NCBI RefSeq assembly: GCF_000814825.1
Contig: NZ_CP009302.1
Location: 1,178,001 to 1,242,000 of the forward strand
Direction: 5' to 3'
DNA length: 64,000 nt
Source: Berryella intestinalis
Lineage (GTDB): Bacteria; Actinomycetota; Coriobacteriia; Coriobacteriales; Eggerthellaceae
Below are positions 1 to 64,000 of this stretch, piece by piece; the first letter of the stretch is position 1, and the number at the start of each line of letters is the position of its first letter. The notes under the pieces were generated by a model. That model saw only the letters and a program-made list of their open reading frames with translations, did not search any database and was not told the origin of the DNA. A program made the position numbers and the translations under genes.

Positions 1-627
1 CAGCGCCACCATGACCGCCAGGTCGCCGAAGCGCTCCTGCGCCACCCGATGGGCGGGACCGGACACGATGCGCTCGCCCCGGGCGCCGAGGTTCTCGCCC
101 GCATGCACCGCCACATCCCCCAGCCCCGCCTCGACCAGCGATGCGCACAGATCGTGCACGCGCGTATCCCCCCCGGTCAGAAAGAAGGTCTTCGCATGGG
201 TCCTCACCGCGCCCGGCGCGTTGCAGGCCCTACCGTGCGCAGACACCAGATGCGCGTCGTGCCACGGCATGCCCAGCTTGGCGAAGAACGCCTGAACCGA
301 CGACACGCCGGGAACCAACTCGACCGAGCAGCTCTCGATGCGCGCGAGCCGGGAGGAAAGCAGGCGGGCGCCGCTGTAGAAGCCGACGTCGCCCGACATG
401 AGGATCGCCGCCGCGCTCGCCTCTCCGCGACACGCGGCCGCCTCGAGCTCTTCGACGATCCGATCCATCCCAATCAGCGCCATGCATCGGGCGCCCGAAT
501 CGGGCGGAACGAGATCGAGCAGACGCCGCGCTCCGATGACCAGGTCGCTTTCGCGCAGCGCACGCGAGCCGGCAGCGGTGAGCGTACCGGAATCGCCCAT
601 GCCGGCGCCGATGATGAAAACCCTCAT
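1..627 (-). CDS. cbiE: Precorrin-6Y / cobalt-precorrin-7 C5-methyltransferase, CbiE domain (3' end off the window)
   Basis: The 209 visible codons begin at ATG 627 with MRVFIIGAGMGDSGTLT, the nucleotide-binding start of tetrapyrrole methyltransferases. The second family signature, SGDVGFYSGA, lies near residue 90 and VELVPGVSS near 115. CbiE methylates C5 (as CobL it also acts at C15 with a CbiT partner) of the corrin ring with SAM, in the cytoplasm. The start overlaps the cobK stop (TGA 624-626) in an ATGA arrangement, so it is translated with the cobalamin operon. The reading frame is still open at base 1, about where a stand-alone CbiE ends, so the protein could be CbiE alone or a CbiE-CbiT (CobL) fusion. 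The window cannot decide. Confidence 0.88.
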   Translation of the reverse strand, partial: MRVFIIGAGMGDSGTLTAAGSRALRESDLVIGARRLLDLVPPDSGARCMALIGMDRIVEELEAAACRGEASAAAILMSGDVGFYSGARLLSSRLARIESCSVELVPGVSSVQAFFAKLGMPWHDAHLVSAHGRACNAPGAVRTHAKTFFLTGGDTRVHDLCASLVEAGLGDVAVHAGENLGARGERIVSGPAHRVAQERFGDLAVMVAL

Positions 628-1424
628 CTCGCTTCCTCCCCTTCGATCATGCCGTCGATACGGCGAAACACCTCGGCCAGCGTCACGCCCCCCTCGCTGC
701 GGGGACGGCTCACCACCACGCACGCGACGCCGCAGCTGCGCGCGGCGTCGACCTTCTCTTGGAATCCGCCGTGGACGCCGGCCGATTTGGTGACCATCGC
801 CGCGATGTCGTACTCGCGCAGAATAGCCTCGTTGAGCTGCTGGGAAAACGGCCCCTGGACGGCGATGACGTGGCTTGCCGGCAATCCGGCCGCCCGCGCG
901 GCGGACAGCGACTCGCCCACGGGAAGCACGCGCGCCCACACCCGCTCGGCGAAACCCCGTATGTGGCGCGCATAGACGCCGAGATCCTTGGAGCCCGTCG
1001 TCAGCAGCACGTTTCCCCCTATGCGATTTAGGCGGTTCACCGCTTCGGCGGCCGCCTCGGCCGAGGGGACCGCTATCTGCGAGTCGGACGGCACGTCTCG
1101 CCTCTCCACGCGCATATACGGCACGCCCGCGATCGACGAGGCCTCCCTGATGTTGGCCGTCGCCTCGGCGGCGTAGGGATGCGTGCAGTCCACGACCGCG
1201 TCGAAGGGCCCTCCCGGCGCATCGCAGGCGCAGCCCTGCATGAGGCCGACCATGCCTTCGACGTCCAGGCGCGCGAAGAGCGCCGAGACGTTTTCCGCCG
1301 TCGGCAGAAGCGACGCGCCGTATTCCGTCGCGCAGCTGGCCGCAAGCTCGATGCCGGGCGCGCCGGCGTAGCGCTCGACCAGCTGGCGGCCCTCGGTCGT
1401 TCCCGCGAACACCAGCACCCTCAT
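624..1424 (-). CDS. cobK: Precorrin-6A / cobalt-precorrin-6A reductase
   Basis: The 266-residue protein starts MRVLVFAGTTEGRQL, with the GTTEGR motif characteristic of CobK/CbiJ, followed by VVDCTHPYA near residue 85 and TGSKDLGVY near 160. CobK reduces the macrocycle of (cobalt-)precorrin-6A with NAD(P)H. I chose ATG 1424 because it overlaps the cobJ stop in an ATGA junction. A longer in-frame reading up to 2177 only runs antisense-like through cobJ. It sits between cobJ and cbiE, the expected neighbours for steps around ring contraction and C5/C15 methylation. Confidence 0.93.
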   Translation of the reverse strand: MRVLVFAGTTEGRQLVERYAGAPGIELAASCATEYGASLLPTAENVSALFARLDVEGMVGLMQGCACDAPGGPFDAVVDCTHPYAAEATANIREASSIAGVPYMRVERRDVPSDSQIAVPSAEAAAEAVNRLNRIGGNVLLTTGSKDLGVYARHIRGFAERVWARVLPVGESLSAARAAGLPASHVIAVQGPFSQQLNEAILREYDIAAMVTKSAGVHGGFQEKVDAARSCGVACVVVSRPRSEGGVTLAEVFRRIDGMIEGEEAR

Positions 1425-2158
1425 CGGACGAGCCCCGTATCGTACCCGCGCGGCGTGACCATGCGCCCTGCGACCAAGCGCGTCTGCGAGTTCCCAATGA
1501 ACACGGTGGTGAACATATCGACCGGCTGGTCGCGCAGCTCCTCCAGGGTCAGCACCCGCGACTCCTCGCCCGCCCGGGCGATGTTGCGCACATAGCCGCA
1601 CACGGTGGCGGGGTCCTTCGACTCCAGCAGGATGTCGCAGGCGCGGCGCAGGTAGTCGGAGCGCTTGCGCGACGAGGGGTTGTACAGGCACAGCGCGAAG
1701 TCGGCACGAGCTGCCGCATCGAGGCGCGAAGCGATGGTATCCCAAGGCGTGAGCAGGTCGGATAGCGATACGACCGCAAAATCGTGCATGAGCGGCGCGC
1801 CCAGGACGGCCGCGCCGGCGACAGCCGCCGTCACGCCGGCCACCACTTCGATCTCCATCGGATCGAAATCCCGGGCCAGCTCGAAGCACAGGCCCGCCAT
1901 CCCGTAGACGCCCGCGTCGCCCGAGCACACCATGGCCACCTCGCGACCCGCCGCAGCCTGGGCAAGCGCGGCGCGGCAGCGCTCGACTTCCGAGCGCATG
2001 GGGGTGCTCACCAGCTCCTTTTCGGGGAACCGGTCGCGGATAAGGTCCACGTACACCGTGTAGCCGACGATGAGGTCGCTCGCCTCGAGCGCCCTGCGGG
2101 CCCGCTCGGTCATATCCAGCCCGGATCCGGGTCCGAGACCGACGATACGCAAAGCCAT
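1421..2158 (-). CDS. cobJ: Precorrin-3B / cobalt-factor III C17-methyltransferase
   Basis: The 245-residue protein has the tetrapyrrole methylase fold. MALRIVGLGPGSGLDMT is the N-terminal glycine loop, MVCSGDAGVYGMAG the second signature (near 97-110) and VVAGVTAAVAGAA the third. LCLYNPSSRKR near 180 is typical of CobJ/CbiH, which methylates C17 and drives ring contraction. In an operon with cbiD and cbiG (the anaerobic route) the product acts as CbiH. It is separated from upstream cbiG by 28 bp and overlaps downstream cobK by 4 bp. Confidence 0.94.
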   Translation of the reverse strand: MALRIVGLGPGSGLDMTERARRALEASDLIVGYTVYVDLIRDRFPEKELVSTPMRSEVERCRAALAQAAAGREVAMVCSGDAGVYGMAGLCFELARDFDPMEIEVVAGVTAAVAGAAVLGAPLMHDFAVVSLSDLLTPWDTIASRLDAAARADFALCLYNPSSRKRSDYLRRACDILLESKDPATVCGYVRNIARAGEESRVLTLEELRDQPVDMFTTVFIGNSQTRLVAGRMVTPRGYDTGLVR

Positions 2159-2186
2159 AGGGAAAACTCCTTCGCAACGAATGGTT

Positions 2187-3230
2187 CTAAAACGCCGCCG
2201 TCATGCGCGCCAAACCCAGCGCAACGGTGCAACCCTGCGCAGCCCGCTTGGCAAGCACCAGGGACTCCCCCCGCGCCGTCGCCGCGCGCTCGCAGACGTT
2301 TCCCACGCCCACGGCTCGCTCGACGAACTCCGACGAGGGGAAATCGCCCGGCACCGCCCGCAGCTCGTCGGCGCTGAAGTAAGCGACGTCGAGCCCCCAG
2401 CGCGCAGCCAAATCGTCGATGGCGGGCTCGCCCCGCTTCACGTCGATGGTGGCGATCCCGCTTAGGGCCGCGCGCGGGCAGCGCGCCTCGCTCAAAACGC
2501 CTTCCACCTGATCGCGCAGCACCTCGGCGCCAACCCCCCGCCGGCAGCCCACGCCCAGCGTGATGCAGCGCGGCACCAGATGGAGCGTGCGGGGAAAGGG
2601 ACGCCGCCCCGTGTGCCAGTCGAGGCGCACCCCCACGTCCGCAGCCGCGCCGTCTGCGAGGGAAAACCCCGCGGGCACGTCGCCGATAAGCGGGAAGGCC
2701 GACGAAAGGCCAACCGGCGCGCCTTCGAGCAGCGCGGCCGAAACTTCTTTGGCCCGCGCGCGCTCCATGATGGAGAACCCCTCCCGGGCCGCCCATTCGT
2801 CGATCGCGAACACGCCGTTCACATCGGTCGCGGTCGATACGACGGCGCATCCCCCCGTCTCCTGCGCCAAAAACCGCGCGAGGTCGTTCGCGCCGCCCAC
2901 ATGGCCGGACAGCAGCGGGATGCAGAACGAGCCCCGCTCGTCGAGCACGACCACCGCGGGATCGGTCAGCTTGTCGGCGACCAGCGGCGCGATGGCGCGG
3001 ACCGCGATGCCGCAGGCGGATACGAACACCAGCGCATCGCATGAGCGGAATCGCTCCGAGGCCCACGCGGCCAGGGACTCGAACGGCTCAACGCCCGCCT
3101 CGCGCGCGAACCGCACAGGGCCCGACACCGAAACCTCGTCAGCGACGCCCTGCGCCTCGACCGCACGGGCCAGCGATCGGGCCAGGTCGCACCCCGCGCG
3201 CGTGAATCCGACGAACGCAGCCTTCCTCAT
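2187..3230 (-). CDS. cbiG: Cobalt-precorrin-5A hydrolase
   Basis: The 347-residue protein contains the CbiG hallmarks. LVFVSACGIAVRAIAPL lies in the N-terminal domain, LLSGHVGGANDLA near 108-120, and the C-terminal domain has LGVGCRRGVGAE near 235. CbiG opens the delta-lactone and releases acetaldehyde, a step specific to the anaerobic, early-cobalt pathway, so it identifies the route in use here. Its ATG (3230) overlaps the TGA of cobM by 4 bp. Confidence 0.94.
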   Translation of the reverse strand: MRKAAFVGFTRAGCDLARSLARAVEAQGVADEVSVSGPVRFAREAGVEPFESLAAWASERFRSCDALVFVSACGIAVRAIAPLVADKLTDPAVVVLDERGSFCIPLLSGHVGGANDLARFLAQETGGCAVVSTATDVNGVFAIDEWAAREGFSIMERARAKEVSAALLEGAPVGLSSAFPLIGDVPAGFSLADGAAADVGVRLDWHTGRRPFPRTLHLVPRCITLGVGCRRGVGAEVLRDQVEGVLSEARCPRAALSGIATIDVKRGEPAIDDLAARWGLDVAYFSADELRAVPGDFPSSEFVERAVGVGNVCERAATARGESLVLAKRAAQGCTVALGLARMTAAF

Positions 3231-4048
3231 CGGCCGCCCGCCTCGGACGAAGGCTGCGCGGAGGCGTCGGCCAGCGGCAAGGCACCGCCTGCGCCCTTCT
3301 CGGCCGTTCGGAACCCGTGGGAAAACCCGGGATGGTACAGAAGCGACCGGTCGTATTCGTCTCCCAGAAAGCGCCCCACCAGCACGAGCGCCGTCTTCGA
3401 GACGCCGGCATCGCGAGCCGTTTCCGCAAGCGTGCCCGCCGTGCAGCGCAAGACGATCTCATCGGGCCAGGTCGCTTTGTAAACGATGGCGGCGGGCGTC
3501 GAGGGGTCGACACCGCCTTCCCTCAGATCGGCCTCGACGTTGGAAAGCAGGCCCGCCGACAGGAACAGGGCCAGCGTGCACCCGTGCTTCGCCATCGAGG
3601 AGAGCCGTTCGCCCTCGGGTACCGGCGTGCGCCCCTCGGCACGCGTGACGATGAGCGATTGGGAGACGCCCGGAAGGGTGAACTCGGCCCCCAGGGCGGC
3701 AGCGGCCCCGAACAGCGACGACACCCCCGGCGTCACGTCGTAGGGGATCCCCCGGCGATCGAGCTCGTCCATCTGCTCGCGGATGGCGCCGTACAGCGCG
3801 GGGTCGCCCGTGTGCAGCCGCACCGTGGACCACCCCTTCTCCTCGGCGTCCTCCATGGCGGAAACGACCTCTTCGAGGGTCATCGACGCCGAGTCCATCA
3901 CCGTGCACGACGGGCCCGTCAGATCGAGCAGCTCGGGATTGACCAGGGACCCGGCATAGATCACCAGATCGGCCTCGGCAAGGAGCCGCGCACCGCGCAC
4001 CGTCACCAGATCGGCCGCGCCCGGCCCCGCTCCCACGAAACGAATCAT
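3227..4048 (-). CDS. cobM: Precorrin-4 / cobalt-precorrin-4 C11-methyltransferase
   Basis: The 273-residue protein starts MIRFVGAGPGAADLVTVRG, followed by ADLVIYAGSLVNPELL, LHTGDPALYGAIREQM and DVTPGVSSLFGAAA. These are the signature blocks of CobM/CbiF, which methylates C11 with SAM. I chose ATG 4048 because it overlaps the cbiD stop in an ATGA junction and matches the family N-terminus. The frame stays open far upstream (to 5983), but that part is a shadow of cbiD. The last 30 residues (alanine and serine rich) look like a dispensable tail. Confidence 0.94.
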   Translation of the reverse strand: MIRFVGAGPGAADLVTVRGARLLAEADLVIYAGSLVNPELLDLTGPSCTVMDSASMTLEEVVSAMEDAEEKGWSTVRLHTGDPALYGAIREQMDELDRRGIPYDVTPGVSSLFGAAAALGAEFTLPGVSQSLIVTRAEGRTPVPEGERLSSMAKHGCTLALFLSAGLLSNVEADLREGGVDPSTPAAIVYKATWPDEIVLRCTAGTLAETARDAGVSKTALVLVGRFLGDEYDRSLLYHPGFSHGFRTAEKGAGGALPLADASAQPSSEAGGR

Positions 4049-5598
4049 GCGCCTTCCTTTCCCGAATCCCCGGCATCCGCCTCGGCGGCGCCGTCCGCTC
4101 CCGTGCGCGGAAATGCCGCAGCCGCCAGATCGCGCGCACCGTCCGACTCTCCCAGCAGCCCCTGCGCCGACGAGAAGAACATCAGCTCCGCGCGAACGCG
4201 GGAACCGACCCGCTTGCGCAGGTGGTAGGTCATGCGCGCAGTGATAGACGCCATGACCTGCGCGCGGATGCCCAGCTCGTCGAGGATTCCGATCGCCTCG
4301 TCGACCGTGACGCAGTCCATGATGCGCGCGACGGCCTCGGACGGCGCTTCGGCGAGGGCCGCATGGGCGGCCAGCACCTCGCCGCGCCCGTCCACGCATC
4401 TGGAATGCGTGTTCATCGCCCCCGCTGCGAGTTTCACGAGCTTTCCCGCATGGCCCACCAGCAGAACCGACTCGAACCCGACCTGCACCGCGTAGTCGAG
4501 CGCCGCACCCAGGTAGTTCGAGCACTGAACGCATTCGGAAAAGTCGATGCCCAAACCGCTGCGCGCGAAATCGCGTCCGTAGTTCCCGGGGACCAGCAGC
4601 AAGGAGCGCTTTCCCGCCGCTCGCCGCACCCGCATCTCCAGCTGGATGGACGCCACGAGGGCCTCCTCGCTCATGGGCCTCACCACGCCCGTCGTCCCCA
4701 GGATGGATATGCCGCCCTCGATTCCCAGACGGGGGTTGAAGGTCTTGAGCGCGATGCGCCTTCCCTCGGGAACCGACACGAGCACCGAGACGCCGCCCGT
4801 CGCCCCCGCCGATCGCTGCGCGGCGCGCGCCTCGCGGGCGATCATCTCGCGCGGGACCCGGTTGATGGCGGCCTGGCCGACCGGCTGGTCGAGCCCGGGG
4901 CGCGTCACGCGGCCCACCCCTTCGCCGCCCTCCACCGCCACGCCCGGCGTTTCGGAGCGCTCCACGCGGGCGAACACCAGCGCGCCGTCGGTCGCGTCGG
5001 GGTCGTCGCCCGAGAACTTCCTCACGGCGCAGCGCGCCCATCCCGGACCCGACTCCGCGCATTCGACTTCGACCCGTATGTCGAAGCCGGCTGGGACCTC
5101 GATGGTGACGGCGGCGGGAAACACCCCCGTGAACAGCGCCTCGGCAGCTGCGCGGGTAGCGGCGGCGGCGCAGGTCCCCGTCGTGTAGCCGCAGCGCAGG
5201 CGCTTCTGCCCCACATCGATGTAGTGCTCCCACACCGCGCGGGCGTCCTCGGCCGCAAGCCCCTCGGGCTTTGAGCGGCCGCGCGGGCGGGCGAGGTCCT
5301 TCAGGTCGGAGAAGCGGTCGTACACCATGCGCGTGCCCTCGTCGCGCACATGGGGCAAGAAGCAGTCGGTGCAGACCTTCACGCCCTTGTCGTTGTACCT
5401 GAACCGACCGCCGCACGCGTCTCCCAGCGCATAGAGCGGGCAGTAGCAGAACAGGCAGTTGAAATCCTCGGGGGCCAGCCCCTCGTGGCAGGGGAAGTAC
5501 GGACATGCCGTATGCGCGAAGAAGGGATAGGCCGAGGCGGGAGAATCCGCGCGCGAGGCGCGAGACACGCCGTTGTCTTTTCCGATGCGATCCGTCAC
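4045..5598 (-). CDS. cbiD: Cobalt-precorrin-5B C1-methyltransferase with N-terminal cysteine-rich domain
   Basis: Residues from about 132 on are CbiD: RCGYTTGTCAAAA, NRVPREMI, LGTTGVVRPMS and LVGHAGKLVKLAAG are family blocks, and the enzyme methylates C1 with SAM. The first ~130 residues are an added domain with eight cysteines (about 32, 37, 48, 51, 53, 62, 76, 79), including CLFCYCPLY and CTDCFLPH. This matches the small cysteine-rich domain found in archaeal and bacterial cobalamin clusters, and metal binding is a likely role. I prefer GTG 5598, preceded by AAGGGG, which is close spacing. An upstream in-frame ATG at 5634 is the alternative. It is probably the first gene of the operon. Confidence 0.9.
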   Translation of the reverse strand: MTDRIGKDNGVSRASRADSPASAYPFFAHTACPYFPCHEGLAPEDFNCLFCYCPLYALGDACGGRFRYNDKGVKVCTDCFLPHVRDEGTRMVYDRFSDLKDLARPRGRSKPEGLAAEDARAVWEHYIDVGQKRLRCGYTTGTCAAAATRAAAEALFTGVFPAAVTIEVPAGFDIRVEVECAESGPGWARCAVRKFSGDDPDATDGALVFARVERSETPGVAVEGGEGVGRVTRPGLDQPVGQAAINRVPREMIAREARAAQRSAGATGGVSVLVSVPEGRRIALKTFNPRLGIEGGISILGTTGVVRPMSEEALVASIQLEMRVRRAAGKRSLLLVPGNYGRDFARSGLGIDFSECVQCSNYLGAALDYAVQVGFESVLLVGHAGKLVKLAAGAMNTHSRCVDGRGEVLAAHAALAEAPSEAVARIMDCVTVDEAIGILDELGIRAQVMASITARMTYHLRKRVGSRVRAELMFFSSAQGLLGESDGARDLAAAAFPRTGADGAAEADAGDSGKEGA

Positions 5599-5746
5599 GA
5601 AACCCCTTCGATACGCTTGCAGCCACCCTCCCATCATAGCAAGCGCCGGGCGGATTCGCCTTATTTCCCGTCGATACCACGACCCGCTCATACCGGGGCG
5701 GCTCATTGGCTATCATGGATGCAGAACCGATTCCGCAAGGAGCCGC

Positions 5747-6835
5747 ATGATCGCCGACGAAGCATCCGCATACCGAGCCGCCCACGAGCGCTGGGCCTCC
5801 ATAGCGCACCCCCTGGGCGGCCTGGGGACGCTCGAGGAGACCATCGCGCGCATCGCCCGGCTGAAGCGCACGACCGACTTTCGGCTGGATCGCCGCGCCG
5901 TCGTCGTCATGTGCGCCGACAACGGCGTGGTGGCCGAAGGCGTCAGCCAGTCGGGCTGTGAAACGACCTCCGTCATCGCGCAAGCCCTGGCAGCGGGAAC
6001 CTCGTCGGTGTGCCTTCTGGCCAGAAGCGCCCGAGCCCGCGTCGTCGCCGCCGACGTGGGGATGGCGATCCCCGTCGACGACGAGCGACTCGTCTCAGCC
6101 GCCGTCGCACGCGGAACGCACAACATCGCCGAAGGCCCCGCGATGACCGAAGCCGAGTTCTCCCGCGCGCTCGAGGCGGGCGGGCGCATCATGGCCCGCG
6201 TCGCGCGGCAGGGCTGCGACATCGTCTGCTTGGGCGAGATGGGCATCGGCAACACCACCACGGCCACAGCCGTGGCCTGCGCCCTGCTGGGGCTCGACCC
6301 CGATCACGCCACGGGGCCGGGGGCCGGGCTGCCGCAAGATGCCCTCGCGCGCAAGGCCGACGCGGTGAGGCGCGCGCTTGCGGCCAACGGCTTTCCCGTC
6401 GGGCAGAGCGTCGGGTCGGACGCGCGCGGCGACGAGGGCCGAAACGCGCAGCGGGCGCTGCGGTGCCTGGGCGGATTCGACCTCGTCGCCATGGCGGGAG
6501 CCGCGATCGAGGCCCGCAGGCTGCGCGTACCCGTCGTCGTCGACGGGATGGTCGGGCAGGCCTCCGCGCTTGCGGCCCTGCTCATGGACCCCGCAACCGC
6601 CGACGCGCTCGTCCTCTCGCACGTATCGAGCGAGCCCGCCAGCCGCTCTTTGTGCGACGCGCTGGGACAGCGTATCGGAGACGCGCCCGCGATCTGCGCG
6701 GGCATGCATCTCGGAGAGGGCGCCGGTGCAGTCTGCATGCTGGGGCTGCTCGACGCCGCCTTCGAGCTGTTCTCCCGCGGGACCACGTTCGGAGAGCTGG
6801 ATATGGAAGCCTACCGGGACCACCGCCTATGCTGA
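5747..6835 (+). CDS. cobT: Nicotinate-nucleotide--dimethylbenzimidazole phosphoribosyltransferase
   Basis: The 362-residue protein carries VVVMCADNGVVAEGVSQ near 50, LGEMGIGNTTTATA near 170 and VVDGMVGQASALAALL near 265, plus a C-terminal GAGAV block, all diagnostic of CobT. It makes alpha-ribazole 5'-phosphate from nicotinate mononucleotide and a lower-ligand base. ATG 5747 follows AAGGAG (5737-5742) with a 4-nt spacer. It heads a plus-strand operon for nucleotide-loop assembly, divergent from the cbi operon with 148 bp between starts. The last codons overlap cobU by 7 bp. Confidence 0.96.
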   Translation: MIADEASAYRAAHERWASIAHPLGGLGTLEETIARIARLKRTTDFRLDRRAVVVMCADNGVVAEGVSQSGCETTSVIAQALAAGTSSVCLLARSARARVVAADVGMAIPVDDERLVSAAVARGTHNIAEGPAMTEAEFSRALEAGGRIMARVARQGCDIVCLGEMGIGNTTTATAVACALLGLDPDHATGPGAGLPQDALARKADAVRRALAANGFPVGQSVGSDARGDEGRNAQRALRCLGGFDLVAMAGAAIEARRLRVPVVVDGMVGQASALAALLMDPATADALVLSHVSSEPASRSLCDALGQRIGDAPAICAGMHLGEGAGAVCMLGLLDAAFELFSRGTTFGELDMEAYRDHRLC

Positions 6836-7380
6836 TACTCGTAACCGGCGGCGCGGCCAGCGGCAAAAGCGCGTTCGCCGAAAAGCTCGCCGCGCACCGC
6901 CCGCATCCGCGCTACTACCTCGCGACCATGTCGCCCGAGGGCACAGCCGCGCAGGAGAAGATCGAGCGCCACCGCTCCCTAAGGGCCGGGCGCGGCTTCC
7001 GCGTGATCGAGAGGGAGCGCGACCTGTCGTCGCTCGAACTGCCCGCCGACGCCCGCACCGGCACCGTTCTCGTCGAGGACCTGGGAAACCTCGTCGCCAA
7101 CGAGCTGTTTTCCCCCGAGGTGCGCTCATGCCCGACCGAAGAGGACGCCTTCTTCGCCGCGCAGCGCGCCGCAGACGGCGTGTTTCACCTGGCCGGCCAG
7201 TGCGCGCAGCTCATCGCCGTCACCATCGAGTCGGGGCTGGGCGCGCCCGCGCCCTCGCCGGAAACCGAGCGATACCTGCAGGCGCTGGGGCGCGCCGGAT
7301 GCCTCGTCGCCGCGCGGGCAGACGAGGTGCACGTATGCACCGCCGGCATCCCCGTCTGCATCAAAGGGGGCACCCGATGA
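6829..7380 (+). CDS. cobU: Adenosylcobinamide kinase / adenosylcobinamide-phosphate guanylyltransferase
   Basis: The 183-residue protein is full length for CobU/CobP. The P-loop GGAASGKSAFAE is at residues 7-18, YLATM near 27, VLVEDLGNLVAN near 85, and the family tail DEVHVCTAGIPVCIKG at the C terminus. It phosphorylates adenosylcobinamide and transfers GMP to form GDP-cobinamide. It lies between cobT (7-bp overlap) and cobS (4-bp ATGA overlap), consistent with coupled translation. Confidence 0.95.
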   Translation: MLILVTGGAASGKSAFAEKLAAHRPHPRYYLATMSPEGTAAQEKIERHRSLRAGRGFRVIERERDLSSLELPADARTGTVLVEDLGNLVANELFSPEVRSCPTEEDAFFAAQRAADGVFHLAGQCAQLIAVTIESGLGAPAPSPETERYLQALGRAGCLVAARADEVHVCTAGIPVCIKGGTR

Positions 7381-8147
7381 GCTTCCTCAGATCGCTTGCC
7401 GTCGCGTTCTCCCTGTTCTCCCGCATTCCCATGCCGCCCGTCGCCTGGGAGCCCCGCAACATGCGCTTCGTTGCGGCCTGCATGCCGCTCGTCGGCGTCC
7501 CGCTCGGCGCGCTCGTGGCCGCATGGTGCGGCATCCTCGCGCATGCGGGGGCCTCGCCCTTCCTCATCGCGCTGGGCCCGGCGCTCATCCCGGTCGCCTT
7601 CAGCGGCGGGATCCACCTCGACGGGTTCGCCGACGTGATCGACGCGCAATCGAGCTGCGCCGACCAAACGCGCAAGCGCGAGATCCTGAAGGACCCCCAT
7701 ATCGGGGCGTTCGCGGTCATGGGGGTGGCAGCCTACCTTCTGGCCTCGTTCGCCTTCGCCGGCCAGATCGCCTTCGACGCGCGCACGAGCGCGCTTGCGG
7801 GCCTGGTCTACGTCATGAGCCGCGCGACCGCCGGATTCGCCGTGGCGTCGTTTCCGCGCTCGCCCGAGCAGGGCATGCTCGCCCGCGAACGGGACTTCGC
7901 CGCACCGTCTTCCAAACCGATCCTCGCGGCGCTCATCGCCGCAGCGGCGGCCTCGGCGATCGCGCTGTCCCCCGTCGCAGGATCGCTCGCGACCGCCGCA
8001 TCGCTTCTCCTGCTCGCGCGCACCAAGCGTTTCGCCGAGAAGAACTTCGGGGGCATGAGCGGCGACATCGCGGGCTTCCATCTGTGCCTCTGCGAGCTCG
8101 CCTACCTCGCTTGCATCGCGTTTTCCCAGTTGGCAGGTGCAGCATGA
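7377..8147 (+). CDS. cobS: Adenosylcobinamide-GDP ribazoletransferase (cobalamin synthase)
   Basis: The 256-residue integral membrane protein has several hydrophobic spans. The family blocks are FSRIPMPPV near the N terminus, GGIHLDGFADVIDA near 78-91, DPHIGAFAVMG near 106 and FGGMSGDIAGFHLCLCEL at the C terminus, which carries the conserved GDxxG segment. It joins GDP-cobinamide to alpha-ribazole (phosphate) at the membrane. The start overlaps the cobU stop (ATGA at 7377-7380), and the 3' end overlaps the following small gene. Confidence 0.95.
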   Translation: MSFLRSLAVAFSLFSRIPMPPVAWEPRNMRFVAACMPLVGVPLGALVAAWCGILAHAGASPFLIALGPALIPVAFSGGIHLDGFADVIDAQSSCADQTRKREILKDPHIGAFAVMGVAAYLLASFAFAGQIAFDARTSALAGLVYVMSRATAGFAVASFPRSPEQGMLARERDFAAPSSKPILAALIAAAAASAIALSPVAGSLATAASLLLLARTKRFAEKNFGGMSGDIAGFHLCLCELAYLACIAFSQLAGAA

Positions 8148-8491
8148 TCCTCATCGTCGGAGGCGCCCACTCGGGGAAGACCACGCTGCTCGACTCCCTT
8201 GCGCAATCGCACGGGGGCGATGCGAAGGGCCTTTCGGTCGTCGACGACGCCGAGCTCCTGTTCGCCGACGCCGCCGAGGCCGAGGCGCCCGCGATAGCAG
8301 ACGACCTCGCCTGCCGGTTCGCCGTCGCCTGCCGCCTGGTGGGAGGCGGCATCGTCCCGTGCAGCCCCGAAAAGCGGCGCGAGCGCGAGCGCATCGAGCG
8401 CGGCGTCGCGCTTCTGGCCGCGCGGGCCGACACCGTCATCGAGACGGTCTGCGGCATCCCCGTCGTCTTGAAGGGGCCCCCATGCGCCTGA
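8144..8491 (+). CDS. Miniature CobU-like P-loop protein
   Basis: This 115-residue protein begins with a Walker A segment GGAHSGKTTLLD close to that of CobU and ends with TVIETVCGIPVVLKG, which mirrors the CobU tail found in the full-length cobU three genes upstream. The ~70-residue middle of CobU, including the guanylylation region, is missing, so it is unlikely to do both CobU reactions. It is embedded in the operon, overlapping cobS by 4 bp and cobC by 10 bp, and has no stop or frame problem, so it looks maintained. It could be a regulatory or partner subunit, or a degenerate duplicate. Function is not known to me. Confidence 0.75.
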   Translation: MILIVGGAHSGKTTLLDSLAQSHGGDAKGLSVVDDAELLFADAAEAEAPAIADDLACRFAVACRLVGGGIVPCSPEKRRERERIERGVALLAARADTVIETVCGIPVVLKGPPCA

Positions 8492-9126
8492 CGATCTTCC
8501 GCCATGCGCAAACCGCCGGCAACCTGGAACGGCGCTACATCGGCACCACCGACGAGCCCCTATGCCGCGCGGGCCTTGAAACCGCCCGGCTGCGCGCCGA
8601 TGAGCTGAGGGCGGCCTGGGAGCGCCGAGAGCCGGATGCGGAGGGGGGCTCGGCGAAAACCGCCGCGCCCGCCTCCGAGCCCGAGGTCGTCTACGCGAGC
8701 CCGCGGAAACGCTGCCTGCAAACCGCCCGCATCCTGTTCCCCCGCGCGCGCATCGTGACCGTCGACGGGCTGGCCGAGATGGATTTCGGTGCCTTCGAGG
8801 GGAAGAACTGCTTCGACCTCGAGTCGGATGCGGACTACCGATCCTGGGTGGAGGGGGGATGCGTCGGGCGCTGCCCTGCGGGAGAGAGCCGCTCGGAGTT
8901 CGTCGAGCGCATCGTGTCCGGCCTGGCAGCCGTCGAGTTCGCTGCGCGCACCCGGTCGGATGCGCAGGCCGTCATCGTGGCCCACGCGGGAACAGCCCTG
9001 GCCGCACGGTTCGCCGAAAAGCCCGACGTGCGCGATTACTTCGGCTTCCATCTGGGGTTCTGCGAGTCCGTAAGCGTCGATTTCCCGTTCGGGGAAACGC
9101 CGCGAGCACCCCGGCGCGCTAGATGA
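8482..9126 (+). CDS. cobC: Histidine phosphatase, probable alpha-ribazole phosphatase
   Basis: The 214-residue protein has the phosphoglycerate-mutase/histidine-phosphatase motif IFRHAQTAGNLERRYIG near residue 4, then YASPRKRCLQTA, the acidic MDFGAFEGK and a late VIVAHAGTALA with the second catalytic histidine. The usual RHG is RHA here, as in some CobC proteins. It probably dephosphorylates alpha-ribazole 5'-phosphate or adenosylcobalamin 5'-phosphate. A variable, low-complexity insert lies near residues 48-65. Position at the end of the cobTUS operon supports the role. It overlaps corA tail to tail by 8 bp. Confidence 0.85.
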   Translation: MRLTIFRHAQTAGNLERRYIGTTDEPLCRAGLETARLRADELRAAWERREPDAEGGSAKTAAPASEPEVVYASPRKRCLQTARILFPRARIVTVDGLAEMDFGAFEGKNCFDLESDADYRSWVEGGCVGRCPAGESRSEFVERIVSGLAAVEFAARTRSDAQAVIVAHAGTALAARFAEKPDVRDYFGFHLGFCESVSVDFPFGETPRAPRRAR

Positions 9127-10072
9127 TCCTCTTGCGGCGCAGTGTGTACAGCGCCACGAACACCAGCAGGAACGCCACGGCGATCGGGCCGAGCCACAGC
9201 GCGCCGAACGGCAGTTCGGGCACGTTCATGCCGTAGAAGCTGAACACGATCGTCGGCACCGAGAACACCAGCGTGACCACGGTCAGCGTGCGCATGACCT
9301 GGTTCACGTTGTTGTTGATGATGGTGCCGAAGGTGTCCATCGTGCTTTCCAGAATGTTGGTGTAGATGCTGGTCATCTCGATGGCCTGGCGGATCTCGAT
9401 GAACACGTCGTCGAGCAGGTCCTCGTCCTCCTCGTAGAGCCGGATGATATGGCGGCTCTTGATACGCAGCAGCGTCGCCTCGTCGGCCTTGAGCGACGTC
9501 GAGAAGTAGACGAGCGACTTCTGGAAACCCAGCATCTTGACCAGCTCTTCGTCCTGAAGCGTCTCGCGCAAAAGCTTCTCGTTGCGGTTGAACTGGCGCT
9601 CGATGTTGCGCAGGCACTGCAGGTAGCGCTGGGAGATGTGCAGCAGCATGCGCAGCAAAAGCCGCGCGCGCTGATTGGTGTTCACGTTGCGCATACGGCC
9701 CGACGCGAACATCTCGATGGTCTCGTTGCGGCGCAGGCTGACCGTGACGATGATGTCCCGATCGGGGATGAACAGCACCGACAGCGGCTGGGTCTCGTAC
9801 TGCACGGCGGAAGGGTCGTCGCTTTCCTGATCGTCTTCGATCGCAGGGCAGTCGATGATGATGAGCGCCTGGCGCGTGTCGTCGTCGAAGTCGGTATGCG
9901 AGCTCTCCTCTTCGTCGAACGCGGAGCGCACGAACTCGGGGACGATGCCGACCTCTTCCTGCAGCCACGTGCGTTCCTGCTGGTCGGGAGCGACTACGCT
10001 GATCCAGCATCCGGGCACGGGACTGGGTATCTGCACCGTTCCTTCCGGGCCGGTCTTGAAGCACTCGATCAT
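9119..10072 (-). CDS. corA: CorA-family divalent metal transporter
   Basis: The 317-residue protein has a long acidic N-terminal cytoplasmic domain and two C-terminal membrane helices. The family signature YGMNVPELP is at the end of the first helix, and the protein ends with a basic LRRKRII tail. CorA pentamers move Mg2+ (some members Co2+ or Ni2+) down the electrochemical gradient. AAGGAGGGG precedes ATG 10072. Placement next to cobalamin genes invites a cobalt role, but nothing in the sequence distinguishes this. Confidence 0.93.
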   Translation of the reverse strand: MIECFKTGPEGTVQIPSPVPGCWISVVAPDQQERTWLQEEVGIVPEFVRSAFDEEESSHTDFDDDTRQALIIIDCPAIEDDQESDDPSAVQYETQPLSVLFIPDRDIIVTVSLRRNETIEMFASGRMRNVNTNQRARLLLRMLLHISQRYLQCLRNIERQFNRNEKLLRETLQDEELVKMLGFQKSLVYFSTSLKADEATLLRIKSRHIIRLYEEDEDLLDDVFIEIRQAIEMTSIYTNILESTMDTFGTIINNNVNQVMRTLTVVTLVFSVPTIVFSFYGMNVPELPFGALWLGPIAVAFLLVFVALYTLRRKRII

Positions 10073-10204
10073 GTACCCCTCCTTAGATGCCAGGGCCGTT
10101 TCGACCGATTAGCAGGACAGCATTAGGAAGTATACCCCCTAGAGCAGAAATCCCGATGCACAGACGTCATTGAACACAAGCGGCCGGGAACCGCCCCGCC
10201 CGCT

Positions 10205-10630
10205 TCAGGCCCTCCCCTTCCCGCCGCGGGTACGCTCGCGCAGCGTGTCGACGGCATGAGCGAGGGCCTTGATTGGGCTTACCAGCAGCATGCGCGGTCC
10301 CGCATAGCGCATGACCGCGCGGATGCGCTCGCGCATCGCAGGCCGGTAGCAGTGGATCGGGCACGACGAGCAGAAGGTCTTCGAATCGGCCATCGGGCAG
10401 CGCGCGACGCGCTGGGCCACGTAGTCGGCCAGCTCGCGGCACTCCGCGCACAGCTCCGCGCGCTTGGAGCCGTGATGGCCCCGACAGTAGATGCCGATCA
10501 TGCACCGCACGACCTCGAGTTCGCGCCTCTGCTTTTCGGTGAGCCCCGGATCGGACGCGCCCTCCGGCACCCCGCCGCCGCGCGAGCCGGCTGCAGAACC
10601 GGTGCGCTCGTCGCAGTGGGACCGTTTCAT
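10205..10630 (-). CDS. YgbA-like nitrous-oxide-stimulated promoter family protein
   Basis: The 141-residue soluble protein has conserved cysteines arranged as GIYCRGHH, LCAECRELADYV and FCSSCPIHCY, then PAMRERIRAVMRYAGPRM. This pattern is that of the YgbA_NO family, whose E. coli member is induced by nitric oxide. I chose ATG 10630 (MKRSHC), which has AAGGAG 5 nt upstream, rather than the ATG six codons earlier. It follows the CydDC-like pair by only 30 bp on the same strand and may be cotranscribed with it. Biochemical function is unknown. Confidence 0.8.
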   Translation of the reverse strand: MKRSHCDERTGSAAGSRGGGVPEGASDPGLTEKQRRELEVVRCMIGIYCRGHHGSKRAELCAECRELADYVAQRVARCPMADSKTFCSSCPIHCYRPAMRERIRAVMRYAGPRMLLVSPIKALAHAVDTLRERTRGGKGRA

Positions 10631-10660
10631 CGGCGCTCCTTTCCGCAACCGGACGGGCTC

Positions 10661-12319
10661 TCAGCTGACACGGCCGCTGTCCATGGACACCACCCGGTCG
10701 GCGACGCCCATCGTCGAGGCCCGGTGGGAGATCAAAACGACCGTGCGCTTGCCGCGCTGCTCGTCGATGCTCTTGAGGATGGCGGCCTCGTTCAGGGAGT
10801 CGAGGTTGCTGGTGGGCTCGTCAAGCAGCAGGAACGGAGCGTCGTGGAGAAACGCCCGCGCCAACCCCAAGCGCTGGCACTCGCCGCCCGAAAGCGTATC
10901 GCCCAGCTCGCCCACCATCGTATCGTACCCGTCGGGCAAAGACATGATGAAATCGTGGACCGAGGCGGCCCTGCAGGCGGCTTCGATCTGGTCCTGGGTC
11001 GCATCGGGGCGGGCTATCAGCAGGTTGTCGCGGATGGAATCGTGGAACAGGTGGGTGTCCTGCTCGACGAACGCCTCGGCGTCGCGCAGGCTGGCGGTTC
11101 GTATATCGCGCACCGATCGGCCCGACAGCGCGACGCGGCCCTCGTCGACATCCCAAAAGCGCATGAGCAGGCGGCACAGGGTGGACTTGCCCGACCCGCT
11201 CTTCCCCGAGATGCCCACGACCCGCCCGCGCGGGATGTCGATCGACATATCGCGAAGAACGCGCTCGCCCCCGTACGAGAAGCCGACGCGCTCGACCGAC
11301 GCGCCGTCGAACTCGATGTCGGCTCCGGTCTCGTTCTCTTCGACCAGGGGCTCTTCCTCCAAGATCCCGATCACGCGCTGGCCCGACGCGAGGGTTCCCT
11401 GCAAGGTGGTGCCCAGGTTGGCCAGGGCCACCACCGGACCGAACGAGCTGAACAGGGCCGTCGTTGCGACGATGACGCCCTCACCGGACACGGCCCCCGT
11501 CCCGTACAGCGCCGCGCCCACGGCCAGCTGCCCGAGGCTGAACATCAAGATGAGCGCATTCGTGCAGGCCATGGCCGCACCGGTCTTCCCGCGCAGCGCG
11601 CGCTGGGCGACAAGCAGGCGGTCTGACTGCTCCTTCACATCCGCAATGCGGCGATCGCCCGCCGAGAACTGAAGCACCTCGCGCAAACCGCGCAGGCTGC
11701 CCAGCACAGAGCCCGACAGCTGCCCCGACCGGGTGCGTATCTCGAGGCCGACATCCCCCGCGCTCCTGTAGATCCATACGGGAACGAACAGCCCGACGGC
11801 CAGATAGGCGCACAGGGCCACCGCCGCGAACAGCACGTGGATGCTCCCCGCGAAGCCCACCATGATCGCGCTCGTGACCACGGCGATGACGACGGGCGAG
11901 ATGGTATGGGCGTAGAACACCTCGAGGAGCTCGACGTCCGAGGTGATCATGGACACGAGGTTGCCGCGATCGGCCCCGGCCAGCTTGGCGGGCGCAAGGC
12001 GCCTCAGCGCCGAGAACACGCGGTCGCGGATATTGGCCAGCAGCTTGAAGGCTATGTAGTGGTTGCACAGCTGCTCGAGGTAGTGCAGCACCCCGCGCAA
12101 GACGGCCAGGACCGCCAGGAGCGCGATCGTCTCCCTCACTCCCGGGAAGGCGCTCCCGCCCAGCGCGGCGAACCCTCCGTAGACGGCCAGCACGGGAATG
12201 AAGATGGCGCACAGAAACCCGAGGATCCCCAGCACGCAGGCAAGCGCGACGATGCCCGTCATCGAGTCGACCAGCCCCAGCATCTTCCGTACGGTCTCAA
12301 AGCTCGATGCGCGCTTCAT
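10661..12319 (-). CDS. ABC exporter half-transporter, CydC-like
   Basis: The 552-residue protein has an N-terminal six-helix membrane domain (about 20-300) and a C-terminal ATPase: Walker A GKSGSGKST, signature LSGGECQR, Walker B FLLLDEPTSNLD and the switch ISHR. With the upstream gene it forms a heterodimer resembling CydDC, which exports cysteine and glutathione for cytochrome bd assembly. No cydAB genes are in the window, so the substrate is inferred only from resemblance. It starts inside the end of its partner gene (23-bp overlap). Confidence 0.82.
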   Translation of the reverse strand: MKRASSFETVRKMLGLVDSMTGIVALACVLGILGFLCAIFIPVLAVYGGFAALGGSAFPGVRETIALLAVLAVLRGVLHYLEQLCNHYIAFKLLANIRDRVFSALRRLAPAKLAGADRGNLVSMITSDVELLEVFYAHTISPVVIAVVTSAIMVGFAGSIHVLFAAVALCAYLAVGLFVPVWIYRSAGDVGLEIRTRSGQLSGSVLGSLRGLREVLQFSAGDRRIADVKEQSDRLLVAQRALRGKTGAAMACTNALILMFSLGQLAVGAALYGTGAVSGEGVIVATTALFSSFGPVVALANLGTTLQGTLASGQRVIGILEEEPLVEENETGADIEFDGASVERVGFSYGGERVLRDMSIDIPRGRVVGISGKSGSGKSTLCRLLMRFWDVDEGRVALSGRSVRDIRTASLRDAEAFVEQDTHLFHDSIRDNLLIARPDATQDQIEAACRAASVHDFIMSLPDGYDTMVGELGDTLSGGECQRLGLARAFLHDAPFLLLDEPTSNLDSLNEAAILKSIDEQRGKRTVVLISHRASTMGVADRVVSMDSGRVS

Positions 12320-14039
12320 GGGCCCCGCCTCCTCGATACGACTCCAGTTCGCATTGGCTGTTCCATAGATCGGCGTACGCGGAGCAGCCCTCCAAAAGCC
12401 CCTCGTGCGTACCGCAACCGGTCACGCGCCCCCGGTCCAACACGTAGATCCTGTCCGCCCGCACCACGTTGGCGAGGCGATGCGATATCACGACGACGGA
12501 TTTCACCTGGGAAAGCGCCCGCACCACATCCATGATGCGCTCCTCGGACTCGACGTCGATGTTGCTGGTCGCTTCGTCGAACACGTACACGTCGGCGCCG
12601 CTCAGGAGGGCGCGCGCCACCGCGAGGCGCTGGCGCTGGCCTCCCGAGAGGTTCGATCCCCCCTCGTCTATCGCGGTTTCGAGGCCGTTTTGCCCGCGAA
12701 GGTAGTCGGCGAGGGCGGCCGATTCCAGCGCCCGCCACATCTCGTCGTCGGACGCCTGCCGGTTGGCTACCGCGAGGTTCGAGCGGACGGTGCCGCCGAA
12801 CAGGTAGCTTCCGATGCGGACCGTGACGACGTGTCTGGCCAGGCTTTCGACCGACACCGAACGGATCGGCTTGCCGCCCACGAGGATATCGCCCGCATAC
12901 GCGTCGGACCCCCCGGCCATGAGGTGGGCGACAGTCGACTTGCCCGACCCCGACGCCCCCACGATCGCGGTCATGCCGACTGCGGGGACGTCGAGGGAAA
13001 CCCCCTCGAGAACCGTGCGGCCCTCCTCGTAGCCAAACGTCACGTCGGCAAGCGAGATCGCGTCTCCCGCAGAGGCGCGCAAGGGCTTTTCGGCCGGCTC
13101 GTCGAGGTCGAGCAGCGCGAAGATCTTGCCGCTGGCCGCCATCCCGTTCATGGCGATGTGGAAGAACGACCCCAGAAGGCGCATCGGCAGGAAGAACTCG
13201 GCCGAGAGAAGGACGATGAACAAAAACGAGAACAGGTCGATCGTGCCGGCCGCCAACTGGGACAGCGCCACGCCGATCCCGGCCGCCGCGCCCCCGAGCG
13301 CCACGATGTCCATGACGATGATCGAGTTCAGCTGCATGCGCAGAACCTTCATGGTGATGATGCGGAAGCGCTCGGCTTCGGCGTTCATGCGCTCGTGGCG
13401 AGCGGCGTCGGCCTGGTAGATCTTAAGCGTGGCAAGCCCCTGGAGGTTTTCGAGAAACCCGTCGCCCAACTGGGTGTACTGATCCCAGTACCGGGACAGC
13501 AGCCGCTTGGCGATACGCTGGACGACCATGATGGTGAGGGGTATGAGCGGCACGAACGCAAGCAGCACGACGGCCGCCTGCCAGCTGAACGGGAACAGCA
13601 CGGCGAACAGGGTGAGCGGCGCGAGGACCGCGTAGAGCAGCTGGGGCAGAAATTGGCCGAAATAGGTCTCGAGCTGCTCGGTGCCCTCGACGGACACCTG
13701 CACGACCTCGGCCGTCGTCAGCTTCTCGGAATAAGCGGGGCCGAGGCGCAGAAGCTTGCGGTAGATCTTCTCGCGCAGCACGAACTTGATGTCCTCCGAC
13801 GCCCTGAAGCTCGACTTCTGAGACAGGGCCGACGAAGCCACCTTGCCCGCGCACGCCGCGGCGCACAGCGACGCCGCGGTTGCGAGGGGCAGCTCCCCTC
13901 CTGCGGCCAAAGCCGCTAGAACAGATACGATCCCCCAGACCAGGGCGATGTTCGACACCAAGCCGACCCATTGCCACCCCACGGTTGCGAGAATATGGCC
14001 CATCGCCTGCGGAACAAGCGACAGGAGTCTTCTATCCAT
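12297..14039 (-). CDS. ABC exporter half-transporter, CydD-like
   Basis: The protein is 580 residues from ATG 14039, with GAGG about 10 nt upstream. An ATG 18 codons earlier gives 598 residues without a visible ribosome site. Membrane domain comes first, with the typical motif DQYTQLGDGFLENLQGL near residue 170, then an ATPase with Walker A GASGSGKST, signature LSGGQRQR and Walker B VYVFDEATSNID. Signature and ATPase motifs are complete, so both nucleotide sites of the pair may work. The region before it is AT-rich and probably holds the promoter for the cydD-cydC-ygbA-like group. Confidence 0.82.
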   Translation of the reverse strand: MDRRLLSLVPQAMGHILATVGWQWVGLVSNIALVWGIVSVLAALAAGGELPLATAASLCAAACAGKVASSALSQKSSFRASEDIKFVLREKIYRKLLRLGPAYSEKLTTAEVVQVSVEGTEQLETYFGQFLPQLLYAVLAPLTLFAVLFPFSWQAAVVLLAFVPLIPLTIMVVQRIAKRLLSRYWDQYTQLGDGFLENLQGLATLKIYQADAARHERMNAEAERFRIITMKVLRMQLNSIIVMDIVALGGAAAGIGVALSQLAAGTIDLFSFLFIVLLSAEFFLPMRLLGSFFHIAMNGMAASGKIFALLDLDEPAEKPLRASAGDAISLADVTFGYEEGRTVLEGVSLDVPAVGMTAIVGASGSGKSTVAHLMAGGSDAYAGDILVGGKPIRSVSVESLARHVVTVRIGSYLFGGTVRSNLAVANRQASDDEMWRALESAALADYLRGQNGLETAIDEGGSNLSGGQRQRLAVARALLSGADVYVFDEATSNIDVESEERIMDVVRALSQVKSVVVISHRLANVVRADRIYVLDRGRVTGCGTHEGLLEGCSAYADLWNSQCELESYRGGGAHEARIEL

Positions 14040-14323
14040 CACGAAACGAACCTCGCTCAAGCTAGCGCGGCACGGGGCCGCGGATTTCTGCAAGATGCTT
14101 AATGTTTTAGCATCGAAAGTATACTCACGATCAAAGTTAGATAAGGTTACATCGGATCGTCACGACACGCAGCCGTTACCTTGCCGAGCGCGTCCCTCCT
14201 CCGATGGAGGGCTGCCTACCGCCCAGCGACAAAGGGAGGGGGCCCTTGCGCGCAGACGGTATGATGGCGCTGAAACGCCGGCCGGCGAGCCGGCAACCTC
14301 ACCCATCCAGCAAAGGAGCCGCT

Positions 14324-15934
14324 ATGAACCCCCTGGGAATCCGCGATATCATCGGCCCCATCATGATCGGCCCCTCGTCTTCCCACACCGCCGGGGCCTG
14401 CCGCATCGCGCTCATGACGCGCAACCTGCTCGCGGCAGAGCCCGTCGAGGTCGAATTCGTCTTGTACGGGTCGTTCTCCCATACGTACCGAGGACACGGA
14501 ACCGACCGCGCCCTCGTCGCCGGCATATTGGGCCTTCTGCCCGACGACCTGCGCCTGCGCACCTCGTTCGACCTCGCGCGCGAGCGCGGCGTGAACATCG
14601 TCGTCACCCCCGACACCGCTTCCGAGACGCCGCACCCCAACACGGTCGATATCCGCGTGACCGACGTAAACGGCTCGCGCATCGAGGTGCGGGGCGTCTC
14701 GATCGGGGGCGGGGCCGCCCAACTCACCCGCATCGACGGGATCGACGTCGAGGTCACGGGCGAATTCAACAACATGATCGTCTATCAGAACGACGCCCCC
14801 GGCGTGCTCGCGCACATAGCCAGCTGCCTCGGGTCCCGTTCCATAAACATCGGCACGGTCACCATGCACCGCACCGAAAAGGGCGGGGACGCCTTCACCG
14901 TCCTGGAGATCGACGACGAGGTGGATCCGTCGACCATCGACTGCATACTGGCCTTCGACGCCGTTAAGTCGGTGCGCTTCATCCCCGCCGCCTCCGCATC
15001 GAAGCCCGCCGACGCCGTGGTGCCCACCCTCTACCCGGCCGACGCCCAGGCGCGGTTCAAAGAGCTGGACTTCTCGAGCGCCGCCGAGCTCCTCGCGTAC
15101 TGCGATCGGAACGGGGCCTCGATCAGCGAGGCCTTCTCGCAGCGCGAGGAGGCGCTGATGGACGCCCGTCCCGCCGACGAACGCGCCACCGGCCGGTACC
15201 TCGCCCACGCGCTCGATGCGATGCGCGAATCGGCCCGCAGGCCCCTCGCGCGCCCCGGCAAGTCGATGGGGGGCCTTATCGGCGGCGAGGCGGCGCGCGT
15301 GGCCGCCTTGGGCGAGCGGGGCGTCGCTCGGGGCGCCTTCGCGAAGCTCACCGCCTACGCGCTGGCCGTCTTGGAGACGAACGCGTCGATGGGCCGCATC
15401 GTGGCCGCCCCGACCGCCGGGTCCTCGGGCGTCATCCCCGCCGTTTTGCTATCCCTGCAGGAGGCCTACGGATTCGACGACGAACAGATGAAGAAGGCGC
15501 TGATGAACGCCGGTGCGATCGGGTACCTCATCGCGCGCAACGCCACGGTCGCCGGAGCCGAGGGAGGATGCCAGGCCGAGATCGGCTCGGCAGCGGGCAT
15601 GGCGGCCAGCGCTGCGGTCGAGCTGATGGGCGGAACGCCCCGCATGTGCCTCGATGCCGCGAGCACCGCCATCTCCAACACGCTGGGGCTGGTGTGCGAC
15701 CCCATCGCGGGCCTGGTGGAGGCCCCCTGCCAGATGCGCAACGCCTCGGCTGCGGCGGGAGCCCTCATCGCAGCCCAATGCGCGCTTGCCGGAATCGAGC
15801 ACATCGTGCCGTTCGACGAGACCGTAGACGCGATGTACCGCGTCGGGCGCGCCCTTCCCATGGAACTGCGCGAAACGGCCCTCGGAGGGATGGCGGCCTG
15901 CCCGTCCTGCGCGAAATTCAAAGGCATCGGCTAG
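14324..15934 (+). CDS. sdaA: L-serine ammonia-lyase, iron-sulfur dependent, fused beta and alpha domains
   Basis: The 536-residue protein joins the SdaAB and SdaAA modules in one chain. The beta part (about 1-220) has GPSSSHTAG near residue 17 and an ACT-like segment (VYQNDAPGVLAHI). The alpha part has APTAGSSGVIP near 365 and the cluster ligands in CDPIAGLVEAPCQ and the terminal CPSCAKFKG. It deaminates serine to pyruvate and ammonium with an oxygen-sensitive [4Fe-4S] cluster, fitting an anaerobe. AAGGAG lies 5 nt before ATG 14324. It stands alone and converges with the J-domain operon. Confidence 0.95.
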   Translation: MNPLGIRDIIGPIMIGPSSSHTAGACRIALMTRNLLAAEPVEVEFVLYGSFSHTYRGHGTDRALVAGILGLLPDDLRLRTSFDLARERGVNIVVTPDTASETPHPNTVDIRVTDVNGSRIEVRGVSIGGGAAQLTRIDGIDVEVTGEFNNMIVYQNDAPGVLAHIASCLGSRSINIGTVTMHRTEKGGDAFTVLEIDDEVDPSTIDCILAFDAVKSVRFIPAASASKPADAVVPTLYPADAQARFKELDFSSAAELLAYCDRNGASISEAFSQREEALMDARPADERATGRYLAHALDAMRESARRPLARPGKSMGGLIGGEAARVAALGERGVARGAFAKLTAYALAVLETNASMGRIVAAPTAGSSGVIPAVLLSLQEAYGFDDEQMKKALMNAGAIGYLIARNATVAGAEGGCQAEIGSAAGMAASAAVELMGGTPRMCLDAASTAISNTLGLVCDPIAGLVEAPCQMRNASAAAGALIAAQCALAGIEHIVPFDETVDAMYRVGRALPMELRETALGGMAACPSCAKFKGIG

Positions 15935-15954
15935 CCGGCCTGCGGCCCTCCGGC

Positions 15955-16794
15955 TTACTGGCACCCGTTCAGGCTGGAGAACGCCCCGATGCGCGAGCAC
16001 GAGCCGATGCACAGGTTGAGGGCCACCAATCCGCAGCAGCACTGGAGGCATCCCGTCGTCCCCAGGCTGAACCCGCGCGTCTGGGCCTCCTGCTCGTAGG
16101 CGCGCCCCGCCGTCTGGAACGACGCGAGCACGCGGCGGTAGTCGACGTTGCCCGGATCGTTCTGAACCGCGCGTCTGATCTGCTCGTAGGCCAAAACGGT
16201 GTGACCGGCGCCGTAGTTTGCCAGCGAAGCCAGGTACAGCCAGCGCGCCGTGCGCTCCTTGGGGGCGATGCCGTCGAGCGTTGCCTTCGCGCGGGCGTAG
16301 TTCTCGGCGTTGATGTCGTCGATGGCCGAGCGCATCGCCGCGGAGTCGCCCGCCGAGGCCTCGGGGTGGATGCCGCGCGGGCCCGCTCCCGCATAGGTGT
16401 AGTCGCCGAAAATGTCCTCCCAGGTGAACGTGGTGTACACCCAGCCGTTCTGCCCCTGGTAGGTGCGCGGGCCCTGCCCGTTTGCGCCCGGCGTGTACGT
16501 ATAGCCCCCTGCAAAGGGGTTGCCGTAGTAGCCCGCGCCCTGCGTCGGGCCCGCAGCGCCGCCGCGCGCATAGGCCTCCTGGGCGCGCCGGCGGGCGTCT
16601 TCCCGCGCGTACTTGTCGGGGTTCATCAGCCGATCGTAGGCTTCGTTGATCTCGTTCATGCGCGCCGCGGCGCCCTCGTCGCCCGGATTGAGGTCGGGAT
16701 GGTTCTCGCGCGCCTTCTTCCGGTACGCCTTCTTTATCTCGTCAGGGCTTGCCGAGGGGGACACGCCCAGAATCTCATACGGGGTCTTGCTCAC
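15955..16794 (-). CDS. J-domain protein with cysteine-rich hydrophobic tail
   Basis: The 279-residue protein opens with a J domain (residues 4-66, HPD at 32-34). A glycine/tyrosine-rich linker (about 75-145) and an alpha-helical, tetratricopeptide-like stretch (about 155-245) follow. It ends in a hydrophobic segment with seven cysteines, GCLQCCCG to CIGSC, then NGC. It lacks the DnaJ zinc-finger and substrate-binding domains, so it is a specialised co-chaperone that may anchor to the membrane or bind a cofactor through its tail. The start is GTG 16794 with AAGGTGG upstream, overlapping the TGA of the DUF5685 gene (GTGA), so the two are translationally coupled. Confidence 0.85.
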
Positions 16795-17711
16795 GGATCC
16801 ACCTTTTGCCTCGTCGCGCGCGAACGCGCCTCGCCGCCCCCGCCGACGTCCGCGCCGCGCTGCTGCGCAGGCGCCCCGTCGCGCGGGGGTGCCGCTTCGT
16901 ACGTCTCGTTGAATGTAGCCCAAATGCCCGAATAAAGCACGCTTCTCATGAGATGAGCATCCTTTACCAAAGGCAGCTTCTCGAACGCCGCGGCGGCCGC
17001 GGAGGCAAAGCCCGACAGGATGCTGCGCAGCTCTTCGACCGACAACTCTGTTTGCAGAAGCGGGTTGTACGACCCGGTGCGCTCGTCGCGCTCGCGGTCG
17101 AGGGCGGCATCCATCACGTACACGAACTGCCCCAGCCAAAATCCCATCTCCCGCAGAAGCGGCGCCCAGCGGTCCTCGCGGTAGGCGAACAGCTCTCCCA
17201 GCACCGCTCCGAAGCAGCGGGCCGCTTCGTCGCCGCCGAAGGCCTCCCCTCCCACCGGGCATTCCCGCTCGATGCGCGCGATGCGCTCCAACCCCAGCTC
17301 GACCACGCGGCACTGGACGGGCCAACGGGCCTCGATGTCCCGATAGCGCCGCTCGAGCGTCTTCGCGTACAGAAGCGCGGCCCTGCTTGCGTCGTCGGCC
17401 CAATCGTCGAGCGATTTGCGGTAGGCCATGACCACGTTCATATCGGCCGCGTAGTCGATGCAGGCCGATCGCGCAAGCGGGCGGCCCTCGCGGGGGTGAA
17501 ACGCGCATGCCGCCTTATCGGAGACCTCGTCGTCTTCGTACAGCGACGAGAGCACGAGCGCCAGAAACGTCAGGTCGTTGCTAAGCGACAGGCGGCTCAT
17601 CTGCCCCGATCGGTCCTTCAGCGCATGGCACACACCGCAGTACACCTGCCGGTACCGGGCCCGCTCGTCCTCGGACAGGGCGTCGTTGCTGGGGATGACG
17701 ATGCCGAACAC
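16791..17711 (-). CDS. DUF5685-type protein
   Basis: The 306-residue protein is mostly helical and has no signal peptide. It begins [10 protein letters not shown] and has an early [12 protein letters not shown] motif (cysteines 25 and 28), as in proteins annotated DUF5685, which often occur next to J-domain genes. Many acidic pairs ([15 protein letters not shown]) are spread along helices. The start is GTG 17711. The longer open frame to 18080 overlaps the upstream zinc-ribbon gene and is rejected. It is coupled to the J-domain gene by a 4-bp overlap. Function is unknown. Confidence 0.78.
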
Positions 17712-17770
17712 TGCTTTCGACCTGCCTTCTATAGGGAAAGGGGCCCCGCCGCGAAGACGGCGCGGGCCGG

Positions 17771-18205
17771 TTACGTCGTGTGGATGGACTGCTCGTGGCA
17801 ATGCGGGCAGGTCGCGCGGATCTTGCCCTTCCCCTTCGGCAGCGAGAACACCTTCTTGCAGTGCGGGCATCTGATGTAGCGCGTGGTGCGGCGGTTGGTC
17901 CAACGTTTGTCGAGAAGCGAGAACCAGGCCCGCTGCCGCTCGGTCTTGCCCATAAACCAGGAGTTCTCGCGCGCACGGGCCGGATAGTTGCGCGAGTACA
18001 TGCGGAACAGCTGCCACAGCAGAAGGGCGGTGGACAGAAACCAGAACAGCCTGATGCGCGAAAGCGAGGCGATCATGCACACGATCGCCACACCCAGCAG
18101 GAACTTGCCCAGCTCGTCGATGCCGTAGCGCCCTTGGTTGAGGGCGATGAGGCCGTCTCTCATCCGCCGCGCGAACGAGTCGAACCGCTGATTGTTCCCT
18201 GCCAT
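17771..18205 (-). CDS. Small membrane protein with C-terminal zinc ribbon
   Basis: The 144-residue protein has two adjacent hydrophobic helices (about 33-48 and 52-70), a basic linker, and a zinc-ribbon formed by CPHC at 113-116 and CPHC at 133-136. The ribbon should face the cytoplasm. GAGGTGG precedes ATG 18205. It lies 42 bp after the flippase gene and 59 bp before the DUF5685 gene on the same strand, so the four genes may form one operon. No specific function is recognised. Confidence 0.75.
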   Translation of the reverse strand: MAGNNQRFDSFARRMRDGLIALNQGRYGIDELGKFLLGVAIVCMIASLSRIRLFWFLSTALLLWQLFRMYSRNYPARARENSWFMGKTERQRAWFSLLDKRWTNRRTTRYIRCPHCKKVFSLPKGKGKIRATCPHCHEQSIHTT

Positions 18206-18247
18206 GTCAAACCACCTCGCATTCAGCCGCCTTCAAGGGCGGATCCG

Positions 18248-19852
18248 TCAGTTCGCATGCCTTCCGCGCTTGGTGAGCCTCATGCGCGCATCTTCCCGTT
18301 CGTTGAAGCGCGGGTCGGACGCGTCCAGGCCCTCCTGCCGCGCCCTCAGCTTGCGGCGGGCGCGCTCGCGGTCGTCGGAGAGCAGCGCATCGCCCACCAC
18401 GCTGGCCGAAAGCGCATGCGAGTTCGCCTCGGGCGCGTGCTTCACGTCGAGCGCCTCGAACTCGGGTTCGCGCTCGTACGCGATGCGCACCGACACGTAT
18501 TCGCGGACCAGGAGCACGAACAGGATGCTCATGATGACGAGGTACCCGATCACCGCCCCTTCCAGGCCCGTGATGTTCACCATCAGCAGCAGCACCAGAA
18601 GCGAGAAGCCGAACGTGATGAAGTACAGCTCGGTCACCACGCGCTGACGGCGCAGGATGACGATGACCTGGTAGAGGAAATCGATCCCCGCCGTCACCCC
18701 GCCGGCGGCCAGCATGATGAAGGCCAGGTCGGCGTACTGGGAGAAATCCAGGCCGTACATGAGGCTGAGCAGCGTGATGCCGAACCAGTTCATAGCCCCG
18801 ACGCCCAGAAGCGTGACGGCCACGATAACGAGGACCATCGCCAAGATCATGATGTCGAACCGCCGGCGGTGCGACACGTCGGCCCACAGCTCGGCCATGC
18901 GCACGAGCTGCGGTTTGTATATGAAGCCGACCGTGAGCAGGACCGCCTGCGCCGGGAAGTACAGCGCGTTGAAGTACAGCTGGTTGTCGTAGGCGAGCAC
19001 GCCGTCCATCACGAACTTGGGCATATTGTCCACCAGCGCATACATGAACAGCGCGAAGAACAAGGGCGCGCAGGCCCTGAACAGGTCGGACACGCCCTTG
19101 GCCCGCAGAGGCTCCGATTTCGGGGTCTCCAGCAGGGCCAGGGGAAACGTCACGAACAGAAACGTCAGGGCGGCGGCTGCGAACATGCCCATGGACGCTG
19201 CCGTGAGGTTGCCCGTGATGACGAGCAGCACGACGAACACCACGAGGGCCAGAAGCGAGCGGATGGTCTGCGAGATGCCCCCCAGATACAATTTGTCGGC
19301 CTGTTGGAGACGCCCCTCGTACACATCGGCCAGGGCATCGACCATCTTGAACAGGATGACCGCCGCGCACAGATCCGTCATCGCCTGGTCGTAGCCGCGC
19401 CATGCGCACCACGCCGCGCCGGCGACCACCATCAGAATGCAAGTGATGACGCGGTTCACCTGGTAGTCCTTGAACGAGTGGCGCCCTTCGAGATCGGAGA
19501 TCTGGTAGGTGCGCACACCGTAGTTGCCCAGGAAGTACAGCAGGTTGGCCGTGACGAAGGCGATGGAGAACATGCCGGCCCGCTCGGCGCCGGAAATCTG
19601 GGTCACCACGATGGTGAGCACCGGGAACAGCGCACCCCAGGATATGAGGCCGACGGTGTTCCACACGTAGTCGCGCGAGGTGCTGTGGGCTTCGTACTCT
19701 TCGGCCGCATCCGAGAACCCGCCTCCCGAAGCGGCGCCCAGAAGACGATCCCACCAGGCATTCATCAAGGCGACGACCGGATTGGGCCGCCTTATGCGGC
19801 GGCGCGCGGTCCGGCGGTTCCTGGTGCGGGGGAAATCTTCGGTCAAAGCCAT
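18248..19852 (-). CDS. Polysaccharide-type flippase (MOP superfamily)
   Basis: The protein (534 residues from ATG 19852) has about 12-14 hydrophobic helices, starting at YVWNTVGLISWGALFPVL, the typical first helix of Wzx-like and oligosaccharide flippases. DNMPKFVMDG near residue 250 and RRRF loops also fit. A ~90-residue charged cytoplasmic tail is unusual. It probably moves lipid-linked glycans across the membrane. The exact start is uncertain. The DNA just upstream (around 19890) reads TATAAT then GGAGGGG on the minus strand, so a promoter may lie very close and the start could be a few codons different. Confidence 0.8.
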   Translation of the reverse strand: MALTEDFPRTRNRRTARRRIRRPNPVVALMNAWWDRLLGAASGGGFSDAAEEYEAHSTSRDYVWNTVGLISWGALFPVLTIVVTQISGAERAGMFSIAFVTANLLYFLGNYGVRTYQISDLEGRHSFKDYQVNRVITCILMVVAGAAWCAWRGYDQAMTDLCAAVILFKMVDALADVYEGRLQQADKLYLGGISQTIRSLLALVVFVVLLVITGNLTAASMGMFAAAALTFLFVTFPLALLETPKSEPLRAKGVSDLFRACAPLFFALFMYALVDNMPKFVMDGVLAYDNQLYFNALYFPAQAVLLTVGFIYKPQLVRMAELWADVSHRRRFDIMILAMVLVIVAVTLLGVGAMNWFGITLLSLMYGLDFSQYADLAFIMLAAGGVTAGIDFLYQVIVILRRQRVVTELYFITFGFSLLVLLLMVNITGLEGAVIGYLVIMSILFVLLVREYVSVRIAYEREPEFEALDVKHAPEANSHALSASVVGDALLSDDRERARRKLRARQEGLDASDPRFNEREDARMRLTKRGRHAN

Positions 19853-20189
19853 GCCCTTCGAGATATGCCGTGCTGATTCGTTCCCCTCCATTATATAGGG
19901 AGCCGCGCGGGCGCCGGAAACCCCCGCAGAACCACCAAACGCGCGACCGGAACCGCGCGGTGCCGCGCGCGAGCCCGAGAAAGCCCCCGAGGGCCCGAAA
20001 GCGCCGCGGACCCGACGGCAAGGGGCCCGGATGCGGCGCGCAGGGGCAAAGCCGCGCCTTCCACGCCGAAAAATCCGATTCACCTGCCTTGGAGCGCTAT
20101 TCGTACCTTAGAATGGTTGCGTTTGCACAACAAGGGCGACGCGTGACCGGAGAAGCGGCCACGGTTCTTCCGGAAAGGACGGTTACAGC

Positions 20190-21635
20190 ATGTCAGCTGC
20201 GACATCAAGCACCCAAGAGCCCAAGCAGAAGAAAAAGCTCAACGACACGACCTGGATTCTGCTTGCGCTTCTCGCCGGTGCGGCTTTGGGAATCATTCTG
20301 AACGGGGTCGTCGTCAAGGGCGATTTCGTCAGCACGTACTTCATCGAAGGCGTCTGCTACGTCATCGGGCAGGGATTCGTGCGCATGATGCAGATGCTCG
20401 TCGCGCCCCTGGTGTTCTGCTCGATCGTCGTGGGCGCCGCATCCATGGCCGATCCCAAGATGCTGGGCAAGATCGGCGGCGGGACCATCGCCATGTACCT
20501 CGTGACCACGGCCATCGCCATCCTCATCGCCATGGTGCTGGCCTCGTTCACCAACCCCGGCCTGGGGCTGGACATGGGCTCCATCGTCACGGTCGAGCCC
20601 AAGGCGGTCGAGGCACAGCCCTTCCAGGACGTCCTTCTGAACATCATCCCCACCAACGTCTTCGACGCCCTGGCCAAGGGAACCATGCTGCAGATCATCT
20701 TCTTCGCGCTGCTGCTGGGCTTCATCCTGGGCGGCGTCGGCCATAAGGTCGGCACGGTCAACCGCTTCTTCACGCAGTTCAACGCGATCATGATGAAGAT
20801 GATCGCCCTGCTGCTGAAGATCGCCCCCGTCGGCATCTTCTTCCTCATCACCCGTACGTTCACCAACCTCGGCATCTCGGGCATCGTCCCCATGCTGAAG
20901 TTCGTCCTCACCGTCTACGGCGGCCTGCTACTTCAGCTGTTCATCGTGTACATGCTGATCCTGTTCCTGTTCACGCGCCTGAACCCCGTCCACTTCCTGA
21001 AGAAGTTCTGGCCGGTCATGCTGTTCGCGTTCACCACCAGCTCCTCGAACGCCACCATCCCCCTGAACATGGAGACGCTCGAGAAGCGCATCGGCGTCAA
21101 CCCCAAGGTGGCCTCGTTCACCATCCCCCTGGGCGCGACCATCAACATGGACGGCACCGCCATCATGCAGGGAGCCGCCGTCATCTTCTGCGCCCAGGCC
21201 TTCGGCATCGACCTGGCCACCTCAGCGCTCCTGTCCGTCATCGTGACGGCCACGGCGGCCTCCATCGGCACCGCCGGCGTCCCCGGTTCGGGAACCATCA
21301 TGCTGGCCATGGTGTTCTCGAGCATCGGGCTTCCCGCCGAGGGCGTCGCCATGATCATGGGCATCGACCGCATCCTCGACATGGGCCGCACCGCCATCAA
21401 CGTCACCGGCGACGGCGTGGTCACCACCTGCGTCGCCAACGCCGCGGGCATGCTCGATCGCGACGTGTTCAGAAACGACCAGATCGAGGCCGTCGACATG
21501 GGGGCGTTGCCGCTGTCCGAAGACCCCCATACCGCCGAAGCGTACGTGGAAGCGCCCGCCGGATCCGAGATCGGAGCCTCGGGCGACCTCGACCGCTTCG
21601 CCGACGTGGACGACCCTCTGCCCCACGGAAAATAG
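20190..21635 (+). CDS. Dicarboxylate/amino acid:cation symporter (DAACS family)
   Basis: The 481-residue protein has eight transmembrane helices plus two re-entrant loops of the glutamate-transporter fold. The serine-rich hairpin FTTSSSNATIP is near 275, the helix-7 motif GATINMDGTA near 310, the second hairpin GTAGVPGSG near 355, and MGIDRILDMGRTAINVTGD near 395. It imports glutamate, aspartate or C4-dicarboxylates with Na+ or H+. The C terminus carries a ~50-residue acidic tail. A clear terminator follows at 21653-21688. The substrate cannot be fixed from sequence alone. Confidence 0.92.
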   Translation: MSAATSSTQEPKQKKKLNDTTWILLALLAGAALGIILNGVVVKGDFVSTYFIEGVCYVIGQGFVRMMQMLVAPLVFCSIVVGAASMADPKMLGKIGGGTIAMYLVTTAIAILIAMVLASFTNPGLGLDMGSIVTVEPKAVEAQPFQDVLLNIIPTNVFDALAKGTMLQIIFFALLLGFILGGVGHKVGTVNRFFTQFNAIMMKMIALLLKIAPVGIFFLITRTFTNLGISGIVPMLKFVLTVYGGLLLQLFIVYMLILFLFTRLNPVHFLKKFWPVMLFAFTTSSSNATIPLNMETLEKRIGVNPKVASFTIPLGATINMDGTAIMQGAAVIFCAQAFGIDLATSALLSVIVTATAASIGTAGVPGSGTIMLAMVFSSIGLPAEGVAMIMGIDRILDMGRTAINVTGDGVVTTCVANAAGMLDRDVFRNDQIEAVDMGALPLSEDPHTAEAYVEAPAGSEIGASGDLDRFADVDDPLPHGK

Positions 21636-21652
21636 AGGTCCGCACAACGCGA

Positions 21653-21688
21653 AAAACCCCCGATAGCACCCAAGCTACCGGGGGTTTT
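21653..21688. terminator. Bidirectional rho-independent terminator
   Basis: A hairpin with a stem of about 13-15 bp (AAAACCCCCG...CGGGGGTTTT, one mismatch near the loop) lies between two convergent genes, with A's on one side and T's on the other. It can stop both the symporter and the FKBP transcript. Confidence 0.85.
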
Positions 21689-21731
21689 CATTTGCAGGAA
21701 AAGCGCCTGCCCTCACCCGAAGTCGATCGGG

Positions 21732-22160
21732 TTATTCGACGACCTCGACCAGGGTGATCTCGAAGTTGAGGTCCTTGCCTGCGAGCTCGTGGTTGAAGTC
21801 GAACGTGATGGTGTCGTTTTCAAGCGCAGCCACCATCGCGGGCATGGGCATCCCGCCCGGGCCGCTCAGCATGACGCGCTGCCCCACCGTGCAGTTCTCC
21901 GCTCCGGGAAGCTGGGCGACCGGGATGGTCTGCACGGCGTTGGGATCGACCTCGCCGTACGCCTCGGCTGCCGGGATGTGGACGGATGTGGTCTGCCCCA
22001 CCTCCATCTCGGCCACGGCCTTGTCGAACCCCGGGATCATCATCCCCGCGCCGACCGTGAACTCGATCGGCTCGTTGCGCGAATACGACGAGTCGAACTG
22101 GGTGCCGTCGTCGAGCGTCCCGATGTAGTGCGCCTTGACCTTCTTGCCCTCGTTGCCCAT
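21732..22160 (-). CDS. FKBP-type peptidyl-prolyl isomerase, SlyD-like
   Basis: The 142-residue protein starts MGNEGKKVKAHYIGTLDDG and contains the FKBP blocks FDSSY, PIEFTVGAGMMIPGFDKAV and the insert-in-flap segment (AAEAYGEVDP onward), ending FDFNHELAGKDLNFEI. It lacks a SlyD-style metal-binding histidine tail. It should act as a cytoplasmic folding helper. It is the last gene of the minus-strand group and has AAAGGGG upstream of its ATG. Confidence 0.93.
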   Translation of the reverse strand: MGNEGKKVKAHYIGTLDDGTQFDSSYSRNEPIEFTVGAGMMIPGFDKAVAEMEVGQTTSVHIPAAEAYGEVDPNAVQTIPVAQLPGAENCTVGQRVMLSGPGGMPMPAMVAALENDTITFDFNHELAGKDLNFEITLVEVVE

Positions 22161-22220
22161 GAAGAGCCCCTTTCGTTTGAAAAACAGATTCGCCCAGTGT
22201 ACAGGAAACGAGGCTGCGGG

Positions 22221-22859
22221 CTACGGGCGCATACCGATTGCGCACATGTGCCCCGTCTGGGGATCGCGATCGGCCCGCACGTCCGAGAAACCGGCCTTCG
22301 ACATGAAGGACTCCAGCTCGGAGGCGGTGTAGACGCTCATCCCTTCGACGGTGCGCGCGAACTCGACCATCGCAGGGTCCTCCCCATCGACCTCGTTGCA
22401 GATGAGAAGCACGCCGCCCGGCTTGAGGACGCGAAGCGCCTCGGAAAGCGCGCCTTCGACGTCGGGCCAGAAGTACACGGTCTCGAACCCCGTGACCACG
22501 TCGAACGACCCATCCTCGAAGGGCAGCCGCGACACGTCGCCCAGAACCACCTCGCAGCGGCCTTCGGCGATAGCCGTCGCATTCGTCTCACGCGAGACCT
22601 CGACGCTCAATTCGGAATAGTCCAGACCCGCCGCGAAGCCGCCGAAAGCCATGCGCGCGAGCAGGCGGCCCAGGTTCGCTCCCCCTCCGCAGCCCAGATC
22701 GAGCGCGCGCCGCGCGCCCGAAAGCGACAGGTGGTCGAGCCCCCAGTTAGCCAGCTGCTCGTGCTTTCCCGCGTTCATGCGGGAAAGCATGGCGCGCCCG
22801 CCCTCCCCGTCCGGGCAGGCGGGGTTTCCCTCGGGATGCGCAGGTACGATCGGTTCCAT
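22221..22859 (-). CDS. Class I SAM-dependent methyltransferase
   Basis: The 212-residue protein has SAM motif I DLGCGGGANLGRLL (about 54-67), motif II region GDVSRLPFEDGSFDVV and post-motif RVLKPGGVLLI, as in small-molecule methyltransferases. I chose ATG 22859 because GAGGAGG lies 7 nt upstream. Location directly behind a lic-like phosphocholine/ethanolamine group makes phosphoethanolamine N-methylation conceivable, but the sequence has no family-specific motif that proves it. Confidence 0.85.
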   Translation of the reverse strand: MEPIVPAHPEGNPACPDGEGGRAMLSRMNAGKHEQLANWGLDHLSLSGARRALDLGCGGGANLGRLLARMAFGGFAAGLDYSELSVEVSRETNATAIAEGRCEVVLGDVSRLPFEDGSFDVVTGFETVYFWPDVEGALSEALRVLKPGGVLLICNEVDGEDPAMVEFARTVEGMSVYTASELESFMSKAGFSDVRADRDPQTGHMCAIGMRP

Positions 22860-22953
22860 GCCGATGCCTCCTCGGTCTGTTCGACGATGCGGGGTCAAGC
22901 TGCGCCGAAGCCCTCCGGATCGGAGGGCTCCGCGCTTGGGGGCGAACTGGGCC

Positions 22954-23742
22954 CTAGATGCGGTAGGCGGGATCGATCTGCTGAAGCTCGGCGAACGAGT
23001 CGATCTCGTCGATGTCTCCGAACGCGCACTCCCTCACCCGCACGCGATACCGATCGCGGCAGATGACGCAAGGCACGTCGTCCCAAAAGCGCTGGCGGTT
23101 CTCGTCGCGGGAGAACTCGCGCGGCAGGTCCTCGGCCAAGCGCTCGCCCGCCTCGGCCGTCCAGTACGACACGCCGTACATGTGGTGGCAGTCTCGGCCG
23201 CCCTTATGCAGGTCTACCACGTAGCCGTCCTCGGTGTCCAGGCACCAGTCCTCGGTCGATTCGACCGGAACGCCCAGATACCAGCTTTCGTAGTTGTACT
23301 TCTTCAGCAGCCCCGGCTTCGACAGCATGAGATCGCTTTCGAAGGCGTACGCGTTGCGGAAATGCCCGCTTGCGCACACGGCCGACGAGATGTTGTTCGT
23401 GGTGTCGTACAGATCGTTCCTGATAAGGGTGATGTTCGGGTAGTCCTTCCTCAGAAGCTCGAACTCGTCGGCCAGATACCCCACGACGATGTAGATCTCC
23501 TCGACGTCGATGGCGGCCAGGGCGTCGAGCAGGCTCTCGATGATGCGGCGTCCCTTCACGCGCACCAGCGGCTTGGGCGTGTTGATCGTTATGGGCAGCA
23601 TGCGGCTCCCGAACCCCGATGCGAACAGAACCGCCCGCCGGGCCCGGTACGGCTCGAGCGCGGCCAGATCCTCCTCGGTCGCAAGGCCCTTCTCGTACTT
23701 CTCCTCCAAAAGCTCGAACTGCCGAGGCGATAATCCAGCCAT
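22954..23742 (-). CDS. LicC-like nucleotidyltransferase (probable CTP:phosphocholine/phosphoethanolamine cytidylyltransferase)
   Basis: The 262-residue protein has a short helical N-terminus, then the nucleotide-binding motif VLFASGFGSRMLPIT with NTPKPLVRVKG near residues 38-60. VVGYLADEFE, NISSAV and the acidic SDLMLS follow. The canonical LAAG is LFASG. This is the sugar-nucleotidyltransferase fold of LicC. ATG 23742 follows GGGAG. It is 64 bp downstream of the broken permease and in the same direction as the HTH-LicC-LicA fusion, whose middle domain is a paralogue, so the cluster has two nucleotidyltransferases. Confidence 0.82.
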   Translation of the reverse strand: MAGLSPRQFELLEEKYEKGLATEEDLAALEPYRARRAVLFASGFGSRMLPITINTPKPLVRVKGRRIIESLLDALAAIDVEEIYIVVGYLADEFELLRKDYPNITLIRNDLYDTTNNISSAVCASGHFRNAYAFESDLMLSKPGLLKKYNYESWYLGVPVESTEDWCLDTEDGYVVDLHKGGRDCHHMYGVSYWTAEAGERLAEDLPREFSRDENRQRFWDDVPCVICRDRYRVRVRECAFGDIDEIDSFAELQQIDPAYRI

Positions 23743-23806
23743 GTCTCTCCCTTCGCCGAGCCCGATCGATGCGGACTCGGCCCGTCGCGCAATCACGTCC
23801 GCTATT

Positions 23807-25286
23807 CTAGCGAAGTTCCGCTTCGGCGGCAGCAAGACGGGCGAACTCCTCCTCGGGAGAATTCGCCACCAGGTGCCGGCAGGCGTACAGGCGGAAATAA
23901 CCCAGCCCCGCCACGATCACGGCGACGGCGCATGCGGCGGCGAACATGTCGACGAAAAACGTCGATACCACCGCCACGCACGAGAGGACGAGGCCGACGA
24001 GCGTGGTGGCCGTGCCCCCGGGCGTGCGGTACCCGCGCTCCATATCGGGCGAGTTGCGGCGCAGGATGAGATGCGACAGATTCATCAGCGCGTACGACAC
24101 GCAGGCTCCGAACACCGCGACGTTGAGGATGAGCGCGCCGTCGTGCATGACCGACACGATGGCAAGGCCCAGCCCCGCCGATGCGAGCAGCGCGACCCAG
24201 GGCGTGTGGCGCTTGCCGGTAAGCGCCAGGAAGCTGGGAAGATAGCCCGAGCGGGCGAGCGCGAACACCTGGCGCGACCCGGCGTACATCAGGCTGAAGA
24301 ACGAAGCCACGAGTCCGGCCAGGGCCGCCCAGTTCAGCACGGTGGCCAGGAAGGGGTTGCCCGCCAGGCGCAGCGCGTCGACCAAGGGCGCATCGCTCGG
24401 CCCGATGGCCGCCACGCCCGCCGAACCGGCCGCCAAAAGAAGCACCGAGAACCCGGTGAGGGCCAGAACCGTCAGGGCCCCGATAAGGCCGCGCGGCATG
24501 TCGCGGCGCGGATCGCTCGACTCCTCGGCTGCCAGGGGAACGCCTTCGACGCCGAGGAAGAACCAGATGCCGTACGGAAGGCACATGAGCGCCCCTTGAA
24601 GCGTGAGGTTGCCGCCGCCCGCCCCGTAGGCGATGTTGGAGAAGTCGAACGTCGGAGCGACGCCGATGGCGAACAGGATGAGGGCGACGATCGCGATGCC
24701 GCTGATCATCAGCATGAGGCGCAGCGCCTCGCCCACCCCGAACATATGCAGGCCCGTGAACACCACGTAGGCGGCCACGACCAGCGCGAAAGGCTCCACG
24801 CCCGGCAAAAGCCCCAGCTCCAGGATGTAGTTCGCGATGAAGGTCGCGATGGCGGCGGGGGCGCATACGTATTCGATGACCAGGGCCAACCCGGTGACGA
24901 AACCGCCCACCCGTCCCATGGCCGCGCGCGCGAACCCGAACCCGGCGCCCGTCGTGGGAATGGCGCTGGACAGCTCGGCCAGACCGAACACCGTGCACAG
25001 GTACATGAGCCCCATGACGGTGAAGGCGAACAGCATGCCCCACCATGCCCCACCAGCCGCCGTTCTGCATACCGTAGTTCCATCCCGAGAAGTCGCCCGA
25101 GATCGTGTAGGACACGCCCAGGCTCACCAGCAGGATCCAGCCGACCGATCCCTTCTTCAAGGACCGCTTGGCGAAGTACTCGTCGCCCTGCACGCTTCCC
25201 GCAGCCGATAGCGCCTCGCGGGCCGCGAAACCCTTGGCCGCCCGGCCCTCGGCCGCGGCGGACACCCCCATCTGATTGTCGTTCAT
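23807..25286 (-). pseudogene. Ethanolamine-type APC permease, frameshifted by a 10-bp tandem duplication
   Basis: Codons from ATG 25286 encode the N-terminus (DEYFAKRSLKKGSVGWILL, then SYTISGDFSGWNYGM), as in ethanolamine permeases. The frame breaks at the repeat at 25035-25054 and the rest (MLFAFTVMGLMYL onward) is in another frame. Deleting one 10-bp copy restores a continuous 489-residue, 12-helix transporter reading GGWWGMLFA across the junction. All later conserved parts are intact and no other lesion is seen, so the defect is recent or reversible. In this group it would import ethanolamine or choline for the adjacent LicA-like kinase. A restart at ATG 25036 could give a protein lacking the first helices, probably inactive. 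Confidence 0.88.
25035..25054. repeat. 10-bp perfect tandem duplication inside the permease gene
   Basis: ATGCCCCACC occurs twice back to back (25035-25044 and 25045-25054, plus-strand reading). The unit length is not a multiple of three, so copy number sets the reading frame of the permease. One copy is the in-frame state. Confidence 0.97.
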
Positions 25287-25292
25287 ATCGAA

Positions 25293-27059
25293 TTACCTCG
25301 CATACCTGTCGCAAGCGGCGGCGGCGAATTTAGAGGCCGCCTTGTACCATAGATAGAGCCAGTCGCCGACGGGATGGCCCCGGGCCTCCTTGTAGATGGC
25401 CCAGACGTACCAGTACCAGCCGACCACGGCCACGCAGCCGAGAAAATGGCGGGCTTCGTCGTCGTTCGGCGTGCGCCCGAGGTAGACGCCGTAGGTGCCA
25501 AGCGCCGCATCGATGCCGCAGGCGGGGCCCTGGGCCACGAAGTTGGCGATGTCGCACACCGGGTCGCTCATACCGGAGTACTCCCAGTCGATGAGCCACA
25601 TGTCGTCGCCCCGCACGAGGATGTTGGGCGCGTAGAAGTCGTTGTGGCAAAGGACGCGGCGCACCTCGTCTCGCTCCATGAGCCCCCGCAGCTCGTCGAT
25701 GCGCACCTCCAGCTCGTGAAAGCCGCGCGGCAGCGGGTAGGCCCGTTCGGCCAAGAGGCGCTTCAGGCCCTTCCCGTTCTCGTAGAAATCGAAGCTCCAC
25801 TGGGATTCCTCGCCGCTTTCGTGAAGCGTCCTGATCATTTCCATAGCGCGCTCGACCTGCTTGGGATCGGAGGCGTCGAACTCGGAGCATCCCTCGATGA
25901 ACTCGGATATCTTCCAGCCCTCGGCAGGATCTTCGAACACGAACGTGTCGTCGAGCCCCAGCTTCTTGGCCACCGCAAGCGAATGGGCCTCGGAGGCGCG
26001 GCTGATGATCTCTTCGGTTCCGTTGCCCGGATGGCGGTAGACGTACTTCTTCCCACGGACGCCGAACAGCACCGACAGGTTCGACAGGCCCGCTTTGATG
26101 GGCTCGACGTCGGTGATGTCGGTGCGCTCGCATGCGAGCGTGCGGCAGATGTTATCGAGGATGCGCGAATCGACGTTGACGAAGAAGTCCTCGTCGAACG
26201 CAGTGAGGTCGGTCACGTAGTCGAACTCGTAGATGACGCCCTCCCCGTAAGGCTCGATATAGGCGGTGAGTTCGCCCAGATGATCGGACAGCACTTCCTC
26301 CCACAGCTTGTCGGCGGTTTCGGGCAGGTCGTACTCGTCGGCGATGATCTGCATGAAGCGCCGCGAGAACTCGGGCGAGAAGCAGGCGGGGCCCTGCAGG
26401 GCGATTCCCCTCTCCTTGCCCATCTGGATCGACGAGATGCGGGACTTCGTGTTCAGACGCGGGATCAACCGCTCGGCGCGCCCCGTGCTGGGTGCGGCCG
26501 AGAGGTAGGTGTCGAACGCATAGGGGCAAAAGATGTTGCGCTCGTAGTACTCGTCGGAGCTGAGAACGTAGGTGCGGCCGAGGTGCGCGCGTGCGGCGAA
26601 GAGCGAGGAATGGTTGTTGCGATGGACGTACTCGTCGGTGAACAGGAGCTTCACGCCCAGCTCTTCCTCGAGGTAGAAGAAGCACTCCTTCATGTAGCCC
26701 GCCACGACCACGACCTCGTCGATGCCCGCCTCGCGCAGCTGGCGCACCAGCCGCTCGATCAGGACCTCTCCGCGCACCTCGAACATGGCCTTGGGCTTCT
26801 CGAAGGAAAGCGGCGTGAAACGGGTCGAGGCCCCGGCCGCCAGGATCACCGCGTTGCCCACGCGGTACCGCTCGAGCAGTTCCTCCCCCGCGGGCGTGAC
26901 ATGGGAATCATGGTCGAGCAGACCCTCCTCGCGCAGGTAGAGGCAGGCATGGTTCACCGTGCCCAGGGAAAGCCCCGTTTCGATGGAAACGTCGCGCTGG
27001 GTGGGCCGGTCGGAAAGCTTGAAGCAGACAAGCACTTTGAACTGGTTGCGGTTGAGCAT
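25293..27059 (-). CDS. Winged-helix / LicC-type nucleotidyltransferase / LicA-type kinase fusion
   Basis: The 588-residue protein has three modules. About 1-65 is a winged helix (SDRPTQRDVSIETGLSLGTV). About 68-300 is a nucleotidyltransferase with VILAAGASTRFTPLS and EKPKAMFEVRG. About 310-588 is a choline/ethanolamine-kinase or aminoglycoside-phosphotransferase domain with the catalytic LCHNDFYAPN and metal-binding LIDWEYSGMSDP. The two enzyme modules match successive lic steps, phosphorylation of choline or ethanolamine and activation with CTP. The HTH could sense product or control the operon. It is 6 bp upstream of the permease. GAGGA precedes ATG 27059. No LicD transferase is in the window, so the acceptor is unknown. 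Confidence 0.87.
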   Translation of the reverse strand: MLNRNQFKVLVCFKLSDRPTQRDVSIETGLSLGTVNHACLYLREEGLLDHDSHVTPAGEELLERYRVGNAVILAAGASTRFTPLSFEKPKAMFEVRGEVLIERLVRQLREAGIDEVVVVAGYMKECFFYLEEELGVKLLFTDEYVHRNNHSSLFAARAHLGRTYVLSSDEYYERNIFCPYAFDTYLSAAPSTGRAERLIPRLNTKSRISSIQMGKERGIALQGPACFSPEFSRRFMQIIADEYDLPETADKLWEEVLSDHLGELTAYIEPYGEGVIYEFDYVTDLTAFDEDFFVNVDSRILDNICRTLACERTDITDVEPIKAGLSNLSVLFGVRGKKYVYRHPGNGTEEIISRASEAHSLAVAKKLGLDDTFVFEDPAEGWKISEFIEGCSEFDASDPKQVERAMEMIRTLHESGEESQWSFDFYENGKGLKRLLAERAYPLPRGFHELEVRIDELRGLMERDEVRRVLCHNDFYAPNILVRGDDMWLIDWEYSGMSDPVCDIANFVAQGPACGIDAALGTYGVYLGRTPNDDEARHFLGCVAVVGWYWYVWAIYKEARGHPVGDWLYLWYKAASKFAAAACDRYAR

Positions 27060-27072
27060 AACGTCCTCGTTC

Positions 27073-27102
27073 GGTATAGCGTTCAGTTAGTTCATAAAAC
27101 AA
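27073..27102 (-). promoter_or_regulatory. Probable promoter of the lic-like operon
   Basis: Minus-strand TTGTTT (27097-27102) and TATACC (27073-27078) are separated by 18 bp, about 15 nt before the HTH-LicC-LicA start. A second -10-like TATAAT lies at 27124-27129. Confidence 0.5.
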
Positions 27103-27159
27103 TATCTTGAAACATTTTTGAACATTATACGCGAAGAGGCCGCATTCTACCGCATGAAG

Positions 27160-28725
27160 TTAGATCCTGCTTTTACCGGCGATCCCCTTCACCACGGCCG
27201 AGAGGAAGCCTTGCGATTGGCAACGGTAGGCAAGCCCGCCCAGCAAAAGCCGCTCGACCTTGATCCTGCCCAGCTCAGAAGCGCGAATCTCGTAGGGATT
27301 CTCCGACAGCACCACCATGTCCGCGACCTTTCCCACCTCGAGGGAGCCGCGCAGATCCTCGTCGAACGTCGTCCACGCCCCGTTGTACGTGCACATGCGC
27401 AGGGCCTCGCGCGGCGTGAGGGACTGGCCCTCGACGCTGTGGTTGCAGGCGCGCTGCATCCACAGGATGGGGTCGGGATCGGTGCAGGGCGCATCGGAGC
27501 CGGCCGACATCGTGATGCCCGCATCCCACAGCGTGCGCAGCGGGTTGAGGCGAGAGGCCCGCCGCTCCCCCATGATCGAAGCCAGGTACGAATCGGGCTC
27601 TTGGGGCCAATCGATGAAGCTCGTCTGCATGGGAAGGTGGATGCCGTAGTCCGCGCAGATCCGCATGCCCGATTCGGTGGGAAGGCACGCGTGGATGATG
27701 CCGTGCCGATGGTCTTGGCGGGGAAAGTCGTCCAGCGCGGCTTTCAGCACCCGGGTCGCCTGGTCGAAGGCCGCATCCCCGATGGCGTGCATCTCGATCT
27801 GGAGCCCGGCCCGGTTCGCCTCGCAGCAAAAGCCGATCAGCTGCTCGTCGGTGTAGTACAGCACGCCCGCATCGTCTGCGCCCTCGTAGGGCTCCCTCAA
27901 AGCCGCGTCGCGACTGCCGAAGCAACCGTCCAAGGCGCAGGCGAAACAGCCCCCGATGCGCGGAAGCCCCCGCTTCAGAGCCGTTTTCACCTCGAGCGAC
28001 TGGGGAAACACGCGCACCTGGAAACCGCTCTGGGCGCTGCGGCCCACCCATTTCTCGATCGAGATGTCCATATCGCCCGGGAACCCGACCCCGCTGACGG
28101 TGTGCACCATGCCGATCCCGCGCGCGGCGAGGTAGTCCATCGCGCGCTGCATGTTCCCGACCAGCTGGGGAATCGAGATCGACCCGGTAATGCGGTCGAG
28201 CGCCTTGAAGAACGCCTCCTGGTTCATCTCCCCGGTGTCGGGATGGTACCCGCGCTGACCTCTCACGTCCTTCTCGATCAGGCCGAGCAGCATCGAATTC
28301 ACCACGCAGGCATGCCCGTCGTATTTGACCATCATCACCGGCTTGTCGGGGCACGCCTCGTCGAGTTCGGACCGCGACAGGAGGCGGCCTTCGGCAACCG
28401 AGTACGGCGAAGCCCCGAACGCGATCAGGATCTTGCCCTCATACGTGCGGGAGAATTCGGCCACCATGCGCTTGATCTCGTCGTTCGATCGCGCCTCCAT
28501 GACGTTGAGCCCCGCGTTGAACGTCGCAAGGCTCGCGAAGTGCTGGTGCGTATCGACGAACGAGGGGCAAAGGGCGCGCTCGCCCAGACGCTCGCGGGGC
28601 GCGCCCGCGTACCGTTCGGGGAGCTCGTCTCCCACGTAGCGGATCGTGCCGCCCTCTTCCACCAGGTAGCGTGCGACCGTGTCGTTCGCATCGACCGTGA
28701 GGATCGCGCCTTCGTAGACCTTCAT
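27160..28725 (-). CDS. Amidohydrolase family 3 protein (YtcJ-like)
   Basis: The 521-residue metal-dependent hydrolase has the N-terminal beta-sandwich strands, FVDTHQHF near residue 57 as the metal-binding HxH, a mid-chain EMHAIGDAAFDQA, and the catalytic aspartate in SAGSDAPCTDPDP near 430. The family acts on amides or related bonds. The substrate is unknown and no neighbour fixes it. I chose ATG 28725 (MKVYEGAIL) because it matches the family N-terminus and has GGAAGGG upstream. The open frame extends far upstream through the next gene, which is only a shadow. Confidence 0.87.
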   Translation of the reverse strand: MKVYEGAILTVDANDTVARYLVEEGGTIRYVGDELPERYAGAPRERLGERALCPSFVDTHQHFASLATFNAGLNVMEARSNDEIKRMVAEFSRTYEGKILIAFGASPYSVAEGRLLSRSELDEACPDKPVMMVKYDGHACVVNSMLLGLIEKDVRGQRGYHPDTGEMNQEAFFKALDRITGSISIPQLVGNMQRAMDYLAARGIGMVHTVSGVGFPGDMDISIEKWVGRSAQSGFQVRVFPQSLEVKTALKRGLPRIGGCFACALDGCFGSRDAALREPYEGADDAGVLYYTDEQLIGFCCEANRAGLQIEMHAIGDAAFDQATRVLKAALDDFPRQDHRHGIIHACLPTESGMRICADYGIHLPMQTSFIDWPQEPDSYLASIMGERRASRLNPLRTLWDAGITMSAGSDAPCTDPDPILWMQRACNHSVEGQSLTPREALRMCTYNGAWTTFDEDLRGSLEVGKVADMVVLSENPYEIRASELGRIKVERLLLGGLAYRCQSQGFLSAVVKGIAGKSRI

Positions 28726-28828
28726 ACAGCCATCCCTTCCCTGAAAGGGCCGCCAAGCCGGAAAGACTCCGGGCCTATGCGGCGGCAAAGCCACCCGTAT
28801 CGCGCGCGTCGGAAGCGCGCCGGCCCCC

Positions 28829-28854
28829 GATGCCGGGGGTCGGCGGACCTGAAG
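28829..28854 (-). terminator. GC-rich hairpin after the LCP gene
   Basis: An almost perfect stem (GACCCCCG...CGGGGGCC in minus-strand sense) begins just after the LCP stop. There is no T-tract, so it may be a weak or factor-assisted terminator. Confidence 0.4.
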
Positions 28855-28856
28855 GG

Positions 28857-30029
28857 CTACTTGCCGGGGTCCTCGCCCGCGTCGACCTTCTGCATCATGG
28901 TCTTCCACGCCGCCTCGTCGGTGATGACGTAGCTGACGCCGTCGATCGTGGCCGTGCTCGACGGGGCGAGCGCCGAGTAGACGGTGAGGTCGCCGGCAGA
29001 CCGGTACGCTTGCGCAAGGCCGATGATGTCGGTCACGGACATATCGGTGGTCACGCAGGCCGCGAGGCGCTGGATCGTGGAGGGCATCTCGAGCGCGGGG
29101 GTCTGCAGAACCTGCTTCATGATGGCCGTGGCCACGAGGCGCTGGTTGTCGGCGCGCTGGAAGTCGCCGCGCGCGTACCCGTAGCGCTCGCGGGCAAGCG
29201 CGAGGGCCTGCTCGCCGTTGAGGAGCTGGTAGCCGGCGCTCAGCTGGACGCCGGTGTTGCTCGCGCCCGTCTGGTCGTTGGACACGGGCACGTCGACGTA
29301 CACGCCGCCCAGGATATCGACCAGATCCTCGAGCTCTTGGAAATGCACCTCGGCGTAATGGGTGATGGGGACGCCGGCGAACTCGGACACGGCCTTCACC
29401 GCGCCGGCCACGCCCCCGTAGGCGTAGGCGGCGTTGATCTTCTGGGTTCCGTAGCCGGGGATCTCGACCTTGGTGTCGCGCGGGATGGACACCATGGTGA
29501 CCTTGCCCTCGGAGGGGACGACGCGGGCCAGGATGAGCACGTCGGATCGAGACGCCGTATCGCCGCTGCGCGCATCGGATCCGATGAGCAGCGTGTAGTA
29601 CGCATCCGCCTCGTTGGGATTCGACGAGGCGACGGGCGCCTGCAGCGCCTCTTTGATCTCCATGGCCTCGTCGCTGTCTTTGATGGAAATGGTGCTGTTC
29701 AGGGAGTTCAGGTACAGCGCCACGGCTGCGGCGGCTCCGATGACGAGCACGAGGAAGGCCGCGAGGATCCCCAGCAGCACCTTGCGGGCGCGCGACCCCT
29801 TCTTCTTCTTCGGGCGGGCCGCCCCCTGGCCGGAACCGTACAGCGACCGATCGTAGCTCTGCGCGCTCGAAGCGCGCCCGCCCCTTTGCTGGGGCATGAC
29901 CACCGGCCGGATGCCGGGCTGCCTGTTGAACTCGGGGCGCGATGCTCCCGTCGGGGGCGTCTGACGATTCGAATCGGGCTGCTCGGGCAGACGCGCATGC
30001 TTTCCGCGCTTCTGGTTGTCCTGTGCCAC
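28857..30029 (-). CDS. LytR-CpsA-Psr family glycopolymer transferase
   Basis: The protein (390 residues from GTG 30029) has a basic, disordered cytoplasmic N-terminus, one transmembrane helix (about 85-110) after an RPKKKKGS stretch, and the extracellular LCP domain. The domain blocks are LLIGSDARSGDTASRSDVL, VSIPRDTKVEIPG, INAAYAYGG and GDFQRADNQR with its conserved arginines. LCP enzymes attach teichoic-acid-like or capsular glycopolymers to peptidoglycan. AGGGA precedes the GTG. The longer ATG-initiated reading (30128) has no ribosome site. Confidence 0.92.
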   Translation of the reverse strand: MAQDNQKRGKHARLPEQPDSNRQTPPTGASRPEFNRQPGIRPVVMPQQRGGRASSAQSYDRSLYGSGQGAARPKKKKGSRARKVLLGILAAFLVLVIGAAAAVALYLNSLNSTISIKDSDEAMEIKEALQAPVASSNPNEADAYYTLLIGSDARSGDTASRSDVLILARVVPSEGKVTMVSIPRDTKVEIPGYGTQKINAAYAYGGVAGAVKAVSEFAGVPITHYAEVHFQELEDLVDILGGVYVDVPVSNDQTGASNTGVQLSAGYQLLNGEQALALARERYGYARGDFQRADNQRLVATAIMKQVLQTPALEMPSTIQRLAACVTTDMSVTDIIGLAQAYRSAGDLTVYSALAPSSTATIDGVSYVITDEAAWKTMMQKVDAGEDPGK

Positions 30030-30136
30030 GCGTTCCCTCGTTTCTCTCGACCTCCACAACGCTGAAAGGCACCGGCTCGGTACATAACCCAAGCCGATGC
30101 CCATTATTCTATACGACCGATCGCCCAAACCCGGAA

Positions 30137-30165
30137 ATTATACGATCTCGCCCGAAACCCGAAAA
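30137..30165 (-). promoter_or_regulatory. Possible promoter of the LCP gene
   Basis: Minus-strand TATAAT (30137-30142) has a weak -35 TTTTCG 17 bp upstream (30160-30165), about 110 nt before the GTG start. The rest of 30030-30253 shows nothing recognisable. Confidence 0.4.
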
Positions 30166-30253
30166 GGCCGCTTCGACGCGCTCTGTCCGACCTCAGCCGG
30201 ATAAGCGCAGATGATGCGCGGAAACTCCGAGACCGGCGCGGGTGCGCGGCGGA

Positions 30254-31150
30254 TCAGCCCCTGTGAAAACGCGGGTCGAGGGCGACGCGATCGAGCTTCG
30301 CCATCACCACGTCCTCGACATCGAGGCAGGCGGGAACGCGCAGATCGTCCTGGAACACCACGCGCTGGTAGCTTCCGCACGCATCGCAGGTCTGCAGCCT
30401 GTGCGCCGGATCGCCTTCCACGTGATGGTAATGCAGGTCGCCCTGATCCTGCGAACCGCACGAACCGCAGCGGATGCGCTCGAAATTCCAGGTGGTTCCG
30501 CAAGCCGAGCAGAACTGGGAACGAGCGCCGCCCTGGAGGGTATCCTGGACGCCCACATGCGACAGGCTTGCGGGGGCGCCGCACACCGGGCAGTGCAGCG
30601 GACGCGCGTGATTGCCTTCCTTTGCGTCCGCAGACACGGCGTCCATCAGGCTTTCAGCCGCCGCCTGGACATGGGTCCTCACCGCGAAGGCCAGCACCAG
30701 CACCGCGGCGCCGGCTGCCGCCCCGAACGGTTCGGCCATGCCCTCGTCTGCTCGAACGGCCTCGACGAACCCGGACGGATCGGTGCCCGCCAAGACGAGG
30801 TCGGCGCGACGGGAAAACTCGTCCCAGTCGATAGCGCCCAGCGCCTGGGCGACATCTTCGGCCAGGCCGGCCTCGGCGGCCATATAGGCGGCTATCCTGC
30901 GGCACGTCGCGGCGAAATCCCCCGCTTCGATCGCAACGGGGCAAAGCTGAAGAAGCGGGCGTGCGGACAGATACGCCTCGTCGAGCCCCTCGACGGCTGT
31001 GGCCGCCGCGCCGCCGTCGCCCGAAAGCTCGTCGCAGCGCTCCTGCTGCAGCTCGAACAGGCCGCGGAAAAACCTCAGCCGCGCCGCGTCGGAGGGCTCG
31101 GCATCCTGCAGGTACGCCCCGACCGCGCGGTCGATTCTCTTCAGATCCAT
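30254..31150 (-). CDS. fdhE: Formate dehydrogenase accessory protein FdhE
   Basis: The 298-residue cytoplasmic protein ends in the FdhE metal-binding region with four CxxC pairs (187-190 CPVC, 214-217 CSAC, 228-231 CGSC, 255-258 CDAC). FdhE binds iron through such cysteines and is needed to mature membrane formate dehydrogenases. I chose ATG 31150 (MDLKRI) because AAGGA lies 9 nt upstream, and the earlier ATGs fall within a strong hairpin. It follows fdnI of the first operon by 82 bp and probably serves both dehydrogenases, since the second operon has no fdhE. Confidence 0.92.
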   Translation of the reverse strand: MDLKRIDRAVGAYLQDAEPSDAARLRFFRGLFELQQERCDELSGDGGAAATAVEGLDEAYLSARPLLQLCPVAIEAGDFAATCRRIAAYMAAEAGLAEDVAQALGAIDWDEFSRRADLVLAGTDPSGFVEAVRADEGMAEPFGAAAGAAVLVLAFAVRTHVQAAAESLMDAVSADAKEGNHARPLHCPVCGAPASLSHVGVQDTLQGGARSQFCSACGTTWNFERIRCGSCGSQDQGDLHYHHVEGDPAHRLQTCDACGSYQRVVFQDDLRVPACLDVEDVVMAKLDRVALDPRFHRG

Positions 31151-31169
31151 GACATCTCGTCCTTCCATG

Positions 31170-31207
31170 GCAGTCGCCCCCGAACGTAAACGCTCGAGGG
31201 CGACTGC
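31170..31207 (-). promoter_or_regulatory. Inverted repeat between fdnI and fdhE
   Basis: A perfect 10-bp stem (GCAGTCGCCC with GGGCGACTGC) encloses an 18-nt loop and lies between fdnI (stop 31233) and fdhE (start 31150). It lacks a T-tract, so partial termination or RNA processing is more likely than full termination. Confidence 0.5.
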
Positions 31208-31232
31208 GATCATACGGGAACCCGGTTCCCGA

Positions 31233-31976
31233 CTAGGCCTTTTTCAGGCCGCCCTTGACCTCGCCAGGCTTCTTGTCGTCGTCGGCCACCTCGTACTCGA
31301 TGACGTTTTTGCCCTCTTCGATCTCTTCACGCGCCCAGAAGCCCCAGTGGTACAGAGCGTCGGACTCCTTCACGCGCCCGTTGCCGAACATCAGCGTCAC
31401 CAGGCCGCGGTACGGCTGGAACACGCCGGCGCCCAGGTAGGCGTGCGCGATCACGAACACCACCAGCAACAGGAAGAACAGCTGGTGGACGAAGCGCATC
31501 GCGATCAGCAGCTGCGGGTCGGCGCGAAACGCGCTCGTGCCCAGCCACAGGACCACGCCCGACACCGCCATCGCCAGCGAGCTTACGATCAGCATACCAT
31601 CGGCGAAGCGCTGGCCCGACTTGACCTCGTCCTGGTCGGGCATATGTACCCGTTTCGGTCCCAACATGTAAGGAACGAACTTGATGACGAACTCGACGTC
31701 TTCCTTGGTCCAGGCCGTGATGTACTTCTTCCACAGGCGCACGACGCCTTTGGGCGCCAGGATCGCGCTCACGATGGGGGCCAGGATCAGCACCGCGCCC
31801 ACCACGCGGTGGGAGAAGCGGAAGAACTGGGTGACGTCGGATCCGATCGCGGCCCCGGCGCCCGGGATCATGACGAACAGGCCGGTGATCGAGAGCCACA
31901 GGATCGAGAACACCACGATGCCGTGCGTGATGCGCGTCTGGAGGGAATGCCTCTGAATCTCGCGTTTGACTGCCAT
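31233..31976 (-). CDS. fdnI: Formate dehydrogenase cytochrome b subunit, operon 1
   Basis: The 247-residue membrane protein has four hydrophobic helices and histidines suited to two b hemes: RITHGIVVF, FRFSHRVVGAV, RFVHQLFF and VIAHAYLG. FdnI anchors the FdnGH catalytic arm to the membrane and passes electrons to quinone. The C-terminal ~40 residues are charged and cytoplasmic. ATG 31976 overlaps the fdnH stop by one base. The copy in operon 2 is closely similar. Confidence 0.93.
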   Translation of the reverse strand: MAVKREIQRHSLQTRITHGIVVFSILWLSITGLFVMIPGAGAAIGSDVTQFFRFSHRVVGAVLILAPIVSAILAPKGVVRLWKKYITAWTKEDVEFVIKFVPYMLGPKRVHMPDQDEVKSGQRFADGMLIVSSLAMAVSGVVLWLGTSAFRADPQLLIAMRFVHQLFFLLLVVFVIAHAYLGAGVFQPYRGLVTLMFGNGRVKESDALYHWGFWAREEIEEGKNVIEYEVADDDKKPGEVKGGLKKA

Positions 31977-32863
31977 TAGCGCTCCCCCGCTTCCTTGTCG
32001 ATGTGCTTGACGATCTCGCCGGTGTCGACGTCGATAACGTCGTGGGACGCCTCGTCGTAGCGCTGCTCGTCGCGGCGGTACCCGATGCCGGTCGCAAACG
32101 ACAGGCCCAGGCCGGCCACCACGCCCACGGCTCCGACCGCCGTCAGCGTCTTCATGAGGTTCTCGGTTTCGATCATGCCGTGGACCTGCGGGTTCTCGGG
32201 CAGCTCGTACCGATCGAGGCCGCGGTGCAGCACGTGGATGATGTGCGTGCCGCCCACTTCCTCGGCGCCGTACACCGACGCGTCGGCATAGCCGCGCTCC
32301 TTGAGCTTGGCGACCTTCTCGGCGGCCTTGGCCAGCATCTCCTCGCGCGTGCCGAACAGAAGCGCGCCGGGCTGGCAGGTGGACACGCAGGCGGGCTCGC
32401 GGCCGTTTTCGACGCGGTCGGAGCACATGGTGCACTTGTTCAGCTTGATGCCCATGCCGTCGAGCCCCACGCCGGTGTGGCGCGGGATGTCGAAGGGGCA
32501 GGCCGAGCGGCAGTACTGGCACCCGATGCACTTGTCGTCGTCGGCGACGACGAACCCGTGCTCGTCATGCGACAAACACCCGGTCGGGCACACGTCGACG
32601 CAGCCCGCGTTCGTGCAGTGCATGCACGAGCGGCGGCCGAACGTCCAGTCGATGCCCCAGCGCTTGTCGTTGTCGGCCTCGTTGAAGGTGATGATCATGC
32701 GCGTGGTGTCGTTGACGTCGGCGGGGTTTTGCAAAGAACCGCTCCACTCCTGGGAGTTCTTCACCAAAGGAGAGGGAAGCTCGTTCCACACCTTGCAGGC
32801 TACCTGGCAGCCCTTGCATGCGGTGCAGACGGACGAATCGTACAGCATTGCCATTTCAGTCAT
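31976..32863 (-). CDS. fdnH: Formate dehydrogenase iron-sulfur subunit, operon 1
   Basis: The 295-residue protein has four ferredoxin-type cysteine clusters: CTACKGCQVAC, CMHCTNAGCVDVC, CIGCQYCRSAC and CTMC...CVSTC. These give four [4Fe-4S] centres as in FdnH/FdoH. A single C-terminal helix (TAVGAVGVVAGLGLSFATG) anchors it. It has no own Tat signal and should be carried by FdnG. It links the molybdenum or tungsten site in FdnG with the hemes of FdnI. Confidence 0.94.
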   Translation of the reverse strand: MTEMAMLYDSSVCTACKGCQVACKVWNELPSPLVKNSQEWSGSLQNPADVNDTTRMIITFNEADNDKRWGIDWTFGRRSCMHCTNAGCVDVCPTGCLSHDEHGFVVADDDKCIGCQYCRSACPFDIPRHTGVGLDGMGIKLNKCTMCSDRVENGREPACVSTCQPGALLFGTREEMLAKAAEKVAKLKERGYADASVYGAEEVGGTHIIHVLHRGLDRYELPENPQVHGMIETENLMKTLTAVGAVGVVAGLGLSFATGIGYRRDEQRYDEASHDVIDVDTGEIVKHIDKEAGER

Positions 32864-32880
32864 ATCTTCTCCTCCTCCCC

Positions 32881-35800
32881 TTAAGCCTTCTCAACGTCCA
32901 CGAGGAACGCCTTGTACTCCGGGATGTAGCTGTTCGGGTCGCCCACGTTCGGCGTCAGGTCGTTCACGACGTCGCCGGTGGAGTAGATGTTCGCCCAGCC
33001 CCAGTGATGGAGCATGCCGATCTGGTGGACCGTCTCGCCGTTGATGGTGAACGGGCGGATGCGCTTGGTCACCATCGCGTGCACGTTCACCGAACCGCGG
33101 TTGTTGAACACGCGGACCGCGTCGCCGTTCTCGATGCCCTTCTCGGCAGCTAGCTCGGGCGAGATCTCGATAAACTGCTTGGGAGCGATCTCGTCGAGGG
33201 CGGGGCAGGCGCGGGTCTGCCCGCCGGTTTGCCAGTGCTCGGTGATGGAGTACGTGGTGGCCACGATCGGGTACTGCGAGCGATCGCCCTTGTTCACCGA
33301 CTTGTTCTCGGCGAAGCGGATCATGGGCGAATGCTCGGCGCCGTTCATCACGTTGTGCGTCGGCGACTCGAAAGGCTCGTAATGCTCGGGCAAAGGTGCG
33401 TCCTTCATGCCGGTGGTGATGAGGTTGCCGGCGCCCTCCCACTTCATGATGAAGGCCTTGGAGTCGGGTGCGACCGGGACCGTCTTGCCCTCGGCGTCCT
33501 TCTTCTCGAAGGTGAAGTCGGGGGTGTCGTAGTGGCCCCACTTCTGGCCGTCCCACCACACGAGCTTCTTCTTCTCGTTCCAGGGCTTGCCGCTCGGGTC
33601 GGCCGAGCAGCGGTTGTACAGGTGACGGCGGTTGTTCGGCCAGGCGAACGCCCAGTTGGGATAAACGCCCAGGTTGCCCGGATCCTCATGGCTGCGCCGG
33701 CCGGTGGGCTGGGCGCTGGGGTTCATCTTCTCGGCGTCGTTGTTGTAGAAGCCCGAATAGATCCACATGCCGATGGCCGTCGATCCGTCGGCCTTCAGGT
33801 CGCCGTATCCGGACAGAAGCTTGCCCGTCTTGGCATCGTAGCCGTTGAGGGCCCAAGCCACCGGGCGCGGGTCGATCTTTCCGTTGATGTAGTAGTCCCA
33901 CTTCGCGTTCAGGATGGGCTCGGGGCACACGCCGCCCTCGGCCTTGTACAACTCGACGATGCGGGTGCGCAGCATGTCGGCGATCTCGTAGTCGGGCTTC
34001 GCGTCGCCCACCGGGTCGACCGCCTTGTAGCGCTGCTGCAGCCAGCGGCCCGAGTTCAGGATGGTGCCCGACTTCTCGTAGATGAGGGCCGCGGGAAGGA
34101 AGTAGCACTCGGTGTCGATCTTGGAGGCGTCCATGTCCGGCGCCTTCCAGAACGTCGCCGTCTCGGTGTAAGACCAGTCGGCCACCACCAGCCAGTCCAG
34201 GTTGCACATCGCGTTGCGGATGAACTTGGTGTTGGCATCGGAATGCGCAGGGTTCTGGCCCCAGGCGAAGTACCCCTTCATGATGCCCTGGTCCATCAGC
34301 TCGAACGTGCCGGTGGTGGTGAAGGTCTCGCCGTTTTCGGGCACTTTGGGAAGCCAGTCGTAGCCGTAGTCGTTGTCGGCCGTGGCGTGCTCGCCGAAGA
34401 ACTCTTTGAGGAACGACACCATGAACTTGGGCTTGTTGGTGTAGTAGCCCGCCGCGTAGGTCTCGTGCTCGCACCAGGCGCGCAAACTGGGGCTTCCGGA
34501 GATGCTGGGCCACTTCAGATAGCCCGGCAGGTCGAACACGGTCATGCCCATGTCGGTGGCTCCCTGGACGTTGGGCTCGCCGCGCAGGGCGTTCAGGCCG
34601 CCGCCGGGATTGCCCACGTTGCCCAGCAGAAGCTGGATCATGGCCATCATGCGCGTGTTCTGAGCGCCGTAGTGGTGCTGAGTCTGCCCGAGGGCGTAGA
34701 GGATGGTTCCCGTCTTATCGGTGGCGCTGGTCGAGCAGTACAGATCGTAGACCTCTTTGAGGGTCTCTTTGTCCATACCGCAGACCTCGCACACCTTGTC
34801 GAGCGTATAGCGGGAGTAATGCTTCTTCATGATCTGATACACGCAGTTCGGATCCTGAAGCGTCTCGTCTTTTTTGGGAACCTTGACCGTCGGCGTGGTG
34901 AACGAGGGAACGCCCTCGCCCTTCACCCAGGCGTACGCGCCGCCCTCGGAGGTGTCCCATTCGGTGGTCGATTCGACCTGGTATCCCCAGGTGGTGGTGT
35001 CGTACTTGCGTTTTTCCGGATCGAATCCGCTGAACAGGCCCGTTTCGACGTCGAAGTTGAAATCGGGGTTGATCAGGTAGCTCATGTTGGAATACGCCAT
35101 GACGAACTCGCGATGCCACAGATCGTTCTCGATCATGTAGTTGATCATGCCGCCGTAAAAGACGATGTCGGTGCCCGAACGGATGGGACAGTAGATGTCC
35201 GCCTTCGCAGCCGTGCGCGTGAAGCGGGGGTCGACCACGATCCACTTCGCTCCGTTGTCCAGCGCGCGCTGCGTCCATTTCGAGCTGACCGGATGGTTTT
35301 CAAGATTGTTCGAACCGCAGGACAAGATGACGTCCGTGTTCTTGAAGTCGCAATAATGACCCGTCATAGAGCCGCGACCGAATGTGGGTGCCAGACCGAC
35401 AACCGTGGAGCTGTGTCAAACGCGCGCCTGGTTGTCGATGGCCACGAGGCCCAGCATGCGCATGGCCTTGAGGATGAGGAACTGCTCCTCGGAATTCTGC
35501 TGGGAACCGCCCATCGAGCCGATGGCCGGGGTGTAGTTCACCGTCACGCCGTTGTGCTCGGTGACGAAGGACTCGTCGCGGGTCTTCTTCACATGGGCGG
35601 CGATCTCATCCATCGCCTGGTCCCACGTGATGTCTTCCCACTTAGACGACCCTGCGCGTCGGACCTGGGGCTTGGTCACGCGGTTGGGGTTGTGGATGGT
35701 CTTGCCCGTAGCCGGATCGACCACGTTGCGCAGCTGGAACATCGCCGCACCCTTGGGGCAGAGCGCACCCTCGTTGATGACGTGGTCGGGGTCGCCCTCC

Positions 35801-36018
35801 AGGCCCACCAGCTCGCCGTCGCGCACCGAGCAGATGACGCCGCAGCCGCCCGAGCAGTAGCAGCAGATGTTGGTGTGCTCCTCGGTGTTCACCAGCTTCC
35901 AGTCGTCCTTAACGGCGTTGAACGCGAACGCCTCGGACTGACGTGAGAGCTCGTAGGCGAACGATCCAGCTGCCGCCAGGCCCGTCGCCTTGAGGAACCC
36001 CCTTCTCGTAATACTCAT
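32881..36018 (-). CDS. fdnG: Selenocysteine-containing formate dehydrogenase catalytic subunit, operon 1
   Basis: Read through an in-frame TGA at 35416-35418 the protein has 1045 residues. The Tat signal is TRRGFLK at residues 4-10. The [4Fe-4S] ligands lie at C52/53, 55, 59, 63 and 87. Selenocysteine is residue 201 in the context NQARV-U-HSSTVVGLAP, matching E. coli FdnG. A molybdopterin domain runs to the C terminus. A SECIS hairpin follows the TGA. It oxidises formate to CO2 on the outer face of the membrane. GAGAGGAG precedes ATG 36018, and the longer open frame to 36339 lacks family sequence. Treating the TGA as a stop would wrongly split the gene. Confidence 0.95.
35387..35404 (-). promoter_or_regulatory. 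SECIS element of fdnG (operon 1)
   Basis: In mRNA sense, GGU-U-GUC / GGUCU / GGC-ACC folds into a six-pair stem with a bulged U and a GGUCU apical loop, starting 11 nt after the UGA. This is the arrangement of the E. coli fdhF SECIS recognised by SelB. Confidence 0.85.
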
Positions 36019-37308
36019 ACGCACTCCTCTCTCGTTGGCGCGGATCGCGCGAGACGGGTTCGCATCTGCGTGCGAACAACCGCCGAACCCCCTCAGGTTC
36101 CCGTGATCCGCCTGCGCATAGGCGCGACAAGGCTCGTGCGCTTCGCGAAGGCTACCCTTGCCGTCCGTCGAGGCGCTCCCACAAAACGCAGGCTCGGCGC
36201 CGCGTCCCCTCTCCGGACTTCCTTCGCGAAACACAGCAGCGGCATCGCACCGCGCAGCTGTCTTTCGGCCTTGGGGAAACGCACGAAAGGCGCGCGGGCG
36301 CGGGCAGGTTGTGCCCACATACGCGCCCGTGCGCTCCACTGTACGGGTGAAACCCCAAAGACCTGCGATTATGTTAACTTCAAGGAAAAGAACGGCTTCG
36401 GTAACGCAAGGGTAACGAAGGGGTCGGGGGCGGGAGCGGAGCCTCGGCGGCCCCGCAATCCCGTCAGCACCGCTTATTCTTTAAGGTCGAAATCGTTCTC
36501 TGAAAAGCATCATCAATTTCTGGTGATGCCGCGGGCGGCGATCGTCGATGTTATTCCAAGCAAATCAGTGTTACGTACACATGGTTTCTTCACGAGTAAG
36601 TTGATCCGTTGTCATAATTCAACAGAAGTTGGCATCTTGGCTTTTAAAGTGCCAACTCGATTGCATCACACCTTATAGGGTGCTGTTATTTTCGTATCGC
36701 AGAAAGTAGCGCGCTTTTGGGTTTCGCGCTCCCTTCCTTTCGCCCTGCCTCCCTATCTCCCTTGGCCCCTTCGGCTTTGCCCGACTTTCCGAACGGCCCT
36801 CTCGCCCGGCTCGTTCTATTTCCCGGCCCCCTTCGCTCCGCCCGGCTTCCCCTGACCCTAAAAGCCGACTCAGCTAGCCGGACTCTCCGAACGGCCCCTC
36901 ATGCAGTCAAGGTTGCGCCGTTCGGTCAAAAAACCGCAGGTTTGCATCGGCGCGTAAGAAGCAAGCCCTCTGGCGCCAAAAAACGGGAGGTTTGCATCGG
37001 TATGTACGCGAAAGCTCATGAAGGGAAAACCGCTGAACTGGCTTTTCTCAGGCACTGAACCCCACACGGCCAGAACCGCGCCCCCATCGAAGCGGATAGC
37101 GAATGCAAACCTGCGGTTTTCTGACACGGACGGCCTCTTTTCGCGCACGCCAATGCAAACCGGCCGTTTTTTGGCTAAGCAGCTCCGCGACGGCACGATC
37201 GGAGGATCGCACCGTCGCCCGAAGCATAACCGACCGCCCCGTTGCACGAGGCACGACAGACCGCCCCGTCGCGCAAAGTTCCAGCGAGTCGCGCGAGGCC
37301 GCCGCGCT
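36019..37308. other. 1.29-kb non-coding island between the two formate dehydrogenase operons
   Basis: No credible gene is seen. The part next to fdnG (36019-36480) is GC-rich and must hold the operon 1 promoter. 36480-36700 is distinctly AT-richer and has two dyads, 36507-36529 (GCATCATCA...TGGTGATGC) and 36628-36656 (GTTGGCA...TGCCAAC). 36720-36900 is pyrimidine-rich with a ~17-bp direct repeat (CTCTCCGAACGGCC type) near 36785 and 36880. 36925-37175 holds the four-copy repeat. 37230-37280 has a short GACCGCCCCGT-type direct repeat. Confidence 0.75.
36925..37175. repeat. Four-copy ~25-bp repeat in two inverted pairs
   Basis: Two plus-oriented copies (36925-36950 and 36972-37000, core AAAAAACSGSAGGTTTGCATC) are followed by two minus-oriented copies (37101-37125 and 37151-37175, core GCAAACCTGCGGTTTT or GCAAACCGGCCGTTTT). 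Copies in each pair are about 47-50 bp apart. The invariant part is AAAAC...GGTTTGCAT. Confidence 0.8.
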
Positions 37309-38061
37309 CTAGCGGGACTCCGCCTTCGCGAGCGGCCCTTTCACCTCGCCGGGCTTCTTGTCGTCGTCGGGCACCTCGACCTCGACGACGTTCTCACCGC
37401 GCTCGAGCTCTTCGCGGGCCCAGAAGCCCCAGTGGTACAAGGCGTTCGACTCGCTGACGCGCCCGTTTCCGAACATCAGGCGGACGGTTCCCTTGTACGG
37501 CTGGAACACGCCGCCGCCCAGGTAGGCATGCGCGATCACGAACACGATCAGCAGGATGAAGAACAGCTGGTGGATGAAGCGCATCGCGATCAGCAGCTGC
37601 GGGTCGGCGCGAAACGCGCTCGTGCCCAGCCACATAATCGCCCCCGACACCGCCATCGCCAGAGCGCTGACCATCAGCAGGCCGTCGGCGATCCTCTGTC
37701 CCGACTTCACCTCGTCCTGGTCGGGCATGTGCACGCGTTTGGGGCCCAGCATGTAGGGAACGAACTTCACCATGAACTCGAAGTCTTCCCTCGTCCATGC
37801 CGTGACGTACTTCCTCCACATGCGCGCAACCCCCTTGGGTGAAAGGATCGCGCTCACGATGGGGGCCAAAATCAGCACCGCGCCCACCACGCGGTGGGAG
37901 AAGCGGAAGAACTGGGTGAGGTCGGTGCCCACCGCGGCTCCCAATCCCGGGATCATGACGAACAGGCCGGTGATCGACAGCCACACGACGCTGAACGCAA
38001 CCACCCCGTGCGTGATGCGCGTCTGGAGGGAATGCCTTTTGATCTCTCGTTTGACGGCCAT
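37309..38061 (-). CDS. fdnI: Formate dehydrogenase cytochrome b subunit, operon 2
   Basis: The 250-residue protein has the same layout as the operon 1 copy: four helices and the histidine contexts RITHGVVAF, FRFSHRVVGAV, RFIHQLFF and VIAHAYLG. Differences are mostly conservative and concentrated in the first helix and the charged tail (which ends KAESR). ATG 38061 overlaps the fdnH stop by one base. Downstream DNA runs straight into the repeat island, and no fdhE follows. Confidence 0.93.
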   Translation of the reverse strand: MAVKREIKRHSLQTRITHGVVAFSVVWLSITGLFVMIPGLGAAVGTDLTQFFRFSHRVVGAVLILAPIVSAILSPKGVARMWRKYVTAWTREDFEFMVKFVPYMLGPKRVHMPDQDEVKSGQRIADGLLMVSALAMAVSGAIMWLGTSAFRADPQLLIAMRFIHQLFFILLIVFVIAHAYLGGGVFQPYKGTVRLMFGNGRVSESNALYHWGFWAREELERGENVVEVEVPDDDKKPGEVKGPLAKAESR

Positions 38062-38954
38062 TATCGCTCCCCCGCTTCCTTGTCGATGTGGCGGACGACC
38101 TCGCCGGTGTCGACGTCGACGATGTCTCCGGTCTTCTCGTCGTAGCGCATCTCGTCGCGGCGGTACCCGATGCCGGTCGCGAACGACAGACCCAGACCTG
38201 CGACGACTCCCGCGGCGCCCACGCCCGCAAGGATCTTCATCGTCGTATCCTCCACGCGCGTCATCTGGGGAACCTCGGGGTTCTCGGGCAGTTCGTACAT
38301 CTCCATGCCGTATTTGAGCACATGGATGGTATGGCAGCCCCCGCACTCGTCCTTCCCGTAGACGCGCGCCTTGGAAAAGCCCTTGGCATGCAGCTCCTCG
38401 ACGCGGGCCTCGGCTTTCGCGATCATCTCGTCGCGGTCGCCGAAATCGAGCGCTTCGGGCTGGCACGAGGTGACGCAGGCGGGAGCGCGCCCCGCACGCA
38501 CCCGGTCGATGCACCCCGTGCACTTGTTGATCTTGATCCCCATGCCGTCGAGCCCCACACCGGTGTGGCGCGGGATGTCGAAGGGGCAGGCCGAGCGGCA
38601 GTACTGGCACCCGATGCACTTGTCGTGGTCGAGGATCGTGAAGCCCGTCTCCTCGTCTTTGGTGAGGCATCCCGTGGGGCATGCGACCACGCAGGCCGCA
38701 TCGTCGCAGTGCATGCACGAGCGGCGGCCGAACGCCCAGTCGATGCCCCAGGCGGTATCGTTGTCAGCCTCCCTGAAGGTCATGACGAGGCGCGTGTCGC
38801 CGTTCAGGTCGGGAGGGTTTTGCAAAGAACCGCTCCACTCCTGGGAGTTCTTCTCCATCGGCGAAGGAAGCTCGTTCCACACCTTGCACGAAACCTGGCA
38901 GCCCTTGCATGCGGTGCAGCGGGACGCATCGTAGTAAATGGCAACTCCGGACAT
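38061..38954 (-). CDS. fdnH: Formate dehydrogenase iron-sulfur subunit, operon 2
   Basis: The 297-residue protein keeps all four cysteine clusters (CTACKGCQVSC, CMHCDDAACVVAC, CIGCQYCRSAC, CTGC...CVTSC) and the C-terminal anchor helix. It differs from copy 1 mostly in the last third, where KDECGGCHTIHVLKY contains an extra CGGCH. That resembles a c-type heme motif but sits in a subunit not known to bind heme, so it is probably chance. It is cotranscribed with fdnG and fdnI. Confidence 0.94.
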   Translation of the reverse strand: MSGVAIYYDASRCTACKGCQVSCKVWNELPSPMEKNSQEWSGSLQNPPDLNGDTRLVMTFREADNDTAWGIDWAFGRRSCMHCDDAACVVACPTGCLTKDEETGFTILDHDKCIGCQYCRSACPFDIPRHTGVGLDGMGIKINKCTGCIDRVRAGRAPACVTSCQPEALDFGDRDEMIAKAEARVEELHAKGFSKARVYGKDECGGCHTIHVLKYGMEMYELPENPEVPQMTRVEDTTMKILAGVGAAGVVAGLGLSFATGIGYRRDEMRYDEKTGDIVDVDTGEVVRHIDKEAGER

Positions 38955-38970
38955 GGCAGCCTCCTTCCTT

Positions 38971-41900
38971 CTAAGCCTTCTCGACGTCCACGAGGAACGC
39001 CTTGTACTCCGGGATGTAGCTGTTCGGGTCGCCCACGTTCGGCGTCAGGTCGTTCACGACGTCGCCGGTGGAGAACATGCCCGCCCAGCCCCAGTGATGC
39101 ACCATGCCCACCTGATGGACGGTCTGCCCGTTCACCGTCAGGGGCCGCAAGCGCCGCGTGACCATGGCGTTGAGCTTCACCGACCCGCGGTTGTTGAACA
39201 CGCGGACCGCGTCCCCGTTCGCAATGCCCTTCTCGGCGGCCAGCTCGGTGGATATCTCGATGAACTGGCGGGGGGCCGCCTCGTTGAGCGCAGGGATGCT
39301 GCGCGTCTGGGTTCCGGACTGCCAATGCTCGGTGATGGAGTACGTGGTGGCCACGATCGGGTAGCGCTCCTTGTCGCCGCGCTTGACCGACGGGTGGTCG
39401 GCGAACTTGATCATGGGAGAGTTCTCGCGTTTGTTCAGCTGGTTCACCCCGATCGGCGTTTCGAAGGGCTCGTAGAACTCGGGGAACGGCGCGTCTTTCA
39501 TGCCGGTGGTCATGAGGTTGCCCTTGCCCTCCCACTTCATGATGAAGGCGGTGGTGTTGGGCGGGATGGGAACGGCGTTACCCTCCCCGTCTTTCTTCTC
39601 GATGCCGAAGTCGGGAACGTCGTTGTGCTGCCACTTCTCGCCGTCCCACCATACGAGGGCACGCTCCGGGTTCCACGGCCTGCCCTGGGCATCGGCCGAG
39701 GCGCGATTGTACAGCACGCGGCGATTCGCGGGCCACGAGAACGTCCAGTTGGGATACAGGCCCAGGTTGCCCGGATCCTCGTGCCCGCGCCTTCCGGTGG
39801 GCTGGGCGCTGGGGTCGAGCTTCGCCCCGTCGTTGTTGTAGAAGCCCGAATATATCCAGATGGCGTTCGAGGTCGAACCGTCGGCCTTGAGCTCGCCGAA
39901 GTTCTTCAGCAGCTTTCCGGTGCGCACGTCGTAGCCGTTGAGGGCCCAGTCCACCGCGCGCGGATCGATCTTGCCGTCGATGTAGTAGTCCCACTTCGCG
40001 TTCAGGATGGGCTCGGGGCGCACGCCGCCGGCTCGGTACGCTTCGACGATCGCCGCATGCAGCAGGTCGGCGATCTCGTAGTCGGGCTTCGCGTCGCCCA
40101 GAGGCTCGACCGCCTTGTAGCGCTGCTGCATCCAGCGGCCCGAGTTCAGGATGGTGCCCGACTTCTCGAATATCAAAGCTGCGGGAAGGAAGTAGCACTC
40201 GGTGTCGATCTTGGAGGCGTCCATGTCCGGCGCCTTCCAGAACGTCGCCGTTTCCGTTTCGAACCAGTCGGCCACCACCAGCCAGTCCAGCTTGCACATC
40301 GCGTTGCGCGAGAACTTCGCGTTCGGATCGGAGTGGACGGGGTTCTGACCCCAGGCGAAGTACCCCTTCATCGTCCCCTCGTCCATACGGTGGAACGTCC
40401 CCATGGTGGTGAAATCGTCCCCGTTCTCGGGAATCTTGGGCAGCCAGTCGTAACCGTAGTCGTTGTCGGCCGTAGCGCGCTCGCCGAAGAACTCCTTCAA
40501 AAACGACACCATGAACTTGGGCTTGTTGGTGTAGTAGCCCGCCGCGTAGGTCTCGTGCTCGCACCACGTTTTCAGATCGGGGCTCGCCGTGACGTGGGGC
40601 CATTTCAGATAGCCCGGGGCGTCGAACACGGTCATGCCCATGTCGGTGGCTCCCTGGACGTTGGGCTCGCCGCGCAGGGCGTTCAGGCCGCCGCCTGCCA
40701 CGCCGGCGTTGCCCAGAAGCATCTGGATCATGGCCATGATGCGGGTGTTCTGGGCGCCGTAGTGGTGCTGGGTCTGCCCGAGGGCGTACAGGATGGTCCC
40801 CGCTTTGTCGGGCGCTCCGGTCGAGCAGAAGATGGAGTAGACCTCTTCGAGCGTGGCTTCATCCATGCCGCACACCGAGCACACCTTCTCGATGGTGTAG
40901 CGTTCGTAGTGCTTCTTCATCAGCTGGAACACGCAGTTCGGATCCTGAAGCGTCGGATCGGTCTTCGCATGCTTGACCTTCGGCGTATCGAATGCCGGCA
41001 CTCCGTCCTGGGAGACCCAGGAGAACTCGCCTTTTTCGGACGTGTCCCACGAAGACGTCGAGTCGACCTGGTATCCCCAGGTGGTGGTTTCGTACTTTCC
41101 CTTAGCCTCGTTCCAACCGGAGAACAGGCCGGTCTCCACGTCGAAGCGGTAGGCGGGATCGATCAGGTAGCTCGCATTGGTGTAATCCAAGACGTAGTCG
41201 TGCTGCCATAGGTCGTTTTCTATGATGTAGTTGATCATGCCGCCGTAAAACGCGATGTCGGTGCCCGAGCGGATGGGACAGTACAGATCGGCCATCTGGG
41301 CCGTGCGCGTGAAGCGGGGGTCGACCACGATCCACTTCGCCCCCCTGTCCTGAGCGCGATGCGTCCAATGCGAGCTGATCGGATGGTTCTCGAGGTTGTT
41401 GGAGCCGCACGTCAGGATGACGTCGGCGTTTTGGAAGTCGCACCAATGCCCCGTCATGGAGCCGCGACCGAATGAAGGCGCCAGACCGACGACCGTGGAG
41501 CTGTGTCAAACGCGCGCCTGGTTGTCGAGGGCGACCACCCCCAGCGACCTCATCAGCTTGAGGATGAGGTAGTCCTCCTCGCAGTTCTGCTGGGAACCGC
41601 CCATCGAGCCGATGGCCGGGGTGTAGTTCACCGTCACGCCGTTGCGCTCGGTGACGAAGGACTCGTCGCGGGTCTTCTTCACATGGGCGGCGATCTCGGC
41701 TGCAGCGCGATCCCAGGTGATATCCTCCCAGTCGGAAGCGCCGGGTCGACGGACCTTGGGCGATGTGATGCGGTTGGGGTTGTGCATCAGCTTTCCCGTG
41801 GCCGGATCGACCACGTTGCGCAGCTGGAACATGGTGGCGCCCTTCGGGCAAAGGGTTCCCTCGTTGATGACGTGGTCGGGGTCGCCCTCCAGGCCCACCA

Positions 41901-42108
41901 GCTCGCCGTCGCGCACCGAGCAGATGACGCCGCAGCCGCCCGAGCAGTAGCAGCAGATGTTGGTGTGCTCCTCGGTGTTCACCAGCTTCCAGTCGTCCTT
42001 AACGGCGTTGAACGCGAACGCCTCGGATTGGTTGGAAAGCTCGAATGCCAGCGATCCGACCGCTGCCAGACCAGCTGTTCTGACGAAGCCCCTTCGTGTG
42101 ATTTCCAT
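38971..42108 (-). CDS. fdnG: Selenocysteine-containing formate dehydrogenase catalytic subunit, operon 2
   Basis: Reading through TGA at 41506-41508 gives 1045 residues, exactly as in copy 1, again with selenocysteine at residue 201 (NQARV-U-HSSTVVGLAP). The Tat signal is MEITRRGFVRTAG. Cluster cysteines and molybdopterin domains are conserved. I chose ATG 42108 to match copy 1. GAGAGGAG lies about 11 nt upstream, and an ATG 14 codons earlier is possible. Amino acids vary in loops, while some DNA blocks are identical to copy 1, suggesting gene conversion. Two copies may be used under different conditions. Confidence 0.95.
41477..41494 (-). promoter_or_regulatory. SECIS element of fdnG (operon 2)
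   Basis: In mRNA sense, GGU-C-GUC / GGUCU / GGC-GCC gives the same six-pair stem and GGUCU loop as copy 1. The bulged base is C instead of U, and one U-A pair has become U-G. Confidence 0.8.
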
Positions 42109-42630
42109 ACGCTCTCGCACTCCTCTCGTCGTGCCTCCGATCGGGCGCATCCCACCCGCCCGATCGTGTTCACGCGCGTCATACGCGCTTTTTCCAGAGC
42201 TCTCCCTAGCTCCGGATTCGATACTAGAGGATGGGTTTTCGAGGTGGTTTTACGCCCGCGTAACGGGAAATCACCGATCGAAGAGGTTTTTGTAACCATT
42301 TAATGGAGAGCGACGCTAAAAAATAGATTTGAACTGGTAATTCAAGCATGATCACCGATCACCGTCTGTTAATCGCCAGTTACTTTACTTTTTTCGGTAG
42401 TAGTAAAACCTAATCGCAAATAACCAGGTCCGGAGCTAGATTGAGCAGAATCTGGTTTTCAGGGCAACGGAATGTCGCCCGCCTTCGCCCGACATGGAAA
42501 CCGGGCCCTCTCGTGATCCGAAAACGACTTGGCCACCTCGCGGGTCGTATGCGCATAACGTGCGGCCCGTCCCCGGATAATCAAAGTTATTTTCTCTTTG
42601 GTACAATGAGGGGGACCGAAGGAGGCGCCT
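42109..42630. other. Divergent intergenic region between fdnG (operon 2) and nfeD
   Basis: About 520 bp with no credible gene. 42230-42440 is AT-rich and should carry the operon 2 promoter and any operator. A -10-like TACAAT for the plus-strand genes is at 42602-42607, 18 nt before the nfeD ribosome site. No clear -35 or known regulator box is visible. Confidence 0.6.
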
Positions 42631-43071
42631 ATGGATCCCAACAACCTGTGGCTCGGCGTCGCCCTCATCATGGGCGTCATCGAAGCGGGAACGATCAGCA
42701 TCATCACCGTATGGTTCGTCATCGGGGCGCTTGCCGCCTACGTGGCCTCGTGGTTCGGAGCCGACCGCATCGTCCAGGCGGTCGTATTCGTCGTCGTCTC
42801 GGTCGCGTGCCTGCTCGCTTTCAGGCCGCTGGTCTTGAAGCGGCTCGCGTCGAAGAAAGCGTCCGACCCCACCCCGGTGGGCCAATCCGGCATCGTCACC
42901 GAAGCCATCGACGGCGCATCCCATACCGGGCGCGTCGAAACGCCCGACCATATGTCCTGGTCGGCCGATTCCCACGACGGATCGACCATCCCCGTCGGAA
43001 CCAAGGTGCGCATAACCGAGCAGAGAAGCGTCAAGCTCGTCGTGCAACCGTGCGAACCCGACGCATCCTGA
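42631..43071 (+). CDS. NfeD-family membrane protein
   Basis: The 146-residue protein has two or three N-terminal helices (LWLGVALIMGVIEAG, VWFVIGALAAYVASW, AVVFVVVSVACLLAF) and a C-terminal OB-fold (VGQSGIVTEAIDG to VKLVVQP), as in short NfeD proteins (YbbK/NfeD1b type). These act with SPFH proteins in membrane microdomain or protease complexes. GGAGG lies 5 nt before ATG 42631, and the SPFH gene follows after 64 bp, the usual pairing. Confidence 0.9.
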   Translation: MDPNNLWLGVALIMGVIEAGTISIITVWFVIGALAAYVASWFGADRIVQAVVFVVVSVACLLAFRPLVLKRLASKKASDPTPVGQSGIVTEAIDGASHTGRVETPDHMSWSADSHDGSTIPVGTKVRITEQRSVKLVVQPCEPDAS

Positions 43072-43135
43072 CCACGGCAGACCGAACCGCCCTCGCAACC
43101 ATCGACACGGCACACCACCGGAGAAAGGATCTCGC

Positions 43136-44068
43136 ATGGAACTCATCCTCGTCATCATCGTACTGCTCGTGGTCTTCTCGATCACCTGCATAAAGGTAGT
43201 GCCCCAAGCCGAGCGCGTGGTCATCGAACGCCTGGGATCGTATCTCACCACCTGGGATAACGGCCTGCACGTCAAAATCCCCTTCATCGACCGCATCCGC
43301 GCGCACGTCAGCGTCAAAGAGCAGGTGGCCGACTTCCCGCCGCAGCCCGTCATCACCAAGGACAACGTCACCATGTCCATCGACTCGGTCATCTACTTCA
43401 AGGTCATGGATCCGCGCCTGTTCTGCTACGGCGTCGAGAACCCCATGGTGGCTATCGAGAACCTCACCGCCACCACGCTGCGCAACATCATCGGCGACCT
43501 GGACCTCGACACCACGCTCGTGTCGCGCGACACCATCAACGCGCAGATGCGCTCCATCCTCGACGAGGCCACCGACGCCTGGGGCATCAAGGTCAACCGC
43601 GTCGAGGTGAAAAACATCACGCCGCCGGCCGCCATCCAGCAGGCGATGGAAAAGCAGATGAAGGCCGAGCGTGAGAAGCGCGAAGCCGTCCTGCTCGCCG
43701 AAGGCCAGAAGCAAAGCGCCATCACCATCGCAGAGGGCAACAAGCAGGCCCAGATCCTCGCCGCCGAAGCAGAGAAGGAAGCCATCATCCTCGCAGCCGA
43801 AGCCGAGAAGGAGCGCCAGATCCGCGAAGCCGAGGGCCAGGCCGAAGCCATCCGCAGCGTCCAGCAGGCAACCGCCGCCGGCATCACCATGGTGCGCGAG
43901 GCCGGAGCCGACAACGCGGTGCTCACCCTGCAGTCCTTCGAGGCGCTCAAGGAAGTTTCGAAGGGCCAGGCCACCAAGCTCATCATCCCTTCCGACATCC
44001 AGGGAATCGCGGGGTTGGCCGCCTCCCTTAAGGAAGTTGTGTCGGAGAAGGGTAACGATCAGGCATAA
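43136..44068 (+). CDS. SPFH-domain protein (QmcA/stomatin-like)
   Basis: The 310-residue protein has one N-terminal helix, then the SPFH domain (KVVPQAERVVIERLGSY, PVITKDNVTMSIDSVIYFKV, NLTATTLRNIIGDLDLD), then a long Ala/Glu coiled coil with EAEKE repeats (about 175-250) and a short tail (TKLIIPSDIQG). These membrane scaffolds oligomerise and regulate proteases. AGAAAGGATC precedes the ATG. A terminator follows at 44118-44149. Confidence 0.92.
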   Translation: MELILVIIVLLVVFSITCIKVVPQAERVVIERLGSYLTTWDNGLHVKIPFIDRIRAHVSVKEQVADFPPQPVITKDNVTMSIDSVIYFKVMDPRLFCYGVENPMVAIENLTATTLRNIIGDLDLDTTLVSRDTINAQMRSILDEATDAWGIKVNRVEVKNITPPAAIQQAMEKQMKAEREKREAVLLAEGQKQSAITIAEGNKQAQILAAEAEKEAIILAAEAEKERQIREAEGQAEAIRSVQQATAAGITMVREAGADNAVLTLQSFEALKEVSKGQATKLIIPSDIQGIAGLAASLKEVVSEKGNDQA

Positions 44069-44117
44069 CGTACGCCCCCGTTCGATGCGGGGCGTATAAT
44101 GGCCGCAGAGGCAATCC

Positions 44118-44149
44118 AAGAAGCGCCCCTTGTCGGGCGCTTCTTTTTT
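44118..44149 (+). terminator. Rho-independent terminator after the SPFH gene
   Basis: AAGAAGCGCCC and GGGCGCTTCTT form an 11-bp stem with a 6-nt loop, followed by a run of T. TATAAT lies just before it (44095-44100), which may be a separate -10 element for the downstream exporter. Confidence 0.85.
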
Positions 44150-44187
44150 GCGTTCGTCGCAAAGCGCGGTCAAGGCGAGGTGGGAAC

Positions 44188-45993
44188 ATGGGAAAGAAGA
44201 CGGACACGACGGCGAGCGGGCAGTCGGTCACGCGGCGCACGCTGCATTATTTCATGCAGGTGACGGCGAACCGAAAAGGCATGTTCGCGGCGGCCATCCT
44301 GGTGTCGATGGGCTACTCGCTGTTCCTCAGCTACGGCAACCCCTACTTCATGGGGCGCATCGTCGATCTGGTAAGCGTCGAGCGCGTCTCTCCCGACCAG
44401 GTCCTGCCCACCTTCGGCCCCTTGGTGGCCGCCCTTATCCTCACCAACCTGCTCGGGCAGATCTGCAGCAAGCTGCAAGATTACACGAACTGGAAGCTGC
44501 AGATCGGAGCGGCCTACGATCTGGCGCGCCTGTGCTTCGACACCTTGTCGAACCAATCGATGACCTTCCACACGAACCGCTTCGGGGGAAGCCTCGTGGC
44601 GCAGACCTCGAAGTTCATGAGCGGGTACCGGGACCTGTGCCGCTCGTTTCTGTTCAGCATCGTTCCCACCTGCGCAAGCGTGTTCTTCACCATGTCGATC
44701 CTCGGAAGCGTGGTGCCCGCCTACGCCGGTGTGCTGGGAGCGCTGCTCGTCGTCTACCTCGTCGCCGCGTATCTGATGTACAAGCGGGTCCTTCCCCTGA
44801 ACGCCGGGGCCGCAAGCGCGCAGAGCCGCCTTTCGGGCGAGCTTTCCGACAGCGTCACGAACATCCTCGCCGTGAAGACCTGCGGACGCGAGGAATTCGA
44901 GCGCCAGCTGTTCGACGCCGCTAACGAGCAGGTTCGCCTGGCCGAGTCGGCCCGCATGCGCGCCAGCATGAACCGCGGCGTGGTGACCGCCGGTATCATC
45001 GTGGTGATCATGGCGACCGCCTCGGTGTTCACCGCAGGTGGAAACGCCTGGTTCAACATCACGCCCGGCAACCTCATCATGATGTTCACCTACACCTACA
45101 CGCTCACCCAGCAGTTCAACTTCATCAACATCGTGTTTCAGAACGTGAACGCGGCCTTGGGCGACGCCCATGACATGACCGTCATCCTCGACGAGCCCAA
45201 GCTGGTGCAAGACGCCCCCGACGCCCTGCCGCTTTCCGTGCGCGAAGGCGCGATCGACATCGACGACCTCACCTTCTCCTACGCAGACGCCCGGAAAGAC
45301 GGGTTCGCGCTGGACCACTTCAACCTGCACATCCCCGCGGGACAGCGCGTCGGGCTGGTCGGCCGCAGCGGCTCGGGGAAAACGACGCTCACCAGCCTGC
45401 TGCTGCGCCTCGCCGATATACAGTCGGGCGCCATCCGCATCGACGGCCAGGACATCAGCCAGGTCGAGCAGGTCAGCCTGCGCAGCCAGATCGGCTACGT
45501 TCCGCAAGAGCCGCTGCTGTTCCACCGCACCATCCGCGAGAACATAGCCTACGGCCGACCGGATGCGAGCGAAGACGAGATCCTCGCCGCCGCCCGCGAC
45601 GCCAACGCGCTGGAATTCATCGAGAAGCTGCCCGCGGGCATGGACACGCAAACCGGCGAGCGCGGCGTGAAGCTGTCGGGAGGGCAGCGCCAACGCATCG
45701 CGATCGCGCGGGCGATCCTTGCCGACTGCCCCATCCTCGTGCTGGACGAAGCGACCAGCGCGCTCGACTCCGAAAGCGAGCATCTGGTGCAAGACGCCCT
45801 GAACAACCTGATGAAGGGTCGAACCTGCATCGTCGTCGCCCATCGCCTGTCAACCGTGGCCTCGCTCGACCGCATCGTCGTGATGAGCGAGGGGCGCGTG
45901 ATCGAAGACGGCACGCACGACCAGCTGACCAAAGAAGACGGGATCTACGCGCAGCTGTGGGACCGCCAGACAGGCTCGTTCCTCGAAGCCTAA
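44188..45993 (+). CDS. ABC transporter, fused permease and ATPase (exporter type)
   Basis: The 601-residue half-transporter has an N-terminal six-helix domain (about 25-310) and an ATPase with Walker A GRSGSGKTT, Q-loop PQEPLLF, signature LSGGQRQR, Walker B ILVLDEATSALD and the switch histidine AHRLST. It probably works as a homodimer, since no partner is adjacent. The substrate (lipid, peptide or drug) cannot be told. It sits alone between the SPFH terminator and a convergent EF-G-like gene. Confidence 0.9.
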   Translation: MGKKTDTTASGQSVTRRTLHYFMQVTANRKGMFAAAILVSMGYSLFLSYGNPYFMGRIVDLVSVERVSPDQVLPTFGPLVAALILTNLLGQICSKLQDYTNWKLQIGAAYDLARLCFDTLSNQSMTFHTNRFGGSLVAQTSKFMSGYRDLCRSFLFSIVPTCASVFFTMSILGSVVPAYAGVLGALLVVYLVAAYLMYKRVLPLNAGAASAQSRLSGELSDSVTNILAVKTCGREEFERQLFDAANEQVRLAESARMRASMNRGVVTAGIIVVIMATASVFTAGGNAWFNITPGNLIMMFTYTYTLTQQFNFINIVFQNVNAALGDAHDMTVILDEPKLVQDAPDALPLSVREGAIDIDDLTFSYADARKDGFALDHFNLHIPAGQRVGLVGRSGSGKTTLTSLLLRLADIQSGAIRIDGQDISQVEQVSLRSQIGYVPQEPLLFHRTIRENIAYGRPDASEDEILAAARDANALEFIEKLPAGMDTQTGERGVKLSGGQRQRIAIARAILADCPILVLDEATSALDSESEHLVQDALNNLMKGRTCIVVAHRLSTVASLDRIVVMSEGRVIEDGTHDQLTKEDGIYAQLWDRQTGSFLEA

Positions 45994-46031
45994 GGGCGCA
46001 GGACCCGTTTCTGTGCGGAGCGCACGAAAAG

Positions 46032-46055
46032 GAGGGCCGCGCGAAGGCGGCCCTT
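46032..46055. terminator. Hairpin between convergent genes
   Basis: AGGGCCGC and GCGGCCCT form an 8-bp stem, with A's upstream and only a short CCTTCCC downstream. It lies between the exporter and the EF-G-like gene and could act on both strands. Confidence 0.5.
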
Positions 46056-46140
46056 CCCGATCGGCGATGCAGCGAGGGAGATCGGTCCCGCGCATCGCAA
46101 CCGTACGGTCGAGCCGAGGATGCCGGCTCGAAATCTTCCC

Positions 46141-48204
46141 TTACGCTCTGGACGCTTTGTACTCCTCCACCAGCTTCTGGGAGACGTTGGCGGGAGCCTG
46201 CTCGTAGCCTTCCAGAACGATGGAGTACTCGCCCGCGCCGTGCGACAGCGCGCGCAGGTCGCGCGTGTAGCCGATCACCTCGGCATAGGGCACGCGCACG
46301 ATGATGATCGTGTCGCCCGCGTCGTTGGAATCGGTGCCCACGATGCGCCCGCGCCTGGTGGACACATCGCCCATGACGGCACCGGCATATTCTTCGGGAA
46401 CGCACACCTCGAGCGACGCCATCGGCTCGAGCAGCACCATCCCCGCCTGCTCGCACGCCGCCCGAAAGCCGATGCGCGCGGCGGTCTTGAACGCCATCTC
46501 GTTGGAATCGACCGGATGGTAGCTGCCATCGTACACGGCGCATTTCACATCGACCATGGGATAACCCGCCAAGACGCCTTCCTCCATCGCCTCGCACACC
46601 CCCTTGTCGACCGCGGGGATGTACGAACGGGGGATCTTCCCGCCGACGATCTCGTCGACGAACTCGTACCCCGCGCCGGGATTGGGCTCGAGGCGCAGCC
46701 AGCAGTCGCCGAACTGGCCCGATCCGCCCGTCTGCTTCTTATGGCGGCCCTGGGCCTGCGCCGTCTTCGTGATGGTCTCGCGGTACGGGATGCGCACAGC
46801 GACCAGGCGAGCCTCCACCTTGGCCTGCTCTTTCAGGCGAATCATCAGCGTGTTCACCTGCTCGTCGCCCATGGCGGTGATGACGGTCTGATGGGTTTCC
46901 TCGTTGCGGGATATGCGCAGCGTCGGATCGTTTTCAGCCGCGCGGGCGAAGAAGGTCCCCAGCTTGTCCTCTTCCTTCTTGTTGACGGCCTCGATGGCCA
47001 CCGGGTACTGCGGCTCGGGCAGGGGCAGCGGAGCCACTTCCAGCGTGCCGGCAACCGAAAGCGTGTCGCCCAGGCGCGTCTCGGCAAGCTTGGGGATGAC
47101 GATGATGTCGCCCGCCTTGGCGCTTTTCACATCCGCAGCCTCTTTGCCCATCATCACGTACAGATGCCCGATGCGCTCGCGCTTGCCCGTACGCGCGTTC
47201 ATCAGCTCCTGGCCGGGCTCGAGCACGCCCGAGAGCACCTTCACGTAGCTGAGGCGCCCGACGAACGGGTCGGCCACCGCCTTGAACACGAAGCCGGCGG
47301 GCTGTCCCAGCTCGTCGATATGCATTTCGGCGCCGTCGGCCAAGGGAAACGCCCCGTGGTCGCGCGGGTGCGGGAAATAGGTGCAGATATCTTCCATCAC
47401 GCCCTTGATGCCCTGCTCGATGATGGTCGACCCGACGAACACCGGGATGATCATCTCCTGCGTGATGGCCTTGCCCAGAAGCGACTCGAGCTCTTCTTGG
47501 GTGAGCCGGTCCTCCCCTTCCAGGTACTTCATCATCAGCTCGTCATCGGCTTCGGCAACCAGGTCGCACAGCTTGTCGCGCGCGTTTTCCGCCGCGTCGA
47601 CGTATTCGGCGGGAATGTCTTCGACCCGCTCGGCTCCCCCGTCCTTGTCGAAGTACCGGGCCTTCATGCGCAGGATGTCGATGACGCCGGCGAAGTCCTT
47701 GTCGACGCCGATGGGTATGGTGACCGCGCCCAGACGGGACCCGAACCGGGCATGCAGCTGGGCCATCGAGATGTCGAAATCCGCGTTCTCGCGGTCGATG
47801 TGGTTGATGAACACGGCGCGGGACAAACGGAGGTTTTCCGCTTCGCGCCAAAGCTTGGTGGTCATGACCTGCGGACCCGCAACGGCATCGACCACGAACA
47901 AAGCCGTCTCCGCCGCGTTCATGGTCGCAATGGTGTCCCCGATGAAATCGGGATGCCCCGAGGTGTCCAGCAGGTTGATCTTGTAGTCCTTGTAGGGAAC
48001 GGGGGCGATGGAGGTGCTGATCGTGAATTTGCGCCGGATCTCTTCCGCGTCGTAATCGAGGTAAGATTTCCCGTCGTGGGTCGTCCCCATGCGCGGCGTT
48101 CGACCCGAGACGTGCAGCATCGCCTCAGCGAGCGATGTTTTGCCGGCGCCGTCTTGGCCGACCAGCACGATGTTTCTGACGTGTTCGGTAGCAGGAGCTG
48201 CCAT
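46141..48204 (-). CDS. Elongation factor G-like GTPase (EF-G2 type)
   Basis: The protein (687 residues from ATG 48204, GGTGG 5 nt upstream) has EF-G domain order. The G domain is altered: G1 is GQDGAGKTS, the switch region reads YDAEEIRRKFTISTSIAP in place of the EF-G ERGITI block, G3 is DTSGHPDF, and G4 is NHIDR in place of NKMDR. Domains II-V follow (GTFFARAAENDPTLRIS, GSGQFGDCWL). It resembles the secondary EF-G family common in actinobacteria, whose role is less clear than that of translocase EF-G. It is a single-gene unit, so not the housekeeping fusA of the str operon. Confidence 0.88.
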   Translation of the reverse strand: MAAPATEHVRNIVLVGQDGAGKTSLAEAMLHVSGRTPRMGTTHDGKSYLDYDAEEIRRKFTISTSIAPVPYKDYKINLLDTSGHPDFIGDTIATMNAAETALFVVDAVAGPQVMTTKLWREAENLRLSRAVFINHIDRENADFDISMAQLHARFGSRLGAVTIPIGVDKDFAGVIDILRMKARYFDKDGGAERVEDIPAEYVDAAENARDKLCDLVAEADDELMMKYLEGEDRLTQEELESLLGKAITQEMIIPVFVGSTIIEQGIKGVMEDICTYFPHPRDHGAFPLADGAEMHIDELGQPAGFVFKAVADPFVGRLSYVKVLSGVLEPGQELMNARTGKRERIGHLYVMMGKEAADVKSAKAGDIIVIPKLAETRLGDTLSVAGTLEVAPLPLPEPQYPVAIEAVNKKEEDKLGTFFARAAENDPTLRISRNEETHQTVITAMGDEQVNTLMIRLKEQAKVEARLVAVRIPYRETITKTAQAQGRHKKQTGGSGQFGDCWLRLEPNPGAGYEFVDEIVGGKIPRSYIPAVDKGVCEAMEEGVLAGYPMVDVKCAVYDGSYHPVDSNEMAFKTAARIGFRAACEQAGMVLLEPMASLEVCVPEEYAGAVMGDVSTRRGRIVGTDSNDAGDTIIIVRVPYAEVIGYTRDLRALSHGAGEYSIVLEGYEQAPANVSQKLVEEYKASRA

Positions 48205-48326
48205 ATTGACCACCAACTTTCCTGTTGAGCGGCCGCGCCGATCGGCACCATTTCCGAGGGGCACGCACCGCAATCGAGCCAATACCCAACGAAGACGAAT
48301 CAAAAACGCAAAAACTCACAGGAAAA

Positions 48327-48356
48327 AGTATAGCGCCGCACCCACGGTGCGCACAA
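48327..48356 (-). promoter_or_regulatory. Probable promoter of the EF-G-like gene
   Basis: Minus-strand TTGTGC (48351-48356) and TATACT (48327-48332) are 18 bp apart, about 120 nt before the start. The rest of 48205-48513 shows nothing else recognisable. Confidence 0.5.
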
Positions 48357-48513
48357 GGAAGCATGCCCGGCCGTTTGCGCGCCGGCCCTTCGATGCGCAC
48401 GCGCGTTTGCGCTCCGGGTTACCGAACATCAACGGCGCATTACGAAACGGCACCCGAACCACGCGGGCGCGGCGCTCCTCTTTTAGAATAGCCGGTACAA
48501 GAAAAGGAGCACT

Positions 48514-48828
48514 GTGAACCGATCCGACGACATCATAGACGTCACCCCCGTGGAGAGTTCGTCCACGCGCATCACCGACGCGAGCGCCCCCCTTGAGGGA
48601 GCCGCCCCGTGCAAGGCCGAAGGCGGCGTTGCGGGAGCGGCCTGTCCGCGCTGTTTCTTCTGGCGCATCAGAGGGCTGGTGATGATGGTGTTCGGCGTCA
48701 TAGCCGTGCTCATCGGCATTCCGCTGCTCGTCCTGCCCGGCCCCGGGCTCGTCCTCATCGCCGGCGGGATCGCACTCGTACTGGCGGGCTTCAAACGGCT
48801 GATCAGCTGCAAGCACGCCGAGCATTAA
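48514..48828 (+). CDS. Small membrane protein with PGPG motif (PGPGW-like)
   Basis: The 104-residue protein has an N-terminal cytoplasmic part of ~50 residues (with CPRC near 44-47) and two closely spaced helices joined by LLVLPGPGLVLI, the signature of PGPGW-type membrane proteins, although the W position is L. GTG 48514 is the start, with AAAGGAG upstream. A TAGAAT hexamer at 48484-48489 may be the -10. Function is unknown. Confidence 0.75.
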   Translation: MNRSDDIIDVTPVESSSTRITDASAPLEGAAPCKAEGGVAGAACPRCFFWRIRGLVMMVFGVIAVLIGIPLLVLPGPGLVLIAGGIALVLAGFKRLISCKHAEH

Positions 48829-48927
48829 CCGCTCCGAAGGGCCGCGCGCTCCCCGCAGCCGGCCCCGATGCGCACCGGACGGTCCCGTTTGCGCCCCGCC
48901 AACGCGGGCGGGGTTTCCCGCACTCGA

Positions 48928-49950
48928 TCAGACTTCGTATAGGATCGCCCCGCCGCCCGAGGCGTCGGCGTCGTCGGCGCGCGCGACCCCCTCGAAAAAC
49001 CCTCCGTCCGACACCATCGCGCGAAGCGACCGGAGAAGGGGCCGGGTGCGCTCGTTTTTCACCACCGTCATATCGATCCATTCGCGCTGCATATCGATGA
49101 ACTCGAGCCCGTCCTCGCAACGCGCCAGACCGGACCTGATAACCGCAACGTCGGCGGCTCCCTGTGCGACCAGGCGCGCGGCCGCAGCCTCGCCGAAACG
49201 GGGCTCGGCATACCCGTCGATGTTGTCCGCGCGGGCCTCCATCGATCGCAGCTTCTGGTCAAGCAGCACGCGATGCCCGCACCCCGGTTCGCGGTTCGCC
49301 AAACGCACCCCCGCCCGCAAAAGCGCGCCCCATCCGTTCAGCCCCTTCGGATTGCCAGGGGAAACCGCGAACCCGACCCTGCGGGACAAAAGGCGAAAAA
49401 CCACCGCCGACACGCCCGGAACGAGGCGCTGGACGAAGGGGACGTTGTAAGCGTTCGTCTTCAGGTCGTACAAACCGGTGAGGGCGACATCGGCGGTGCC
49501 CGCATACAGCGAGACGAGCGCCGAGTAATCGGTCATGGAGACGTGCTGCGCGAAAACCCCCTCGGCATTCAGATACGATGCGACCGCCGCGCACGAGTTG
49601 ACCTCGCCTGCGACGATGAAGGGGGAATCGGCCGCCCGGAAAAGCGCAGCAGCGCGCGCGATCTCGCAAGACGGGGTTTCGCGGTCCGTTGCCGAGAACC
49701 GCGCGGACGCAAACGGGGAGGCCGTCGAAAAGGACCCGCCCGCAGGAGAGCCGGCCTTCGAAGGCGAATCGGCCGGGCCGGTCCGGGTGGAATCCAGGTA
49801 CGAATGGATCCCCTCGAGGGTGAAACGGAGTTTGCGCCCCACCCGATACGAGGGAAGCGTGCCCTCTTTCGCCATCAGATACACCGAGTTCTTGCCGATA
49901 CCCAGGTAAGCGGCGACCTCTTCGGCATTCATCGCATCGTCGGCCCTCAT
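48928..49950 (-). CDS. Transcription regulator: excisionase-type HTH plus periplasmic-binding-like domain
   Basis: The 340-residue cytoplasmic protein has an N-terminal DNA-binding domain (about 7-52: NAEEVAAYLGIGKNSVYLMAKEG, PSYRVGRKLRF) of the HTH_17/excisionase kind. A Ser/Pro-rich linker leads to a substrate-binding domain (about 90-330: SPFIVAGEVNSCAAVASYLN, DVALTGLYDLKT, GWGALLRAGVRLANREPG). This architecture is known in regulators that sense small anions or metabolites such as molybdate. It is divergent from the NSS transporter (175 bp apart) and may regulate it. GGAG precedes ATG 49950. Confidence 0.85.
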   Translation of the reverse strand: MRADDAMNAEEVAAYLGIGKNSVYLMAKEGTLPSYRVGRKLRFTLEGIHSYLDSTRTGPADSPSKAGSPAGGSFSTASPFASARFSATDRETPSCEIARAAALFRAADSPFIVAGEVNSCAAVASYLNAEGVFAQHVSMTDYSALVSLYAGTADVALTGLYDLKTNAYNVPFVQRLVPGVSAVVFRLLSRRVGFAVSPGNPKGLNGWGALLRAGVRLANREPGCGHRVLLDQKLRSMEARADNIDGYAEPRFGEAAAARLVAQGAADVAVIRSGLARCEDGLEFIDMQREWIDMTVVKNERTRPLLRSLRAMVSDGGFFEGVARADDADASGGGAILYEV

Positions 49951-50125
49951 TCACCACTCCATCCCGTTCGGTTCGACTCCGCGCCTATCTTCTCATGAAA
50001 ACCAAGGAAGCGGGCGCGTTTCCATCCGAGAAGCGGCGATGCGCCGAAACGATGGGGCGGCGAGCGCGCCGCGAGCGAAGTTTTCGCTACAATAGCGACC
50101 ACGACGCTCGATCATAAGGAGAAAC

Positions 50126-51469
50126 GTGGACGCTCAAGCCAAAGGCAGATCATCGAAGCGCGACAGCTTCATCTCGAAGCGGGGATTCATCCTCGCCTGC
50201 ATCGGATCCGCAGTGGGAATGGGAAACATCTGGCTGTTCCCCACGCGCGTCTCCGCCTACGGCGGGGCGACGTTCATCATCCCCTACCTCGTATTCGTCG
50301 TCCTCATCGCATCCACCGGCATCATCGAGGAGATGTCGTTCGGGCGCGCGGCCAAGGGCGGCCCGATCGCGGCGTTCGCGAGCGTCACGAAAAAACGCCT
50401 GGGCACCGGCAAGGTCGGAGCCGCGCTCGGGCTCGTCCCCGTCGTCACCTCGCTCGCCATGGCCATCGGCTACTCGGTCGTCGTGGGGTGGATATTCAAA
50501 TACACCTTCGACTCGCTTACCGGCGGGGCCGCAAGCATCCAGGGTGCCGAGCAGTTCGCGGCGCAATTCGGCTCGGTCGCATCCGGAAACGCCCTGTGGC
50601 AGACCATCGGCATGCTGGCCGCCATCGGCATCCTCGTGTTCGGCGTGAGCAAGGGCATCGAAAAAGCCAACAAGGTGATGATGCCGCTGTTCTTCTGCCT
50701 GTTCGTGGGCTTGGCCGTCTACGTGGCGACCCTGCCGGGGTCGTCCGAGGGCTACCGCTACATCTTCCTGCTCGATCCGGCCGGCCTGGCCGACCCGATC
50801 GTGTGGGTGTACGCATTGGGCCAGGCGTTCTTCTCGCTGTCCATCGCCGGAAGCGGGACGCTCATCTACGGCTCGTACCTGTCCGACGCCGAGGACGTCC
50901 CCAACAGCGCGAAGTACGTGGCGCTGTTCGACACGATCGCCGCGGTCGTCGCCTCGCTCGTGATCATCCCCGCCATGGCATTCGCCGGTCAGCAGCTGTC
51001 CCAAGGCGGCCCGGGGCTCTTGTTCATCTACCTGCCCAACCTGTTTTCCACCATGCCCGGAGGGGCGCTTTTCATGGCCGTGTTCTTCGTGGCAGTCCTG
51101 TTCGGCGGTTTGACGTCGCTCATCAACCTGTTCGAGGCGCCTATCGCCACCCTCGAAGAGATGCTGGGGATGAGCCGCCGCACGGCATGCCTTGCCATCG
51201 GGGGCGTCGGGTTGGCGGTGGGCATCGCCATCCAGGGGATCGTCTCGTCGTGGATGGACGTCTGCTCGGTGTACCTCTGCCCCATCGGCGCCTGCCTCGC
51301 AGCCATCATGTTCTTCTGGCTGTCCGATAAGGAATGGGTCTTGGAGCAGGTGAACAAGGGCCGCGCGAAGCCCTTGGGAAGCTGGTTCTACCCTCTGGCG
51401 AAATACGTCTTCGTCGGAGTCTCGATCCTGGTTCTGGCGCTGGGCTCCATCCTCGGAGGAATCGGGTAG
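50126..51469 (+). CDS. Sodium-dependent transporter, NSS/SNF family
   Basis: The 447-residue transporter has about 11-12 helices. The first helix, GFILACIGSAVGMGNIWLFP, contains the unwound sodium- and substrate-binding region shared with LeuT and MhsT, and FSLSIAGSGTLIYGSYL near residue 235 is the helix-6 motif. Amino acids are the likely substrates. The start is GTG 50126 with AAGGAG 4 nt upstream. TACAAT at 50088-50093 may be the -10. It is probably controlled by the divergent HTH regulator. Confidence 0.92.
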   Translation: MDAQAKGRSSKRDSFISKRGFILACIGSAVGMGNIWLFPTRVSAYGGATFIIPYLVFVVLIASTGIIEEMSFGRAAKGGPIAAFASVTKKRLGTGKVGAALGLVPVVTSLAMAIGYSVVVGWIFKYTFDSLTGGAASIQGAEQFAAQFGSVASGNALWQTIGMLAAIGILVFGVSKGIEKANKVMMPLFFCLFVGLAVYVATLPGSSEGYRYIFLLDPAGLADPIVWVYALGQAFFSLSIAGSGTLIYGSYLSDAEDVPNSAKYVALFDTIAAVVASLVIIPAMAFAGQQLSQGGPGLLFIYLPNLFSTMPGGALFMAVFFVAVLFGGLTSLINLFEAPIATLEEMLGMSRRTACLAIGGVGLAVGIAIQGIVSSWMDVCSVYLCPIGACLAAIMFFWLSDKEWVLEQVNKGRAKPLGSWFYPLAKYVFVGVSILVLALGSILGGIG

Positions 51470-51513
51470 GCGCGCCGCACGCGATCGGGAAAGAAAAGCG
51501 GAGACGCACGATG

Positions 51514-51538
51514 AAGGCCCCGACGCTGTCGGGGCCTT
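51514..51538. terminator. Terminator hairpin between convergent genes
   Basis: AAGGCCCCGAC and GTCGGGGCCTT form an 11-bp perfect stem with a 3-nt loop between the NSS gene and the end of the efflux operon. The symmetric A/T ends suit both directions, but the T-tract is short. Confidence 0.7.
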
Positions 51539-51569
51539 CGCTCATAACAGGGGGTCGTTCGGGACCGGC

Positions 51570-52766
51570 TTACTGGTACCTCAGCGCCTCGATCGGGTCG
51601 AGCCGCGCCGCGCGCGAGGCGGGATAGTACCCGAACACGACTCCGATCAGCACCGATACACCTACCGCAACCATAACCGCCACGGGATCGATGGCCGGAG
51701 AGAACGCCAGGGCCGGGTTGAGCGCGCCGATGAGCACCGTCAGCCCGTAGGATCCGGCGTATCCGCACACGATTCCCACGACGCCGCCTATCACCGTGAG
51801 CGCCACGGCCTCCAGCAGGAACTGCCTCACGATATCGCGCGCATGGGCTCCCAGGGCCTTGCGCAGCCCGATCTCGCGGATGCGCTCGCTCACGTTGGTG
51901 AGCATCATGTTCATGATGCCGATGCCGCCGACCAGAAGGCTGATGGCCGCCACGCCTCCCAAAAGCAGGTTGAAGCCGCCCAGAACCGCCGACATCGTAT
52001 CCAAGAGGTCCGACATCGAATACACCGAGACCGTCTCTTCGGGCTTGTTGCCTCCCAGGATCTTGGTCAGAACCTTGCCCGTCTTCTTCGACAGCTCGCT
52101 CATCTCCTCTTTGGAAGGCTCGCCTTTCGCCACGCCCACCGCTTGGTAAAGCCCGCTGGCACCCAGGCGCGTCTCGGCGGTCTTCAGGGGCACGTAGGCC
52201 GCGTTATAGTTGCTGGAGCTCGCGTTTCCTTCCAGAATGCCGCAGATCACATAGCTGTCCCCGTTCAGGAACACCTCGCGGCCCAGCACCTTGGCGTCTT
52301 CGTCGCCGAACAGGTTCTTAAGCGTCCCTCGGCCCACGACGATAACCCGGTCGCCGCGCTCTTCCTCGGCGGACGTGAAGAACTTGCCCGCGCTCAGCTT
52401 CAGCGACATCGCATCGGAATACGCGCTTTCAGCGCCCGTCACCGTGGGCGTGAAGGCCTTGGACTTGTACGACAGCTCGCCGCCCGCGACGGTTTGCGAC
52501 AAGACGATGCGCTCGTATTCGGGCATCTGCTGCTGGAGCGCCTCGAAATCGCTTCGCTTGCTCTCGACGAAGGGGTACATGGTGACGACGCGCATCTGGT
52601 TGCCCCCGATGCTGGCAGTCAGCGACTTGCCCACGCCGCCGATGAGCGCGTTCATGGTGATAACCGAGGCGATGCCGATCACGATGCCCAAAATGGTGAG
52701 GACCGACCGCATGCGGTTCACCGACAGCGCATGGTACGCCTCGTACAGCAAATCCTTCAGCTTCAT
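51570..52766 (-). CDS. ABC transporter permease, MacB/FtsX type
   Basis: The 398-residue protein has the MacB membrane topology: first helix after ALSVNRMRSVLTILGIVIGIASVI, a large extracytoplasmic domain (about 50-270), then three C-terminal helices with GGIGIMNMMLTNVSERIREIGLRKALGA and the final SRAARLDPIEALRY. It works with the adjacent ATPase and membrane-fusion protein as a mechanotransmission-type exporter for peptides or lipophilic compounds. Its start overlaps the ATPase stop by 4 bp (ATGA). Confidence 0.94.
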   Translation of the reverse strand: MKLKDLLYEAYHALSVNRMRSVLTILGIVIGIASVITMNALIGGVGKSLTASIGGNQMRVVTMYPFVESKRSDFEALQQQMPEYERIVLSQTVAGGELSYKSKAFTPTVTGAESAYSDAMSLKLSAGKFFTSAEEERGDRVIVVGRGTLKNLFGDEDAKVLGREVFLNGDSYVICGILEGNASSSNYNAAYVPLKTAETRLGASGLYQAVGVAKGEPSKEEMSELSKKTGKVLTKILGGNKPEETVSVYSMSDLLDTMSAVLGGFNLLLGGVAAISLLVGGIGIMNMMLTNVSERIREIGLRKALGAHARDIVRQFLLEAVALTVIGGVVGIVCGYAGSYGLTVLIGALNPALAFSPAIDPVAVMVAVGVSVLIGVVFGYYPASRAARLDPIEALRYQ

Positions 52767-53485
52767 GTGGTGATCACCTTCCCGGCGCGGCGCATGCCCT
52801 CGTAGCTTTCGTACAGCAGGCCGTCGCGGATGTAGAGCGTCCGGTCGGCATGCTCGGCGACGTCGGGCTCATGCGTGATGAGCACGATGGTCTTGCCCGC
52901 ATCGCGCAGGCGCGAGAACGTATCGAGGACCTGGTCTCCCGTCGCGGTGTCCAGGTTGCCCGTCGGCTCGTCGGCCAGGATGAGGGCCGGGCTGTTCACC
53001 AGCGCGCGGGCGATAGCCACGCGCTGCATCTGGCCTCCCGATATCTCGTTGCTCTTATGGGCGAAGTATTCCTCGGGCAGCGCAACCGCCGCCAGAGCCG
53101 CCCTCGCGCGCGCCTCGCGCTCGGATGCGGGGCACGAGGTGTACATCAGGGGCAGCATCACGTTGCGCAGCACCGTCGTGCGCGGCAGCAGGTTGAACGC
53201 CTGGAACACGAAGCCGATGCGCGTCGCCCTGATATCGGCCAGCTCGTCTTGGGTGCATCGGGCTATGTCGCTTCCCTCGAGCAGGTACCTTCCGCTGGTG
53301 GGCGAATCAAGGCATCCCAGCGTATGCATGAGGGTCGATTTACCCGAGCCCGACGGCCCCATGATGGCGACGAACTCGCCGGGCATGATGGAGAAGCTGA
53401 CCCCGCGCAGGGCATGGGTCTGCCCTGCGGCGGTTTCATACACACGGTGGATGTTCTCCACCTGGATAACCGGCTGCGCGTTCAT
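52763..53485 (-). CDS. ABC transporter ATP-binding protein, MacB/LolD type
   Basis: The 240-residue ATPase has Walker [10 protein letters not shown], the Q-loop in [15 protein letters not shown], signature ISGGQMQR, Walker [13 protein letters not shown] and the switch histidine ITHEPD. These are the usual LolD/MacB features. It lies between the fusion protein (1-bp overlap of stop and start) and the permease, so the three are one translational unit. Confidence 0.95.
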
Positions 53486-54819
53486 CAGGCACCCACCGTC
53501 ACGCTAGCGGGCGCAGAGCCTTCCGTCGTCGATTTCCCGGAGACGATGGCCAGCTTGTCTCCCGCAGAGAGGGTCCCGTCAACCACTTCGATGGCGGCCT
53601 GGCTGGCGCTCTGGGCGATCACCTTGACCTTGACGTATTCGACGTCTTCGATCGTGGCGAGCTGGGAATCGGCGGGGACCTTGGCCACAGCGGGATCGCC
53701 GTCGGAGTCGGTGAGCGCGATGGCGGGAACGATGAGCGTCTTTTCAAGGCTGAGCGTGGAGATGTCCACATGAGCCGTCATGCCGCTTTTCAGGCGCTCG
53801 TCGGGAGAATCGATCTGCAGCGTGACCTCGTAGCGGACCGTCGAAGAAGACGCCGCCGCACCCGCAGCCGCACCCGCCGCGGAAGCAGCCGCATCGTTCG
53901 AGCTCGTCTGGGAGATGTGGGTGACGGTTGCCTCGGAGACGAGGTCGGGGTACGCGTCGAAGGTCACCTTGCCCTTCTGGCCCTCCTTCACCTTCGCGAT
54001 ATCGATCTCGGAAACGGGCACTTTCACCTCGAGCGACGTCATGTCGGCCACGCGCAGCGGAGCCTTGCCCTGGGTGGAAAGCGACGCGAGCGAAGTTCCC
54101 TCGGTGATGTTGCACTCGATGACCGTTCCGGACACCGTGGCGCGCACCGTGCGCTTGTCCGCCTTCTCGACAGCGGCGTCGTAGGCCTGCTGGGCCGAGG
54201 TGAGGGTGGCGTTCGCCGTATTCAGTTGGGCTTGGGCGTCGGAGATCTGAACCGCGGTGCTGTCGACGAGGATGGGGTTGCCCTGGGCGTCCATCGACTG
54301 GGTCACCGAAGGCGCCGCCTTTGCCGTGTTCAGGCGGTTCTGAGCTTGGGTGACGCCGTCTTTGGCGGTCTGGAGGGCCGATCTGGCCTGGGCGACCGCG
54401 GTGTCGAGGTCGTCGTTCTTAACGGTGTAGAGAACGTCTCCCTCCTGGACCTGCTGGCCTTCGGAAACCTTGAGCTCGGAGACGATGCCCTCGACCTCGG
54501 ACGAAGCGACCATGGTGCGAACCGGCTGCAGCGACGCCTTGCCCTGCACCACGTCCTCGAAGGCCCCCTCGGTGACATCCACCGTCTCCAACGGCTTCGA
54601 CGCAGTGGCGTTCAGGATGCTGTTGACGGCGATCGCGATCACTGCGACGAGGGCGATGACGACCCCTACGATGATGACGGCCTTCCTCGGACCCTTCTTC
54701 TTCGCCTGCGAAGCGCTGGTCAGAGGGGTGAAGCTGTTCAGTTCGACCGTGGTGTTCGCAGTCTTGGCAGACGGAGGCATGACCGGCAGCTTGCCGTGTT
54801 GGGGGGTCGGTGAGTTCAT
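53485..54819 (-). CDS. Membrane-fusion (HlyD/MacA-like) efflux subunit
   Basis: The 444-residue protein has a cytoplasmic N-terminus, one helix ([19 protein letters not shown], about 47-65), then lipoyl and barrel-sandwich halves ([25 protein letters not shown] and [19 protein letters not shown]) flanking a coiled-coil hairpin with [12 protein letters not shown] beta-barrel region follows, with an Ala/Ser-rich insert near residues 308-325. In this monoderm-like setting it would connect the MacB-like permease to the cell wall space. It is first in the operon. Confidence 0.9.
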
Positions 54820-55080
54820 TCCGGTTCCTTTCCTCTGGTTCGTGCAACCCAGCTAAGCAAACGCAAACTAACAAGATTATCTTATCAAAGAGCACCTTCG
54901 CCATCCTTACGGGAACCTTAAACCTAGCTTGCATTTCGCATCGGCCCAGGCGATTTCCCGCTCCTTGCCGTCGACGGCCCGACCGTGCCCTCAAGCCCTC
55001 GGCGCCCGAACCCAGCGGCATCCGCGGCAAGGGCCGCCCCGGGTCGGCCCTTGCGGACCGATGCCGGGGCGGCCACGAGC
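54820..55080. promoter_or_regulatory. Region between the MerR gene and the efflux operon
   Basis: The part near 54870-54930 is AT-rich and should hold the efflux promoter (minus-strand GATAAT near 54880). A CCTTA-CGGGAA-CCTTA direct repeat (around 54913-54928) is a possible operator. A GC-rich hairpin (GCAAGGGCCG...CGGCCCTTGC, about 55027-55054) follows the MerR gene without a T-tract. Confidence 0.4.
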
Positions 55081-55848
55081 CTACGACGCCGCCGATTCGA
55101 CCGAATCGACGCTCGCCTCGGCGCACCAATCGCGCGTTCCGCAGCAGGGACACGAAAGCTTGCGCGCAACCGGGGTATGCCCCGAGAACATGAACTCCCG
55201 AAGGCTCGGGCTAAACACCTCGCGGCAATGCGGGCAGACGTAGCGCGCATCGCGATGATACGCCTCCGCCAACTGCCAAGCGACGATCAGAGCCAGGGGA
55301 AGCACCAGGGCGAATACAAGCCATTCGCCCCTCGTCACACCCAGCACCACCGCCGAGATCAGCACCGCATCGACCGCGAGGCCCTCGACGATCATCCTGC
55401 GCTTCATCCGGTAGAGCCTCGTCTTCTCAGATGCCTGCTTCGCCATGATGTTGTCCATGCACGTCTCGGATACCTCCGGCATGCGGCCTTGTTCGCTCAG
55501 GCTGGCCCGAACGGCCGCGATCGAGCGGATCATCGCCCGCCTCGCATCCAGATCCGCAGCGATCGCTTTCTCCTGCTCGTCCAGGATGCATTCAAGGGCG
55601 GCCGTGTCATCGGGCCGAGCGAGGACCTCGCGTATCGTCCTCAGGCTCAGCCCCATCGATTTCAGAAGGCACACGGTCCTCAGGACGCCGATAGCCTCCT
55701 CGTTGTAGAGCCGTCGGCCCCCTTCGGAGCGCCCGCTCGGAGAGACGAGGCCGCGATCGTCGTAGTATTGGACCGTCCTTACCGAAACCCCGCACATCTC
55801 GGCGACCTCGCCGGTAGTGAAGAGCTTTCCTTTCTCTTCTTGCGACAT
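55081..55848 (-). CDS. MerR-family regulator with membrane segment and zinc-ribbon tail
   Basis: The 255-residue protein has the MerR HTH (residues 9-75: FTTGEVAEMCGVSVRTVQYYDDRG, SEGGRRLYNEEAI) and a dimerisation helix. Two hydrophobic helices (about 152-172 and 176-196) follow, and then a zinc-ribbon with CPHC at 205-208 and CPCC at 233-236. A MerR protein with membrane helices and a ribbon is unusual and may sense the envelope. GGAGG precedes ATG 55848, and the MerR-type promoter just upstream excludes the longer reading. It probably controls the efflux operon downstream. Confidence 0.88.
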   Translation of the reverse strand: MSQEEKGKLFTTGEVAEMCGVSVRTVQYYDDRGLVSPSGRSEGGRRLYNEEAIGVLRTVCLLKSMGLSLRTIREVLARPDDTAALECILDEQEKAIAADLDARRAMIRSIAAVRASLSEQGRMPEVSETCMDNIMAKQASEKTRLYRMKRRMIVEGLAVDAVLISAVVLGVTRGEWLVFALVLPLALIVAWQLAEAYHRDARYVCPHCREVFSPSLREFMFSGHTPVARKLSCPCCGTRDWCAEASVDSVESAAS

Positions 55849-55871
55849 GGACGTCACCTCCTTCACCTCGC

Positions 55872-55902
55872 ATGGAACACCCTCACGTTGCGTTACGAGC
55901 AA
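55872..55902 (-). promoter_or_regulatory. MerR-type promoter with 19-bp spacer
   Basis: Minus-strand TTGCTC (55897-55902) and TTCCAT (55872-55877) are separated by exactly 19 bp containing GTAACG...CGTGAGGGTG, like autoregulated MerR promoters. It is likely bound by the product of the gene it precedes. Confidence 0.65.
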
Positions 55903-55942
55903 GTGCTTTTTTCAAAAAATAAAGGCGACGCGGCGTAACGAA

Positions 55943-55970
55943 GCGCCCCTCTCGGTACGGAGAGGGGCGC
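55943..55970 (-). terminator. Hairpin after the YqhA-like gene
   Basis: GCGCCCCTCT and AGAGGGGCGC form a perfect 10-bp stem with an 8-nt loop. It lies about 65 bp beyond the stop at 56036. No T-tract is present, so it is a weak terminator candidate. Confidence 0.5.
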
Positions 55971-56035
55971 GAGCAGGACTATGACGCGCGATAGCGGACC
56001 CGAAACCCCCGGACCGCTCGCTGCAAAAACCGGGT

Positions 56036-56656
56036 TTAGAACAGCCCTTCGTCTTCGCGATGGCCAGAATCCTCCCCCTTGTGGTTGATGACCAGCTTCA
56101 CGAACAGCGTCAGCGTGAGGATGATGACCCCCGAGGACAGCCCGAGCCACAGCAAGTCGAGCCCCTTGACCGCATCCTCGAGAATCTTCCCGAGAAACGA
56201 CACGCCGATCATCACGCAGATGACGGCGACCAGGCGCTCTTTGAGGTCGTCGAAGTCCCTGAACGTCAACCATTTCGGAAGCGGGATGTTGTCGCTGATG
56301 AACAGGGTGAACAATCCAAGCGACAGCAGGTACAGGGCCACCGACAGCAAAAACAGGTCGGCGTACTCGACATAGAGGGCCGCCAGGCGCAGGATCGACT
56401 CGTCGCCCAAAACGACGGCGCCCACCGTGGTCGCCACCGCCTCGATAAGCGTGTTCAGCGACAGCGCGACGGCGATTATCAGCAGCCCGAACGACGGGAT
56501 GGCGGCGACGATGCGCGTCCAGCTGGCGATTTGGCGCGCCGAGCGGGATCGGGCGGCGTTGCGGCGCGAGGCTTCCGTCTCGGCCGCGTCCCTCCCGTCC
56601 GCTGATGCGGATCCGGCGCTTTGCACGATCTCTTCGTTCTGTTTGTTCTCGGTCAC
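56036..56656 (-). CDS. YqhA-family (UPF0114) membrane protein
   Basis: The 206-residue protein has a charged N-terminus and four helices (IPSFGLLIIAVALSL, ADLFLLSVALYLLSLGLFTLFI, LVAVICVMIGVSFLG, LSSGVIILTLTLFVKLVIN). The segment LPKWLTFRDFDDLKERL matches the YqhA/UPF0114 family, which is thought to include small channel or transport proteins. It lies 35 bp downstream of pepC on the same strand. Function is unproven. Confidence 0.85.
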   Translation of the reverse strand: MTENKQNEEIVQSAGSASADGRDAAETEASRRNAARSRSARQIASWTRIVAAIPSFGLLIIAVALSLNTLIEAVATTVGAVVLGDESILRLAALYVEYADLFLLSVALYLLSLGLFTLFISDNIPLPKWLTFRDFDDLKERLVAVICVMIGVSFLGKILEDAVKGLDLLWLGLSSGVIILTLTLFVKLVINHKGEDSGHREDEGLF

Positions 56657-56691
56657 GTAGGTCCTTTCGGGTTTCTTCTCTTACGCGGCTT

Positions 56692-58041
56692 CTATGCAAG
56701 CGCGCCCATGGGGTCCCAGGGGCTCAGCTCGATGGGCTCCATGGTCTCGAATACCTCGCGCTGCTGATCGGTCAGGTACTTCTTATCGACCACCACCTGG
56801 TACACGTACTCGTCGAACCAGGCGTCGGTCAAGGTGTCGAACCCGTCTTTCGCATGGTCTTTGCCCCAGCTGTTCTCCACCTTCCACAGCGTGGACCGCC
56901 CCCCTTCGTCAAGGTTGACGCCTTCGAGCACCATCGCATGGGTCATGAGCGACTCACCGTAATCGAGGCGCGCGGCCTTGTCGAAATCACCCACGATCGG
57001 AAACCCGAACAGCTCGTCGATCGCCAGGGCGTCGAGGTCCATGATGCCCTCTTCCTGGATGAAGGACTGGTCGACGTCGCAGCCGAACCACACCGGCAGG
57101 CCGTCTTCGAGCTGCTTGATCGCCGCCCGCTTCAGCTCGGCGGGCTCGAGGTTGAGGTAGCGCACTCCCCCGGCTTCCACGACGTTTCCCAGACGGGACA
57201 CGGTGTAGGTGCGGCCGAAGGGCTTATCGGCCGTGGGAGCCGAGATCAGCGACACGTAGTCGTCCAGATCCAGCCCCACCGCCCGCTCGTAGAACTCGTG
57301 CGGGGTGAAGGTTCCCGACAGCGCCATGTTGTCGTCTTTGTCGCGCAGGCGCACCGAAAACGACGCTGGCGGCTCGCCCAGGCAGGTGACCAGAAGCGCG
57401 TAGACGTTGGCCATCATCTCCTTTTTCCGCGCGCGCAGCTCTTCGACCGAAGCGCCCCCCTCGAACGCGGCCCTCAGCTTGTGGGCGCTCGACCGCAGGT
57501 AACGGGTGAGGTAGCCGTCCAGATCGCGCGTGTTGGAAGACGAGGCCGACTCGGGCATGGCCTCTTTGGGAACCACGCCGTACTTCTTCACCAGCGCCTT
57601 GAACATATCCCACTGCCCGCCGTCGCTGACCGGATCGGTCAGCAGGAACGACACGAGGCGCCCGTTGACCGGCTGGTCGGCGGTGTCGATGATGTTCTCG
57701 AAGAAGTAGTTGCTCTTCTCCAGCTTGTCCCAGAACAGCGGGTAGGCCTGAGAGAGCTCGAAGTCCTTCAGCTTGTACGACTCGATGACGCGCATGCGCA
57801 TGGTGTTCAGCGATGCGAACATCCAGCAGCGCCCCGAGCGCTTCTGGTCGGTGCGCGCGCCCTGCTTCACCTCGATGTCGAAGGTCGTGGTGTTGAGGGC
57901 GGCCGCCTCCGGAACGCGCGCGACGGCGCGCACGCCCTTGGCGGTGACGGCGTTTTTCGCCACGACGTTGGCACGCTGGCCGAAGAAGGCCTCGGAAGCG
58001 GCGGAGACGTCGGACGCGGTGACGGTTGAAAGATCGCTCAT
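56692..58041 (-). CDS. pepC: Aminopeptidase C (bleomycin hydrolase family, C1B)
   Basis: The 449-residue cysteine peptidase has the active-site QKRSGRCWMFASLN (cysteine 72), the histidine in LMTHAMVLEGVN (about residue 367) and the asparagine in WKVENSWGKDH. The length matches PepC, and the C-terminal end trims the hexamer's own active sites in this family. It degrades peptides from the N terminus in the cytoplasm. It is divergent from the Mrp gene. Confidence 0.95.
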   Translation of the reverse strand: MSDLSTVTASDVSAASEAFFGQRANVVAKNAVTAKGVRAVARVPEAAALNTTTFDIEVKQGARTDQKRSGRCWMFASLNTMRMRVIESYKLKDFELSQAYPLFWDKLEKSNYFFENIIDTADQPVNGRLVSFLLTDPVSDGGQWDMFKALVKKYGVVPKEAMPESASSSNTRDLDGYLTRYLRSSAHKLRAAFEGGASVEELRARKKEMMANVYALLVTCLGEPPASFSVRLRDKDDNMALSGTFTPHEFYERAVGLDLDDYVSLISAPTADKPFGRTYTVSRLGNVVEAGGVRYLNLEPAELKRAAIKQLEDGLPVWFGCDVDQSFIQEEGIMDLDALAIDELFGFPIVGDFDKAARLDYGESLMTHAMVLEGVNLDEGGRSTLWKVENSWGKDHAKDGFDTLTDAWFDEYVYQVVVDKKYLTDQQREVFETMEPIELSPWDPMGALA

Positions 58042-58274
58042 GCTTATCGGTCCTCTCTGGGAAAACGGGCGCGTGCGCCCCTGTCTAACCTGACAAGAAT
58101 ACCATGTGGCAACATGTCGTTCACAATGCGTTTCCCAAGCGCAAGAAGAGTTTCAGAGCCCGGGGGCGCCGCGGGCCTTGTGCTATCATGCTGGCAGTTC
58201 GACGAGAGACGGCCCGCTTAAAAACGCAGACGGGTCGGACGATTCGCGTTTCGCGCGCATGAAAAGAGGTAACC

Positions 58275-59150
58275 ATGTCTGAAGAATGCAGCGCTTCGAG
58301 CTGCTCGAGCTGCGGCGTATCCGGCTGCGGGTCCCGCAAGGCGCCCGAGGAGAAGCCCAAGACGGCCCGCGCCAACGTCAAGCACGTCATCGGCGTCGTT
58401 TCCGGCAAGGGAGGCGTCGGCAAGTCGCTGGTCACCAGCCTGCTCGCCAGCCAGATGCACAAGCGCGGCTTCAAGGTGGGCATCTTGGACGCCGACATCA
58501 CCGGGCCCTCCATCCCCAAGGCCTTCGGTATGAGCGGACGCCTGACCGCCGATAACGACGGCATCAACCCCGGCATGACGGAAAGCGGCATCAAGGTGAT
58601 GTCCGTCAACCTCATGCTTCCCCAGGAAGATATGGCGGTTGCCTGGCGCGGTCCGGTCATCACCGGCCTCCTGAAGCAGTTCTGGGAGGAAACCAACTGG
58701 GAAGACGTCGATTACCTGTTCGTCGACATGCCTCCGGGAACCTCCGACATCTTCCTCACCGTCATGCAGTCCTTCCCCCTCGAAGGCATCGTCACCGTGT
58801 CCGCCCCCCAGGAGCTGGTCGCCATGATTGTGGGCAAGGCCGTGAACCTGGCGCACGACATGAACGTCCCGGTCATAGGCCTGGTCGAGAACATGGCGTA
58901 CTTCAAGTGCGACGAATGCGACAAGGAGCACTTCATATTCGGAGAGCCCCAGGGACGCTTCGTGGCGAAGCGCTACCAGATCCCGGCGTACTCCACCCTG
59001 CCCATCGACCCCGAGTTCGCGCGCCTGTGCGACATGGGAAAGGTCGAGGATTACGACGTCGCCGACAAGCTCGATCCCATCATCGAGCAGATCGAGATCG
59101 CATCGCGTCTGGCCGACGCGAAGAAAGAGGGCGAACAGGCCCAGGGTTAG
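58275..59150 (+). CDS. Mrp/NBP35-type iron-sulfur carrier ATPase
   Basis: The 291-residue P-loop protein has VSGKGGVGKSLVTS (deviant Walker A), DADITGPSIP, DMPPGTSDIFLT and a C-terminal CDEC pair (near 215) that bridges a [4Fe-4S] cluster between subunits. The N-terminus has a cysteine-rich stretch (CSASSCSSCGVSGCG) like Nbp35. It delivers clusters to apoproteins, relevant to the many Fe-S enzymes nearby. A TATCAT -10-like element is near 58185, and a strong terminator follows the gene. Confidence 0.94.
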   Translation: MSEECSASSCSSCGVSGCGSRKAPEEKPKTARANVKHVIGVVSGKGGVGKSLVTSLLASQMHKRGFKVGILDADITGPSIPKAFGMSGRLTADNDGINPGMTESGIKVMSVNLMLPQEDMAVAWRGPVITGLLKQFWEETNWEDVDYLFVDMPPGTSDIFLTVMQSFPLEGIVTVSAPQELVAMIVGKAVNLAHDMNVPVIGLVENMAYFKCDECDKEHFIFGEPQGRFVAKRYQIPAYSTLPIDPEFARLCDMGKVEDYDVADKLDPIIEQIEIASRLADAKKEGEQAQG

Positions 59151-59221
59151 ACGCCCGCCGCACCCCGTGCCGCGCAACCGGCCGCAAGCCGATGCGCAGC
59201 GCACCTTGTGCCCAACGAACG

Positions 59222-59256
59222 ACGGCCCCCGTTATCGGCAAGATAACGGGGGCCGT
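59222..59256. terminator. Strong hairpin terminator
   Basis: A perfect 15-bp stem (ACGGCCCCCGTTATC and its complement) with a 5-nt loop sits between the Mrp gene and the end of nrfH. It can serve both convergent transcripts. Confidence 0.85.
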
Positions 59257-59298
59257 TTCGTAGGCGGAAGCGTCGGCTTGGGCAGCCGCGGCGCAAAG

Positions 59299-60051
59299 CT
59301 AGCTCAGCGCAGCATGCGCGTTGGCCTTCGCGTCAGCCAGGATGCGATCTCCCTCGGCCTTGGTCACCCAACCGGACGGCATCGAGACGTTCTCGTGCTG
59401 GTGGCAACCCGTGCAGACCATCACGCTGGCGCGATGGCCCTTGTGGCACTCCCCGCACTCAACCTGCAGGTTCTCGTGGTGCTGGGCATGCGGGTTGAAG
59501 TCCATCCACGACGTGGACTCCTCGAGCTTCTTGCGGTCGACCAACCCGTCGGAACCGCGCAGGTACGAATGGCATCCCGAGTTCACGCAGAACTGCGTCC
59601 CCTCGGTTCCCTCCCAGGCGGTCAGCTGACTGAGCGTGGGCTCGGTCTGCGGGAACTCGTACCCGCCCGTGGTCTGTTGAACCGCTTCGCTGATCTGCTG
59701 CTTCACCACGGGATGATGGCAACCCATGCAGCGGATCTCGGGCTTGCCCGTCGCGTTGGTCTCGCGATGGCGCGTCGAAAGCAGGGCCGTGGTGTCGGAT
59801 ACGGCGTTGCCGTACTTGTCGACGCCGGCAACGCCTTCGTCCTGGAGGTAGGTTTCCAAGTACGGATCCATGTTGTGGCAGATGGAAGCGCAGAATCCCG
59901 GAGTCTCGTGCCATTCCCAGAACCCGATGCCCACCGCGGCGACCAGCACGGCGGCAACGCCGATGATCGCGAACCGGCGGCCTTTGGGCGCCTTCTTTCG
60001 GGGAGAGGCGACCTCGGCAGCCTCTCCCGTTTCGATCTTGTTCTCAGCCAT
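59299..60051 (-). CDS. nrfH: NrfH-like multiheme cytochrome c (quinol oxidase partner of NrfA)
   Basis: The 250-residue protein has one N-terminal helix (about 27-45) and an extracytoplasmic part with five heme-type motifs. Two spacings are unusual: CASICH (C54, C58, H59; CX3CH) and CVNSGCH (C155, C160, H161; CX4CH). CMGCH (108), CGECH (199) and CTGCH (213) are normal. NrfH takes electrons from menaquinol and hands them to NrfA. The protein is longer than typical four-heme NrfH. It follows nrfA by 15 bp, so the order is nrfA-nrfH. Confidence 0.88.
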   Translation of the reverse strand: MAENKIETGEAAEVASPRKKAPKGRRFAIIGVAAVLVAAVGIGFWEWHETPGFCASICHNMDPYLETYLQDEGVAGVDKYGNAVSDTTALLSTRHRETNATGKPEIRCMGCHHPVVKQQISEAVQQTTGGYEFPQTEPTLSQLTAWEGTEGTQFCVNSGCHSYLRGSDGLVDRKKLEESTSWMDFNPHAQHHENLQVECGECHKGHRASVMVCTGCHQHENVSMPSGWVTKAEGDRILADAKANAHAALS

Positions 60052-60066
60052 GTCGATTACCTCCGA

Positions 60067-61443
60067 TTACCGCTGATCGTGTTTCGCGTAGTACTCTTCG
60101 GAAGTCTCCTCGAGCTGGTAGTCCTTGCTCGGATCGTATTCGCTCACGAACTTGTCGGGCGACGACTCCTCGCCCAGGATCTGGTCGCCCTCGTCCAGCA
60201 GCGCCTCGGACTTGGCCAGAACCTCGTCGAACAGGGCGGGGTTATGGCAGCCGTTGGAGTTCTCTGCGTAAGCGGAGTTCCAGTAGAACGTGGACTCGCG
60301 CTGGATGGTGCGCAGGCGCTCGAGCTGCTCGTCGGTGAGCGTGCCGGCCTGAACGGCCTTCACGAAGTTCTGGACGAAGCTGGCGTTGCGCATGCCGTTC
60401 TGGTGGATGGCGTCGTCGTACTTCTCCATGATGGCCTTCATCTCGGACTTGAGGTCCGCATGGCACTTGGAGCAATCGTTCTTGATCAGCTCTTCGTTCT
60501 GAAGCGGGCTGGTCCAGTAGTGGCTGTGATAGGCCTCGCCGTCGGCGTTGGTCTTAACAGCCATGTGGCAGTCGGCGCAGTCGTAACCGAGCTGAACCAT
60601 GTGGTTGCCCATGCCTCCGTTGGTGTACTCGAACTCGGAGTGGCGCACTGCGATCATCTTGGCGCCCGTCTCGGGATAGGTCCAGTCCACATACCCATGC
60701 TCGTCGTACCACTTCAGGGCGTTTTCGGGCGTCATGGTGGTCACGTCGTCGTAGGGGCTGGTGGGCTCACCGGTGGTCGCGTTCATCGAATAGTCGCAGT
60801 GGCACTGGCCGCACACCTCGCTGGACAGGTGGCGCTTGTCGGCGTTATCGCCCAGCGCGCGCTTCCAATCGGCGCGCTCGATGCGCAGCGCGGAGGGGTT
60901 CTCGTTCTCGTGGCACATCGCGCACGTGATGCCGTCCTCGCACTGCTCGGCGACCTCGAAGAAGTTCGACTTCCACGCCGATTCGCCCTGCTGGGCCACC
61001 ATTTCGCTGATGTCGGGCGTCTTGCAGGCCAGGCACTGCGCCTTGGTCTTCTCGCCCACGCGGCCGTTGTGGGTCACGGTGTACATCGAGCTGGTGTGCC
61101 CACCGGCATCATAGAAGAACTTGGCATAGCCGTATCCCTTGCCGAGCGTGACCATTTCGGGGCACCTGGCGTTACGGTTGCCGTCCTCCTCGGGCCATTC
61201 GTTCTTCTCGTTCTCGAAATACGAGGTGTACTGATCGGGGTACTGATCTTTCCACGCCTCGGTTCCGATGAGCCCGAACTTGTTCTTCTGGTCGACCGGC
61301 ACCACCGTGGGCGCCTTGCCCACAGGAGTCGGATTCCCTTCGTTGGCCTTCGGGGCGCATCCCATGACGCCGACGACGACCATCACCGCAACGAACGCCG
61401 CAACGGTGATTTGGAGCTTCATGCTCCTTTTCCTACTTCCCAT
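60067..61443 (-). CDS. nrfA: Cytochrome c nitrite reductase (ammonia-forming)
   Basis: The 458-residue protein has a lipoprotein signal with lipobox VMGC (cysteine 29), so it should be anchored outside the membrane. Five heme sites are visible: the catalytic CLACK (137-141, lysine ligand), CAMCH (174), CGQCH (211), CADCH (289) and CSKCH (324). It reduces nitrite to ammonium with six electrons. ATG 61443 has GGAGG 4 nt upstream. A second ATG at 61422 lies too close to its AGGAG. Confidence 0.96.
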   Translation of the reverse strand: MGSRKRSMKLQITVAAFVAVMVVVGVMGCAPKANEGNPTPVGKAPTVVPVDQKNKFGLIGTEAWKDQYPDQYTSYFENEKNEWPEEDGNRNARCPEMVTLGKGYGYAKFFYDAGGHTSSMYTVTHNGRVGEKTKAQCLACKTPDISEMVAQQGESAWKSNFFEVAEQCEDGITCAMCHENENPSALRIERADWKRALGDNADKRHLSSEVCGQCHCDYSMNATTGEPTSPYDDVTTMTPENALKWYDEHGYVDWTYPETGAKMIAVRHSEFEYTNGGMGNHMVQLGYDCADCHMAVKTNADGEAYHSHYWTSPLQNEELIKNDCSKCHADLKSEMKAIMEKYDDAIHQNGMRNASFVQNFVKAVQAGTLTDEQLERLRTIQRESTFYWNSAYAENSNGCHNPALFDEVLAKSEALLDEGDQILGEESSPDKFVSEYDPSKDYQLEETSEEYYAKHDQR

Positions 61444-61759
61444 TATTCCTCCCCCATTCAGCAGATGTAAGGACCCTTTTATTCTACTGAACTGGAGAAC
61501 CTATTAATATTGACGGGTATATCCGATTAAACGATAGGTGAGCGATAGGTTTTTAACACGCTATCTGTAAAACTATTATTTAAGCAATCTATTCTACCGA
61601 ATATATCTTCATAATGTATGTTTTAGATATAGCTTTTATTGATAGTATCGATAAATAAGATATCTATATGATTGATCTATCAGAACCATCGCTTGAAGGT
61701 ATCCCGAAACGAAGAACGCCGGTGCACTAGAGGCACCGGCGTTCGATTCGGTCGGGTTC
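61444..61759. promoter_or_regulatory. AT-rich region upstream of nrfA
   Basis: 61480-61690 is strikingly AT-rich against the high-GC background. It contains a CGATAGGT direct repeat 11 bp apart near 61534-61555 and several GATAG and ATCGAT-type dyads (around 61640-61680), consistent with a regulated promoter for nrfAH. No exact Fnr or NarL box is present. Confidence 0.55.
61714..61744 (-). terminator. Terminator of the LPXTG gene
   Basis: GAACGCCGGTGC and GCACCGGCGTTC form a perfect 12-bp stem with a 7-nt loop, 15-45 bp past the LPXTG stop codon. Only short T's follow. Confidence 0.7.
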
Positions 61760-63319
61760 TTATCGGTCGCCCTTGCGCAGGCGTCCGCGGAAACGGCTTG
61801 CCGCAGCCGCGGCGAAGGCCGAGGCTCCCAAAGCGGCCGCAAGCGCGAAGCCCCCGGCTTCATCGCCGGTCTGCGGGAGGGACGCCGAGGCGCGCATGGT
61901 TCCCCCTGAGACAGATCCTGCGCTTCGGCCCATGTTTCGGCCCATGTCGTTCCGGATGGCCGCCATCGTGCTTTGGCGCTCAGGGCCAGCAGCAGCATCG
62001 GAGGCTTTCGCATTGCCCGAAGCTCCCTCGGTCTGCGACGCATGCCTCTCCGCTATCCCCTCGGCCGAGTGCTTCCCCACTTTCTTCTGAGTGTCTGGCG
62101 TTCGCTGCTCATCCATCTTCTTCTGGGTACCCGGCGTCTTCTGATCGTCAGCCTTCTTCTGGACATCCGGCGTCTTCTGCTCGTCGGACTGCTTCATCGA
62201 GAACTCGGCAAGCACCTTGGCATAGGCGTCAAGCGCATCGGTCGCCGCAGCGCTCGCGCGCTGAGCTGCGACGCGAGCATCCTCAAGGGCGCGTTTCGCC
62301 GCTTCGGTATCAGCTCGGGCACGATCGTAGGCGGCTCCTGCGCTCCTCGCGCGCTCCTGGGCATCCACGTATGCCCGATGCTGGGAAACGAGGGAGTCGT
62401 GGGCTCTTTCCTTGTCCTTGTAGTCCGCCTCGGCGTCGCTCCACGATCGACGCGCGACGTCCAGCTTGCGCAGAGCCTCGTCGAGCTTCTCCTTGCTCGC
62501 CGCCGCCTTGGCCGATGCGGCCTCGAAGGCCCGGTACGTGCGCTCGATCATCGCATCGCCGCCGTTCAGGATCTCCGTCAGCTCGGCTATGGCCTTCTCG
62601 GTTGCGGCGAGGTCTGCCTTGAGCTTGTCGATCGATCGCTCATCGTCGAAAGGCCGCTTCATGCCGCCTTGCCTGTCCTTCAGCAGCCTTTCCGCTTCCT
62701 CGGCCCTCTGGATATCTTCCAGTATCCGAACCTTGTCTCTTTCCCTGTCGATCCTGTCCGTCTGCGCGTCGGCGACCTTCTTCTCCGTGGCGTTGAAATC
62801 GGACTGCGCCGCATCCCTGCTCGCCGCATCTTCGTCAGCGGTGGTTTTAGCGGCGTCCGCCTCCTTCTGAGCGACGTTCTTCCTTTTCGTCTCCTCGTCG
62901 AGGGTGGATTTCGCATGATCGAGCTCGACCTTGGCTCGATCGATATCGGTCTGGCTCGCGTCCTTGGCACTGGCGGCGCTGCTTGCGGCGTCATCGCTTG
63001 CCTTCTTGGCCGCCTCCTCGGCGCGCGCGGTTTCGCCGACCTTTTTCTGGGCAGCACCGAGTGCGGCGTTGGCCTCGTCGGACTTCGTGCGAGCGGCATC
63101 CGCGTCGGCCTTGGCGGCGTCGACTCCCGCTTGGGTGGCGGGATACGGCGAAGCTCCCATTCCCTCGGTTGCGGCTTCGGCCCCCGTCTCGGCCTTCCCG
63201 GCAGGCTGCGTCCCGGCGGGCTGTACCATGTCGACGGCGAAAGCGGGCACGGCGCCCATTCCCAAAGCAGCGCCCCCGGCGACAGCCGCTGCGCTGAACA
63301 ATCTGCCCGCATTCTTCAT
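61760..63319 (-). CDS. LPXTG-anchored coiled-coil surface protein
   Basis: The 519-residue protein has a Sec signal peptide (AAVAGGAALGMGAVPAFA), a very long charged coiled coil rich in Ala, Lys, Asp and Glu (about 65-370), and three 12-residue repeats of the type DEQKTPDVQKKA (about 378-414). It ends with a sortase motif LPQTG near 480, a hydrophobic span and RKGDR. It should be covalently bound to the wall. No catalytic domain is seen. It may be an adhesin or spacer. GGAGGA precedes ATG 63319 and lies just after a folded leader. Confidence 0.88.
   Translation of the reverse strand: MKNAGRLFSAAAVAGGAALGMGAVPAFAVDMVQPAGTQPAGKAETGAEAATEGMGASPYPATQAGVDAAKADADAARTKSDEANAALGAAQKKVGETARAEEAAKKASDDAASSAASAKDASQTDIDRAKVELDHAKSTLDEETKRKNVAQKEADAAKTTADEDAASRDAAQSDFNATEKKVADAQTDRIDRERDKVRILEDIQRAEEAERLLKDRQGGMKRPFDDERSIDKLKADLAATEKAIAELTEILNGGDAMIERTYRAFEAASAKAAASKEKLDEALRKLDVARRSWSDAEADYKDKERAHDSLVSQHRAYVDAQERARSAGAAYDRARADTEAAKRALEDARVAAQRASAAATDALDAYAKVLAEFSMKQSDEQKTPDVQKKADDQKTPGTQKKMDEQRTPDTQKKVGKHSAEGIAERHASQTEGASGNAKASDAAAGPERQSTMAAIRNDMGRNMGRSAGSVSGGTMRASASLPQTGDEAGGFALAAALGASAFAAAAASRFRGRLRKGDR
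62079..62190 (-). repeat. Three in-frame 36-bp repeats in the LPXTG gene
   Basis: Three imperfect 36-bp units encode the 12-residue Lys/Gln/Thr/Pro repeats. The unit keeps frame, so copy-number change would alter stalk length only. Boundaries are approximate. Confidence 0.75.
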
Positions 63320-63339
63320 GATGTGTCCTCCTTCGTTCG

Positions 63340-63409
63340 CAAAACCCCGAGCGAAACAGCGCTTCAGCGCCTTTCCGTAGCGGAAAGGGCCAAGCCATAA
63401 GGGGTTTTG
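63340..63409 (-). promoter_or_regulatory. Structured RNA leader before the LPXTG gene
   Basis: In mRNA sense a perfect 9-bp stem (CAAAACCCC 63409-63401 with GGGGTTTTG 63348-63340) encloses two hairpins, CCTTTCCG-CTA-CGGAAAGG (63389-63370 region) and GCGC-TGAA-GCGC (about 63370-63359). This makes a three-way junction that ends about 7 nt before the AAGGAGGA ribosome site. It does not match a riboswitch class I recognise. Confidence 0.55.
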
Positions 63410-63515
63410 AGTATGACTTTCTCAGTACGGGCAGCAGTATAACTACAATTGTTTTCATTACAGTTTTTGCCAGAAAATCTTTGCATTACTTAATTGAAGC
63501 TTAATCGGACATGCC

Positions 63516-63555
63516 GATGGGCGATCCACCTCCCGAATGAGTCGGATCGCCCATC
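63516..63555. repeat. 12-bp inverted repeat
   Basis: GATGGGCGATCC (63516-63527) and GGATCGCCCATC (63544-63555) are perfect inverted copies around a 16-bp centre, between the LPXTG gene and the tRNA. No T-tract follows on either strand, so a protein-binding site is as likely as a terminator. Confidence 0.6.
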
Positions 63556-63654
63556 CCCGGCGAAACGAGAAGGGAGCCCTTGGACGAGAAGTGCGCGGGG
63601 CGGCGGCGCAAAAGAGCTTTGCGGGAAGGCCTCGGATGTTTTTCAAAAATCTTC

Positions 63655-63682
63655 TTGACCATAGCCGCCGTTCTGCTAAAGT
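63655..63682 (+). promoter_or_regulatory. Promoter of tRNA-Ala
   Basis: TTGACC (63655-63660) and TAAAGT (63677-63682) are 16 bp apart and end 17 bp before the mature tRNA 5' end. Confidence 0.7.
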
Positions 63683-63699
63683 ATCCCTTGCACGTTTTC

Positions 63700-63775
63700 G
63701 GGGCCTTAGCTCAGCTGGGAGAGCGCATGGCTGGCAGCCATGAGGTCAGGGGTTCGATCCCCCTAGGCTCCACCA
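63700..63775 (+). tRNA. tRNA-Ala (anticodon GGC)
   Basis: The 76-nt cloverleaf is complete. The acceptor stem GGGGCCT/AGGCTCC has the G3-U70 pair that defines alanine tRNA. The D arm is GCTC...GAGC, the anticodon stem CATGG/CCATG with loop CTGGCAG (GGC), and the T arm AGGGG-TTCGATC-CCCCT. CCA is encoded (63773-63775). Confidence 0.97.
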
Positions 63776-63783
63776 TAAACTTC

Positions 63784-63813
63784 AAAAGGATGCCTTCAGG
63801 CATCCTTTTTTTT
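63784..63813 (+). terminator. Rho-independent terminator of the tRNA
   Basis: AAAGGATGCC-TTCA-GGCATCCTTT forms a 10-bp stem followed by a run of T, directly after the tRNA. Confidence 0.95.
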
Positions 63814-64000
63814 CGCTCCAACGGCAAAGCTCCCTTAGGTTCTAGAAAAAACGCACGTCCCCTCAAAGCTGCAACCCATAAGATGAAGCTCCCCCTGGGC
63901 TCTAGAAGGAAGCATCCGTCTCCCAGCCCTCCCTCGCTTCCAAAAGCATCGCTTCCGCTGCGGCCAACGGGCAAAGCCGGAAGGCGCGCCCTTGGGACAT
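63814..64000. other. Terminal segment without a recognised gene
   Basis: No gene is supported. A loosely repeated segment AAGCTCCC...GGTTCTAGAA and AAGCTCCCC...GGCTCTAGAA occurs at about 63826-63847 and 63886-63910. Confidence 0.5.

Follow-up and report, generated by a model that had tools for sequence, protein, structure and literature searches.

In Berryella, a genus of the Eggerthellaceae, a perfect 10-bp tandem duplication breaks a permease gene by shifting its reading frame; the genome concerned (G000 in the coordinates below) is complete and 1.97 Mb long. We consider it probable that this is a recent slippage duplication which inactivated a permease that is being lost in this lineage, and that it is not an evolved switch. 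The first-pass annotation of the window (the whole 64-kb stretch of DNA that was analysed) had put forward a reversible slipped-strand switch, with a recent null mutation as the alternative. The switch went unsupported and the null mutation fared much better, given that there is a single derived duplication, that relatives have no repeat tract at the site, and that a sister genome deleted the same gene independently.

Structure of the interrupted permease gene

The features of the locus are collected in Table 1. The copies of ATGCCCCACC lie head to tail, the first at 25035-25044 and the second at 25045-25054, and the period-10 run spans 22 bases (25034-25055), one base beyond the two copies on each side. 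Read on the minus strand, the site is TGG TGG GGC ATG GTG GGG CAT GCT..., with GGTGGGGCAT doubled, and from the start of helix 2 onwards the reading frame is one base off. The claims that the duplication puts the permease out of frame and that the repeat lies in the second helix are thus borne out by the sequence and the frame reading. The further claim that removing one copy gives a 489-residue transporter also holds as arithmetic, with the 3' frame intact to its stop.

Table 1. Coordinates of the duplication, the permease frames and the neighbouring genes in the window
Feature	Position	Strand	Remarks
Perfect 10-bp tandem duplication, ATGCCCCACC x2 (coding strand GGTGGGGCAT x2)	25035..25054	-	shifts the permease frame
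Whole APC-family permease gene	23807-25286	-	split by the duplication at 25035-25054
Permease 5' part, native frame, 83 codons	25038..25286	-	helix 1 with SGDFSGWNYG motif
Permease 3' part, intact frame, 409 codons + stop	23807..25036	-	APC family, ethanolamine-permease-like; opens at an ATG inside the repeat
494-codon frame that begins at the gene's own start, last 411 codons nonsense	23802..25286	-	after the repeat in the wrong frame, with no stop until 23804
Kinase fusion gene, HTH - nucleotidyltransferase - choline/ethanolamine kinase-like (LicC-LicA-like)	25293..27059	-	upstream of the permease, intact
Nucleotidyltransferase gene (LicC-like)	22954..23742	-	downstream of the permease, intact; start set at MAGLSPRQF

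From the ATG at 25036 the sequence is again in the native frame, down to the native stop at 23809-23807. Codon-position GC, which is 0.89-0.90 at the third position, switches frame exactly at the repeat, and in the match to the TIGR00908 profile the 5' part covers positions 2-43 and the 3' part positions 43-442, so that they join without a gap. The shared profile position 43 and the switch of the GC signature at the repeat show that the two pieces are one permease split by a single lesion. The remaining permease frame is without further defects.

The permease matches the amino acid permease families PF00324/PF13520 and is closest to the ethanolamine-permease model TIGR00908 (2.A.3.5). When the parts are scored separately, the 3' part reaches 358.7 bits (E 4e-107) over nearly the whole profile, which by itself falls below the curated cut-off of 381.75 bits, and the 5' part reaches 34.9 bits over the first 43 positions. 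Choline would be equally possible as a substrate.

The operon lies on the minus strand with all genes in the same direction, in the order kinase fusion, permease, nucleotidyltransferase, and both neighbours of the permease are intact, in agreement with its earlier description as lic-like. The same order recurs in the congener B. wangjianweii zg-1050 (CP053716.1; G003) and in several other Eggerthellaceae-type loci. The kinase fusion protein has 588 residues, with the HTH at its N-terminus followed by the nucleotidyltransferase and choline/ethanolamine-kinase-like domains. Candidate parts of a Lic-1 phosphocholine pathway, with choline or ethanolamine as the predicted substrate, are found in this genome, namely the kinase and NTP-transferase domains at the locus and three LicD-family genes elsewhere (G000:C1:1746397-1750379 and 1834065-1834772). 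The sister genome (G001) has two LicD-family genes; B. wangjianweii has zero, yet keeps an intact permease. Antisense to the permease there is a 607-codon open frame (window 23510-25333, plus strand); in this sequence, which has 65% GC, shadow frames of such length are common.

State of the permease in relatives

The species of the window is represented by one genome only, and the state of the site in other species was read from homologues. The permease is present in 16 of the 138 family genomes searched, this one included, and four permease loci came from the named collection. The alignment has 18 rows, comprising 17 homologue loci besides the B. wangjianweii entry; several of the 17 seem to be duplicates, one organism being present in two collections, and the independent genomes are therefore fewer. 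None of these 17 aligned loci of other species has the extra bases, and neither does the G328 homologue. Since no aligned relative has them, the duplication is derived in G000. The site is ordinary, variable coding sequence in relatives (GGWAGLF in B. wangjianweii, also GGWLGLA and GGWLGMV, versus GGWWGM here), and neither a repeat tract nor copy-number variation was seen there in any aligned homologue locus. The gene shows one mark of a recent pseudogene or loss-of-function allele, a derived disabling lesion in a gene that is intact in relatives. Viral contigs searched with the repeat flank and for permease relatives yielded zero further alleles. When the DNA around the repeat was compared with 395 genomes of the order, many 35-bp matches were obtained at 25051-25082. 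In the two cases examined, these reflect a chance likeness to another conserved gene with the motif SWNYERMQNGGW, which we take to be PTS IID-like, and were rejected as other copies.

The same permease is disabled by a different lesion in the sister lineage. Specifically, G001 lacks the equivalent of window 23936-25222, a deletion of about 1.29 kb of the permease (near G001:C2 1593836), and its sequence retains a 3' remnant of the gene that the start no longer reads in frame. The flanking genes of G001 are intact, with protein identities to G000 of 87% for the kinase fusion and 91% for the nucleotidyltransferase. Among 41 remnant codons compared between the two genomes, 12 differ synonymously and 2 nonsynonymously, and this mostly silent divergence indicates that the G001 deletion came after most of the divergence. 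The deletion spans the repeat site, so the ancestral state of the duplication is unreadable from G001; the stop-free frame in G000 argues against an old duplication, one in a shared ancestor included. The draft genome of a further Berryella member (G002) contains neither the permease nor the kinase fusion.

Because the sister genome deleted the gene separately, the permease appears to be dispensable in this lineage. A possible reason is a second nucleotidyltransferase-kinase fusion gene, 43% identical to the first, that lies adjacent to its own NCS1-type permease (Transp_cyt_pur, PF02133) at G000:C1:1096563-1099880. B. wangjianweii has both this second fusion gene and its PF02133 permease, and G001 has the fusion gene without that permease. 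Neither G000 nor G001 yielded a BCCT transporter.

Age and origin of the lesion

The permease was constrained until recently, as indicated by its Ka/Ks of about 0.28 between G000 and B. wangjianweii (Ka 0.226, Ks 0.821), and the G000 protein is no farther from outgroups than the B. wangjianweii protein. The flanking genes have Ks values of 0.51-0.63 between G000 and G001, and we took the branch of G000 itself as roughly 0.25-0.3 neutral substitutions per site. Simulated neutral drift left a 409-codon frame stop-free in 1.5% of cases at 0.25 and in 0.5% at 0.4 substitutions per site, and the chance of a stop-free frame over the whole G000 branch since the G001 split is about 1-2%. Since neutral decay rarely leaves such a frame free of stops, and no other lesion is found in it, the lesion should be young. 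On relaxed selection in the lineage, the independent sister deletion may be a sign, but the frame in G000 has not had time to decay. An intact frame would also be expected if frequent reversion had kept the gene working. The duplication is thus either young or in a gene kept alive by reversion, and the data fit both.

In regards to origin, the period-10 run being one base wider on each side indicates that the single-copy sequence would have been flanked by TG on either side, which fits slippage with two bases of homology. Replication slippage between two TG dinucleotides would have copied the 10-bp stretch twice. The extra 10 bases would then give a product consisting of helix 1 followed by 411 unrelated residues, which is not expected to work as a transporter. 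As the shifted frame has its stop only 5 bases or less from the native one, translation would reach the end of the gene; with transcription and translation coupled, the downstream nucleotidyltransferase should escape polarity. As in any two-copy tandem repeat, one copy could be lost at low frequency, and some revertants may exist.

The repeat as a string is unremarkable, and what is special about this duplication is only that it breaks a conserved frame. By a third-order Markov model of the window, 64 kb should contain 0.3 perfect tandem duplications with a 10-bp unit; the window contains one. A 505-kb sample of G000, taken as 20 stretches, contains two perfect tandem duplications with a unit of 10 and two with a unit of 12, and the count for a unit of 10 is about the chance number. 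The other 10-bp duplication of the sample (G000:C1:216411) is near the start of a gene with an open frame and no visible break. The window also has imperfect longer tandem repeats at 43750-43833 and 62117-62185, with periods of 33 and 36; both periods are multiples of three, so these repeats are likely in frame if coding.

An artefact of sequencing, assembly or culture, with the natural population in the one-copy state, is unlikely. In its favour, the difference is a single derived one of 10 bp, confined to one genome. However, the assembly is a single complete contig with 99.97% completeness, the sister genome has also lost this gene, and an exact 10-bp tandem insertion is an atypical type of error, which counts against this explanation. 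Comparison with G001 also gave no other convincing gene-level frame break in the window; the candidates were rejected as antisense shadow frames opposite real genes or as matches to a second paralogous gene set. The window holds two paralogous iron-sulfur/cytochrome-type redox gene sets (31233-32866 and 37324-39131) that are 6 kb apart and have about 65-70% protein identity.

We find it quite improbable that the duplication is an evolved, reversible slipped-strand switch for choline or ethanolamine uptake, akin to lic1 phase variation. The repeat is perfect, its length is indivisible by three and the frame is otherwise intact; as in a contingency locus, its copy number sets the reading frame, two copies of the 10-bp unit being out of frame. 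The operon is lic-like, LicD-type transferases are present in the same genome, and no MutS domain was found in G000. The last point says little, since 10-base loops are poorly repaired by mismatch repair in any case. Against a switch, there are only two copies, G001 deleted the gene, and perfect 10-bp duplications in the 505-kb sample are no more frequent than chance. The conserved tract with variable copy number in related species that marks a contingency locus is also missing, with all aligned loci having a single copy. We give slightly less credit still to a wider proposal, that in gut Eggerthellaceae substrate uptake for a phosphocholine-type decoration pathway is turned off, reversibly and at a low rate, by short tandem duplications in two copies, the same population also containing the one-copy state. 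Finally, it is extremely improbable that the gene still functions, whether through a programmed +1 ribosomal shift (GGG C) within the repeat or through the internal ATG start at 25036. That ATG is preceded by a G-rich GGTGGGG and opens the 409-codon frame exactly, but the product would drop helix 1, its residue 2 being aligned to residue 62 of 5oqt, a transporter chain of 471 aa. Helix 1, which carries the conserved SGDFSGWNYG motif, is kept in every homologue as well as in this gene. A programmed shift has neither a stop nor a conserved slippery site beside the repeat, which is itself absent from relatives.

Regarded as a recent, unprogrammed loss of function, the finding as it stands matters little, since it adds one case to the transporter genes that were recently lost when a short stretch was duplicated in tandem. 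For annotation it serves as a modest warning: with the shifted frame open over 411 codons, the gene is broken without a premature stop to flag it. Two sister Berryella genomes have kept the surrounding enzymes but lost this permease, each through a lesion of its own, and one may ask how the substrate now reaches these cells.

Comparison with known repeat-disabled loci

A two-copy duplication that disables a gene is an already known phenomenon, of which this permease is another example. Spontaneous tandem duplications in the pneumococcal capsule genes cap3A, cap8E and tts, with reversion and phase variation, are attributed to Waite (2001, 2003) where that work is cited in PMC4243769, PMC4022640 and PMC2995930. 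As in those genes, a two-copy duplication inside an open reading frame inactivates the gene and is in principle revertible by loss of a copy. That such duplications are reported to be reversible is the strongest point in favour of a switch here, as it indicates that a two-copy repeat can act as one. Unlike the capsule genes, for which reversion is reported, the present case concerns a permease, is known from one genome, and has a sister species that deleted the gene.

In Haemophilus influenzae, the kinase gene licA switches through a tetranucleotide tract that is long and conserved (compare PMC2651432). Both lic1 and the present locus have a frame-changing repeat within a choline-type kinase, permease and nucleotidyltransferase set. 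However, the comparison with licA drawn in the first-pass annotation is weak, as here there are two copies of a unique 10-mer in an APC-type permease, and the kinase and nucleotidyltransferase are fused and intact. Thus, the type of tract, the gene that carries it and the permease family all differ between lic1 and this operon, for which the substrate, choline or ethanolamine, is a predicted one.
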